DNA of 64,000 bases from Phyto melanocephala (Eukaryota > Arthropoda > Insecta > Diptera > Rhinophoridae), in contig OW799234.1 in the NCBI GenBank assembly GCA_941918925.1, positions 108,001,884-108,065,883 of the forward strand. Reading direction: 5' to 3'. Both the position numbers and the translations under genes were made by a program. The notes under the pieces were generated by a model. It did not search any database and was not told the DNA's origin. It saw nothing but the letters and a program-made list of their open reading frames with translations. This document shows, in pieces, positions 1 to 64,000 of the stretch (the first letter of the stretch is position 1; every line of letters starts with the position of its first letter).

Positions 1-2512
1 TTTGAAAATTGTTGTCTTTTGGTATAAATTGCTGTTGTCTGTATTTTTATCTGTTTTTTTTTTTTATTTCATTTTTAGTTTTGATCCATGGTCAGTAATT
101 TATGTTTTGGCATCACTTTCCACTCATACGAGAGCCAAAAAGCTCATCACAAAGATGTCAGGCAAATAATCAACTGACCGTTACATTGAAAAAAAGGTTT
201 TTTTTTTTAACAAGTCGTAACTGTTATTTCGCAAAATATTACAAAAAATAAAATAAATTAATTAAATACTCATACAATTACATGCATTTGCATTGCCTGA
301 AGCAAGTCAATTATACACATTAAGCCGTATAGTCATAATGCAATTTTATTAAATTAATCAAAGGTTAATAAAACGAATATTGTATTCAAATTTTGCTTAT
401 TAAACCTTTGACATATTAAAAAATTAACCACCAAAAAATTTTGCCCTAATTCAATGTAAATGACATTTTTCATGACTTCTAAATCAATAGTGCAAGAGAA
501 GGCATTCTTCTTGCCTTCCTAAATCCAAAATATTTTGCTATAAATGATGTGCTTTGAAATACATACAATTTAATGCAAATTAGCATAAACAGCTGATGTA
601 AACAAAATCAACTCATGAAACATCGGCGTTTTTTCACCTAATAAGCATGCGTTCTATGCACTTGCTGCAATGGTTTAAGCCCCTTTGCTTTTCTATGCCT
701 TTTTTGCTGGTTAATTATACATAAATATGGATGTAAAAGAGTCTCAGTTATTTATATTAATTTCTATAAAAACCCTAAGGCGTAACATTAAACCATTAGT
801 GTAATTAAGATCAAATAATTATGGTCAAACAAAGAAGTTTCTCACCAAACAAAGAATTGAAAACAAAATCGTAAAATCAGGCCAAAATAAATTAAAAAAT
901 AAATAAAATTATCATATTCGTGTGCAGCGAAAAAAAAAGCAATATCTTAAAATTATTTTTATTTATTTTTCTTTTTATGCACTTATTGCTAATGTTGTTG
1001 TTGTTGTCACATTTATAAATATACAAATCATATTGCAAAATTCTTCAGGTATCAGGTGAGAAGCAGTAACCGCGATTTAATAATCATCACTCATAAATGA
1101 AGTGATTGCTAATCATTTGACATCAGGTGTCAATAATCGTTCAGACAGAAATTGTGAAATTTATACCTCAATTGCGAATCAGATTTACAGCCAAAACTCA
1201 TGCAAACATATAGAAAATCATATTAACTGCTCTCTTTACGGTTTTTAGGCAAAAAAAAAAGTGTATTTGTTGAGCTTGCTAAATGCCCAGTAAGCAAGTG
1301 AAGGGAGGCAGGGAGGTAACTTGGCAAGTTATCATGCATCGGATATTAAATATCTTTTTTATTCTTGTGCTTTATCATCATTTTATGAATATTGTCTCAC
1401 TTTGTTTAACATTTTTGATTTTGTTTTATTTTTTGTTCAATATTTTTTTTTTAAATTAATTTTATTTATTTGTAAATTTTCGATTGTTTATTTTGAAGCG
1501 GGTTATTGACATTTAAATATGCAACAAACGCACTTTGGTAATAAATATTGTTTCAAGACTTGGCCAATATCAGCATAAGTTTTGGTTAATATTTTTTTAA
1601 AAGAGTTTCTTTTTTTTTATCAATTCAAACTTAAATCAAAATTGTAAAACTAAAGAAAGAGGGAGGGAGGATTTGCTTTTAGTAAATAAATCAAAGAATT
1701 ATGTATTGTTATTAACAACATAAATTAAGCACAACGAGCGCATACAATTGGGTGTAACTTGACATTTTATTTCTAAAGATAAGCTTCTCTGTTTACACAC
1801 AGATTGTTTGCAAACGACAATTCCGAATTTTCTTGCATTTATTATTAGATTATATTCTCTCATTATCGATTTATTTTGCTTAAGCTTTGCTTCCATCATT
1901 GCAGTAAAATTATTCAAGTTTTAATTTTATCTTATAAATATTAATAGAAAATTGATTTCTTTAAACATAGTTTACGCTCGTATTGTACAACCATTTGAAA
2001 TGTTTATTTGAATGATATTTCTATATCTGTTATTTATATATCTAACAAAATAAAAACTAAAAAAAAATCTTAAAGAAATTAGAACAAAAGTTAAAAAAAT
2101 AGTCTTCTTTAAAATTTGGTTTTTGTGCGTTACGTTATTTAAACAGTTAAGGGTCGATGTATCGAACGTATTTTAAAAAGAAGAATATCGATCATTTTAA
2201 GTGTTGATTTCCCTACCGTTCTTCTTGGTTCTGTAGAAGCTGAAAAAATTGTAAAAAAAAATTGTAAATTAAAAAAAAAACGCCAAGGAATTTATATTTT
2301 TGTGCTGAATACCAGACAATTTCTGACCGATTTACTAGGTTTTCGTAACTTGTATGTGATATTTGGTAAAAATATATAAAAATTGGTCCAACAATTAGGT
2401 ATGTCACACATACAATTAATTGTATGTCGCACCTTAACGTCACGTTTTTGGCCAACTTAAATTGACATTTTTTTATTTCAGGGTTTGACAATTTCGACCA
2501 TGTAAAGGTGCA
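1..2512. other. AT-rich noncoding DNA
   Basis: No coding region or clear mobile element is seen. The stretch holds poly-T and poly-A runs and only short ORFs of low-complexity composition, none with a recognisable motif. It would fit intron or intergenic DNA of a fly. Confidence 0.6.
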
Positions 2513-2529
2513 CGATTAAACAGCACGTT

Positions 2530-2890
2530 AAGATTGTTAAAGCCTTTTACAAAAATAGGCATTTAGATCAAAATGCATTTCGTGCACTTTGTGATTATTT
2601 TTGGTCAGGATAGTCGACCTAATGTGTCCAAAAGCTGGAGAATTGTGCAAATTGCTCAAATTTAAGAAAATCGGGTCCGTAAAATTGGGTAATGTAAAAA
2701 CCCTAGTGCATGCATTATGCGGAAAATATAACTGTTGATCGCGATAATGTGGCAAAGATGTCGTCAATATAAAATAGTCATCATGCTCAACAATTGATCA
2801 TCAACTTTGTTACTGAAAATATGGACCGAAGTATGTCATCGAAACCATGCGAGCACTTGGCCGATACTTTGTTTCACATATAATTGTCAC
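2530..2890 (+). pseudogene. Mariner (rosa-like) transposase N-terminal relic
   Basis: Reading the plus strand while allowing frame changes gives a decayed mariner helix-turn-helix region. One frame reads IVKAFYKNRHLDQ then FRALCDYF, and a shifted frame continues with CKLLKFKKIGSVKLGN. The order matches the N-terminus of the copy at 21.43 kb (QIIEFYYQ ... VHRALLSFYG ... NRPTEAARRAIV). Several stops and frameshifts are present, and no catalytic DDD core or terminal repeat was found nearby. Assignment rests on pattern similarity only. Confidence 0.45.
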
Positions 2891-3663
2891 AAAACCTTCT
2901 ATTATAATAAGAAATACTAAGAAAATTCTCTGAAAAATTGTTGCTTAATTTACCTTCTTGTTAAAATACCTGCAATAAGTCTAAATATTTAGAAATATTA
3001 ACGCATATTTATGCATCTGGTAATCGTAGTTCGGAGAAAATTTTTCTTATATATGAAGTTTGACATTTGAAATAAATAAGAGAAGATAGAAAATTATTTT
3101 TTTCTATGGACTTTGAGAGTTAAAGTACAAAATAGGTAAAGAAAAAATAACCAGATGACGAAACAAGACTAACCGATGAATAAATATGTATGCCTTGAGA
3201 AATTTATTGATTTTTTTTTTAATATATTCGCACAGTGCGGTCAAATGCAAATTCAAAAATGGCCAACCTAATATGGCGTTTATAAAAATTAAATTAATTC
3301 GCTAATTGGTCAAATGTTTTTATTTTGATATTATCAGGGTATATAATTGACAATTAATAAAAAAAATAACAAATTGTAAATGTTGATATTCAATATGGCG
3401 ATGTTACATACTAGAAAAAATTCCAAAAATTATTATCATATTTATTTTTACTTTGAGCATGAGTAAATAAAGTCATGAAAAGTTATTTTGATATAATATC
3501 AAAGGAAAAAAAATTTCATTGCCAATTTCGTAGCATTGGCAATCGCCTACATCTGTATCTGTCTCAGAGGCTGAACTTTAATACAGCTAATTTAAAGTGT
3601 TTTTATTTGCCGTAAAGCAAACAGTAATCTCACCTTTAGCCATGAAACTGAAATAAAACAAAA

Positions 3664-4643
3664 AACAAGTAAGAGTGCTATATTCGGCAGTGCCGAATCT
3701 GGTAATACCCTTCACCATCATATACATAGGTATAATTCCACATCGTAGCTTAACCTATATTTCATGTTATACGCCATTTTTCCTTATTATTTCCGACGCC
3801 ATCCGTGATTTTGAATTTGTACGTAGTTAACTTTATTCTTATAGTCAAGCCTTCAAATTTGATACCCATGTTGATGTGATGGAGTTAAAAAATTTGTTTG
3901 GTCATTTTGTTTTAAACGCCATCTTGGATTCAACATTTTTTAATAATTTACTGTATTTTACTGGTCAAGCCCTTTCATTTTATACCAATATTGAGGGGGT
4001 CAAGAAGTAACATTTTAAAATACCATATTTGACCAATGTAAAAATTTATTGTCCGCCATTTTGTAGTGGTGGCCAACATGAATTTTATTTTTTTTTAGTG
4101 CTTATATTGCACTAGTCAAGTAATATCAATATTGACTCTCTCGGTTGTGTAGAAGCTGGAAAAATTGATTTTAGTTTGTAAGTTTTTGGAATCTATATTT
4201 AAAAAAAAATTGTTTTGCCTATAACTTTACCAATTAGAGCATACTTCATCCAAATATCTCTAGAGGCATATTATATCTACAAATAGTAGCAAAGGCACCT
4301 ATAAATTATTCTATAGCTGAAAAATTTTAATTTTGGTAATAAAAATGTGGAATAAACAGAGGCAGTCGTGTTTATTTGCTCATATCTTAGAAAGTTATGA
4401 GGCGATTGTGCTGGATTTCAATAACAATTCATTCCCGGATATTTCCAAGGGAGTGATATCATACATAGATCTGAGGAACATATGGTTGCTTCTAAACACA
4501 TGGACAGACGGACTTGACTTCTCTATTCATAAGCTTTCAGAAAATTTATACTTTATCTGGTCGAAAATAAAAATTGTAGAAATCACAAACGGTATGACAA
4601 AGCTATATATGCCCTTGTGCACCACAGGTGAAGGATATAAAAA
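3664..4643 (+). mobile_element. DINE-1/INE-1-like non-autonomous element
   Basis: It starts with the module AACAAGTAAGAGTGCTATAT followed by TCGGCAGTGCCGAAT, shared with copies at 34.6, 49.7, 53.2 and 59.6 kb. The right part has the block GCTCATATCTTAGAAAGTTA, 'cacatggacagacgg', a region matching 'tttatggggtcgg' imperfectly, 'aaacggtatgacaaagctatatat', and a decayed terminal hairpin ending gtgaaggatataaaa. The middle holds diverged internal repeats with phrases like 'gccatcttgga' and 'tcaagcc'. The order resembles Drosophila DINE-1 (INE-1, mini-me), considered Helentron derivatives. A 131-residue ORF at 4333-4728 runs through the right end by chance. Confidence 0.6.
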
Positions 4644-5896
4644 CAAATGTCAATTTGTCCTTGTTCTTATAATTTTCTGTATGGCGCGCTGTGTATTTTG
4701 TTTTTTTTTCATGTTCATATTACTGTGAGCACTAAGACCAATATTTATTTTTTAAAGGAAATGTACAAATTTTAAACCGTCAGATGCATATTATTTTTTT
4801 TTGTTACATCAAACTTTTTCTTGCTACCTCCAATAGCTTAAAGAACAGGATATAGCAAGATCAAAAAGAGCACCTCCATTTTGTTTGAAATATAAATAAA
4901 AATAAAAAAACTACTTACATACTTATATCTTTGTAACAAATTAGAAATTTACTTTCAGATTTTTATTTTGCTTAATGCACTTACATACCTCTAGTTGTTG
5001 AATTAATTTTATTGCTTTTAATTTGCTTGATTCCCAAAATTTTGACTCGTGCTTAATGGAAACGTCTACTAGACGTGTTTTCTTACAGTAGTGTGCAGTT
5101 CGGCTGAAGACCTCATTCAAACTTAAATCATTAAGGATATTTAAGGCAAGGGATCGTACTATGACCACTTTTCGCTACTAGTGAATTCCCTTAACCAACC
5201 CAATGTCAAAAAAACCTACTAAAAAATTTTTTTTTTTTTTTTATCCAGGACCTTTGACTCAACTGTGATTTATGGAGAAATAATTGAAATTTTAACTTGA
5301 ATGCTTGTGATATCACAGGTATCCCCTTTCGTAAACAAATAATTTGAAAAGTTTTTGTAGAACTTGACTTCTGATTACGAACACTTAATCATCATAGTAA
5401 AAATTACATTTGAACAAATATATGTACATACAAACGTACTTACAGATTTCTACAGAATTACCTTTATTCTTAATAATCATTATTTTCTAAAAGGTGTCTG
5501 TCTGTATGTGTTTTGTTTTTGGGTCGATATCTATATAAATTATTCATTCATTTGGGTCTCAAATGAACATACTAAACAACACTAGTACGCTTTATATGTA
5601 CATGTTTATTCACATAATTATGTATATAAAATGAAAACGCGCATTTATGTTTGGATGTACATATATTTTCATATATAATATATGCATGCATATATTTACA
5701 TACATATGAACATTCATATGTGTGCAGTAAATCCACATGCATATCCATATGTATAATAATGTATCGAAGGCAGCGACTCATTGGGAGTAACAACAATTTT
5801 TTATGCGAGTATGTGAACATTATCTTCAAAAGATGTGCATACGACTAAATAAATATTAAATTCAAAAATATATAAATTACTCATCAGTGCGAGCAC
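4644..5896. other. AT-rich DNA with TACATA/ATGCAT palindromic tracts
   Basis: No gene is supported. Around 5400-5760 the sequence is rich in tacata, catatg and atgcat steps, so both strands carry overlapping ORFs of about 65-85 codons (5572-5829 and 5651-5848). These are consequences of near-palindromic simple sequence, not genes. Confidence 0.6.
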
Positions 5897-5904
5897 ACAG
5901 ATAC
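5897..5904. repeat. Left 8-bp target site duplication (ACAGATAC)
   Basis: Identical to 10992-10999. The pair brackets the LINE-split hAT-like element. Confidence 0.8.
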
Positions 5905-6473
5905 CACTGTTGGTAAAAGTGGCACAATCGTGCTATTTTTGGCACTATTGATTGTTTAATGGCACTATGGCACGTTCAATAAAATTTTGGCACTTTTTCT
6001 AACAATTCAAAAAATATAATTTTACTTACCTTTTAAGAAATATATTTTTTATTAAAAAGAAATAAATACTTTTTATCCCTGTTGTAAATACTAAAATGGA
6101 AAACTACGGACTGCACAGTATCAAAAATGTTGCCATTTAATTTAGTACATTTATATGTTGGAAAATGTGTTGATCGATTTTTGACCTTAGTTCCATTATG
6201 AACGTTTTACAGGATAATAAAATTCCTATAAAAAATTTATTCGGATAATTGTTCGGTTATGATGGGAAAGAATAATGGTTTGTAGGCTCTGCTTAAAGAA
6301 GTTCAATTTGAATTTAATTTTTGGCTTCAGGTAAACACTTTATTTTCATTAATTTAATCTCAGGATTTATTAAAATCCAACTCAAAATGTTATGACAGTG
6401 ATGTCCTAAAAATAATTACCCAAACAAATGTTACAAATACAATTTTTGTAAACGAGGTTTTACTAGAATTTTA

Positions 6474-6489
6474 TAGGTTAGGTTAGGTT
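6474..6489 (-). repeat. TTAGG-type tandem repeat at LINE 3' end
   Basis: The plus strand reads TAGGTTAGGTTAGGTT, about three TTAGG units exactly at the LINE 3' border. The same repeat in opposite orientation ends the LINE fragment at 20.83-20.85 kb. Confidence 0.8.
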
Positions 6490-6621
6490 GAAAAGGAGGG
6501 GTATAAAAGCCCAAACCCATGACAGGTATGCGCTTATGCCCAGTTGGCATGTTGTGCGCTCCATATGGAAAACGGAATTCCCAAACAAAATTCATAGACA
6601 TAATTTCCCACAAATAACGGA

Positions 6622-9600
6622 CTAGTCCAAGAACCCAGTCCCCTCAATGTAACGCCTTATGGATCTCCAGTTCGAGTTCCCCAGGTATTCCAAGTTCGGC
6701 ATAGTATCCACTGTAAAATTTTCGCGCCTAATATGCCCAAACGCAGGACAATGACAGAGGTAGTGTACCAGAGTCTCATCCTCTTCCTCGCGAGCTCTAC
6801 ATGTTGTCTCCTCAGATAATCTCATGCGAGCTAGATGAGTTCTCAACTCCGTATGACCTGTAATTACACCGGTTAATTTCCTAAGTGTAGGTCTACTTAG
6901 TCTCAGAATCTCCTTTGATTTTCCAAGATTTGGGTCACCACAGAGTGTTCTTGTCACCTTACCGACATCAGTGCTTCGCCATTTTCTGACATGTTCCTCC
7001 ATTGCCCAACGTTTAAGTTCATCCTTAAATCGTTTAAGGGGTTTGGCGTTCTCCAAAGTTATAGTACTCAGAAGAGCTCCCATTTTGGATAATTTGTCGG
7101 CTTTCTCGTTTCCGATCAGCCCGTGATGGCTTGGTATCCATATTATCTCCAGATGTACACAATTTTCGTATGAGTTTATCTCACTCTTGCATTGCAAAAC
7201 GTTCCGGGATTCAACTTTCTCAATGTCTTAATCACTGATTGGCTATCCGTAAAGATACGAATCGGAGTTTCGCTATTCGTTTCCTCTATCCATTTAATTC
7301 CTTCCGTAATCGCCATGATCTCAGCCTGAAAAATAGTGTTGTGATCTGGTAGACGGAAGTATTTGCTTCTATTTGGGCTTATGTCGTATAAGCCCATTCC
7401 AGTTTGGTCACCAATCTTTGAACCGTCTGTGTAAAGACCGATTCCGTGGGTGTTTCCCATCCTGATTATCTCATCCCATTCTCCCTCTTCCGGTATAATG
7501 GTGATGCAGTTAATATTCTCATATCTCATCGGGATTTTATCACATGTTAATTCCGTAATATTTCCCATCGGTAAGATATCCTTTATTCTTTGGTATCTGG
7601 TCTTATGTTCTCTTATAAGCCACTCATATATTGCCATTTATCTTGTGGCAGCTAAGGCCGCTTCATATTTTACCTATATCTTAATAGGCCAAATGGATAA
7701 TATATTCTCAATGGCCATTGTCGATGTGGTCCTCATGGCGCCGCAAATACTAATGCAGCACTGTCTCTGAATCTTTTGAAGAGGTTTTATATTCAACTTC
7801 TTCTCTAAGGATGTCCACCACACTAACGAAGCGTATGTAATTGTAGGCCGCAGTACACTCGTATACAGCCAATGTGTCATCCTTGGGCTTAGGCCCCATT
7901 TTGAGCCAATCACTCTTCTGCAGAGGGCCCATATTCTTTGAGCTTTCTCCACTTTACATTCAATGTGGTCCTTCCAGGATAGTCTCCAATTAAGTACTAT
8001 TCCTAGGTATTTGACCTTCTTATCAATCTTAATTGTCTTATTCCGAAAGATGGGATAGCTATGCACCGGTATCTTCCTCTTTCTCGTAAACAAACAGATT
8101 TCAGTCTTTTCCGGGTTGACATTGAGCCCTCGCTCCTTCGCCCAGTTATAGGATATATTCAAAGCCTCCATTGCTCTCATACATAAAGAATTTGGATTCG
8201 TCCCCCTGATCAGTATCGCAACATCATCTGCGTAACAGATAGGCTTGAATCCCTCGTTCGATAGAATCCTCAGTAGACTATGTATGGTAGTTACCCATAA
8301 TAATGGAGATAAAATACCTCCCTGCGGGGTTCCTCGACATACTTTGTCCCTTCTTCTTACTCCATTTGCCTCACAATTTATCCATCTGTTCCTTAACATA
8401 TTGCTAATCCATGCAATTAAGACATGGCTTAACCCTAAGTTTTCCAAGGAATCGATAAGATTCGAGGTCATTACGTTATTGAAAGCTCCTTCTATGTCTA
8501 TGAATACGCCCATGGTATACACACCCAGGTCGAAGGATCTTTCTATATGATAAACAACTTCCTGAAGAGCAGTCTCAGTAGATCTGCCCTTGATATAGGC
8601 ATGTTGTCCAAATTTCATTGAATCACCTGGTAATCGTCTTCTGATTATTCCACCGACGATACGCTCCATGGTTTTCAATAAGAATGATGTTAAGCTTATG
8701 GGTCTATAAGCTTTAGGATTTGCGTAATTTTCCTTCCCTGGTTTAGGTATGAAAACGACTCTCGCCTCCCTCCATTCCACAGGGGTATACGCATATTTCA
8801 GGCAAGTAGTAAAAATATTCGCCAGCCTTATATCAATTAGGTCAATGCTTCTTTGTAGGAGAGCCGGAAAAATACCGTCCGGCCCTGGTGCCTTATATGG
8901 CAAGAAGCTATTTATCGCCTCTCTGACCATCTTTGCGGTTATAATTATGTCCGTCGTGGCACTACCGTCATGGGGGTGTGGAATTTCTCCATCATCCGCC
9001 ATTTCCGTTTGGAAGTGTGCCTCTATCAGTATTCCTAGCGTCTCCTCCATCGTCTCCGACCTTTTCCCGTTCGAGTCAACGAGGGTTTCTGGTTGGGTGT
9101 GGGTTTTCGATAGGAATTTCTTAATTCTAAAAACGTCATTCACGCTGTCCACCTGATTGCAAAAAAGCCTCCAGGATCTGCGTTTGGCGATTCTTATTGC
9201 TTTGTTGTATATTCTGAGCTTCTCACTGTAATCGTCCCAGTATACTGATTGTTTCTTTCGATAGGCTCTGTTAAATAGCCTTCGGGTTTCTTTTCTGAGA
9301 TTAATCAGTTCACCTGTCATCCAGGGCTTTTCCTTTGGGGTTCGCCTTTGTCGGAGTGGACAATGCTCCTCAAAAGTTTCCTTAAAATCGGCAGTCAGTC
9401 TTCCCACCATCGAATCTAACGTGTCCAGATTTTCATCCGGTTCTGGATAATTTTCGAGTTTATGTTGAAGACTTAACCTAAAATTTGGCCAGTCCGTTCT
9501 GGCCTTATTCCTAAAAGTCACCGGTTCCGGTGGCGGATGAGTTAAGGTCATAAAAATATAGCGATAGTCCGAATAAGAGTGCATATCAGATACGTGACAA

Positions 9601-10193
9601 CCGCAAATTTCATCAATTAAATTTTCTGATCTTATAGTCACATCAATTACCTCTTCCCTAATTCTGTTAATAAATGTAGGTTTATTACCTGAGTTAAGGG
9701 TAAATAAGTTATTAGCATTTAGGAATTCCCATAGGGAGGCTCCTCTCTTGTTACAGTTCGTGCTGTCCCAAGAGAGGTGATGCGAGTTCGCATCACAACC
9801 TTTTAAAATATTCCTACCTGTTCTCCTTGCCGATGTTATTATACTTCTTAAATCCGACGTTGGTGGTTGTGTAGGAGCATCAGAAGGTTGGTACACCGAT
9901 GCCAGCATTAAATTGCGTGAGCCATGTATTAAGGTAGTGGCGTCCGCTGTAGATAAATCTGGGGAAAAAAGAAAATTTAATCCCTTATGAGAAAGTATAC
10001 ATGTTCTGGGTCGAGACCCAGTTTTAGCATAAAATAATTGGTAATCACACTCATTCAATCCAGTGACTCTGTCTTTAACAGTCCAGGGTTCCTGAATGAG
10101 AACTATGTGTATCTTACCTTTGGTTATATTTTCAATCAAAGCTTGTGTAGCCGTTCTGCTCCGATGGAGATTGATCTGCCAGAGCAGTATCAT
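6622..10193 (-). pseudogene. LINE ORF2: endonuclease, reverse transcriptase, RNase H (broken)
   Basis: The first 839 codons (10193 to 7674) are open. The endonuclease occupies about residues 1-215 (IQEPW, DANSHHLSW), but its final motif is SDYRYI where SDH is usual. The reverse transcriptase follows (YKAPGPDGI, RPISLTSF, FIDIEGAFNNV, GTPQGGILSPLLW and the catalytic CYADD). Two in-frame stops, at 7674-7676 and 7638-7640, separate it from RNase H, which keeps all four acidic positions (LYTDGSK, FQAEI, FTDSQS, NEKADKLS). A frameshift near 7195-7200 falls inside RNase H. The C-terminus has a zinc-knuckle segment (YLCHCPAFGHIR) and ends at 6622. Few lesions across about 3.6 kb suggest a fairly recent copy. 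Confidence 0.88.
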
Positions 10194-10251
10194 TGTTGTT
10201 CGGCTAAAAGAGATTCTTCTTGGGATTGAGTTATCTTCAACTCCTCCCTCT

Positions 10252-10690
10252 TCATTGGCACGGGGTGGCCTTCATCTTCTTTAGCCTCCTTTGCTTCGTC
10301 GTCGGGATCTTTCTTCTCCGTTGGATTATGTGTCCAACCAATGGGGTCTTACCAACTTTGAAGAAAATAGTTGTACTCGCGAAGTACACCTTCCCTTTTT
10401 GCTCCTCGAGGTAAGACATGGAGGGTTTATCCACCCCTGCAACTAACAGGGTGCCATCGTCAGTTTCCTCACGATGGAAAACCTCCCATTTGTCTACTTC
10501 CAGACCTCTATTTTCCTTGCCAATGATTTTAAGCATGGCTTTGCTATCAAGTTTGCTGCCCCAACCTTTAACGAAAAATGAAACCTTGGTTAGGGATGGG
10601 ATATCGGCCTTTTTCACCATGGCAAGTTTGCCACCCTCCCATGGGGCTGGTATGCCTCCCACTAGGTCTTTCATAATATATAACTTTCAT
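10252..10690 (-). pseudogene. LINE ORF1 C-terminal fragment (DUF4780-like)
   Basis: About 140 residues are open. The segment runs KENRGLEVDKWEVFHREE, then DGTLLVAGVDKPSM, YLEEQKGKVYFASTTIFF, and a basic tail RRRKIPTTKQRRLKKMK. The pattern of a tryptophan-containing strand, a 'tLlV.gvD..s' strand and a closing hydrophobic strand recalls the DUF4780 region of ORF1 proteins of fly LINEs. ORF1 is the RNA-binding protein in such elements. It lies 58 bp upstream of ORF2 on the same strand. The methionine at 10674 is probably internal, since the frame stays open to the element's truncation point. Confidence 0.6.
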
Positions 10691-10991
10691 AATTTTATAA
10701 CTACATACATTTAATGTTATTTAACAATATATATTTAATATATCCCTATTTTGGAATAATTATTTAACATTACATATAAATACATATGAGTATATTTAAT
10801 AAATAATAATAATATTTATATATATGTAACTTATCTGTATAAATATATATATAATAATAAAACTGAGTAAATGAATTTAATTTTTTTAAATTTGTAGACA
10901 TGACATGTTTGTTATGGCACTTTTTAAGATGTTTTGGCACTTTTTAGCTATAATTTTGGCACAAGACTGAAATTCTCATATACCATCACTG

Positions 10992-10999
10992 ACAGATAC
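10992..10999. repeat. Right 8-bp target site duplication (ACAGATAC)
   Basis: Identical to 5897-5904. Despite the multi-kilobase insertion between them, the two copies still match exactly. Confidence 0.8.
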
Positions 11000-12129
11000 T
11001 CAACTATATAGCATTTGTTTTTTTTTATTTTCTACAAACAAATGTCCTCTCCCTTGGTTTTCTTATTCGAAAAGAGCAGTCGTTTTTAATATATTACCAA
11101 CACTTAGCCATTTTCACATAGATACTTCACATAGATACTCATGTATATGAAATTTTTTTTGTACCCTCTCTTTGACTCTTTATATCTTTTATTCTCTCTC
11201 TTTTTTGTTTGTTTTATAAAATTGTTTGTTTTTGTTTACATTCATCTCTTACTGTGATGCTAAAGAAATATGTATGTATTGAAGCAACAACAACTAAAAT
11301 ACTAGAAAAAAAAAAAAAAAATCTCATTGATAAATCAAGCGTCTGCAATTGGTGAATTTTGAACCAGAGGCCATACCTAATAATGTCTTCATTTCTTGGC
11401 CTCCGTAATTCATTAAAGCATATAGCATATAGTAGGAGAACATGGAAAATGGATGAGTATATTATTGTTATTGTTGTTAAGATGAAATCTTTTCTAAATC
11501 CCTTTTCTTAGTTTGTTTTGCTGTTATTTTGCTCTATCCAATACCACAAACTATAAATCTGTTGTATATGCACAGGAAGCTCTGTCATTGGAAGATGACA
11601 AGTTTTTCATGCCACTCAAAAGAAAAAAGGAGATTTTAGTTTGTTATTTAGTTTTTTGTTTTTCTATATCCCTCTCTTTTTAACATGTTTGCTGTTCCGC
11701 ACGATGATAAATTTCCTGCCGAGATAGTTCAACATTTTTTTGCTGTTTTTCAGAGGACAGGATGATTACCGCACGTTTTTGCTTGTCTTGTTTTAAATAG
11801 TATTAGAAGAAACAGTGAGAAAGGATGTAGATTATATATAAAATAAAAATGAAAGAAGAAATAAGCATTTAGTTCGTAATGTTTTTAGTGAATATTTAAA
11901 ATTAAAAACTTTTTTATTATTTATCATTTCAAAAATCTGAATTAATTTTATATGTATGTATTTTAGGCAATATTTTTAATTTGTAGAATGGTTTAGTTAC
12001 GCCCATGATCCAATGACATTATCTACAACTCAGAAGAGTTATTAAATCTTTAAGAACTTAACGGTAAAAGGAAAGTATCCGGTTATCGCTTACACTTTCT
12101 AAGTTACAATCTATTTAGCTTTTATATCT
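11000..12129. other. AT-rich noncoding DNA
   Basis: Nothing recognisable. It contains short poly-T tracts and pyrimidine-rich stretches (around 11140-11250) and no ORF of note. Confidence 0.6.
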
Positions 12130-12160
12130 AACTATAAGTACCCGGCATGCGTTGCAATGT
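12130..12160 (-). mobile_element. Decayed Helitron 3' end (candidate)
   Basis: The plus strand reads ACTATAAGTACCCGGC then ATGCGTTGCAA. It resembles the reversed Helitron 3' terminus seen at 51.07 kb (ACTAGCCAAGCCCGGC then GCGCGTTGC). The CTAG terminus has decayed to CTAT here, and no 5' end was found. Confidence 0.3.
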
Positions 12161-12399
12161 CAGGAAAATAAAAAAAAATTTGGTTTCTCAATTTAGTAAG
12201 AAAAAGTTTAACTCAGATGGTTTACCGGTATGGATTTTATAAAATTAATACACACACTTGTGATTATTTCAATACTTTGTAAGAGGTAGCTTTGTCTACT
12301 TACGTGGTAACCATTAAATTGTACTATCTCAGCCACAATGCGAGTGGCTGTAGTGTAGTGTAGTGTATGTACTTGAAAAAGATAATGTATGTTTTTATC

Positions 12400-12475
12400 G
12401 TGGACTAGTCAATAGTGTGTTAGTCTTTAAGTTTTGATATTGCGGGTTTAATACCAACCAGAGACTTTGGTCTGC
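12400..12475 (+). repeat. tRNA-like (SINE-type) relic
   Basis: A segment resembling a box A (tggactagtcaatagtgtgttag) is followed about 35 bp later by a box B-like GGGTTTAATACC. It does not fold as an intact tRNA, so a decayed tRNA-derived SINE head is the likelier reading. Confidence 0.3.
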
Positions 12476-13099
12476 TACTCTACTCGGCACTCTGCTCGGT
12501 TAACTAAAACTAAAATATAATTTGTAAATGTATTGTAATAAAAATATTTAAATAAAAGAAAACTTTGGGGTGGCCTCCCTATCAAAAGTTTCTTCACAAT
12601 ATGATCAATGATAAATCAATACACAGAGGAGGAAGAAACGAAGAGACGTTGATATTTATTTACAAACAAAAAAAAAATTCCAAGGGTCGACTCAATATTT
12701 CTAATAGTACTTTAGCTTATAACTCTATAAAGGTTTTAATAATCAAAATTTTTGTTAATCGCGAGCTTTTTGTTATTGATTTTATATTATAAAGGGTGTC
12801 CAAATTTGAGGAATAATCTAAATTAAGCAGCACCTTTTGTAGTTATTTAGCTCAATATGGCCCAAAAAACTTTAATGTAGGGAATCATCTAAGTTTTACT
12901 TAAATTCCATTTATTTATCTGTCAAATAAAGTTAATATATAATTTTAGAAGTTAAAAATATTGTTCGATATTTTGCAAAAAGCCTTCTTTTAAAAAACTC
13001 CCCTTTACCTTTTAAATCAATTCATTACTTTGAGCATGGCTTATTATCGCAGTAGAATCAGTGTAAAAGACGTAGACGTTAGGTACCTCAGCAGATCGT

Positions 13100-13200
13100 T
13101 TAGTCGGACCTCAGATAGGTTATATTTTTACCCACGATTCTGTGTCTTTTGACACCCAGGGCAGGACATTCACACAGAAGGGGCAAACCGATTCCTTCCT
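13100..13200 (-). pseudogene. LINE ORF2 C-terminal relic
   Basis: The minus strand reads EGIGLPLLCECPALGVKR then HRIVGKN in one frame. This is the C-terminal zinc-knuckle segment typical of I-like/Jockey-like LINE ORF2 proteins (compare CHCPAFGHIR in the large LINE and CICPAFGDLRH at 20.6 kb). Stops follow directly, and no reverse transcriptase remains. It differs in sequence from the two other LINE tails in the window. Confidence 0.55.
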
Positions 13201-15769
13201 TATCCAATATATACAGCTTTATTTAATTGACTTCGCAGATAATGGGGTTATAATCTTAAGGTTTTTAATCATGTGAAAGTTTTCAAGGCCAATTTTTAAG
13301 CTTGTATGGCAAAAATTGTTTTCTAGGCGAAAAGTACACAGGATTGTTGAAAAGAATAATTTTTTTTCAGTATATTTTGATTACGGTCTTTGTAAAGCGC
13401 CTTTTACTAAACAGAGATTTTATAGAATATGCTTGATTACTTATTAAAAGAGCAATTGCTATGGCAATTTTACATAAGTAAGAACATAAATTGTCGCTAT
13501 GACTTTTGCATGTGGAATAGGACTAGATCCCACCACTTAATCGAGGTGAATGCTTCTTAATATGAATGAACATTTTTTTCCTAATAATATCAGTAGTTGT
13601 TTTATACTTACATATATACTTAAGATTTTTATAGGTCATATACATACACAGCTGATACGCTATCGTATCAATAGACTAGATATCAAAAATTATCAACGAA
13701 CGTTGAGGAGAAGGAGCTTTTAAAAAGAAAATGAAGAAATATTTAAATTAATCACCTTTAGCTAAGTTAGAGCAATAAATTTGTTTAAACATATATAATT
13801 ATTAAAAAATTTTTTAAGAACTGCAGAAAATTCGGCATTATTTTTTGACAGATAGATTGACATTGTGTGGCATTCATATTGTTTTAGCGAGATTTACTAA
13901 AATTTTTGTTTTTATATCTTCATGAATGTCAGATAAGTACTACTAATTACACGGTTAACATTTAATCTTTATTTTCAAAACAAAGAAATGGTATAGCGTA
14001 AACTTAACAATAGATGTGGTGCCCCTGAATGGTGCTGAATGTTCAATGTTTGGTAGTCGAACTTAAGAGAACTACTAAGTATGTAACACAAATTAATAAA
14101 GATTAGCGGTATCTGTGAATTCCTCCTCGGCGGAATGTTACCTTAGCGAGAGTCTGGCCTTGGTGAATTGTCAGTACGAGCTAAAGACGTGTTACTAACA
14201 TAACTTCAGAGAGCTAAAGCTCTGGTCAGGTGATATAATTAAGGCTGACCAGAGACTCATTTGGAGTTAGAAAGAACCTAGAACTGGTGTTTTCGTGAAG
14301 TCTTTCGGAACACACGGGTAGCTGCGGTTTATTTCCAAGAGCCGATCTGGAAATCAAAATCGTTTCCTACTCTATATATAATGACATCCTTAATAATTTT
14401 TTTTACTATTTTATACTTCCAATTTCATATATGTATGTATGTAGAAAAAATTAATAAATCAATTTTGCAAAGTTTCCTATAACAAGATAATAAAGAAATC
14501 CATGTAAAAAGAAATTTTCAAATAACATAACATAAAATTTGTCTATGTTTTGTTTAGAACAAACAAAAACTTTTTGTGCAGAATTTTGGTATGCGTATTA
14601 AAATTTTTATGATTTTATTAAACACAAGCCACAATCGACCTAAATTTTCCATTTTCGTTATGCAAAAAGAAAAGCCATATTAATAAACTGAAGTATATAT
14701 TGCATCAAATAAATATTCAATACTTCGTGATGAGTCTACCTATAAAACTCAAATAGAAAACTATTTAACCAATATAAATACATGTACGAATGTTTTACTT
14801 TATTTATACATCCCCACACCCTTATAAAAGACAAATAAATAAAAAAATAAAAATAAATTAAAAATTGATGTTAAAAACTAAAAAGTACAAAAAGCCAAAT
14901 AAAAAAACCAAGAATTTTAATCAATAATCCAAAGTCATTGAATAATTTATCATTGAGAGAACTGTTTGTTTGTACATTTTTAGATAAAAAAAATACTAAA
15001 TAGCAACAAAAATAACAACAACAAAAACATCAAAAACAAGAATAAATCCACCAACAGAAATCGTCATATACACATATGTTGTATGTATTAGCAGCAGCGA
15101 CATCAGAGCAACAACGTAAAACAGTTATTGAAAAGAATGAAATCATAAGAAATGACATGGTAGAATATTGGAAGGTAGTTATCAGAATTTTTGAAGTTTA
15201 CTTTTATATAAAGAAATCAAATAACGCTGCCAAAAGCAAAATTGGGAATATATAAAATAAATATGGCAGCAAGATTTTGTGGAAATATCACAATCCTTAT
15301 GTTTGTCAAATGGTTAATGTCCAGAAAAATGATACAATAAATATGTATATTTTAACCATGAGCAATGGTTTCAATTAATGTACATATGTATGTGCTAATC
15401 AATTTGTTTGTGTCAAAGAAGAGTCTTAAAAATTTTATTTGCATTTAAAATACTAAACAAAGTAAAATTGAAAATTTCTAGAATTAACCAGCTATTAATC
15501 ACAGAGCAATAACTAAATAAAAAATATTGTATAATAAAATACATTAAATATTGCTATGTAATAATGATATTCAGCTTAGGCTTTTAAATAATTAATTCCT
15601 TTAGGTTGGTTATCTCATTTAACAACAACGCAAAATGTATCCTAAATGTGTGCAGACGCAAAAAAATTATAAAAAAAACATTCAAACTAAGAAAAGAAGA
15701 AAAAACAAGAACCTCCAATTTAGAAAAAAAAAATAAAACACACAAAACGACTATAGCAAATACTAATCC
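13201..15769. other. Noncoding DNA with one GC-richer relic
   Basis: Mostly AT-rich and featureless. Positions about 14010-14350 are noticeably GC-richer than the surroundings and may be a stop-interrupted relic of a retroelement ORF or UTR, but no diagnostic motif could be read. The rest contains A-rich simple sequence (14820-15060). Confidence 0.5.
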
Positions 15770-15777
15770 ACTATAAG

Positions 15778-16586
15778 CAGTGTTGCCGTTTTCACTGCGA
15801 TCGCAGTTTTTCACTGCAATTTGCCCGTCGTCACTGCGTAACTGCGTTTGTTTTAATATCATTGCGTTTTTCAGTTTTTGGTAGTTTTCCCCTTTTTTTG
15901 ATCAACAACGCCTTAACATGATTTACCTCAAACGTGTTTAACGCGTAAGTCTGTAAAGGCTTATGTATCTATACATTCAAAAACTTATTAGTGCTTTGTT
16001 ATCCTTACCCCATAGCAGTGCGTCATCTGAAAGAGTATTTTCTTTAACCAGTTTAATAAAAAATAAGATTAGAAACAGGCTTAGTGTTTCAACGGTGTAC
16101 TCAGTTATGTTAATAAAACAAAGCGTTGCCGAGAAGCATTTCAAAGACTGGGTTCCTTCAAAAGATTTACTTTCAAAATACAATAAAAGTCATGCATGAA
16201 ATACGTAAAAATTTGGATATTATTTTACTAGTGAATGAGCATTTGTTTTTATAAGAATCGAGCCAAGACTGATATTTGAGTTACTTTTTTTATTAAAATA
16301 TATAATATTATATATGTACCTTTTAGTTATAAGATGAATTGTTTTTGTTCTGATAAATAAAATTGAAAAACTAAAGTTAAAAATATTTATTGCACTGTTG
16401 TTGACAATCAAAAAATCTAATTCTTCTTCTTAAAAAAAGGGCAAAAAAGTGTTAAAAACGTAAAAAAAAAATCTCCTTTTTTTTTGTCCAAACGAAAACG
16501 AAATTTTTTTATTTCTCGTAACTGCGCTTCACTGCGTTTTTTTTTCGATTTCACTGCGAAAAAAAAGTTGGTCGGCGGCAACACTG
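15778..16586 (+). mobile_element. Internally deleted hAT transposon
   Basis: Termini are perfect inverted CAGTGTTGCCG (left from 15778; right complement ends at 16586), flanked by the identical 8-bp duplication ACTATAAG at 15770-15777 and 16587-16594. CACTGCG repeats cluster inside both ends, as hAT subterminal repeats do. The 809-bp element keeps only the C-terminal piece of a transposase (15963-16199), so it is a deletion derivative mobilised, if at all, in trans. Exact duplications and termini indicate a fairly young insertion. Confidence 0.92.
15963..16199 (+). pseudogene. hAT transposase C-terminal dimerisation domain
   Basis: A 78-residue open frame contains LLSLPHSSASSERVFS followed by LIKNKIRNRLS and a hydrophobic helix. 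This is the classic hATC dimerisation signature (short helix, then 'P.SS..SERVFS', then the 'K.R.RL' helix) near the C-terminus of hAT transposases. The BED finger and the RNase H-like catalytic core are missing; the element jumps from its left terminal region straight into this piece. The methionine is probably internal to the ancestral protein. The frame is uninterrupted to its stop. Confidence 0.85.
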
Positions 16587-16594
16587 ACTATAAG

Positions 16595-17570
16595 TAATAC
16601 ATAATAAATATCTAATGGTAGATACAATTTTGTAGTGTTTTTGAAAAAGGGAATGAGAATGTAAATGTCTGCATATCATATACATACTGCTGGTTGCTTA
16701 GATACTGTAAGGCGATGGAAAATGTACAAAACAAACCATTGTTTTCAACATTTTTTTTTAGCTCGATGGCAATGAGGGCTATAACAGCAACACAACTTTG
16801 TTGTACAAACACAAAGTGGATTCTCATCGCAGTTGAAATTTGTTTTCGTAGTATCAGGGAAAAAGAAAAATAAAAAAAATAGAGAATATAAGATAGTAAA
16901 GCACCTGCCTTAAACCCGACCCCCCCAATAGTAACGATTGTACGCCACCCCTAATACAAAGCCCTACTAAGCCACAGCAGAGAAGACTCCATAAATGAGA
17001 CTAGATAAAATCATAGAAAATTGTTAAAATAACGAAAAAAAAAGCTTAATGATGACAAAGACTGGCTGAGGGCATCAACAAATGGAATAGAAAAGAAAAC
17101 TAATAAAAACAGATGTGAAGAAAATTATAAAAAATCAATAAAATGGTAAAAGAATGAAACAGCAAAGAATGTGATGTAAGATAAATTCAATTATTGAGCG
17201 AGTAAAAAAATAAGAAAAGCCAAATGAAAAGGATACGCTAAATGAAGTTATTTCCGTGAAAAATACAATTTACTTCATACAATTTATCGAAGTAGACTGG
17301 TTACATTGTGAATGAAGTAGAAGATAATTAAGTTTTTTTAAATAATACTTCGGTGTTAAGACTTGGTTTTTGAATACATGAGACTACAACAGATTGTGTA
17401 CCTATTACATGTAGTCTGAGCAGAAAGCAATATTTTCTAAGGACATTTAAAGTAAAAGGAATTCTTGTTACAATTTTTATTATGGCACACTTATGAATTT
17501 TGCCTAATTAGGCAGGGCAATAATTAGTAATTTAAAAAATAGGGAAATATTTTCTAATATATTTCTATTA
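16595..17570. other. AT-rich noncoding DNA
   Basis: No coding or repeat feature recognised. A short C-rich patch at 16915-16950 stands out from an A-rich background. Confidence 0.6.
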
Positions 17571-17643
17571 GGGCCTGTTCGTAAATGCAACATTGCGCTG
17601 CATAATATGATTATTTGGCGATGCCATTTTAATGTTGCATTTA
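17571..17643. mobile_element. Truncated PIF/Harbinger-like MITE end (candidate)
   Basis: It begins GGGCCTGTTC directly after TTA, the terminus and target triplet usual for PIF/Harbinger elements. Just inside lies an inverted pair, TAAATGCAACATT against AATGTTGCATTTA, 37 bp apart. No right end was found; poly-T DNA and a DINE-1-like fragment follow, so the element seems truncated. Confidence 0.4.
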
Positions 17644-17769
17644 AAAAATTTTTTAAAATTTTTTTTTTAATTTTTTTTTGTAATTTTTTTTTTGTAATTT
17701 TTTTTTTATTATTTTTTTTTAATTTTTATTATTTTTGTTTGTTGTATTTTTTTTTGGTATGTTTTTTAC

Positions 17770-18114
17770 ATGTATGTATGTATGTATGTATGTTGTTGTT
17801 GTAATTGTGTAAAAAAACGAGGTGGTCGTGGTTTTTTGCTCATATCTCAGAAAGTTATGGGGCGATTGTGCTGAATTTCAATAGCGATTTATTCCCGGAT
17901 ATTTCCAAGAAATTAAAATCATATAGAGATCTGAGGAACATATAGTTGTTTCTAAAAGTTGATTTTAACCAACACACGGACAGACGGGCAGACGGTCAGG
18001 GCTTAATCGACTTTCAGAAAATATATACTTTATGGGGTCGGAAATGAAAATTGTAGAAATTACAAACGGAATGACAAAGCTATATATACCCTTGAAGGGT
18101 GAAGGGTATAAAAA
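17770..18114 (+). mobile_element. DINE-1-like element, 3' portion
   Basis: It starts with a (TATG)n then GTTGTTGTT tract, runs through TTGCTCATATCTCAGAAAGT, 'cacacggacagacgggcagacgg', 'ttaatcgact' and TTTATGGGGTCGGAAATG, then a hairpin (TATACCCTT ... GAAGGGTATA) and an A-run. This is the best-preserved 3' module in the window. The 5' AACAAGTAAGAG module is missing. Confidence 0.75.
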
Positions 18115-20569
18115 GGAGATATAAAAATCATCTCTCTAATGCAGTCACATGCATAAATATATCTTAAGCAAAAAATACTTTTAATTAAGTTTGACTAAAG
18201 TTTGAGTATTAAATGATTTTAAATCTTTTATTTGCTATTACTATTACTCCTTTGACCTAAAAAATTCGTATTGTTGAAGTTTTTTTTTTATAATTTTTGT
18301 ATTTGTTTAACAAGTTATTTTCTTTATGTTCCAACAACCTAACATGCTAGTAATACATTATGTACATAAATTGCATAACAAAATATTTGCAATATTTTTG
18401 TCAGTGTCCAATTATTAGTTAAACGATTAGTAAACGATATACAATACATTCGTTTGTTGTGTTGTTCTTTTATTAATTAAAGTTATAGTTGGGTCAATCG
18501 GTTACTTTAGTTTATATTTTCCACAAGCTACAATATTATTTAAATGGGGTTCTTCGAAACTATGAACCGAAGTTACGAAACGGACACAAGTCTAATTAAA
18601 GGCAATGCTCCTCAAATATTAAAATATGAGTCAATAATATCAAATATGATTTCTAGGTTAATCAATATATATAACAGTATTCGTAGTTGTAATTAAACGT
18701 ACATATTTTTTATGATTAGCAGCTATATCAATAAGATAAAAAATACATTAAAAAAATTAAACATTTAAAAACATGTGCATCTGCATAACCAAAATTATCC
18801 TATTCTTAATTACAACCGTAAAAAATTCCCCTAAAAACTGAAAGGATAAATAGTGTTAAAGAAAGAAAAAAAACACATGTTCGATAAAAAAAACACAAAT
18901 TTGTTAGACTAGACATAAACTACAAACATAAATTGTACAAATTCAAACAAATATTATTTTGAATTTTTAAAATTATCTCATTTAACACCTTTAAGCAATC
19001 TAACTGCAATCTTCAAGGTGGAAAAAATAACTCATTACGTTTATTGATATCAATTCCTATTAGATGTTTATGTTTTTATGGAATAAAATATTTGGGTGCG
19101 TTTTATTTAATTTATATTTTTTTCTTGCTTACTGCGTTGTACCCCTTGAGATAAGTTTCAATGACATTTGGTTTTATCTCTAAGATTATTTAATGACTGA
19201 CAGACGATCCTTTGTTGGTTCACTTCATTTGTTCTTAACACAAAGTTTTGCGTCACAATCAATATCAACAGATTTTTAAAACAGATGATGACTTCTTATC
19301 AAAACAAAAAATAAAATAAAATGAAAAATTCAATTAATGCTACAACAAATTTGTTATCAATAATATTTATACAACAACAAGAAAAAAATTCTAAAAATTA
19401 ATTTCTACCTAAAAACTAAACCACAAAGTAACTTTTTGTTGTCTAGCGAGTATTTTTTATTCTTTTTTTTTTTTGTTTGCTCGTTAAATTACTTAAACAG
19501 AATTATCAAACACAAAACTTTTCTGTCATTCAATAAATCTCTCGGTAAAAAATCAAAGCTCTATCTAAATGTATAATAAACACAAATGTTTAAACAATTA
19601 TATTCAACAGAAAGTAGTCATGCTTACCATTCATCTTCATTAGATAGAGGAATAAATGTATGAGTGTATGGGTGTTTATATATTTTCCCTTAAAAATTTT
19701 TAGCTTCAAAACTAAACAAAAAATTTTTAAAGAAGTATTAAAGAAATTTTTAGCTGCACTTCTAAAATAATTATTGATAATGACTACTTTACAAAAAAAA
19801 AAAAAATAAAAATACAAATTACGAATTATAAAACAAACGTTTTGAAATTTCTTTGCAACATTCACAATCTTTATTTAAAGAATTAAGTAAACTTCTCATA
19901 AAAAGTATCATTAAAAAGAGTACTAACTTACTCGTATTAAGAATTTGGTCTAAAAAATTTTTGTTAATTTTCAAATAGAGATTTTTTTAAATGTATAATT
20001 ATATCAACAGTTAAAACTCCCAACGTGGGACACACTGCTCTAGAAAAACAGCTCAATTGAGTTTTTCTTGTTTTCAGCTCTAGAAACGACAGTGATTTGT
20101 GACAAAGTTAAAGTGGAAATAAAAATTTATCGCTTAGTTTTTAAAACTCGTTAATTTAATAAAAAGTGATATGATTCCTCAGAAAAAACACACACACACA
20201 CTTATTGTAAAGGAAATTAAAGTTTTAATTTAGTGTGAAGTACAATCGATACAATTAAGTTCTAAAAAAAATTCATTCAACTGGCCTCCACGACTTTTTC
20301 TGCAGGAACGAATGCGATGAACCCAATTTTCGAGCACTTTATGTAATTAATTATGTTTGTATGATAAATTTCGAAGGATTTAATATTTATGTTTTTACCA
20401 AATAACTAGAAAATTCTGCAAAATTCAATTAATAAAATTGTAGAAATGAATCAAAAAATTCTAAGATTTTAATTTGAGTTCAAGAAACTGAATAATTATT
20501 GTATTGAAAACCGTTCGTTTTTGAATAGTGTGATGAATTTCGAGTTTACTGTATGGAGAAATAAAAAAA
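18115..20569. other. AT-rich noncoding DNA
   Basis: No gene or element recognised. It contains a short (CA)n tract near 20190-20202 and poly-A runs. The 91-codon minus ORF at 19590-19865 is low complexity. Confidence 0.6.
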
Positions 20570-20852
20570 ATACTGTAGTTAAAAGCACTTTCTCTGTATT
20601 TGTCCTGCATTCGGGGACCTGAGACACCAGATTCTAGGTCAGCGAATACTTGTAAGTAAAACTTGTCTTTCCGCAGTTGATCTGGGAAAGATCCACACCT
20701 TCATAAACAGGACAGGATGGCTGAGAAACGACGACCAGAGGACATAGACGAACGGGCGTTGGTGCCTACGGTATCACAACGGGACCCTCGGAGGACCCAA
20801 GTGAGCTATGCATTCGGGCGGCTGCCGGATCTAACCTAACCTAACCTAAAAG
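20570..20852 (+). mobile_element. 5'-truncated LINE 3' end
   Basis: The first codons (20583-20747) read KHFLCICPAFGDLRH, a zinc-knuckle segment, then DLGKIHTFINRTGWLRND and a stop, the usual ORF2 terminus of I-like LINEs. A 3' UTR of about 85 bp follows ('ggtatcacaacgggac'), ending in CTAACCTAACCTAACCTAA. Everything upstream of the knuckle is gone, consistent with 5' truncation during target-primed reverse transcription. It is a different family from the 6.5-10.7 kb LINE, but has the same type of tail. Confidence 0.75.
20601..20747 (+). pseudogene. LINE ORF2 C-terminus
   Basis: 48 codons from CPAFGDLRH to the stop are open and unbroken. The frame extends upstream to about 20583 (K-H-F-L-C-I-C), giving the knuckle its full H/C pattern. 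No catalytic part is left. Confidence 0.65.
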
Positions 20853-20880
20853 CACCGAAAATATTTGGGTTTTAATTAAA

Positions 20881-20935
20881 AACAAGAGCGCTATATTCGA
20901 CTGTGCCAAATATTAATATACCTCTCAAAAAAGCT
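20881..20935 (+). mobile_element. DINE-1-like 5' module, decayed
   Basis: Reads AACAAGAGCGCTATATTCGA then CTGTGCCAAATATTAATATACC, a diverged form of the module seen intact at 34616. It follows the LINE tail by about 30 bp. Confidence 0.5.
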
Positions 20936-21186
20936 CAGATACGCAACTATAAGCATAGACATATAAGTTGATTGTGAAAAAGATTTGCTCATGCTTGCTC
21001 AACAAACTATAAACTTCGCATAACCCTGCATCAACATTTTTAACTAGTTGTTCTTGGGACAGTTGTAACGAGACTATAGCAAATATCATAGATCTTACAC
21101 ACACTGACTGAAAATAAATAAACTCACCATTGGCCCATCTTTGTAATATAAACAAAAATGTTTCTTATATCAATTTAAAATAATAC

Positions 21187-21252
21187 TGGTGTAGTGGTTA
21201 GATCGGTAAAATTCAAAACTAAAAGGCATTGGTTTGAGTCCTGGATGAGACA
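21187..21252 (+). repeat. tRNA-derived SINE head
   Basis: TGGTGTAGTGGTTAG gives a good pol III box A and GGTTTGAGTCC a box B, spaced as in a tRNA. The sequence between them does not restore a tRNA cloverleaf. The pair is the usual head of tRNA-derived SINEs. A true tRNA gene is unlikely because no acceptor stem pairs across the ends. Confidence 0.5.
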
Positions 21253-21334
21253 AAAAGAAAATTTTCAATATGTTACGGCTGAGTACACTCACCATAGTCT
21301 AATAATATTATTTTAACTAGTAAAACACTATATA

Positions 21335-22241
21335 AAGTGTGATTTTTTAGCTATTATCTTTTTGGCAACACTGGTTTAAACAGCTGACGCACGTTTCGTG
21401 TTTTGTTTCACTGGCAAACATCTTCAGTTTGGTCTATAATTTAACCAAGACTCGTCTTACAAACGAACAACGCCTGCAAATTATTGAATTTTATTATCAA
21501 TATGCGTGCTCTGTTAAGAAAGTTCATCGCGCGCTTCTTTCATTTTATGGTCAGTTTAATCGACCCACTGAAGCGGCTAGGCGGGCTATTGTGACTAAAT
21601 TTCGCACCAAATTTACATTGTTTGACATCAAACCACCAACATGCTTACGTAGAGTGCGAAGTGAAGAAAATATCGCAGCTGTATCGGCCAGTGTTAATGT
21701 TGACCATCAATTATCGACTCGCAATGTAACTGTGAATGGTGAGCGCTACCGTGAGATGATATCTAGCTTTTTTTTGCACAAAATGCAAGAGCTTGACTTG
21801 CATGACATGTGGTTTCAACAAGACGGTGCCACATGCCACACAGCACGCTTAACAATGAACTTATTCAACATTTTATTTCACGTTCGGGACCGGTCAATTG
21901 GCCGCCTAGATCATGCGATTTAACGCCTTTAGACTATTTTTTGTGGGACTATGTTAAAGCTCATGTCTATACACACACATGCCCGCTTCAATTGACGCAT
22001 TGGAAGACAACATTGAAGCATTTATTCATGAGATACCGGCCGAAATGTTTGAAAGAGTATGCCAAAATTGGACTAAGCGGATGGACCATTTGAGGCGCAG
22101 TCACGGTCAGCATTTGTATGAAATAATTTTCAAGCATTAAATTATATGGACCGTACTATCGATTCAAATAAAGATTTAATGCATTTTTCTGAATTTTGTG
22201 TGTTTTTTAAACTTTCCTATAGCTCTTAAAAAATCACCTAT
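21335..22241 (+). mobile_element. Rosa-group (DD41D) mariner, internally deleted
   Basis: Termini share GTGATTTTTTA.AGCTAT-type inverted ends: left AAGTGTGATTTTTTAGC after TA (21333-21334), right complement ATAGGTGATTTTTTAAGAGC with TA at 22242-22243. The element is about 907 bp, shorter than a complete mariner (about 1.3 kb), and carries a broken transposase. The target TA and ends fit Tc1/mariner insertion. Confidence 0.8.
21429..22140 (+). pseudogene. Mariner transposase, first catalytic Asp deleted
   Basis: The N-terminal DNA-binding region is present (TNEQRLQIIEFYYQ, KVHRALLSFYGQFNRP, RRVRSEENIAAVSAS). The reading then jumps from a 'DHQLS' segment to NVTVNGERYREM, so the middle with the first catalytic aspartate (FSDEAHF in the 52-kb copy) is deleted. 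The second aspartate is kept (FQQDGATCHTA). A frameshift follows, then GPVNWPPRSCDLTPLDYFLW with the third aspartate, and a further shift leads to RVCQNWTKRM and EIIFKH before the stop at 22140. The start is not certain, since the open frame begins with TTG. Confidence 0.82.
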
Positions 22242-22550
22242 TACAAATAAACTAGATGGACTCGTACGACAACCTAATGGTAAAATCGATAGTAAGATAT
22301 TTGTATGAAAAAGGACGGATATACATATAACGAGTCTGAAGTAAAAAGCAACTAGTGTTATTCTAACCACATACTAGTTACTTTATCTGAAGGATACATA
22401 CATACTTATGTGCATTCGTACACATGAATAAGCATAAAAAATATTACGACTAAAATCTACGTCATGTACAACACCGCCTGCTTTTGCTGTTCTTTTTAAT
22501 ATAATTTTGTTGTTGCAACTCAATAATAAACAGTTTTTCAATAATATGTA

Positions 22551-22825
22551 GTTTTTTGCTCATATCTCAGACGCTAGTGGGGCGATATTACTGATTTTTA
22601 ATACCAAAATGTTTAAAGGTGTTTCTAATAAATTGATATAACATACGACTCTGTGAGATACATGGGGTTTCAAAAAGTTGACAAACGAACATAGCTTAAT
22701 CGACTTTTCAATCTATAATTATTCAGAATATTTATCTTTATGGGTTCGCAAATGAATACTGCAGAAATTGCAAACGGAATGACAAACTTTTACGTACACT
22801 CTTACACTCTCGTGTGAAGGACATA
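22551..22825 (+). mobile_element. DINE-1-like element, 3' portion, diverged
   Basis: Has TTTTTGCTCATATCTCAGA, 'ggggcgat', 'agcttaatcgacttt', 'tttatgggttcgcaaatga', 'gcaaacggaatgacaaac' and a decayed hairpin (tacactct ... gtgtgaaggacata). Same order as the 17.8-18.1 kb copy, with more divergence. Confidence 0.6.
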
Positions 22826-24299
22826 AACACACATCATTTATTAATTTCAAATCGATTAGTTTTTAATGTTGATAAAAATAATTTATATTTTTAAAAAAAT
22901 AATCGTTTTTAAAACAAAGATAATAAATCCAACATTTCGTGGATACACGAGGCGTGCAATCATGTCGCACTGTCATAATTTGTTAAAAATTTTATTTTTT
23001 GTTTACATAATTTGTATATTCACCCCCAAGAAGCCACCCATTGTTTGGTAGCGAAATATTGGTTTTTAATAAAAAAATTTTATAAAAAAGTGATCTCAAG
23101 CTCAACGAAAAGAAGAATTTTTTAATTCTTAAAAATTTAAAAATTTTTGAATAATTTAACAATCACCAATTAAATTAAATTAACTAATTGAACCAGTTTA
23201 AAATCTTTTAAAATGATGACAATATAACAACACTACATGATAGCACATCTAGTGAAGAAAACTCGAAGAAAAAGTTTACACTTTAACAAATTTATTATTT
23301 TTAATGTTAATCAACATTTTTAAAACTTTATTCATACTATAAAGCAGATCGACGCTCTATTTTCGACAGTCAAATCAATCAGATGTTATTTAAGATATAA
23401 AGTTTGAAGTCATACTTATAAGATCAGATGTTAAATGTAAGAAGATAATTAAAATATTAGCATTTATTGCAGTCACTATAAGAGTCACTTAAGTTTTGAG
23501 GCAACTGAAATTTAATAAGGGTTTAATATCTTATACTATTTAACCCAATTGTATTACCCCAACCCACTGTGCAATAGGTGCTGTGCTGTATATATTTAAA
23601 TACAATTAAAATATTTAGTCACAATAATTTATACAAATCAGCCGTTAAAAAAAAAAGTATTTCAATAGACATGCTCCGAAACATATAAATATATCAGTAC
23701 ATAAATACTGATACCTACTACGAGTATGAATGCTTATTTCAGATAAGTTTTGTTAGCTGGGAATAACAACAACAACAAAAGGTAAGTCGATAAACCTTAA
23801 CGGATAGGCATTTAACTGATAGGTGTTTCTAATCTATGAAAGTAGGTCTACTGCACAATCTTGTAGTTTAATATGCTGTGGTTTTATCAAACCATAAAAC
23901 AAAAATAGAAAACAAACTACATACATATATCAATATGGTAAAGAAATTGGAAAAAAAGGTAGTAACTTATCGTTTATGTGTAAGTACTTACATTTCAAAT
24001 AAATAAAAAATAAATATGTGCTCGCTTATGTACCTACATTCAATAAACTAGTCACGTGTTTATGGATCTACTACAATACATACAGAATAATTGTTTTACA
24101 TGAATTTCTTCACAGTAAATGTAAAAGTTACACAAAAAATAAAAATAAATGTTATTAAAAAAGATGTTTTTAAGTAAATATTAATAAAAAATTGTATAAA
24201 AATTTTCGTATGTTGTTATTTTAAGACGATTTATATGCTTTTGCTTCACCCCACCTTTAGGTGGTTTATAGTGCATGTCCATCTATCCGATGGTCCATA
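22826..24299. other. AT-rich noncoding DNA
   Basis: No gene or element recognised; the ORF at 22866-23051 is AT-rich without motif. Confidence 0.6.
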
Positions 24300-24790
24300 T
24301 TTCTAATGACACTGAGACAAAATTGAGGTTGAATGTCGTTAATATGCCGAATTATCTTATCCTTTAGCTTATTGATGTGTGTCAAATCACATCGTGGCGG
24401 TCAACTAATATCGCTACGAAGTAAAAAAACACGGCCATTGAATTTCTCGCCCAAAAAAGTCATTGTTTCATTGGCTGTGTAGCAAGTGGCTCGATCCTGT
24501 TGGAACCCATATCCTCAATTTGTAGCCACAAGAAGTTCGTTATCATCTTTCGGTAGGAAGCATTCACCGTAACCGCTTTGGCGATCTCCTTTTTGAAGAA
24601 GTACGGCCCGATGACGCCGTCACTCTTTGTTTATGCTTTTAAACAATCCACAGTGGTGTAAGGGTGCCTCGTCGCTAAAGATGATTTTCTTTCGGCGTAT
24701 TGACGACGATGGAGATTCAGTATGCTTCAGCTGTTAAGTTACTTGAACCTTGTAAGCGTATAAATTCAAATCTTCATTCCAAATTCGCAT
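24300..24790 (-). pseudogene. Rosa-like mariner transposase relic, third Asp deleted
   Basis: Reading the minus strand with frame changes gives RIWNEDLNLYAYKVQVT, RRKKIIFSDEAPL (first catalytic aspartate), DGVIGPYFFKKEIAKAVTVN, YRKMITNFLW and FQQDRATCYTANETM (second aspartate). The reading then passes through an in-frame stop to PPRCDLTHINKLKD, so the 'TPLDYF' segment carrying the third aspartate has been deleted. The N-terminus and both terminal repeats were not found. Confidence 0.75.
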
Positions 24791-25173
24791 CAGTGAAAAA
24801 ACTTACAAAGTTAATGCAAGATAATAAAGATATTTTGAGCTTTTTGAGTTTCCATGATCAAGGATTTTTTCTTAACAGTGGTTTGTAAAGCTGCATTAAG
24901 TTTTTTTGCATACGGCGGCAAAATTTTTTAGTTTCAGATAAAATTTAAACAAAACCAAAACACATGTTTTATCCCATGGTCTTCCGGTCCCTAATTATTT
25001 TTATTTTTTATTTGTATTAAAATTATTTTTATTTAAAATTTTTTCAAAAATACATTTTCAAGGCGAATTCAATATCAGGTGATGTTAGGAAGCCAGCTGA
25101 TTGCTTTTTGCTTGTTTTATTTTTACAGCACAATGTCAAAGTTTGTTTACATTTAAATTGGTTTGTATGTGCG

Positions 25174-25334
25174 CAAGGCGAATTTATACAGGTGAAATTA
25201 TCAGCCCAGCTGATAGGGAACACTACTGTCCAACTCCATGTATAAAAAATTATTGCTTGTTTTTTATAAGTGGTATTTGACAGAGAACATCACAGCGAAT
25301 TCGCCGTTGCATATACCTGTATGAATATGCCTTG
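25174..25334. mobile_element. Inner CAAGGC element 1 (161 bp)
   Basis: It begins CAAGGCGAATTTATACAGGT and ends with the complement of CAAGGCATATTCATACAGGT. Flanked by TATGTGCG at 25166-25173 and 25335-25342. Its left 45 bp and right 35 bp closely match those of the element that directly follows. Confidence 0.8.
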
Positions 25335-25342
25335 TATGTGCG

Positions 25343-25710
25343 CAAGGCGAATTCATACAGGTGAAATTATCAGCCCAGCTGAATGGGAGACTTTATGTCA
25401 AAATTGGTTGAATTTGCCTTATTAGTGCAGGGAAGGGAAATGTGATTTTAAATTCTGTATTAAACAATTAACTTACATGTACTTTTTTCATGATAAATGT
25501 GCTAAATTAATGTATATTTGTTGCTTTTGCGTCATTAATAATGTGTTTGAAACAATTATATCCTTTTTTTAATCAAATTTTATTATATTTAATATGTAAA
25601 AACAACTTCTCCATCCCTGATATACGAAGTGGCCTTGACATAAAACATCTCATGAAAAGTTGCTTTGTTGTATTAATTCGCCGTTGCATATACCATATGG
25701 ATATGCCTTG
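25343..25710. mobile_element. Inner CAAGGC element 2 (368 bp)
   Basis: It begins CAAGGCGAATTCATACAGGT directly after the TATGTGCG that closes element 1, and ends 'ggatatgccttg' followed by a third TATGTGCG (25711-25718). The right end shares 'aattcgccgttgcatatacc' with element 1. The interior is longer, and the right terminal repeat is more diverged. Confidence 0.75.
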
Positions 25711-26143
25711 TATGTGCGTTAGTTGCAAATTTATATAAAAGTGGTAAAATTTGTGAAAAATAATTGTAAAAATACTACTATTTGAGCAATATCTTATTGG
25801 AAAATAAGTAAAATACAATTTATAATTGGAATAAACAACATTTCTAATGTTTTTAATTCAAAAAATACAAAATTTCCGTTGTGTTTGTCCTAGTAATTAA
25901 AAGTCGTGAAAATTGTGAAAATTTTTAAAAAAAAACACAAATATGTTATAAAAATTAGCACATGTTTATGCAATAAATTAAAACTACTTATTTATTTCAA
26001 AACTTTCCGCGTAAATTTATAAAAATAAAATTTTAATTAAAAGTAAACAAAACAGTTTTTTTTGTGTTTTGACATTCTCTTGGCCTTTTTGTGCTTGTTG
26101 CAGGGTTGTTATCACCTGATAGTGAATTCGCCTTGTACATTTT

Positions 26144-29100
26144 CAAATTTTTTTTTAACAAATTTTCTAACAGACAATTTTTATTTAAATATATTTTTGA
26201 TAAATTTTTGCGTAAAATTATTTCTAGTGAATTTTATGATTTTAGTAAACTTTTCTGAACTCGATATTTACGAATGTCCTTTATACATACATATATAGAA
26301 ATAAAATAAGAAATTCTTTATTTTTATGTAAAATTTCCTTAAGATTTTTTTCCGAAAGTTTTCAACTAAACTTTAACTTATATATTTTTGACCTAAAAAA
26401 GATTTTCCATTTAAGTATGCATTGTATATGTTAAGATTACTTTAAATAAATGTTTTTGTTTTTTCAGAACTTTGTTCTAAATTCATTATTTCTTACAGGA
26501 ATTTTTGATGATGTTCAAAATTAGTGTCTTTACTACCGTTAAAGCTAAAAGCTTGAATCTTAAATTTGAGGAAATTAAAATTACATTTGGTGAAATGCAA
26601 GCTACTCGATATTGATAAAGTGTGGCAGCAGGTAACGAAAATTCTAGTTCTTCGCAGAGCACAGAGCAATGACATCTCTCACACAGATCATTGATCCTCA
26701 TCTTTTTTTAAATTTCCTTTCAATTATAGAAAAAGAGAAACCGAAAATTACCCTAAACAAAAAACAACAGTTGAATAACCGGTGGCTAAAACTAAAATTT
26801 ATAAAGAAAAATTAAAAAAAAAATGTGTTATAGGTACTTGTTAAAAAGAAAAGAAGAAAACTTAAAGATGCAACTAATGAAAGAAAAAAAATTCTGTACA
26901 CAACATACTGAACTGATCAGTAGCAGAACAGAAACGAACACCACTACAACCCTCATCGATATAACAATGCAGAAAGGTGCATTCACCACATCAAGAGAGA
27001 GAGAGAAAACGAGAGCATCCTTGCACACCTGTCACTATCATTTGATGATTCTATACACACCAATAATTTACTAGCCACATTTCGTTTTCAACAGAATTCG
27101 TCCTTAAAACGTAACATTTTTACACAGAACCTAAAACCCATTTAGTAATAAAAACGTAAGAAGAAGAAAAAATACAATAAAAAATATATATTTTTAACTG
27201 GCAAAAGTATAATGTGTGTAAACAGATCACTTTGAGGATCACTGTCTGGCATCAAATTACATTCCAACAAATTGCATCCCCTTGTTAAATAATTTTTTCG
27301 ATTTCATACTCATTCTGTTTCGTCTCGACCGTATAAAGCAAGTAAATATTCTAGCCACACGTATGTTTCCATTTCATTTCAAACACCTGAGTTCAAAAGA
27401 AAAATTAAAAAAATAAACTGAAGCTTATTATGTTGTATGTTGAAGAGTAATAGTGCGGGGGGAACCTTTTAATTCATATGATAAAATTGGCTACATAAAA
27501 GAACTTAATACTTGACGAGTTTTTTTTGTTCTTTTTATTTATTTGTTTATTATGTTGATGATCTGGATAAAAGTGCTTAATCAACTGGAATTCAAAAAAA
27601 AAAAGCTAAACAAAATAATAAAAAAGAAACAAAGTCACATGAATCGTCATCATCACTCATACTTGATATTGGAGTAGAGGAGACGTTTTTACTCTTATTA
27701 AATTTAGTGGCAGACACTGCTTACGATGACACAGTTTGTGTGTGGTTTTGTTTTGTGAGGTGTAATCTAAACGTAACAGCAGCAACAGAAAATGTGACAA
27801 TAGTAGGAATAGTGACAACCAAGCAGCAGGTAATTTGAGTCCTTAATCGGAAGTCGGAAATGATGGTCTGTTAATGCTTGATTAATTTTCACTGTTATAC
27901 ATTTACATATACAAACAAACTTTGATACACATACATATGTATGTATGAATGAATGTAAGTGCATATGTTTTATTTATAAGAATTTATTTATAAGAATTTC
28001 GTTGTATAAATTGTGAAGGAAGTTTTTTCCTATTAAAGTTGGCAACTTTGGCAAACTTGAAGACAATGTCCGTAAGATCTTTATTATTAGATTTTTTTTT
28101 ATAAATTTTAAAATCTTTTTCAGTCAAATTAATAAGAATTAAAAAAGTTTTTTTTAAGAGACTTATAAATAAAATTTTCATAAAAAATCTGTTTTATAAG
28201 TCCTTTTTATCCCTCAATAATTTTAATGAATATGACAGTTTACTTTCAACAAAGCTTTCATGAACACATAGTTTAAAGGATATTTTTATTTTTTTTTTTT
28301 TAGTTTTATAACTTCTATGTGTTTTTTAAAAAACTCTTTCTATTCACTATATTTATTAAAATATCTTTAAAATAATTCTACTCGAAATAAAACTTATCGA
28401 TTTTTAAAAAAATAAAAAAATGTTGGTGTTTTTTTAACAAAGAATTTTCAATGTATTTATAAAACGTAATTAATTAAATTAAATTAATATTAAAATAATG
28501 AGTTGAAATACCAATGCATAAGAAGTGAAATCTCATTAGCATTTTAACGTATTGTTTGGTAACGAAAGTAAATGGTGTTTTTTTTTTGAAGTGGATACAT
28601 TTTAAATGAAAAAGAATAGGGAACAATTTCTTTAATATCTAAAAAATTTATATAACTTTATTGAACCAACAATTTTATGGCATTTATGTCTGATAATGGA
28701 ATGATTTCGGGATGTCAGCACAAGAAATACTTTTGAAATAATATTGCCTAATTAGTACTCTGTTTATAACGTAAAAAACATATGAAATATTTATGTCAAC
28801 ATTTAACAACACTTTATTTCGTATGAAATAATAATATGAACAACGTTATTCCATACGAAATTCAAAGCAAGAGCCGATCGATTTTTTTTTTTTTGTTTGC
28901 TCGATTTAAATTATTAAATTATTTTTGTATGTCAAATTCTTCGTGTGAAATAACTAGTGTAAACTAGTGTATAACAAGTCAAACCGAATACTAGGCTATA
29001 GTCGACAGTTGAGTAGATAATTTTGAAAATATTTTATTTAAGGAGTCTATTGTTTGAAGCATCATTTAGTCGAAAAGACCTGTTTTAAATAAAATCTCAA

Positions 29101-31157
29101 GCAGTGATTTTCTGAAGGATGAAGGATGTCTGGAAGATTTTATGCGGATGGTGGTGTTTTACACTCCAAATACGTCAATTATACTTTTCGAAATGCCTAT
29201 GAAGCCAAAAGTTGTTCTTATTACTGCAGAAAATATTTGCAATATTAACAAAGTAATATGAGGATTGACTTTTATATTTCGTAATTAGAGACAACAAATT
29301 ATTGAAAATGGCTTTACATCTTTTCAAAATAATTTCTATGAAGATCAATACACTTTTTCACATGTGTGAACATTTGTTCGAAGCATTTTTTTCATTTCGA
29401 TTCGGGGTTTGCTCGTCTTAGATGACCCATACAGTCGAAACCTATTAAAATTTGGTCTCATACACGTATATCCACGATTCGTCACTGCGATCTTTTTTTT
29501 TAGTATTTCTTGCGACCAGTCGACACGAGCCTTATTTTAAGCGATTGTCAGATTATGTGAGATTTAACTTTTTTACAAATCATGTTAGAGTGGACCAAAA
29601 GTCACCATGGAGTTTAACAATTTATGTTAAATTTGTTTATTATTATCCATTTTAACAAAAAATAAAACACACATTTTTAAGTCCATGGTGTCTTTTGGCT
29701 AACATTGTATTTCCACAATAAATTTTCAAACATTACTTCAACTTTAGTCTATTTATTACGAATTGCTTACTACTGATCTAAGAATATTATCAAGAGTAGA
29801 TTGGCTGTCACAAAAAGTATCGAATTTGAAAAAAAGATACCTGCCTGCTATATATGAAGATGCAGATTTTTACGCCTCATATCCACGTAGCAATTTTCAT
29901 TGCTAAGCATTAGCAGAAACGTCGGCAGAATAACGGCACTTTATTGCTAAAGTATGTTTATTTTCATTGGGTGGAGAACACGACACAAGTATTTGATTTA
30001 TAAAATTTAATATATTTGTTTACACTTTTATGGGATTTTGTTTGCAATACTTCACTCTAAATTATAATCAGGTAAAATTATTTTAATTTTCCTTTGTTTC
30101 TGCAAAAAAAAAGATGAAATTCAAAGAAAATTGAATGACAGCTTATTGCGGCAATAATTGCTCAAGCAATTAGCAGAGCAATGATTGCGCAATAAATTGC
30201 TAACAAATACTTAACTACATTATTTTAAATAAAAAAAATTTTATGCTAAAGGTTAAAAATTTTACTGAAAATAATTATGTTTGGAATTACAAATCAATTA
30301 CTGAGGATAACATCACTTCGAAACCATATCCTCTAGCAGTCTCTAACATCGCAAAAAAAAAGAAAACAAAAATGTTGACACAAAAATCGTAACATTGTCG
30401 ACTAAATATTTTAAGGTTATGGTATTGTCAGTTCTCCAACCTAACGGTATGATATTTTACATCTAACAGTGGTGCAATCTTACTTGTACAATCAATAAAA
30501 TTTTATTTAATTTTTTTTTTAATTTTTTTCATTCTAAAACATTTATGCTACATAAAACTAAAAAACTTGTACTATTTAGTACACAACGAACACTAAAAAA
30601 ATCAATAATATGCCTTTTATTAACCTTTTTTAATCAATTGAGTAATGATCGTAAAAATATTTTCGTTTTTTTTTCTAATAATAATAAAAGAAACATCATT
30701 GAATTTTAAGAAATCAAAACAAATACCAACCAATACATGTGGAGACGCACACAGTCATACAACGCGTGTGGGTTGCATTACCAATGAAGTATGGTACAGC
30801 ATTTTAATAGCGACATTTTGGTTTTACCAAAGTTATTGTTGTTGCTGATGGGAATGCAGACATTTGAGGCCAAACCATCAAGACAACATCAACTTTACGC
30901 CATACAAACACACACACATTTCCATAGAGCTCGCGGTATGGATCAATTCAAATGTGTTGGATCAACAAAGGGCACACTGTGTGTGTTTTTGTTTTTTTGT
31001 TAAAATAACAACAACAATAAACTGATCCAACCGTATGATTTTGGTATCTGAACAATCACCAATAAGGTACTGAATGCTAAAATAATACAACAACGACAAA
31101 AATAACCAAAAAAATACAGCAGCATAATGTATGTTGATAGCTATATATGTATGTATG
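26144..31157. other. AT-rich noncoding DNA
   Basis: About 5 kb without a supported gene or clear transposon. Purine-rich and GA-rich patches occur near 26990-27015. At 29893-30204 ATTGC/GCAAT-type repeats in opposite orientation may mark an old MITE, but no target duplication was found. ORFs at 26823-27074 and 29452-29655 have no motif. Confidence 0.55.
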
Positions 31158-31159
31158 TA

Positions 31160-31389
31160 CAGTGGCTCACAGCTTATTTTATGCAGTGCACTTTTTTATT
31201 TTTGAAGCTCTGTAAAAAAAAAACTAACAGGAACTGAAAACAGAAGTTCATGTCATTAAAAAGGGAAACCTTATTATTTAACAAAAAAATTTCATTTATT
31301 TCAAAAATGTACATTTTAATATATTACAACTAAAAAAAACAGAAAACACTCCTTTTTTCATCTCACAGCTTATTGTATGCAGGCACGTA
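31160..31389. repeat. Tc1 left inverted repeat with two DR motifs
   Basis: CACAGCTTATTTTATGCAG in the outer position and CACAGCTTATTGTATGCAG in the inner one, about 198 bp apart; presumed transposase binding sites. Confidence 0.85.
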
Positions 31390-31430
31390 TGGTTTTCAGA
31401 AAATCAAAATAAAACTGGAAATTAACCAAT

Positions 31431-32450
31431 TTAATATTTTGTGTGATAGCCTCTGTTATCTATTACAGATTTAAGACGATTTGGCATAGAATCGACCAGT
31501 TTTTGTGTAACATCTGGCGAAATATTTGCCCACTCCGTCAAAAGAGCTTGTTTCAAATAGTTTTTGCTTGAAATTTTGTGTTTTCTTATGTTATTTTCTA
31601 ATATCGACCATAAATTCTGTATAACATTAAGGTCTGGCGACTGTGCTGGCGGTGTCATCAAATGTGGGCAGTTATATATCAGCCAAGTTTGCACAATACC
31701 CGATTTGTGCTTTGGATCGTTATCCTGGTAAAATCGAAAATCGAATTTTATACCCAGGTTCTCAGCGCTCACCAACAAGTTGTCTTTAAGTATCTGGAGG
31801 TACTTAAATTTATCCATGGTTGTTTCAATAAAAGTTAATTTTCCAGTACCAGCAGCCGACATACAGGCCCAAACCATGTCACTGCCACCACCATGCTTTA
31901 CTGTTGCTTTAAGGTTTTCTTTGTTGAGTTCTGTATTTGGTTTCCGCCATACATACGACATGCCATCGGAACCAAAGAGGTTAAACTTAGATTCATCTGC
32001 AAATATGACCGAATTCCAAAATGCAGATTCTCTTGAGACGTGCTTCTTGGGACAATTTAACCTCCATAGCCTATTTTTCGGGTTAATAAACGGTTTCTTG
32101 CGTGCAACTCGGCCATTAAAATCATGTTGGCGCAGGACGCGACGAACAGTTTCCACGCAGCATTGTTTGCCCAGTTCAGCTTTAACTTCAAACGTCAATT
32201 TTGGAGCTGAGAGCTTTGAGTTCGCCCTTATTTTTCGCAAAATATGTCGCTCGTCATGTTCCGTAAAAAATTTATTTGGTGGTTTTCTGCCTTTGTTATA
32301 AACCCGATTTTCACGGATGAAGCGCTTAATGATTTTTTGAACTGTGGAAGCATTAATATTAACCATTTCTGCTATTTTTCGCTGTGAGTGGCCATTTTTA
32401 AAATGGTTTAAAACCAATTTTCGCTGCTCTATCGTTGTTCGCGGACTCAT
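31431..32450 (-). CDS. Tc1-like transposase, third catalytic Glu replaced by Gln
   Basis: A 339-residue protein of normal Tc1 length, uninterrupted, starting at an ATG. The bipartite helix-turn-helix domain covers about residues 1-110 (HSQRKIAEMVNINASTVQKI; then KLSAPKLTFEV). A GRKP-like AT-hook linker is near 54-57. The RNase H-fold domain has catalytic D152 (FADESKF) and D243 (YQDNDPKHKS). The third residue, 34 positions further on, should be the E of 'SPDLNPIENLW' but is Q278 (SPDLNVIQNLW; codon CAG at 31617-31619). The glycine-rich box is also altered (GGGSDMVWACMS). A carboxamide there is expected to abolish metal-dependent cleavage, so the protein may bind DNA but not cut it. Subfamily (Bari-like or other) is not settled. 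Confidence 0.95.
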   Translation of the reverse strand: MSPRTTIEQRKLVLNHFKNGHSQRKIAEMVNINASTVQKIIKRFIRENRVYNKGRKPPNKFFTEHDERHILRKIRANSKLSAPKLTFEVKAELGKQCCVETVRRVLRQHDFNGRVARKKPFINPKNRLWRLNCPKKHVSRESAFWNSVIFADESKFNLFGSDGMSYVWRKPNTELNKENLKATVKHGGGSDMVWACMSAAGTGKLTFIETTMDKFKYLQILKDNLLVSAENLGIKFDFRFYQDNDPKHKSGIVQTWLIYNCPHLMTPPAQSPDLNVIQNLWSILENNIRKHKISSKNYLKQALLTEWANISPDVTQKLVDSMPNRLKSVIDNRGYHTKY

Positions 32451-32579
32451 CTCAATTTTTCTTAATTGACACTTTATATAATCAAATCAGACTAACAATT
32501 CAACGCAAAACATTACTAGATTTAAAAAAAAGAATGAAAAAAAAACAAAAAAGTTGCATTCAAGTACCGTTACAGTAGA

Positions 32580-32808
32580 AAATAACTGCATAAAACAAGC
32601 TGTGAGATAAAATTAAGGACATTTTTTGTTTTTTTACTTTTAAATGGTTAAAACGTAAACTTTTGCAGAACATGATATTTTTTTGTTAAATAATAGCGTT
32701 TCGTCTTTAAAATGATTCCAAGTTCTTTTTAAAGTTCCTTTTAGTTTTGTTTATACAGAGCTTTAAAAATAAAAAAATGCACTGCATAAAATAAGCTGTG
32801 AGCCACTG
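32580..32808. repeat. Tc1 right inverted repeat with two DR motifs
   Basis: Mirror of the left arm: inner CTGCATAAAACAAGCTGTGA and outer CTGCATAAAATAAGCTGTGA. The material between them also aligns with the left arm (for example TATTATTTAACAAAAAAAT). Confidence 0.85.
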
Positions 32809-32810
32809 TA

Positions 32811-34547
32811 TATTAAACTGATTATCGATTAAGTTTAGTACTTTGTGTTATGTACCCTACTAATGTTATTGTATATTGAGAGGAACATCAAGAAAAAAGG
32901 CATCGTAATGGAAAGCACATTTAATTTTACTTTTAATACACAATTCTTTTTTTTTTTATCAATTTTACAAGTTTAAAAAAATGTTGAATTGATTTTCCTA
33001 TTTAAAGAATTATGTACGAAATTATCTATAAGCTTTATTATAAATTTTCCTACAATATTGAAAGTATATTTTTTACAAGATTTTAATTTTTAGTTTTAAA
33101 ACAATTTTAATTTTTGTATTTAATTGTTAATAAAAAGAAAAATTAAAAATATATTTTTATAAATATAATCATCATTTGAATCATTAAAAATATGAATTTT
33201 GAAAATATGTTTCTATTTCATTTCCATAAATATCTTATAAAGAAATTAACTTTTTTTATTGAGTTATCAATTGACTTATGTATGAAGAACTTATTTATTA
33301 AAAGAAATATTCAAAGTATTTCTATAAAGTTTCAGGCAGAGGCGAAGGTCAATTAGAACCATTTAAGAAAATTTATTTTTAAAATATATTCCTAATTAAG
33401 TTTGATTGGAAAAAATAATTTCAGAAACGCATTTGTGTTTAGCTTGGTACCAAAGTTTTTTTTTCCCCCCCAAAATACGTACAATCCTTTTCGATCTAAA
33501 ACCGAGACTGATACATCTTAGAGCTTGCATTTCTTACAGATGTTCAATTTATTAAATATTTAAAATAAATTTAAGAACAGCTGCACTTATTTCGGCATTT
33601 TTTTTTAAATGCTTGACATAACATAATTTAGATATGTTCTTATTTAATAATTGCCTACGCCCACTTTTTTAATTTATTTAAAATAAATAATTATACATAT
33701 ATTTAACAAAATTAATTATATTTTACTCTACATTAGCACATGCAAGTGCAAGTGAAAAAAGTCAATACATTAAAAATTTTTTATTAACGCAACCACACTT
33801 TTGCTACCTGCGACTTAGCTTGCAATGAAATTTTAAAGCAAGTAAAATATACACACTTACGGCAATTAAAGTGACAAGACGAAAAACAGTGCTGTCGAAT
33901 ATTGAGTTTTTTGTTAACTCACTTGTATTTGATACAATTGTGGTAAACAATTTAGCTAATTTTTTGCATATATAGATGAAGAATATTAAGAAAAAGCAAA
34001 GATATTCATTTATAATGTAAGTCTTAACAATAAATATCAATTTTTAATAAAAAAAAAATATATATATTAAAAATTATTGCCAGGTAACGTTCAATAGTGA
34101 CTACTTGGCAACACTTAGTTAACAATTTAAGTAGTACCATTTATTTTGAAGGTTTGTTGTTGACGACATTTTAAAAATAAACTTACACAGTGCTGTGCAG
34201 CCACATTTTTTTTCTGATTTCTCCTGATTTTCGTTAGTAATATGAATACACTACTTGCAAGTAATTACTTGCTAGTGGCTATATGTAAAGCTTAAAAATG
34301 GTTTTAACGGAATTTTTTTTCTTAAAATTTTAGGTGAATGTAACACCCACTTCCATAACAAACCAACAGTTTTTGCCGTATATCTTAAGTATTGTTATAC
34401 CGAAAATCTCTTAAATTTTCGTAGGATATTATAATAACTTGCCTAGTTGAGTTAAAAATGAGCTGGAGAAAAAATATATAAGTTATATAGAAATTTATTA
34501 TATCTGTTATCTTAAAACTTTGTGTGTTTTCTTTCTATTTCAACAAT
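32811..34547. other. AT-rich noncoding DNA
   Basis: No gene or element recognised. Confidence 0.6.
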
Positions 34548-34615
34548 CTTATTGCAACCAAAAATTGATATGATCGGAGCAGGGGAAGTGATATTCCCCA
34601 TACCAAAAAAAAAAA

Positions 34616-35863
34616 AACAAGTAAGAGCGCTATATTCGGCCGTGCCGAATCTTATATAGCCTTCACAACGTGTAGTCATGAAATAACAGTAGTTTGTGTC
34701 ACCATTCATCCCATATGAAATACGTAAACACATATCACGAATTCCACAGAAAAGTCATCCGTCACACATGTGCGTGACGATGTTAAAAATTAGTAAAAGA
34801 TGAATATATATATATTTTTTTCAGATAATATAACTTTTCGTATAATCTAAGATTGCTTCTTCTAGCTGTTAAAAATATGAATTTTTATCTGAAGTAAATT
34901 CGCAGAAATTTTTGATAGAAACTGACATAAAATGTTCAAAAGGTAAATTTTGTAACATGTGCGTACGATACATTTTGATTTATACTAACGAAATTAGAAA
35001 ACCTATTAATAAGTGCTTTATAAATTTTTAAAAGAGCATAAAATTAAATAATAATAGCGGCAAATCTGCTTTAACAAAAGATATTTTTTAACAAAATTAG
35101 TTGCAATTATTCGCACTCTGTAACAGTGCGTGACATGGATTTTATGATATATAAAAACATCCCATTGTATAATTATATATTCACGTATGTTTGTTAAAAA
35201 AAACGAAAAAAAAAAAAAATTAAAAAAAAAAATTTTAAAAAAAAATTTAAAAAAAAAAATTTAAAAAAAAAATTTAAAAAAAAATTATTATTAATATAAA
35301 ATATATATAAAACAAAAAAAAAATAAAAAAAAATTTTTAAAAAATAAAAAAAAATTAAAAAAAAAATAATAATAAAAATATAAATAATATGTTAAATAAA
35401 TAATAAAAAATTATATACAAAAAAAATTAAAAAAAAAATTTTAAAAAAATTTTGTTTTGGCTCAGCTGGGATTCAATGCCACGTTTTCTCTAACCAGTAT
35501 ACACGTTTGTATGTATGTTGTTGTTGTAATGTTGTTTTTGTGAAAAAAAAAATCGAGGTGGTCGTGGGTTTTTGCTCATATCTATGTTGTTTATGTACCG
35601 ATGTTTCTGATTTTCAATACTGATCTACTCCCAAATATTTCTGATATTTTAATACCTTACCCGGGTCCAACCTATGTCGGGGGGCTTCAAAAAGTTGATT
35701 TCAACATACACACGGACATACTGACAGGGCTTAATCGACTCCCCTATTCATAAGCTTTCAGAAAATATATACTTTATGGGGTCGGAAATGAAAATTGTAC
35801 AAATTTCACACGGAATGACAAACCTATATATACCCTTTTTCACTGTGTGAAGGGTATAAAAAA
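34616..35863 (+). mobile_element. DINE-1-like element, most complete copy
   Basis: 5' module AACAAGTAAGAGCGCTATAT then TCGGCCGTGCCGAATC and 'cttcacaacgtgtagtcatg'. An A-rich array of about 250 bp lies in the middle, then GGCTCAGCTGGGATTC, 'accagtatacacgtttgtatg', GTTGTTGTTG, 'gtggtcgtgggtttttgctc', 'cacacggacatactgacagggcttaatcgact', TTTATGGGGTCGGAAATG and the closing hairpin ATACCCTTTTTCACTGTGTG plus AAGGGTATAAA. It has no ORF. The pieces seen elsewhere in the window can all be placed on this copy. Confidence 0.8.
35195..35455. repeat. Low-complexity (A)nT array
   Basis: Runs of 5-12 A interrupted by T or TT make up about 260 bp inside the DINE-1-like copy. The minus-strand copy at 51.6-53.2 kb has the complementary T-rich array at the same place. 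Confidence 0.9.
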
Positions 35864-38800
35864 ACTCATTAGATGATTTATTGCATAAAAATAAATATTA
35901 GAGTTTTCAATACTGTTGTTAGACATTTTAATCAAAATTGTACAATTCATTTCAAATGAGGGGGCATGGTAAAGAAAATTAATTATTGGCATATATGCAG
36001 AACTATAATTGTTATAGGCTTTAAATTCTGTGTAATTGACTACAATATCAGCTTAATTCATTACATTTTGAACGAATAATCGTTAGGACCAAAGCAGAGG
36101 ACGTGATTTCCCCCATACAAAAAAATATATTTGATGTCATATCTGGATAACTGTAATCTCTTTTTTGTTTAAAATAAGTACAAAATTAAAATTTCCAAAT
36201 TACAACAAAAATGGTAAGGGTCGGGGAAGGGGGAGTAATACCCTCATACGAATAAACTACTAAATATTTATGGAAATTATTGCAAACCTAACAAACAGTG
36301 GCAGATAATATAAAAATCTATGTCTCAATGATTATAATGCAAACACTTTGTTAGAGCCAACAAAGCCGTCCGGGCTCTGCTAATGTTATGTGCAATAAGT
36401 AATATATACTACTATTATTCATATTTTACTTTATTTTTATTACTTACATATAAAATAAATTTAGTTTTTTCATTATTATTTCGTTCATTTTAAATTTTTT
36501 TGTTTAACACTAAACTTACTTCAATATAAAACAAAGAGAAAATTTGTCAAATACTTTCAATAAATTATTAATTTTTTCCATTAATTTTGAATAAACTCCC
36601 ATTATAAAGAAGTTTTAATTAATAGATTTTCTATTTTGTGAAAATCTTTTAATAAATCTTCTGTTCATGGAAAAGCATTCAAAAATTAGTAAACCTTATT
36701 AGTTTTCAATAAACTGCAGTCAATTTAGGGTATTTCATGTTTCACTTAACAAAACATTACAACTTAAGTTGACTTACACAAGCATAAGAGAGGCGGATAC
36801 CTTTAATAAAATATTATTTGTTAGTATTTCTTTTAGTCTGGTTAAAGAGTCTCGCTGTAAAAGAAAGTCTACACAGCAGCAGCAACAGTAGTCACAGTGT
36901 GTCATTAAAAAAAAAAACATTCAGATAGTTTTTTACATTTGATGGTCAATAACGATGCGACAAATACTATCTATGGCTGCAACAATAACAATACACATAT
37001 TTACGTACCTTATTTATATATTTGTATATACATATGTATAGGTTTATATAATCAATAAATGTATGCCATGGCTGGCTACAGCTACATCTGTGAACACGCG
37101 CATGCGTATAATGCACACACATGTGTATGTTTGGAGCTTGTATACACATACATATATTTAAGTGCGTACGGCTCTTCTCCATCCGCTAGCACTAACACAT
37201 TACCATACTACTAGCGTGTATAAATGGATGTTGTTATTTATATGGCTAACTGGGGGCTTTTGAAATGTCATGCGCACAATTGTCTGTGAGCGTTTCTTTT
37301 GGTCCGACACCTGATGAATCTTTAATGAACATTACTTGCCAACGTTGGAAGAAGAATCACTGTGAACATAAGAAATTGAACAGCGTATGTATGTACATCT
37401 ATTAACCAACAAGTAAATTCTTGGATACACGCACTCACATACATACTTATGTACACGTGTGTATACATGTATAAAATATCAATACATTGTTATTGATCAC
37501 ATAAAAACTAGATAACCATTTTGATGTCAAGATTTTCTTTTGAATTTTGTCCCCTCACGTTGTTTTTGGAGGGCTAGAGCATATTGATGTTTCGCATATG
37601 ATGGTGTTTTTGTTTTACACTGAGAGAAAAAATATGGATGTAAAAGGGTTCTTGAAAATATAGGCTTATACTGTAACTATAACAAATCAAGGTAAAATAA
37701 ACAATAAGCCTTAAATACACAGAAGGAAATTATTACAAGAGATCGGATTTCTATGATTAACTCTCAAAAAAAGTACAAGAAAGGCCTACCAGAGCTTTTT
37801 CAATGATAAGGTCGGGATGAAAGTTCCTCAGGCTCACAACTGTCTTTTATTTTTAATTCAAAAATTAAATTATATTTAATTTTTTTTAAAATTTTACAGA
37901 CTTTTTATTGTTCCACGATTGCTTTAGGTCAAAGTAGGTGAAGTTAACGATACCAGTTTTTTATGTGAGTGTACAGTATTTAAAGACAATTTCTGTCTTG
38001 AGAGAACGACTAAAAAATTAAAAAGAAAATAAAATAAAACCATCCAAATATAAAAAACTTTTGGAGACAACTTAACATAAATACTTTTAACGTAAATATG
38101 TACAAATATAAACATAAATCTATGTATCTAATTGTATATTTTGTCCATTCATCCGCCAAAGCCCCCAACAATATTCGTCTGTCTGTCTGTCTATACAGTC
38201 GCTTATTTTGACTCTTCATCTATCTGAAAGTGTGTAACTGTCTGCGCTTCAGTTACGGCAAACAAATGTACAAAGTATGCTAATGAATCTCATACGCATA
38301 TTTGGAAATCATGTATGACTATTTGTCCATCGTACATTCAACATCATAAAAAATATTAAAAACAAATAAAAATTAAAAAAAAAGAAATTTATTGCCGTGT
38401 CACCATATTTTATTAGGAATTTAATACATTTTGGGTGATTTTAAAAATATTTGGTTGGTCGTGCGCATATCTTTGTTGTTGTTGCTACTACTTAAAGTGA
38501 GAGCTCGGCGGACTTAAAGAAGATCTCAAAATATGTATGTGCAGGTATTAAAACAGCAAAATTATGATTTAGAGAAATTTATTGTAAATGTCAATGCTAA
38601 TACATAAATATGTATGTATATTCATACAGTACATGTGTATATTGGTAGCATTTTGGTTATACAGTTTAATGAACTGTAATATAATTTATTTTTTGTTTAT
38701 TATTTTTTACTATTTTCATATTTCTTATTGAGTATTAAAACAAATCACGAAGATGTTTAAATATTTTTTTTTTTCATTTTTTTTTTTTGATAAATGTTCG

Positions 38801-39480
38801 AGAAAGTTTTTTATCGTTTTATGTTAATGGTCGGATCAATAATAATGTTTAGTTGTGACCCGAATTCCTGCTGAAATCATTTAAAGAATTGTTGAGGAAA
38901 GAGATGTGGAAGTATGTACAAAATTATCAAATATTACATGTTTATTATTATCCTGGATCTAAGTATAATCTGTCAGCTTAAGGAATGTTTAAGTTCTGGC
39001 TAAAAATTTTAATGCAAACTTCTCTCCTCTAATTATCGATTTATCAATATATTTTTTTTTTATAAATTTAAAGTAAATACACAAGATTTAGGAAAACCAA
39101 AATAAGGGAGAGAGATAACATTAAATATTTCAGGAAATTATTTACGATAAATGGTGCTTAAGATACATACTTTTAGAGGCGTCGTATATATAAATAAATG
39201 CTCTAAGCGAATATAAGAATCTAAAAAAACATTGAAATGTTCTTTAAAGTTGCTAAGCGCTTTACTGGTCTCCACAACGTTTAATACTTTTCCTTAGGAT
39301 CGCTGGATTAGAAAAAACAGTGTTCGTTTTTTAATCCAATTAACCGTGAACAGCAAATTTGAAACAGAAAACAAATTAACACAATAAATATCTTTCAAAC
39401 GGGAGTGCAAATTATAACACTTTATCTGTATCCTTTGTTTGTTTTGTTTGCTTTTTTATTTTATTTTTTTGAAAACCGTT
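35864..39480. other. Noncoding DNA with scattered simple repeats
   Basis: No gene supported. The motif 'gaCGTGATTTCCCCCATAC' near 36100 and a related one near 36220-36250 echo 34576-34603, just before the DINE-1-like copy. Microsatellite-like CATACA/TACATA tracts occur at 37010-37160 and 37390-37470. Confidence 0.5.
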
Positions 39481-39577
39481 GTCATGTTTTTCAAAACGAG
39501 ATATCAAACTTTTAAATCGGTTATTTAGTTCCGAAGATATTAAAAAAAAGTCCAGTAACGCGGACCGGGTCAGCTAG
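39480..39577 (+). mobile_element. Helitron 3' end
   Basis: Ends ACGCGGACCGGGTCAGCTAG followed by T. CTAG is a Helitron 3' terminus (CTRR) and the GC-rich hairpin-like sequence just before it is characteristic. The upstream extent is unclear; no TC start was identified. Confidence 0.5.
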
Positions 39578-41236
39578 TTAATATATAAGGATATAAAGGA
39601 ATTTAAATCAGTTAAACCATCATGTGTGACACATTTAGGGTAGCCAGATTTGAAATTTGAAAAAACTTTATACCCGCGTCAAAAAATAGTACAAGTAAGA
39701 AAAGATATTTTTTAAGCAATCAAATTTTTAATTTATTATTATTTATTTTGCAAACAGCTGTTTGATTAAAAATATATCCAATTGACAATAAAAGTCTGAC
39801 CCATGGAGTCTGGCATCATGGTAATAAATCAGCTGATTATTTTTTCTTTTATTAGTTTGATGGGTCCATATGTTAATAAAAACTCGAGCTGTGAAAAATT
39901 GTTAATTTTTATTTTTAAATAAAAAAAAAACATAAGTCTATTTAATAAAAAAAACTCTAATTTTATATTAAGAAAAATTCTCTATTTAATTTGTATAAAA
40001 CTAAAAATTAGAATTTTTGTATTATATCTGGTATCCTAACATGAGCGGCTATTTTTCCTCATTTTGTGAATGAATACAAGTTGAACGGTAATTTGGTTGA
40101 TAGTTATCACGTACAGATCACGCATTTTCGGAATATGGCGAAATATTTAAACGAAAAACTTTGAATTACTGTAAAAACACATTTCAAAAGTAGTAAAAGT
40201 TCGAGATCAAGAATACAAAAGAAGACTATTGTTTGTTTTTATATTCGTCGGTTACTCTAAAATAACGCCGCTGTAATGAAAACTGTGGTCGAGAATTCAA
40301 GAACTTTAATTTGGCTTTAAACATTTCCAGAAGCAAGTTTCAATTAAATTTGAGTGTTTTAATAAATATAATAAAGTGTTTTAATAAATATAATAAAACT
40401 GCATATCGGCTTATTTAAGTTAGGACGTAATGGTCGCATTTTCAATATAAGACAAAACCTATAGAATATCATTATTCAAGATTCGCATTAGGTATATTCT
40501 TCTGTTTGAACTAAAATTGATATTATACTACTCAAAATCTTTGAGAGTTATTTCTTAAACTCTAGCAACCCACTTCTTAACTCTTTACTTTCAACAATTT
40601 ATTGGTCTCGTATCTAAAGTCAACAGGAAGCAACAAAAATCTCAACAGAATTATGGACAAATATTCAAGTTCCGGTAAACGAAATGATGTGATGCCAAAA
40701 TCCCAGCAACATTGACAACAAACAACTAAGTAACAAGATAAAATTATATGATTCACACTTCAAAGAAAAGTCTACATTAAAGAGAGCGAACGAGAAAACG
40801 TCAGATAATAAAACTTAAGATGAAAGAAAAAAAGCCGTTGAAAAGCAACTCTACTCTAGTTTAAATAATCGTCAGGCCAGCAAAAAGGGAAAAATACACA
40901 CTTTGTTTAAAACAAGTTAACAAGTAAAACTAAATAAATGTTAGCGAACCTCTAAAAAATAAACTTAAAAAAAAAAGAAAAAGCTGACAATGATGACACA
41001 CATGACAATACGATGATAGTAAAAATTAAAAAAAAAACAAAAACAATATTTAATAAGAACAACTTTAAGTTTAACATGTTTTACGCGTTAAATCTTGCGC
41101 TTAATAAACGTTACAGACACATACTACGAAAGAGCATAACAAGAAGAAAAAAAAAACAATATTAACTGAGAGGAAGACGCACCTTTTTTGACGTGCGCTT
41201 TATTTTGTCACTGAACTTGCTTTATTTACTTGCATC
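39578..41236. other. AT-rich noncoding DNA
   Basis: No gene or element recognised. A 21-bp direct repeat (aataaagtgttttaataaata type) sits near 40360-40395. Confidence 0.55.
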
Positions 41237-41241
41237 CGTTG

Positions 41242-41280
41242 CACATTGGGGCCAAATAATTGAAAAGTGGCGATTAATTC
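41242..41280. repeat. Transib left terminal inverted repeat
   Basis: CACATTGGGGCCAAATAATT then GAAAAGTGGCGATTAATTC. Only about five positions near the start and centre differ from the right end. Confidence 0.9.
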
Positions 41281-41512
41281 AAAATATGAACTTTAAAATT
41301 CATGATCGTGTTTGGTACCGGGTGAAAGTGGATAAAATTCTGCATCACTAATTGCAAAAATTATACTTTTAAGTTGTTTGCTTTAGTTGAAGTGAGCACT
41401 TAAAGTTGAATAATTGTTATTTTTTTGTTGTGCATATTGAAAAAAAGTGAAAATTTTGATATTTCAATTGATAATTTTTTCTATTAATACTTCTAAAAGT
41501 TAAATTTTTATA

Positions 41513-41531
41513 ATGGAACCGTCAACTTCAG
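41513..41531 (+). pseudogene. Candidate exon 1 of Transib transposase
   Basis: ATG opens M-E-P-S-T-S-G and meets a donor-like GTAGTT at 41532. An acceptor (ATTAATTTTAG, ending 42442) precedes GA-ACA-TGT-CCC, which continues in frame as G-T-C-P-K-T-I-Y-I-P-R-H-E-L into the long exon. The predicted intron is 911 bp. It is an inference from frame and splice motifs, with no transcript evidence. Confidence 0.45.
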
Positions 41532-41902
41532 GTAGTTTACTATATAGTACATGTTTTTTTGTTTAAATAAATGTTTTACAAATATTAAATGTTAATAAAA
41601 TAAAATTAGCCCAAAAATGGGCTATTTTTGATTTATATATGGAGTTTCAACAACTTTGTTCGTGAGCTTGCGTAAAATCGTCTATATAGTGTTATAATAT
41701 CAGATCTCAACTAATAAACCCCAAAATATTTTTTTGCGATTTTTTGCGATTTTTGAGTTATGCTTGTTTTTGTGAAATAACTTAAGATGCTAAAAATCCA
41801 CAAATATAAAAAAAAAAACAAAACATCAAGTTGTTTTTACTTTGTTTTGTCATTATTTTCGTTATAGTAGTTGTTATTGTAGCTAAAAAATGTGTTGTTA
41901 AT

Positions 41903-42123
41903 TAGGGATGGGGGCGTGAGTAACTTTAATTCACGCATGCTCACGTGATTGCGTATGTTTGGTTTATTTACTATGAATAAAACTAATTAAATTATTTTAC
42001 ATGTGTTTATGATATTTCAATGAATTTTACTTAAACATTTGTTAATTTTAAATTATTAGAAAATTGTATATGGCACAAGTGCACTATTTTGAAAAATTGA
42101 AGGAGGTCACGCTCCCATCCCTA
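41903..42123. mobile_element. MITE-like element inside the Transib intron
   Basis: The left terminus TAGGGATGGGGGCGTGA (41903-41919) and the right terminus at 42107-42123 are inverted copies with one mismatch in 17. The 221-bp span has no ORF. Flanking 8-mers do not match, so no target duplication is recorded and the superfamily is open. Confidence 0.6.
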
Positions 42124-42442
42124 TCTATTATTGTCATTTATTTGAGTCCTACATAATAACTGTTGGTCATATACATGCATCATACGAGTAAAGTTTTAAT
42201 TTTGTTTTAAGCTGGTGATATCAATCTACTAATATAATGATAATACATTTTTAAGAATTTCTATCCATCCGTAGGGTATTATTGATTCGGTACTGACACG
42301 TTTATTTATTGTTTTATCTGTCAATGTTTTGTGATGTGATGTTACATATTTAAAGTGTTGTGAAAGTGTAAATTATTCGGTACAGGGTTAAAGGAATTAC
42401 TTTTTGCAAATTTTAAACGAATAGAAATCTTATTAATTTTAG

Positions 42443-44254
42443 GAACATGTCCCAAAACAATTTACATTCCTCGTCATGAGTTGCATAATTTTATGAGGAG
42501 TGCAGAACCTAAATCACTTCAGGATAAATTTAAACTTTTGAGATGGGAAGTAATAAAACGTGTCGACCCTTCGGATATGGTAGATTTTATGACAAGGTTT
42601 CATAATTTTTGCTCTTGCTATAAGATTCGGTGGCAAAAATGTCATAGAAAGAATGAAATTTTTGTAAAAAATAATAAGAATTGGCTGGATGCCTCAATCT
42701 CATTTAGTCCACCACTAGAACCACAACAAAAAAGAGGTCGCAATGATCTCTCATTTGAAGAGTGCAAAGAAAAAACAAAAGTTAAGAAATGTAAAGACAT
42801 AAGAGATCAAATTTCTTTGCCTGTTTTGGCTTACGCCACACAAATGAGCTTGAGAGCTGCTGGAAAAAAAGATGAGTCGAAAATTGTTAAGGAAATAATA
42901 TCATCTCCAACAAAAGCCAAAAAATACCGAAAAAGTATAGAACAGGGACCATCACAGCAGTTAACTCCGGATGAAGCTCTGTCCGTTTTGGTAGAAGCGA
43001 AGCTAAGTCGCCACCAACATAATGTTATTAGAAAGGTTGCACCTGAGAAATTTCCATCATATAAATTGGTCCAAAGAGCTAAGAAAAAATGTTACCCAAA
43101 GGGAGAACAAATGAAAATTTCTGAAACATCAGCGCAAGTTAGCCTACAAGGAATATTGGATCATACCACTGAACGCCTTTTGTCGGTTAAAAATGCAGAT
43201 TTAAATTCGTTAGACAACGAAGAAATCGAAAAAATTACTTTTTACACTAAGTGGGGCTTTGACGGAAGTTCAGGGCATAGTTCTTACAAACAAGCCTTTC
43301 ATGACAGTAATGCATCTGATTCTTCTGTATTTATTGTCAATTGGAGACAGAAAAAAATGCTCTTATCGATACAGTGATATCAGTTGGAGAAAGAAAGATA
43401 AAAGTGAACCACAAACTAATTCTCGTTATGATTGACGGTAAAGTGTGTAACGCGATTACAGACACAAAGTCCACAAAAAAGTGCTACATATGTGGCGCTA
43501 CCAGCAAGGAGTTCAACAATATTGAACAAATGATTTCTAGACTTTTTTAAAAAAAAAAAAAAAAAAATTATTCACTTGGCATATAAACTTCCAATTCAAA
43601 AATGGCAGGCAAGAAGTGACGAAGAAAAAAAAATTATTGCTGAAACTAAAAGTCGTATTCAACGCGAATTTAAAAAAGAGAACGGGATTGATCATTGATC
43701 AACCAAAACCTGGTTTTGGTAACTCTAATGACGGGAATACTGCACGACGTTTTTTTAAGAATGCAGAAGTATCTGCTGAAATTACTAATATTGATTTAGA
43801 GTTGATCAAAAATATGCACACAATATTAATTGTAGTTTCTAGTGGTATTGAGGTCAACATTGAAAAATTTACAAACTTCGCTAATAACACTGCCAGGCTA
43901 TTTGTGAAAAAATATCCATGGTACTATATGCCTCCTACTCTTCACAAATATTTTATTCATGGGCCTGAAATTATATCATTATCGCCATTGCCAATTGGCC
44001 AGCTAACCGAAGAGTCTCAGGAAGCCAGAAATAAAGATTTTAAAAGTTATAGGGAGAATTTTGCCCGTAAATGCAGTCGAGAAAAAACGATGGAAGATAT
44101 CTTTAATAGATTTCTCTTAAGTTCAGATCCGTTTATAACAAGCATGAACAATAGTTCTAAAAAGAAAAAAGAGCTAATGCCAAAATTTGCATTGGAGTTG
44201 CTTGTACTTCCCAGCAATCAAAATAGCAATGATGAAGATGGAGATGAAGATTAA
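42443..44254 (+). pseudogene. Transib transposase (RAG1-like core), frameshifted
   Basis: An N-terminal region of about 310 residues is open (frame of 42481-43377), with KWGFDGSSGHSSYKQ carrying the first catalytic Asp (codon 43261-43263). A deletion and frameshift near 43340 leads to LILVMIDGKVCNAITD (second Asp, 43434-43436) and the zinc-binding KCYICGATSKEFNN. The sequence breaks at an A-run (43549-43567), where the expected 'WIRFFE' helix is missing. It resumes as IHLAYKLPIQKWQARSDEEK, shifts again near 43670, and continues LIIDQPKPGFGNSNDGNTAR, PWYYMPPTLHKYFIHG and LTEESQEARNKDF, which carries the conserved acidic site. The tail is acidic (NDEDGDED). The motifs match RAG1's D-D-E core and Transib spacing. 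It is disabled by at least three lesions. Confidence 0.9.
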
Positions 44255-44808
44255 GATTATTGTAACGAATTAATTTATGATTATGAAATTGAATGTGAAG
44301 TAAATACTAACATTGAAGGTAATAATGATTATAATAAAAAATTGTTGTTTTCAAAAAAAAAAATAGAATAACCGAATTTAATTAAATTTTTTTTAAAAAG
44401 TGTGTTTATGGTTATTTATCAATAAAAAAACAATTAGATTTTCAAATGTTTCATTTTTGAGCAAAATTTTAAAATTTCGAGAAAAAAGGTACGATTATAA
44501 TTTAAAAATTTTCTAATAGAAATACATATAAAATATTTATTCCTTATTATTTTTAAAAATATTACTTATTTTTCTTAAAGTAAATTTAGTATGCTTTAAT
44601 TTGCAATTTAATTGAATAATTTATAGCGCACCGTTCCAAAGTTACAGCAAAAAATGTGAAAAAAGAGGATTTTTTACAGAACACTTAATGGCCCATAAAG
44701 GGTTAAAAAATGTGTTTTTTCACTCTGTTTTTTTAAATGTTGGTTTTTTATGTATTTATAAATATCCATTAATAAAAAATATTTTTTTTTTTAAATTACG
44801 ACTACTAT

Positions 44809-44847
44809 GAATTAATCGCCACTTTTCATGCATTTGGCCCCACTGTG
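44809..44847. repeat. Transib right terminal inverted repeat
   Basis: Reverse-complemented it starts CACAGTGGGGCCAAATGCAT. The terminal heptamer CACAGTG is identical to the consensus heptamer of V(D)J recombination signals. Confidence 0.9.
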
Positions 44848-44852
44848 CGTTG

Positions 44853-46776
44853 TGGTTGACTCTATTTGGCAAAAGAAAACAGAGTTTAAAATAACTAAAT
44901 CATTTGAAGAAATCTTTTATTTAAGTTTAAATGCAATACGTCAAACTATGTAAATAATTTGCGTTAAGTACATTAAAATGTCTATAAAATCCAATTTGAC
45001 AATCGAATTATTGAGATTAAAGTGGAATTCGGAGGGTTCAAAGATGAAGAACAAACAATACGGATAATAAAATCATAAAAATTTTGCATTGGAAATTGCA
45101 AATGTCTGCAAACAGTCAGAAAAATTTCCGTTGCAAGTAATTGGGCTATTGTATATGTCGTTCCTTATGTATTAAAACGATATACCAACGTATAAAAGTA
45201 CAATTAGCTAATTCTCACGGTATCCGAAGTGTCGTTTTGTCATAATTTTTAAAAATTTTAAAATTGCTTTAAAATATTTTGCTGTTGAATTAAATTGGAA
45301 TAATATTATTCCACTCAACATCACAGATCAATTGAATTCATATGCATGTACCTTGTATGAATATTTCTAAGTGTTCATTTCCGAGTTTTTAGTGATTTTC
45401 TGTGATCGCCACAAATAACTCATTTTCTTGCTTTACATCTATCTATTCGAATCTTTTTAAAGAAAGTTGCATTTAAGCATGTCTAGGGGATAAGCCCCAT
45501 AACCAGATGATTCTTAAATTCCATAAGAATTTCATTTTTACACAATATAACACAAGATTTTATATATTTTATGTGTAACGTTGTTCAAAATGCAGAATAA
45601 TATAGCCACGTCGAAATTCCAAGTTCTATGTATGAGAAGATATGATATTGTTGTACTAAATATAGCAAAATATCATCCACTATATTTTGGCCACCTTGTT
45701 CTTCATAAGTTTGCATATGTTTTAAATTAAATCTATTTAAAGCTCTGTTGTCGTAGGCCAGAAAATATAAACAAGTGTTTATAAGCTTTATTTCCTTAAT
45801 ATGACAACACGACCGTTCGTCTGTCTATTCATTTGTCGATTCTTCTTAATCATTGCGAGTATTTGTTTTATGTTTCCCCATTATAACTTGAAATCGTTGT
45901 CATCATCTCCATGATAAGGTCTTTCAACACACATGTAAATTGTTGCGGCCGGCCTGACAAACAAGTTAAAACATTTAAACCGCTAAAAAAAACACATCAA
46001 ATTTAGTGTTAAGTCTGCTACTGTTTCATTTTTAAGTAGAGAAATAAATTTTAAAATAAAGAAATCACATGTGTGTTCAAGTATATGAGATACTTGTAGC
46101 ACCAACATAAATAGTAACGTTCTTAAGACTATTTTCACTTAAAGACCGTTTAATGACCTTTTTTTCTCAGTGATTATTTGTGATTTTGAGTCATTTTAAT
46201 TTGGTTTTTTTGTTGTTGCTCTTGTTGTTGTGTGTAAATAATTTCATTTGGTTGCTTTTTGAACTTGTCCGAATTATGGTTACAAACACCTAAGTGTTTC
46301 TTCAAATGATATACAATCTTGTTCTTCTTTCTTTATATGGCCTAAGTGTGTGTGTGTTTTTTACATTTAGTCGTACAACCTGTGATGTTAATGTTTTAAT
46401 TTAATTATGACAAGTTACTAAGAGATTTATAAACTGCTACTTGCAAAGTTATATGGCTGCTACTTGCAGTAAAAGTAACAGTAAGGCACACTATATGCAC
46501 ACATATATACATACATAGATACATACTTACATATATTATTAGCTTATGAAACTACAAACTACACTCAGGAATTTTTTATTATTTTTTTAAATTAAATTTT
46601 TATCGAAAATTTTATATTACTTAGGGTCGTTAACAATACAAAAATTAACCTACAGTTAACACTAAACTCAAAATTTAAACCTTGGTTAGCCAAAACCCAT
46701 TAACACAAAGTTCAGTTATCTTATAACTTTTAGATTATTTTGCCAAAGAAAATATTTGATGTTTGAATATAAATAT
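44853..46776. other. AT-rich noncoding DNA
   Basis: No gene or transposon recognised. Confidence 0.55.
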
Positions 46777-46779
46777 ATT

Positions 46780-47162
46780 GGGCCAATTCAAAGTGGTTGC
46801 ATATCAGTCATATTTGTACTATTTCATATTATTTTATGCACGCATAAAATTTTTGTTAGTAATTTCCATACAAATAAAGTAATAAGACTTTACACATTTG
46901 TTTCCTATGTATAAGAAATTGTTTATGTTATACTTTTAACCATACTGTCTCTCAGAGAGAATTTCTTCGCTTCTCACCTCAGAGAGAATATTTTCTATTT
47001 TCTTCTTTCCTGTATACATACAATTTTTAACAGCGTCATCTCTTTGTCTTCTTTCTTGTATTAAATACATAATTTGTTAACAAAAGGTGTTCAAAGTCAC
47101 TAGTCATATTAATATGAATTATACGACATAGTACAATATGAGAGTCTACTTTGAATTGGCCC
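46780..47162. mobile_element. MITE, PIF/Harbinger-like
   Basis: 383 bp with inverted ends GGGCCAATTCAAAGT; the similarity extends imperfectly for about 50 bp (CATATT-GTACTAT in both). ATT flanks it on both sides (46777-46779 and 47163-47165), a 3-bp duplication. GGG/GGC ends with a 3-bp duplication suggest PIF/Harbinger, although the usual triplet is TTA/TAA. It has no coding capacity. Confidence 0.65.
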
Positions 47163-47165
47163 ATT

Positions 47166-48659
47166 ATATTTTTGCTATTTTTAAACAATTGAAAGATGCC
47201 TCTACGATTAAAAAGATTAACACATTTGTATAATTTATATAAATTAAATATTTCTTATGGTATGAAAAGAAAATATAACCACAGAAGTCGAATGGATCAT
47301 TTTAATTTACCTGATACAGAGTTTTTCATGAGATATCGTTTATCTAAGAGAATTGTTATATTTATAATAATAAATAAATAAATATAATAAATTTATTAGC
47401 AGATGGCTGCATATTAAGAATTATATTTATGAATACATTTATTCTTCTTTTTGAAATTCATTCATAATAAATGATAACTACAAGTTAACTAACTCTTTCC
47501 TATTGTTAACAAACACATTTAATTTATAGTTTAAGCTAACTGAAAGTTAGTAAACTTTTACGTTAAATTTATTTAACTGAATATTATGTTAATAGGCCTT
47601 AGTTGAATATTAATACGAGCAGAAATTGTTTACAGAGCCATCCCTACAAGAGATTTAAAAACATTTGTTCAAAGTTCGAAGTGCCGAACTGAAATTTTTA
47701 AATTGATACTGCTGAAAATAAGGTTGCAACAAGATATTGCAATATTTTTACATATTTATATCATTCTAAGTTCGTCATATAAACACGACCCAGAAAAATC
47801 TTTAATTTCAAATTAATGACTTAAAAATCAATGCTTCAGTAGTTACAATTAGGCATCCTAACTCATTCTTTTAACACGGCGTTGTGAATAGAGGCAAGTA
47901 CTTAACACCTTCGCTTACAAATAAGAACTCAAATAAGTACTCTGTACGTTAGCTTACAAATAGGAACTCAAGTGAATACATACTTTCATAGCAATACAAA
48001 TTTATTTGATTTTTATTACTTTTTTTTTGTTTTTTTTTTAATTTATATTTTATTTATACAATTATTTGTGCCTCAGCGTCGCTTGGACATTATTTAATAA
48101 CCCATTGTCGTTAAGTTCTTTTATGGGTCAAAACTCGGTTTGTTTTTGCTGTCACACTTTAATTTAGTATAAACAAAATTGGTGGTAATCTACAAGACAT
48201 CAGATTATTAATGTACTGCTTCGTCGCTTTTGTCACAAATATTATTACTTAAGGCTTCGTTGCCCTTACGTAAACGTATTCGTTAGCGTTGCGCTCAAAT
48301 TATAAAACGTAATCGTGCCATATTATTGTCATTTTTTTGCTTAAACAATGACTGAGATATATAAATAAAACATAGTTTATGATATTTAAAAATCGTTTGC
48401 AAATTATTTTCATAGTTTTAAAACGATTTGGATTTTAAAACTAATTTATAACAAATTAATATTTTATGTTTCTCTTATGATTTTTTTTTTTGAAAATAAG
48501 AAATTTTTTAAACTACATTAATGATATATAAAGCTACTTTAAAAATATTGTTGACAACACTGCTTATACGTAAGAACGGAGAGAAATTCAAATTTTATCA
48601 GGTTCGTACGTAGGGCAAAGTCACGTTTTCGAAATAGCACCTATTTACACAAAAGTTCC
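47166..48659. other. AT-rich noncoding DNA with a 39-bp tandem duplication
   Basis: No gene supported. At 47913-47990 a unit starting GCTTACAAATA and containing GAACTCAA is present about twice, 39 bp apart. Confidence 0.5.
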
Positions 48660-48857
48660 TAACAGAAAACGATTTCAACATGTATGTTGATTTAAACATA
48701 CACACGGACAGATTACAGATGCCTAATCGACTCTTTTATTCATAGGCTTTGAGAAATTATATACTTTGTGGGGTCGGAAATGGATATTATAGAAATTTCA
48801 CGCCAAATGACAAAACTATATACTTACTATCCCTTACTCTCATTGTGAAGAGTATAA
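48660..48857 (+). mobile_element. DINE-1-like element, 3' portion
   Basis: 'aacatacacacggacagattacag', 'cctaatcgactc', TTTGTGGGGTCGGAAATG, 'aaatgacaaaactatata' and a decayed hairpin ending gtgaagagtataaaaa. Confidence 0.6.
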
Positions 48858-49676
48858 AAATTGTGTGACATATGCATAAACAAAATGTATCTATTTTTTA
48901 ATTGTTGTGTATATAAATACCAGAGATCTGCAACGAATACTCATGAAGTAAGTCAACTTGAATTATGATTCATTATTTCGTTGATTTATATGCATTCATA
49001 CTTATTGAAAAGTCTTCACTATTTATACTCACTTTTAAATTTAAGGTACTTAAAGTACTCATATTCAGCCGCACGTATGACTCGGTTGATTGCTATTGTC
49101 GTTCACGCAAAATAAAAAGACGATCAATAGCAAGTATGCCTCGCATACTCATTATGAAGTTGTGTGTTTTAACTAGGCTTGCCAGATTACAATTTGACAT
49201 TCACCATAGTAATTCTGAATTGTTTAAAAAACTATATAATTTAAATTTAACAAAATAATACAAAAACAACAAGCAAAAATAAAGTGCTTGCTTTGATGTC
49301 TGTTTAAGAGATTTAGATTTTGTTTTTGCGTATTGTCTTTTAAATTTAAGTGAGCACTTAAAAACGCAGTTTTTTAATGTGCTTAAAAAAATTTAAACAT
49401 CAAAATAAAAAACAATATAACTGTTGTTTACGTCTTAATATAGAAGCCAACCAAAACATAGCCTAAAGCCCATAATCAGTTGAATTTATTTAAAAATTAA
49501 ATAGTGATACTTGCAAAACTTTTATATTACACATTGTAAAATTGCAAATCTTCTGGAGGCAAAAAAATATCTTGCACTCTCCGATCTGGCAACATTGTTT
49601 ATTCTTCATACAAATGCGAGCTGAGTTTTTGTTGTTGAGTCAACTTGCATCATTCCATGAAGATAAGTAGTTTCTA

Positions 49677-49930
49677 AACAAGTAACAGTGCTCTATTCGG
49701 CCGTACCGAATCTTATATACCCTTCACAACGTGTAGTCATGCAATAACAATTGTTTGTATCACCATTCATCTCATATAAAATACGTACATATGCATGTAT
49801 ATACTGGTTAGAATAAATGTGGCATCGAATCCCAGCTGAGCCAAAAAAAAAACTATTTTATTTTATTTAATATATTATTTATATTTTATTATTTTTTTTA
49901 TATTTTTTTAAATTTTTTTTATATTAAACT
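49677..49930 (+). mobile_element. DINE-1-like element, 5' portion
   Basis: AACAAGTAACAGTGCTCTAT then TCGGCCGTACCGAATC, 'cttcacaacgtgtagtcatgcaataacaattg', 'atactggttagaataaatgtgg', CATCGAATCCCAGCTGAGCC and an AT array. The AGTCGGG-side 3' module is lacking; the AT array grades into ordinary DNA. Confidence 0.65.
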
Positions 49931-51020
49931 CTGATCACTGATCAGACCACAGCCGAATTCAGCACACTACTTTCATTCTTAGTCTTACACTTAATTTTGT
50001 ATACACCTCAGATTTGACTGGTCTGGATACCATTTCAAAAGTCACTTTCTTGTTATGGACAATTTCTTTCAGTGTAACCTGTTCTTGGTGGTCAAGATTG
50101 GTGGGAATATTATTTAATTTCATATCATTTTGTTGTGTCGTGTATCTTTATGTGTTTGTCTGTTTCATTTTTAGTTTTCTGGGTCATACAGACTCATAAG
50201 TTCATTTAGTATTGTTTAACAAACCCAGCATTATTACATTTATTTTGTTGGTTTTTATTGTTGAAAAATACTCATATGAATGTACCTATCTACTAACTGC
50301 CAGTATGCTGCCTGTGTATAACATCTACTTTATTGTGGTTGTTAAAAAGAGGTACTTGTTATTTTATACTTATGTCCAAGTTTAATTGCCACCTATGTTG
50401 TATCGTTTGGTATCTAAACTTGTCTTAATTTGTGTTTTTTTGTTGTTGTCTTCTTACTACTTAAATGTTTGTGTGTTTCTGATTGTCGCTGTTGCAAAAG
50501 ACAGCTTTAAAAAATCTTGTTTATTTTATGGGAATACTTAAATGTTAATAATTTTTTATAGCATCTCTAACATATGAGTTTTTCTCAGTTATTGCTAGAT
50601 TTTTTTGTGAATTTTCTAAAACATATTTAAACCTGGGAGGTCAGTAAACAGGAAAAACGTATGTTTGAGTTTCGTTTATGTTTGATCTCCTTATAAATTA
50701 AGGGTATAATAAACTCTTTAAGCACGTTTATTGTTAATATGTATCATTTTGTCTTTTTTTCGTTGAAAATTTAATAACTTCATTGAAAATTAAATTATGT
50801 CAAACTACCTTCATTTCGGGTGCAATCAAAAGCGCAAAGAAGCCAACAGTATAGTTTATATAATTCATAATATTGCGCATAATTTAACTAAGATTTAATG
50901 GCTGGAATAATTGGGAAGAACTTAAAAAAAACTTTTTTAATAGTGTATTACATGAAATTTTAAATTTAGGCTTAGCTACGATATGGTATTTAAACCTGTA
51001 TACAAGAAGTGAAGAGAATT
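49931..51020. other. AT-rich noncoding DNA
   Basis: No gene recognised. The 61-codon ORF at 50014-50199 has no motif. Confidence 0.55.
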
Positions 51021-51021
51021 T

Positions 51022-51064
51022 TCAGATTCGGCATGGCTGAATATAGCGCTTTTCTTTGTTTTAA
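51022..51064 (-). mobile_element. DINE-1-like 5' module, minus strand
   Basis: Minus strand: AAACAAAGAAAAGCGCTATA then TTCAGCCATGCCGAATCTGA. It abuts the Helitron 3' end at 51070. Confidence 0.5.
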
Positions 51065-51069
51065 ATAGA

Positions 51070-51600
51070 CTAGCCAAGCCCGGCGCGCGTTGCTACGCCC
51101 CTCAATGAATAAAAAAGCATTCTGAATTTTAATTGAAAATATTAAAAAAAATATTTTATTGATTTTTATTGTAATGCAAGTGGGTATACAATTTTTTTGG
51201 TTTTTCCATTTGCTGTAAAAAGAACAAATTTTTTGGTGTTCCCACACGGAGCATGTGACGTACAGCTGGTCCTGTTAAAAGCATTGATTTTCCAAATTTA
51301 ATTCCGCAACACGCAGAGATTGTTCTTATGCTATGTTGACGGTAATAGCGAAGGCAACGCGAACTGGAAACTGTAGTCGCTTGAAGTTGAAAGGCAAATC
51401 GGTGGGAGCCATTGGAATGCGTGGAAATAGCTAAAAATAATAACTTATTTTTTATAGGCGTGGACTGCCTACTTTTCCAATCACGAAACTGTATAGTCAT
51501 GACAGCTCAATATGTGTGCAAAGTTTCAGAAAAATCAGTCATGTTCAAGTCGCTAAAAATTATAACTATTTTTTTATGGGCGTAGCCCCGCCACCCGTAA
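51070..51600 (-). mobile_element. Helitron remnant with 3' terminus
   Basis: The minus strand ends GTTGCTACGC-type GC-rich hairpin sequence (plus strand: ACTAGCCAAGCCCGGC then GCGCGTTGCTACGCC), giving terminal CTAG next to T. About 100 bp inside it lies the end of a Helitron helicase. The upper part (51430-51600) has 'tgtgtgcaaagtttcagaaaaatc', a segment typical of the same repeat type. The 5' part is gone, and the element borders a truncated DINE-1-like copy. Confidence 0.7.
51165..51425 (-). pseudogene. Helitron Rep/Helicase C-terminus (Pif1-like), decayed
   Basis: One minus-strand frame reads LPFNFKRLQFPVRVAFAITV, then after a stop EQSLRVAELNLENQCF, another stop, and DQLYVTCSV. A shifted frame gives RVGTPKNLF. 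This order is the C-terminal end of Helitron Pif1-family helicases: the 'FP.r.aFA.TinK.QGQ.L' box, then 'G..YVa.SRV..p..l'. The KAQG residues are lost. No Rep domain is present. Confidence 0.75.
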
Positions 51601-51967
51601 ACACTCCCTGTCAGAAACATCGGTAAATAAACAACTTAGATATGAGCAGAAACCCACGACCACCTCACAAAAACAGCATTACAACAACAACATACATACA
51701 TACAAACGTGTATACTGGCTAGAGTAAACATGGTATCGAATCCCAACTGAGGCAAACAATTTTTTTTTTATTTTTTTATATATTTTTTTTTAATTTTGTT
51801 TAATTTATTTTTTTTAGTTGATATATTATTAATATTTTTATTATTTTTTTTTAATTTTTGTTTGTTTTATATTTGTTATTTATATTTTAATTATTTTTTT
51901 AAAATTTTTTTTTTAAATTTTTTTTTTATTTGTTTTTTTTTGTATTTTTTATTTTTTATTTTATATA

Positions 51968-52890
51968 AAGGGTGTTTTTTTAAGCCCGATAGAACTTGAA
52001 ATTGTAAAAAATAACACAAAAAATTAAATTGTAATCAAAATTTTTTTTTTATTCGAAAGATCAATACGTGACATTAACATTTGAAAATGATTTCGGGCAT
52101 ATGGGCACCGCGGCTGTTCTTGACGAAGCGCATTCTGGACGTCCAATTTTGGGCCACTTTTTCGAGCACTGCTGGCCGTATGTCACGAATAACACGAACA
52201 ATGCTGGCCTCCAAGGCGTCAATTGTTGCTGGTTTATCAGCATAAACCAGTGACTTCACGTAGCCCCACAGGAAATAATCGAGAGGTGTCAAATCGCACG
52301 ACCTTGGAGGCCAATTGACAGGTCCATTTCTCGAAATCAACTTATCGCCAAATTTTGATTTCAATAAGTCGATGGTTGCGTTCGCCGTATGGCACGTAGC
52401 GCCATCCTGTTGAAACCACATCTCCTCCGGATCAATGTCATCCATATTTTCAAACAAAAAATCATTGATCATGGTGCGGTAACGATCTCCATTGACCGTA
52501 ACGCGAGCTCCGGCCTCATTTTTGAAGAAATAAGGTCCGATGATGCCACCAGCGTGAAAACCGCACCAAACGGTGCATTTTTCTGGATGTAATGGAGTCT
52601 GTAGGGTCTCTTGTGGATAGGTCTCGCTCCATATGCGGCAATTTTGCTTACTAACAAACCCGTTAAGCCAAAAATGCGCCTCATCGCTGAACACAATTTT
52701 GCGATAAAACAACGGACGTCCAGAATGCGCTTCGTCAAGTACAGCCGCGGTGCCCATATGCCCGAAATCATTTTCAAATGTTAATGTCACGTATTGATCT
52801 TTCGAATAAAAAAAAAATTTTGATTACAATTTAATTTTTTGTGTTATTTTTTACAATTTCAAGTTCTATCGGGCTTAAAAAAACACCCTT
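51968..52890 (-). mobile_element. Rosa mariner rebuilt as a 177-bp fold-back
   Basis: 923 bp, with TA at 51966-51967 and 52891-52892. The arms 51968-52144 and 52714-52890 are inverted copies, each 177 bp, with one difference noted (gctgttctt against gctgtactt). Ends are AAGGGTGTTTTTTTAAGCCC. The arms contain the 3' end of the transposase gene, so the true 5' end of the mariner has been replaced by an inverted copy of its 3' end. At the inner border of each arm lies the palindrome GGACGTCC. Confidence 0.93.
52074..52790 (-). pseudogene. Mariner (DD41D) transposase, catalytic part with foreign N-terminus
   Basis: A 238-codon open frame. Residues 1-26 are the antisense reading of the element's own 3' end, not transposase. 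Genuine transposase starts at LFYRKIVFSDEAHF with D36, then D129 (MWFQQDGATCHTA) and D171 (CDLTPLDYFLWGY); 41 residues lie between the last two, the DD41D spacing described for the rosa group of mariners. VTVNGDRYRTM and NWTSRMRF...EIIFKC complete the C-terminus. All three catalytic aspartates are intact and the frame is unbroken, but the paired helix-turn-helix DNA-binding domain is missing, so autonomous transposition is not expected. Confidence 0.88.
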
Positions 52891-53201
52891 TATTATTTAT
52901 ATTTTTATAAATATTTTTTTTTAATATTTTTTTTAAATTTATTTTTATTTTTTTTTTGTTTCATATTTATTATTTATATTTTATTACTTTTTTATTAATT
53001 TTTTTTATTTATTTTTTAACATACATACGTAAATTTATAATTTTACATTGGGATGTTTTTATATATGTATGTTTTTTATATGTATGTATGTACGTATTTT
53101 ATATGGGATAAATGGTGATACAAACAATTGTTATTGCATGACTACACGTTGTGAAGGGTATATAAGATTCGACACGGCCGAATATAGCACTTTTACTTGT
53201 T

Positions 53202-54743
53202 TAAAACAAAATTGCCTTCATATAGAAAACGTATATGTGTTTAGGTTTATAAGAAATATTTTATCAGCATTCAAGTTAAATATGTAACAGAGGGAGTGAT
53301 ATAAATGTCATTTCCTCTCTTCCTTTTTTAACTACATCATCCGAAATGCATTTCATCTATCTTAAAGATAAAAAAAGAAAAATCATTTAAACAGAAAATG
53401 TGAGCCAGCTAATGCTCTATATAAATAAAATAAATAAATATAAATGAATTAAGGCGATTTCGTGCGTTACGCCAAAAATTTTTCAAAAATGTTTCCAGTC
53501 TGCAAAATTGATGTTGCTTTTATCAATCTTTTGTTATTGGTGTTGTTTTATTTTTTTTTTACACATTTTTACTTTTTACTTACTGTTGGTTGCTACTTTT
53601 ACATTTCATTTAAGGAAGTTTTTATTGTAATTTTTTGGTTTAACATTTTTGGTTTTATTTTAACTTCCGGCATAATGGATGGTTAATATGCTGAATTTAG
53701 TTTCTTTATAATTTATCTAAAATCTATTTTAAAATTGTCTTGACTTTTTTTTATTTTTTTTTTTGTTTTGTTTCCTCTTGCGTTTGTTCGAGTAATTTTT
53801 GTAAATTTGTTATCTCAAATAATTGACCTCAAATTGAAATTGTTGATTTTTGTTACTCGTTTTCGTTTGTTTATTTGTTTGTTTATATTTGGGCGACTTT
53901 GTCACCTAATTACTAAAAGGTAGTGAGGAGATATGGTAACATTACTCATCAATAGAAATTGGTTAGAAGGTCATTAACTCACATACACATACGGATATTA
54001 GGGTTGTTATTACGGAATGCTTGTTTACAATGTTAGAGAGTTAGAGATAACAAATGCTTTAATTTAAATATGTTCATAAAAGGTTCTGCTTAGAAAAAAT
54101 TTTAAATTATCTCGAGTTTAGTATTTCACTGCTTTGTTGTTTCTCTTTTTTAGAGAATCTACTAAACGACTTCCGAAACAGAATAAACGAAAAAAAAACA
54201 ATAAAATAAAATAACCAATTAATAAAGACTCTTAACATTATGTTTAAGGAGTGCTTACGAACAAAGTGTATACATTAATTTAAGATCATTTACGTTAAGA
54301 TATTTATTGAAATATTTGAGTTTTCATTAATTTCATAATTTGATATCACCTTTAAAGGTATTGGCTGTTTTATTTTCTGTTCATCTGCTTGTTAGTACTT
54401 TGTTATATATTTAGAACCGAACTCCCAATACGTAGATGTCTAAAATATTCTAAAATGACCTTATCATTATGCGCTATTGATTAGAGCAAGACCATATTGG
54501 CACTATAGCTTTAGTAAATATGTGTATGATTGTTCTATACGGCATTATGTTAAGAAGTCATCTTAAATTTGAAATTTTCTTTGAATCCACTGTATTCTAT
54601 TAAATCTCTTACTTTGTTAACAATATTGAAAAAAAAAATTAAACTAGCCATCTTACAGTTATGGCTATGATGGATTTTTTTCTGATGTACTGTTCAGTTA
54701 CTTTTGAATATCTTTTATATTCGATATCCAATTATGGGGGTCT

Positions 54744-54782
<39 letters not shown>

Positions 54783-55440
54783 TCACAATTTTGTTGTAGG
54801 TACCCTCTTGAATTTAAAAGCACTATATAATTTGCCGTTTTTTCTCCAAACATCACCTTGAATTTATGATTTTTTCCAGGGGTATTAAAATGCTATTTTA
54901 CTTTTATAGACGTATTGTGGAGATACGACGAGACTCTTATGTGCAGCCCTGAAAGACAACATTTTAGCTGTCAATGGTAAGAAACCAGCCAAAATTCTAG
55001 AAAACTTATGCCAAAATTATAGCTCACTGATGGGCCACATACATATAATGTATGTTTGACTATATAAATATATATATTCTAAGTCCTTATCGACAGAGAA
55101 ATTGATTTAACTTGGTTCGTCTGTCCATTTGTATGTTAAAGCGAAGTTTTTGAAGCCCCCCACGTAACTCCAAACTCTTATATCGGGTATCAATTTATCA
55201 GACAGATGGGCTTCAATAATTTTCCTCTTGAAAATCAGTTTTGTGGGCATATTACGAGCTGAGAATAAGCGAACGAAAAATATTGCCTCTGTTCAAAAAA
55301 AAAAACCTGTTTCAAATGGTCATATACCAACAATGATATAAGCGAAAACAAATATCGATTTTAGTTTATCGTTTAGCTAAATCAACAACAAAAGCTAGTA
55401 GGCGCTAATACATAATACAGATTTCTTCCTTCAATTTCTT
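53202..55440. other. AT-rich noncoding DNA
   Basis: No gene supported. Contains an (AT)n microsatellite at 54747-54782. A segment at 55090-55230 ('ttcgtctgtccatttgtatg') looks like an old DINE/Helentron-type fragment. Confidence 0.5.
54747..54782. repeat. (AT)n microsatellite
   Basis: About 18 uninterrupted AT dinucleotides. Confidence 0.95.
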
Positions 55441-55512
55441 TCAAGAATATTGTACAAATTACAATCAGAATGATAAGGCTATATGTTCACTTGCCGCCTC
55501 TGGTATAAAAGT
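55440..55512 (+). mobile_element. DINE-1-like 3' module, decayed
   Basis: 'ttgtacaaattacaatcagaatgataaggctatatg' followed by 'tctggtataaaa' matches the region before and including the terminal hairpin in other copies. Confidence 0.4.
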
Positions 55513-55633
55513 GTAATAAACATAGTATTTTTGATATTATTAAACCCAACCATATTGGTTTATAATATTTCTAAGAAACATTTTTGCATGACTTGAGGCA
55601 TGTGCACGAATTTTCTTTTTAAATTATTTAATA

Positions 55634-57433
55634 CTAGCATTTAACCCGCTACTTCGATAGCGTAGTTCTTACTATTTATTAAGTACTCAAGTTCTATTTT
55701 TAATTATTAAATATTTTTGGTTCAATTTATGAAAATTTGTATTTCTGATTCCATTTACTTAGAAAAATAAAAATTAGAGTAAGGATATATCGGGCATATA
55801 TTTCCTAACTAAAAGCAAGATCAATGCTACTGAGTTTCAAAAATTAAGATTCATAATTTGCAAAAATGATCCCAAAAATAATAAAAGTAAATTTTTTTCC
55901 TTCACTAAAACTTCCACTAGCTTTATTATTACCTACATTCAGAGTTCTATGTATACAAAATATAAAAAAAAAATTATAAAAAGTAATTTTGGTCGTCCAT
56001 AAGGTAAGGAGTTACCTGGGATCAAAAAACACTAATTTTAAAAATCTATGTTTACAAACGTAAAAATACAAAGAGTACAATAAAAATGCGAAAAGGCTTT
56101 TTTGTGTATCCAATATCATATTAATTCTCAATTTGATTTAATAATCCTTTATTTCACAATTTTTGGCTTTATAAACGTAGAAAATACAAAAGGTACAAAA
56201 AAGTACCGTTTTGGTCGACCATAAGATTTTCAGTCTCACCTTGTATCAATAGTCACTAATTTCAAAATTCTAGCTTCGAAAAGGTAGAAAATAGAAAAAG
56301 TACCATAAAAATTCAGAAAAGTACTTTTTTATCGACCATAACATTTTCAGTCTCACCTTGTATCAATAGTCACTAATTTCAAAATTCTACCTTCATAAAC
56401 GTAGAAAATGCAAAAAGTACCATAAAAATTCAAAAAAGTACCTTTTTGGTCACCCACAACATTTTTAGTCATACCTGGAATCAATAGTCCTTTATTTTAC
56501 AATTCTACTTTTATAAACGCAGAATATACAAAAAGTACCATAGAAATGTGAAAAAGTAAATTTTTGGTCCAGGTTCCAAATTTCAAGTTTAAAATGTTTA
56601 AAAATCTATGTAACAAAATATTTTAATAGACATGATTTAAAGTCAGTAAATCTACTCTTTTTTGCATAAAAGTAATTATGTTTTAAAAAGTTATAAATGT
56701 GTTTCAATTTTTACTAAATTACATAATTTTTTATGTCTAGTGAAATCCCAATTAAAAATTTTGTGAAAATTGGCCGTCTAATTAGGAATTACTTACATTT
56801 TCCGGAATTTTGCCCTTTTTGGTACCTTTTTTGTCCCAAAAAAAGTTTCCAAAAATTTCACCTAAATAATTGTCCATATTCTATAAGCAATAACAATGAT
56901 CAAATTTTGTCCCATTGAATAATATTAGAAAAGTTTCTTTTAAAAAAAGTACCAGAAAAAGGGACTATTTTTACCCCTTATACATGCGAATTTGAAAAAA
57001 GTGCCCAATTCTTATTAACATTTTTTCGCGGATTACTCAAAACAGTTTAAATTTTTTTCCTAGCTTCATGCGTTTGGAAGTTACATAGGGTACCAAAAAA
57101 GTACGAAATTATAGTTTTTACTCGTTTTTTCCCCTTAGGGATTGAAAATTCAAAAAAAGGCCAGACACCTGTTAGCTTATTTTTTGTGCAAATTACAATA
57201 CTTTTTCAATTTAATTTGCATCATGTTTAGTTTAGCAGATATAAGATTACCGATTTTACCCTTTTTTACCCCTTAAAGTACGAATTTCCAAAAATCTTCT
57301 TAGTGGAGCTATACATCGAAAGAGGAACCGATTGTCCAAATTTCATGTCTCTAGCTCTTTGCGTTTGGGCTGTGCGATGATGAATCAGTCAGTCAGTCAC
57401 GTTACTCTTCTATACATATAATATGTAGATAGA
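55634..57433 (-). mobile_element. Helitron-like non-autonomous element
   Basis: The 3' end (minus strand) is at 55634: the plus strand shows CTAG preceded by A, then 'catttaacc' and the hairpin CGCTA-CTTCGA-TAGCG. The candidate 5' end near 57429-57433 reads TCTA(TCTA)CATATTATATG after A on the minus strand, giving insertion between A and T as Helitrons do. A tandem array fills 55980-56580. No Rep/Helicase is present. Confidence 0.6.
55980..56580. repeat. Tandem array, about 115-119-bp unit
   Basis: About five units. The shared core is GTAGAAAATACAAAAAGTAC then CATAAAAATTCAAAAAAGTA, 'ggtcgaccataacattttcagtc' and 'caatagtcactaatttcaaaattct'. Cores begin near 56060, 56180, 56290, 56405 and 56520. 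The third and fourth units are most alike. Confidence 0.75.
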
Positions 57434-57787
57434 TTCTAACAAAATAAAATAATTTTGTTACTAAGATTATTAAGAAAGCTTGTCAAGCCCAACCACTTTT
57501 ATTGGGAATAATGTCATAATATCTTTAATAATAGAACCACTTATGTAAAATTTTAATTTATAAATATGATTATGTTGGCCAAAAATGTTCCTTTTTAATT
57601 TCTAAATAAGTCCTTCACTTAAAGGAAAGTTGTTGACTTCTTTAAAAAGTTCTAATTTTTTTTATAAATTTATGTTTTTACTTCTATTCAATTTTTAATC
57701 TCATTATAATAAAATTATAATTAATATTACAATACAAATGGAGAACGAAAGACTTTTTAGCCGTTTTACTGTAACAGATCAGTGTGT

Positions 57788-57850
57788 AGGGAGGCAATCG
57801 ATACCTCAAAATCTAGACTAGCGCACTACCTTCTAAACCACCGGGATCAC
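57788..57850 (-). repeat. tRNA-like (SINE-type) relic
   Basis: Minus strand: GGTGGTTTAGAAGGTAGTGC then GCTAGTCTAG, with a box B-like GGTATCGATTGCC. The spacing is tRNA-like but no acceptor stem is formed, so a tRNA-derived SINE head is preferred. Confidence 0.4.
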
Positions 57851-58349
57851 CTTTTTCACTTTATATTAATACAAACTTTGTTAGTAAATTTTAAGTCTAA
57901 TTATTTTTTAAAAATAATTTTTTAAATGCACATACATACATACATATTTGGCAATAATTTTTCTGTTAACTAATATTTTCAATTTTAATTGATATAGTTC
58001 AAAGCCTTTATTCGCCAAAAAAGAAACATACTTTATCGCTTCTAAGGATTAAATAATAAATATACAAATGCATACGTGCATATATGATGTATTCCGATTT
58101 TTTTTTTTTTCAAAAATATAGTTGTTTATATAAAATCCATTTAATATGCATTTGACCAGCAGCTATAACAACATTTATAGTTCACCAATGGCTGAGAATA
58201 TTAATTGGAATCGTCATCGTGAATTGTCGGTCTAAGAACTCAATACAAAAACAACAATATTAAACAAAAGAACAACTAAAAAAGAAAATATTAAAAACTA
58301 TTTCACAGTTAATCATAAATATTTCATTGCATTGAAAGGTGATTACACC

Positions 58350-59153
58350 AGAGCCAGTCAGTCAGTCAGTCGTTTTCAAAAACAATATATTAGTAAAGTC
58401 GTCACCTTCGATTAAATAACTATACATATACACACATACATATGTACGAACAATACACAAACATTGTATGTATGTATATGTAAATAGAAACAGTAGCAGC
58501 AATATAAACAAATAAAAAACATAGTCTTTCAAGAGTAGCACTAAATAAATTAATAAATCAACAATAAATATCAGCAGCAACAACAACAATAACAACAGTA
58601 GAGTATCATAAGATCACCACCATTGTGTTTGTTTCTTAACAATCCACTTCAATACACCATGATCATCGCCTTCGTCAAATTCGTCTTACTCTGAACGTGA
58701 ATACAATTAAATGCACCCAAAACTATTGGCCAATCAATCAACCCATTGGGTACAAATATCAAAAACTGAATACAACAACTGTAATAAACACCAAGAAATC
58801 AAAAACAATAATAAAAAACTTTAGTTATACGAATCAAGAAAAACAATCTAAGAATTGAAATAAAATAAAAACTTGAATTGAACGAAATAAAAAACCAATA
58901 ACATCAACGTGGAACTTGTTCATATGGAGCTGGGGTGCTACGATTTCATTATTGATGAACTTAAGCAAATAGCAACAACTACCAAGCAAGACCGAAATTA
59001 AGAGCAACAACAAATTTAATAAAAAAAAGAAAATCACCAGCCAGTAACAAACGATCAGCCATCGAGCAAGTTGTTTTAGTTTAAACAACCATCTGTACGA
59101 TCAGACGAAATATATTCAACCAAAAACAACAATCGATTGCACTGATTCTATTC
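58350..59153 (+). other. A/C-rich segment, candidate untranslated exon
   Basis: The composition changes from T-rich to A/C-rich with many AACAAC and CAAAAA steps, typical of fly 5' UTRs. Near its start three overlapping TCAGTC hexamers (58358-58371) match the fly initiator consensus; no TATA box is seen 25-35 bp upstream, and no well-placed downstream element. It ends before a donor-like GTAAGAG (59154). No long ORF is present. Weak evidence; it could be ordinary DNA. Confidence 0.2.
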
Positions 59154-59632
59154 GTAAGAGTGCTACACACGGTCAGAATCTTAAAAGAATTTATTGTCTA
59201 ATAGTTTGAAGTCTTTAAGTATTATGTAAATGTCTTAGATCTTTTTTATTTAGATCAGTAGTTGTTTTATTTTATTTATATTGTTTAATTGATTATTAAT
59301 TGTTTAAATTTTATTTAAGAAGCTACCCAATGTGGTAGCGAAATAATGCAATGAAAAAAAATATTTTTATAAAAAAATTATCTCAAGTTCTCAAATGTTC
59401 CTCGCCTTAACATGTCCTAAGTTACTTTTATAGATATTATTCTTACATAAAAAAGTAAAACACTAGTAATTTAAAAAATAAATTAATAATAAAGTATTAT
59501 TGTTTATTTTTTAGCAAATAAAAAAGGTGCTTGTATGGGGAAAGATTCTTTCGAATAAAAAGAGATAAATCCAAACAAAAAAAACTTTGATTTGTTATTA
59601 AAGCTATTACCTATTTTCACCATAAAAGCTTG

Positions 59633-60662
59633 AACAAGTAAGAACACTATATTCGCCTGTACCGAATTTTTGATACCCACCACATATGGAATAGTCTCTT
59701 AACTAAATAAAACATGTATTTCTCTCTTTGTATAACTTCGATGTGTCAGAGGAAGTTAAATAATAACAATAGCATTAAGTGGGCATGGCACCTCCTACCT
59801 TTTAAATAATATAATAAATGTTTTAATTTCACTTAGATAATCCTTTCTAGAATTAATTTTTTTGTCCATATAGAAATATTATGATTTTTAATAATAAAAC
59901 AAATTAAAATCAAATTTATTATCGCTTTTATGAGATTTTAATTTTCATTGATGGCAGTGGCAAAAGGCGTGTCGAAGTAATTTCTCCAAATGAACTTAAT
60001 TAAAAGATTATTTTATAAACAGTCCTTTATTATTGCAAATTCTTTGTACCTAGAGAAATTACATGAACACGTTATATGACAGGTGGGAGTTAAAGTGGGC
60101 GTGTCATATTTTTTGGGATTACAATAACATTAATCCGAAAGCTATACGTGCAAAGGGAGCTCTTAAATATCATAAACAGTAGATAACGAGAGAAGTGGGC
60201 GTTGAAGTAGGTGTATCAAAGGAGTTTCTGCTCATGAATTCTACTTAGATATTCCAGTATATAAATTAAAAGAAAACGTTACATAAGTGGTGGGCGTAAG
60301 TGTGGGCATGTCACCTTAATTTAATTAAGACACAATTGCATTTTATTCGATATTGGAAGGACATGGTTTTTTTACCTACTCCTGCATTACGAGCTATAAT
60401 TCTCTTCCTTATATACTGATACATGTAGACAATTCTGAATACCAAACAAACCTTGTGTATTAAAAATATTTTGGCAAAATTTGAACACCCTAATTTTTTC
60501 GGTTCGAGGTCTAACGTGCTTTCATCAGACGGACGGACAAAGAAACTAGAACTCAGAAGTCATTTACTTCACGGGATCTCAAATGAATACTTCTATGTTT
60601 TACAAACAGAATGACAAAATAAATATACCCCAACATAAATTTTTTGGTGGCGGGTATAAAAA
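59633..60662 (+). mobile_element. DINE-1-like element, divergent subtype
   Basis: 5' module AACAAGTAAGAACACTATAT then TCGCCTGTACCGAAT. The middle has imperfect repeats around 'agtgggcgtgtca' at intervals of roughly 120 bp (59780, 59960, 60090, 60195, 60300). The end has 'cagacggacggacaaag', 'acaaacagaatgacaaaataaatatacccc' and the hairpin to 'ggcgggtataaaa'. Same architecture as the other copies, with an internal array instead of the A/T block. Confidence 0.65.
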
Positions 60663-62229
60663 AAACTGTGTTAAAGCTATAGACAATATTTTATTTATTA
60701 CTGATTTCTACAATACACTAACATATTAAAAAATATTTTTTTCTTACAATGATATTAGCCACTATTTAAATAGCACAGTAAGTATGACTCAATCTTTAAA
60801 AATCTTTTAAAAATAAACGAATTTCATCTTTTACGTCCCTGTCCTAAGTTCAGGTACTTATTTAAGTATTTCAAATGTATGTACATGTGATCGAATGTAA
60901 AGAAGTGAGTGATCGCCAATGTTATTTGAGCGTATGAGTCTCTGTCTGTCGCTCTGCTTTAATTAAAGGTGAATATGGTTGCTGTTGTCGTTATTGATGT
61001 TGTTTTCGTTGTGGCTGTTAAAGAAATCAGTTGCTGATTTATGCAAATATTTGTTGGCCTATGCAAGCAACCATCGGACATTTACATGATATTTCGATTA
61101 AACTACAAAAAAAATAAATAATTAAATAAAAGCATTTTTAAGCAAATTTAAAAACACACATAAAATCGAAGACATTTAAAGATGGCAAAGCGATTGATGG
61201 CTGTGTTCACGACAGGGCTACTAAAAAAATAAAAAAAAAAAAATTATGAAACGCTTGAATATTTTAAATATAATAAAATAAATTAAACTAACAAAATGTT
61301 TAAAATATTTGTTAAAATATTTTCAAAACAATTGTATTTCTACTAAAAGGACACTTGTTTTTTTTTTAAATCAACAGAACTTTTTATAGCATTTCTTTCG
61401 AAAGCTTTTACAACGAATAAGTATATTACATAAGGCAATTTTCTTTACATAAATATTTATTTTGTTGAACACTTACAAAATATTCCTCCAAAACAAAATT
61501 CATTTTCTATTAGAGCAATAGAAAAGTATTTTTTTGCATTATTAAATGAATAAAAATAAAATCTGTATTTTTCTAAAAAAAAAAATTTTATAGCCCCTTA
61601 TATTACCCATCCCTGATTCTAGATCAATCACTTTGAAATCGAACCACCGGTAAATGATCTTTGATTTTATGGATTTTTATGTCATTCTTTACGGAATGAT
61701 TTCTTTTACAGACCCATTATTATAGAATTTATTTAAAAAAAAGACAAGAACAATGAAAACAAAACCTAACAATAGAAGAAAGAAAATTACTGCGGAATTC
61801 AAGATCATTGAGGTTAAAAATTGTATAAAATTATTTTTGCTTTTTGTTTCTTATTGTTTCAATCACAAGACCTATTGACGAAATTGAAGTACAAAATGAA
61901 ATTAGAATATTAATTAAAATACAAAATCATTGAAGGCACTCATTTGGATTAAAATAACAGCTAAGCTGAGACTATTTTATTAGATAGATATTGATTCTAA
62001 GGTTGTACTTCTTTATCCGAAAGGTTCGACATTTTTAAATAAGTTTTGTTTAAGAAATCAAAAAACCAATAAGAAACAGCGGAATAATTAGCATTAATTA
62101 CTTAAATTATTTTAGAAGTTTTACACGTCAGCTTGTATTAAGTATGGTGTAAGTTAAACAAAATTTTGAAGAAAAATTTCTGTCTAATTATATAGGGTGA
62201 TTCATCATGAGGTTTGATTTATAATATAA
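60663..62229. other. AT-rich noncoding DNA
   Basis: No gene or transposon recognised. Confidence 0.55.
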
Positions 62230-62230
62230 A

Positions 62231-63047
62231 CTAGCTAATACCAGGTGTGCTTCGCCACCCCCATCGTAATGAAATAAAAATTTTATAGTTCAAAAATATA
62301 TTTATTTTGCAAGTGCCACGCCTACAATTACTAAATCAACCATTTCTTATTCAAATAATCATATAGACGTCAAAGTGTCTCTTGCAAAATTTGGGTACTT
62401 TAACTATTATCGCTTCCCAGATATACGAATTTTTGTATTTAATTCATATGACAGGTGCCACGCCCATTATAACTAAAGCATCCATTTCTTATCAAAATAG
62501 TCATATAGATGTCAAAGCTTCTCGTGCAAAATTTGGGTACTCTAACTGTTATCGCTTCCCAAATATACGAATTTTAGTATTCAATTGCTATGAGAGCTGC
62601 CACGCCTACTATTTCTAATGTACCTATTTTTTTCAAAAATGTTTATTTGGGTGTCAAAGTTGCTCTCGCAAAATTTTAATACTCTAATTGATATCGTTTT
62701 CCAAACATACGAAATTTGGTATCTAATTCATGTGGCCACGCCTACTATTGAAAGTCCGCCCATTTTTTACCCAAATGTTCGTTTGGATGTCAAAGTTTAC
62801 CGTACTTAATTTGAAAACTCTAGCTTCAATATCACTTTCGTGATGTATAATATTTAATACATATTCTTTAATAGGGCGTGGCACCCCGCCCACTTACAAT
62901 TTCAAACCAAAGTATAGCCTATAGTTCCTTCCAGACATACAGAAAGATTCTGTGAAAATTTCAAGGAAATCGGTCCAGCCGTTTAACCGTCTATAAAGCA
63001 CAAACAAACATACAAACACACATTGATTTTTATATATATAGAATAGA
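62231..63047 (-). mobile_element. Helitron-like non-autonomous element
   Basis: The 3' end on the minus strand is CTAG at 62231-62234, next to T, preceded by a GGTG-TGCTTCGC-CACC hairpin. The 5' end, read on the minus strand, is TCTATTC TATATATATAAAA preceded by A, then 'aatgtgtgtttgtatgtttg' and 'cggctggaccgatttccttg'. These are usual features of insect Helitrons inserted between A and T. A tandem array makes up most of the interior, and there is no protein. Confidence 0.7.
62310..62890. repeat. Tandem array, about 142-bp unit
   Basis: GCCACGCC recurs at about 62315, 62457, 62599 and 62735 and, diverged, near 62880. Each unit also contains 'gtcaaag', 'gcaaaatttgggtact', 'atcgcttccca' and 'atacgaattt'. 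Confidence 0.85.
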
Positions 63048-64000
63048 TTAAGACACAAAAATTTAAAAGTGAACTTAAAATTTTTATTCTTAGTTAAATC
63101 AAACAGCAGATGAAATATCTAAATGCATTAAGCAAAACGAATTTAAAATCGAATAGCAAAACCAAAATATAATTAAAAATGTAATAAAAAAAAAACCGTA
63201 AATTACATGCTGATTAATGAATGCATTTAGAGCAAGTATAGATTATATATAAACATTTGAATACTAATTAAGACTCCACATTATGCACAAGCCCATCACA
63301 GTAGGCATGTATATATGTATGTAATCACTTACGTATATTTGTATGTATTTAATATGCATATTGTACTGGGTATCACCTGAATACAGAAAAATGTTACTTA
63401 AATTTAAGTGACGCCGTTATCGCGTAATTTGCATGAATTAAAGTAAAATGTGTTAAAACATAATACATAAACGCATAGAAATGTGTGCTTGTATGCAACT
63501 ACAATTGTAGAATTTACTTTACTCGAAATAGTCATAAAGTCTTATTTACTACGTACATACATATGTTGGTTAGGTTCGAAAGGGTGATACAGGAAAGTAA
63601 GAAGCTTTCGCTAAGCTCCTCTCGGATGCGTCCATTGTATAACAAGATGCTTGCATGTGTAGGTATATAAAGGTATTAAAATTACGAAATAGACATCAAA
63701 AAAATAATCTAGAGAATTTATTATTTTCTCAATGATACCTTTGTGATGAATGTACATACATATTTCTTCATATAAAGCTCTTGATATTTTTGCTGGGTTT
63801 GATCAATTAAAGGAGTTCACAGTTTATATGATAAACCAAATATTAAACAAATTGTAACTATCTCACACACAATATGTTCTTTCATATTGAAAACCCCTAT
63901 ACAATTTTACACTTCTATAACCAATCGCCTAAAATAAGTTGAAACTCATAAAAACAATTACATACTTAGTATCTTTATATCGCACACTGAATACAATAAC
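63048..64000. other. AT-rich noncoding DNA
   Basis: Nothing recognised to the window end. Confidence 0.55.

Follow-up and report, generated by a model that had tools for sequence, protein, structure and literature searches.

A dead copy of a young Transib family in a calyptrate fly, with end heptamers that differ by one probably inherited and tolerated base

Does a one-base difference between the two ends of a transposon carry meaning for the enzyme that acts on them? Transib is an accepted relative of RAG1, and the question is raised by a Transib element of the fly Phyto melanocephala (assembly GCA_941918925.1), located in a stretch of 64,000 nucleotides on contig OW799234.1 (C2:108001884-108065883) that we analysed as a whole and call the window. 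A preliminary description of this DNA had reported a preserved, complete-ended element with a V(D)J-type heptamer at its right end and a slightly different one at its left. Our best reading, which we consider likely, is that the element belongs to a young Transib family (family I) of a calyptrate fly and is itself dead, that the T/G difference at position 5 of the two heptamers was inherited and is most likely tolerated, and that no rule of the 12/23 type distinguishes the ends.

The element is 3606 bp long (window positions 41242-44847), and the sequence CGTTG adjoins both edges. The edges, the GC-rich duplication and the inverted ends were recovered as first described, with exact coordinates, and so were the left heptamer CACATTG and the right heptamer CACAGTG (Table 1). 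The left end starts CACATTGGGGCCAAAT and the right end CACAGTGGGGCCAAAT; the inverted repeats of this copy are alike in 35 of 39 bases, the mismatches lying at positions 5, 17, 18 and 19, and arms of 46 nt (41241-41286 and 44803-44848) are 87% complementary. Allowing up to three mismatches, 0.05 occurrences of the inner block GAAAAGTGGCGATTAATTC are expected in the window; the two that were found are exact and lie one at each end, so the inverted ends are not due to chance. The sequence CACANTGGGGCCAAAT also has two exact occurrences, one per end, and six at up to three mismatches (0.91 expected). An Rfam scan of the window gave nothing at gathering scores. Inverted ends that start with CAC in a heptamer-like sequence, a feature of Transib, are thus directly observed here.

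The transposase gene would consist of a very short first exon and a long second one separated by a GT...AG intron, as judged from the reading frame. The splice-site regions are present in all 12 family I copies when up to three mismatches are allowed; in L010 the start codon and the final base of exon 1 are altered. The window copy is dead: the reading frame of its transposase shifts between four segments, there are two private deletions, of 135 bp and 70 positions as measured relative to sibling L009, and the uninterrupted gene of an autonomous Transib is absent from it. Each of the 11 siblings misses only 0 to 6 positions of the 135-bp stretch, and the 70-position stretch is complete in all 11. 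Since both stretches are present in every sibling, the damage is specific to the window copy. A third gap of 6 bp is shared with L014-L017 and is hence not private. The preliminary description was right about a Transib in a fly and wrong to call it preserved; the four protein motifs it had listed do occur in Transib order, but they are spread over different frames. The host is taken to be a calyptrate from the mitochondrial ND2 of this assembly: among 120 listed of 7761 hits, the best are 82-83% identical and come from groups that include Calliphoridae and Anthomyiidae, two families of Calyptratae.

Table 1. Positions of the element, its ends and its transposase gene in the window
Feature	Position	Strand	Remarks
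Left target site duplication CGTTG	41237..41241	.	same letters as 44848-44852
Left terminal inverted repeat, 39 bp	41242..41280	+	heptamer CACATTG at 41242-41248
Coding exon 1 (putative), 19 nt	41513..41531	+	MEPSTS and first base of G; in frame with exon 2 across GT...AG intron
GT...AG intron (putative), 911 bp	41532..42442	+	common to siblings; splicing predicted
Transposase piece 1	42443..43343	+	tblastn with P0001 residues 1-283, 96%
First putative catalytic Asp codon (WGFDGSSG), piece 1	43261-43263	+	
135-bp deletion junction, window copy only	43342..43343	.	2-bp shared edge
Transposase piece 2	43347..43538	+	other frame; first half of putative zinc site
MIDGKVCN, piece 2	43428-43451	+	
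CYICGA, piece 2	43482-43499	+	
A run, 19 bases	43549..43567	+	at second private deletion (70 sibling positions gone)
Transposase piece 3	43570..43683	+	piece-1 frame again; P0001 residues 420-460, 90%
Transposase piece 4	43682..44254	+	third frame
SNDGNTARRFF, piece 4	43724-43756	+	second putative catalytic Asp codon 43730-43732
LHKYFIH, piece 4	43940-43960	+	putative zinc His
EESQEARNK, piece 4	44009-44035	+	putative catalytic Glu codon 44021-44023
Right terminal inverted repeat, 39 bp	44809..44847	-	heptamer CACAGTG at 44847-44841
Right target site duplication CGTTG	44848..44852	.	same letters as 41237-41241

Transposase frames of the window copy match HzTransib with E values of 3.7e-19 and 5.7e-44, and the protein read through as one matches it at 2.9e-81, HzTransib being the sole solved relative at E<=0.01. 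The window copy matches the RAG1 family of Pfam (PF12940) at 4.4e-4, short of the family cut-off, and solved RAG1 chains match one piece weakly (E 0.04-0.07). The closest protein in a large collection, P0001, is uninterrupted and has 651 amino acids. Its best solved match is again HzTransib (2.2e-115 over 483 residues, 153-635), and it reaches 23.9 bits against the Pfam RAG1 cut-off of 25. The predicted model of P0001 (mean pLDDT 82.7) resembles in fold first HzTransib (6pqx; E 9.9e-40, TM 0.91 by target length), then RAG1 of jawed vertebrates (5e-20) and then BbRAGL (1.7e-16). The earlier placement of the protein within Transib thus holds by sequence and by fold, with RAG1 as the next fold match. 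Seven residues in P0001 numbering (D257, D474, E571, C377, C380, H545 and H550) are invariant in all 40 aligned proteins, namely P0001 and 39 relatives chosen among the 120 listed of 461 matches. By their positions, the first three would form the catalytic triad and the other four a zinc site. We take the triad to correspond to D600, D708 and E962 of RAG1; the alignment supports the Glu and the His region. The homologous transposase with D, D, E and CxxC...HxxxxH that marks Transib is present at this locus, its residues lying in different frames in the window copy.

A CACAGTG end and a fold that resembles RAG1 could also suggest a RAGL transposon, which carries RAG1L and RAG2L and would stand closer to RAG than ordinary Transib does. 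However, the element and its surroundings contain 10 frames of 60 amino acids or more, none of which stands out as a second transposon-type gene, and Pfam found no kelch or PHD domain in the three transposase frames among them. The convergent RAG2-like gene of RAGL elements was not found in these frames, and the single transposase gene without such a partner is as in Transib. Together with the strong HzTransib match of the read-through protein, which has no RAG1 match at E<=0.01 among solved structures, this makes a RAGL element extremely improbable.

We searched the assembly (739.75 Mb in nine contigs) for siblings, and family I comprises the window copy and 11 siblings, L009-L019, which match it at >90% along most of the element. 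These 12 copies, distributed over several contigs, are a lower bound for the family, since the search scored 40 of its 688 candidates. Pairwise divergence among all 12 is 0.34-1.80%; among nine copies, omitting L017, which is 0.54% from L015, and L018 and L019, which differ from each other by 0.34%, it is 0.85-1.80% with a mean of 1.28%. This low mean divergence marks family I as a young burst that was recently mobile. In L009 (C6:10363092-10366887), joining exon 1 to exon 2 gives a frame of 672 amino acids that is directly seen to be uninterrupted; when it is matched to P0001 a single stop appears, which is where the L009 frame ends and which falls within the tail of P0001. In each of the remaining 11 copies, that of the window included, the gene is broken by a premature stop or a frame change.

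Exact 5-bp duplications flank all nine family I copies in which both ends could be read, and a lack of duplications, named beforehand as evidence against the Transib assignment, was not seen there. These duplications contain 62% GC, against 30% in the window; six of the nine fit CRNYG, and all nine finish with G. GC-rich 5-bp target duplications are a further Transib feature. The one uninterrupted frame could be taken as the sign of a domesticated RAG1-like or Transib-derived gene, no longer a mobile element. Against this stand the number of copies and their spread over several contigs, the nine exact duplications and the damage in 11 of the 12 copies, including the broken window copy; domestication is therefore very improbable.

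The left heptamer is CACATTG in all 12 family I copies, and the right heptamer is CACAGTG in all nine whose right end could be read (the window copy, L009, L010, L011, L012, L014, L015, L016 and L017); no right end was obtained for L013, L018 and L019. The siblings thus keep CACAGTG at one end only (9/9 right, 0/12 left), which is what the preliminary description had proposed to check. Over 45 positions in the nine copies, the fixed left/right differences are at positions 5, 18, 41 and 43. A17 of the window copy is private, and its T19 is common only to L012. The earlier statement that the ends differ at a heptamer position and in the next few bases therefore stands for position 5, but family-wide only positions 5 and 18 are fixed within the first 40.

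A spacer rule like that of V(D)J signals was also considered. In L009, the outer 60 bases of each end were scored for a nonamer at all possible spacings; the best match was 5/9 at both ends, a score that 1995 and 1991 of 2000 shuffled sequences also attained. A 12/23 rule is rejected, because the nonamer is no better than in shuffles and the spacing is identical at both L009 ends.

Related families in the same genome extend the comparison. We examined 26 distinct diverged places (29 loci, of which three are duplicated), and 14 gave at least one end; none was obtained from the other 12 (L021/L048, L022, L030, L031, L032, L034, L037, L038, L040, L042, L044 and L045). Some ends were placed by extending the DNA alignment to the element edge, so those of degenerate copies are possibly off by one base. 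In family II (L027, L036, L039 and L043) the three left ends read are CACATTG, CACATTG and CACATTA, and all three right ends are CACAGTG. Among the eight left ends of family III, CACAGAG occurs in four (L025, L026, L046 and L047), the others being CCCAGAG (L023), CACAAAG (L035), CATACAG (L033) and CACAGTG (L024); its right ends are CACAGTG in five of eight and CACAGTA in three. The right ends of families II and III thus start with CACAGT in 11 of 11 cases. Over families I-III together, 20 of 20 right ends start with CACAGT, 17 of them being CACAGTG, and CACAGTG is the left heptamer in only one of 23. Exact duplications flank L025, L027, L043 and L047, and four of five bases match in L024 and L026.

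A tree from protein pieces places I and III together (1.000), joined next by family II (0.995), apart from proteins of other species. It comprises 23 loci, four of them from family I, and 10 proteins, and drew on 27 projected loci, of which L026, L032, L033 and L041 were dropped because they gave <200 residues. Positions 10-12 are family-specific: GCC in 12/12 left and 8/9 right ends of family I, TT followed by C, G or A in the left ends and TTC in 3/3 right ends of family II, and GTG in 6/8 left and 7/8 right ends of family III. At these positions both ends have therefore changed together, and the heptamers stayed different.

More distant Transib families of this genome have equal heptamers. 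A P0001 search of the assembly gave at least 76 matches (68 of 4285 candidates were scored, so the count is again a lower bound), and nine of them extend over >580 residues at 39-43% identity without an internal stop. The two families whose ends we read are called IV and V. L052 (55% identity, one TGA in the match) has CACACTG at both ends, which are alike in 34/40 bases, and a CGCCG duplication; the copy at C2:69404681-69407599 (41%, with an open frame of 671 amino acids) has CACAGTG at both ends, alike in 37/40, and a CGGCG duplication. Thus, neither an RSS-identical heptamer nor asymmetry is constant among the Transibs of this genome, and CACAGTG is not special. In viral contigs 11 stretches fitted the pattern of relatives and in prokaryote genome contigs 29 did, none of which was confirmed.

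The difference at position 5, T on the left and G on the right, was probably inherited from the common ancestor of family I and is probably tolerated, because in other Transibs of this genome the fifth base is C or G at both ends alike, and because heptamer positions 4-6 can be substituted without significant effect in ProtoRAG, according to the relevant passages of PMC8289069. The emphasis first laid on the V(D)J-type heptamer as a special mark is not sustained, given the distant family with CACAGTG at both ends and the dispensability of positions 4-6 in ProtoRAG. Several observations count against mere tolerance. The ProtoRAG measurement concerns a transposase other than that of family I; the difference is no random noise, being constant in all 12 copies of family I and recurring in family II; wherever an end of families I-III departs from CACAGT, it is a left one; and positions 10-12 have shifted jointly at both ends without convergence of the heptamers.

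These observations leave room for a functional polarity kept by selection, in which a canonical, strong right end is paired with a weaker left end, for ordered nicking or to protect lone or like-paired ends from being cut. It is possible because the left side departs in all three related families, and we consider it unlikely all the same. On the tree, ((I,III),II), the constant right CACAGT is accompanied in every family by a departing left end: families I and II share T5, and in III the change is mostly A6 (CACAGAG or CCCAGAG in 5/8). The left end has thus changed without becoming canonical. However, this amounts to two or three independent events, and a left-only departure could be luck. Furthermore, families IV and V have equal heptamers, the family III copy L024 has CACAGTG at both ends (with a duplication of four of five bases), and CACAGTA at three of eight right ends of family III shows that this end, too, is not entirely constant; the tolerance reported for ProtoRAG in the portion cited of PMC8289069 argues in the same direction. 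The wider proposal, that this fly Transib clade keeps a deliberate polarity, pairing a right end of RSS type with a non-canonical left one, the two co-evolving at positions 10-12 and differing at 5 or 6, seems to us slightly more doubtful still. We found no report of a single-base heptamer polarity in the Transib literature, to the extent that its text was covered; it may well be in print, since asymmetric ends appear in figures of PMC9435367 and PMC8355894 and Repbase lay outside the search.

With the difference read as inherited and probably tolerated, transposition of family I may be pictured as follows. The two-exon gene would yield a transposase that recognises the heptamer of each end and probably also the inner block GAAAAGTGGCGATTAATTC. 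This enzyme would pair the two ends and nick at the CAC border, after which hairpins on the flanks would free the element in a cut-and-paste manner, and the freed element would insert through a 5-bp stagger that leaves GC-rich duplications of this length. Such a staggered insertion predicts the nine exact duplications. For the nick-hairpin and strand-transfer steps, and for the sites of binding, this picture draws on the biochemistry of HzTransib and RAG.

HzTransib of Helicoverpa zea (PDB 6pqn, 6pqx and 6pqy), which itself makes 5-bp duplications, shares with P0001 the fold and the 483-residue transposase core, 38-39% identical in fold alignments. Its ends are described as symmetric in a passage of PMC8289069, whereas those of family I differ at heptamer position 5. 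Duplications of 5 bp are general among Transib, as stated in an extract of PMC7204232. Drosophila melanogaster hopper and transib1-4 likewise have a fly host, 5-bp duplications and inverted repeats, of 33-45 bp; for hopper, 5-bp duplications are given for 532 of 533 insertions, with a palindromic GC-rich target motif (excerpts of PMC3276498 and PMC10299278). The family I duplications resemble this GC-rich palindromic target (PMC3276498, in part), although the published Drosophila motif is CCANTGG and six of our nine duplications fit CRNYG.

Asymmetric Transib ends are known, some with 12/23 spacing (parts of PMC8355894 and PMC9435367). D. melanogaster Transib5 and Anopheles gambiae Transib2 and N1-N3 also have non-identical ends, with some heptamers identical to the RSS; in the sections of PMC8355894 concerned, their asymmetry is one of 12/23-bp spacers, whereas the spacing in family I is equal and no nonamer stands out there, and their heptamers may differ too. 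The right heptamer of family I equals the V(D)J consensus CACAGTG as quoted in PMC8289069, in its part on the signal. Unlike the V(D)J system, family I has neither a nonamer nor 12/23 spacing, and no RAG2 was seen in the element.

If the difference at position 5 is only tolerated, a match to CACAGTG says little in favour of any special link to V(D)J signals. If instead the polarity were real, the identity of each end would be written in the heptamer itself and need no spacer rule, which would be a simpler, precursor-like means of distinguishing the ends. A young family that includes an open transposase frame and has a single-base heptamer difference between ends that are otherwise almost the same, beside families with equal heptamers in the same genome, is a natural set in which to ask whether a RAG-like enzyme reads the identity of its ends.

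Among the 12 copies of Transib family I found in the Phyto melanocephala assembly, four siblings of the window copy (L010, L011, L012 and L018) carry nested insertions of approximately 0.7–4.3 kb, which differ between siblings and sit within the transposase gene or after it. Contig C6, which represents 3.6% of the assembly, carries four of the 12 copies, including a large inverted pair (L018 and L019, C6:11024986–11035056) whose members differ by 0.34%. Element positions 1–2102 are matched in one piece by nine of the 11 siblings, and L018 and L019 each match as two overlapping pieces; because of these matches, the inverted-repeat unit inside the inferred intron of the transposase gene apparently belongs to the family.

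The window also contains two other elements and a nested inverted-repeat structure (see table). The coding sequence of the non-LTR retroelement is split over several frames. The inverted ends of the Tc1/mariner-type element comprise 109 nt at 85% followed by 90 nt at 74%. In the nested structure, an outer pair of inverted arms, 135 nt at 90%, encloses an inner inverted repeat of 180 nt (99% complementary), and the latter surrounds a 249-aa frame that gave no Pfam match and was judged by eye to be mariner-like.

Repeat features of the window
Feature	Position	Strand	Content
Non-LTR retroelement	6622–10686	minus	reverse transcriptase, endonuclease, RNase H
Tc1/mariner-type element	31155–32813		long inverted ends, transposase frame
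Open transposase frame, 351 aa, within the Tc1/mariner-type element	31431–32486	minus	
Inverted-repeat unit, 221 bp	41903–42123		inside Transib intron
Nested inverted-repeat structure	49657–53221		outer arms and inner repeat around 249-aa frame

Elsewhere in the assembly, the 16,280-bp contig C9 apparently represents the mitochondrial genome, with COX1, COX2, ATP6 and COX3 frames named by eye and an ND2-like frame whose identity to named flies is at most 83% among the matches listed.

A search with a 651-aa Transib transposase, in which a subset of the candidates (68 of 4285) was scored, revealed several further Transib families in this genome. At least nine long matches at 39–43% identity have open frames of 645–718 aa, with no stop inside the match, and some of these nine form near-identical sets.
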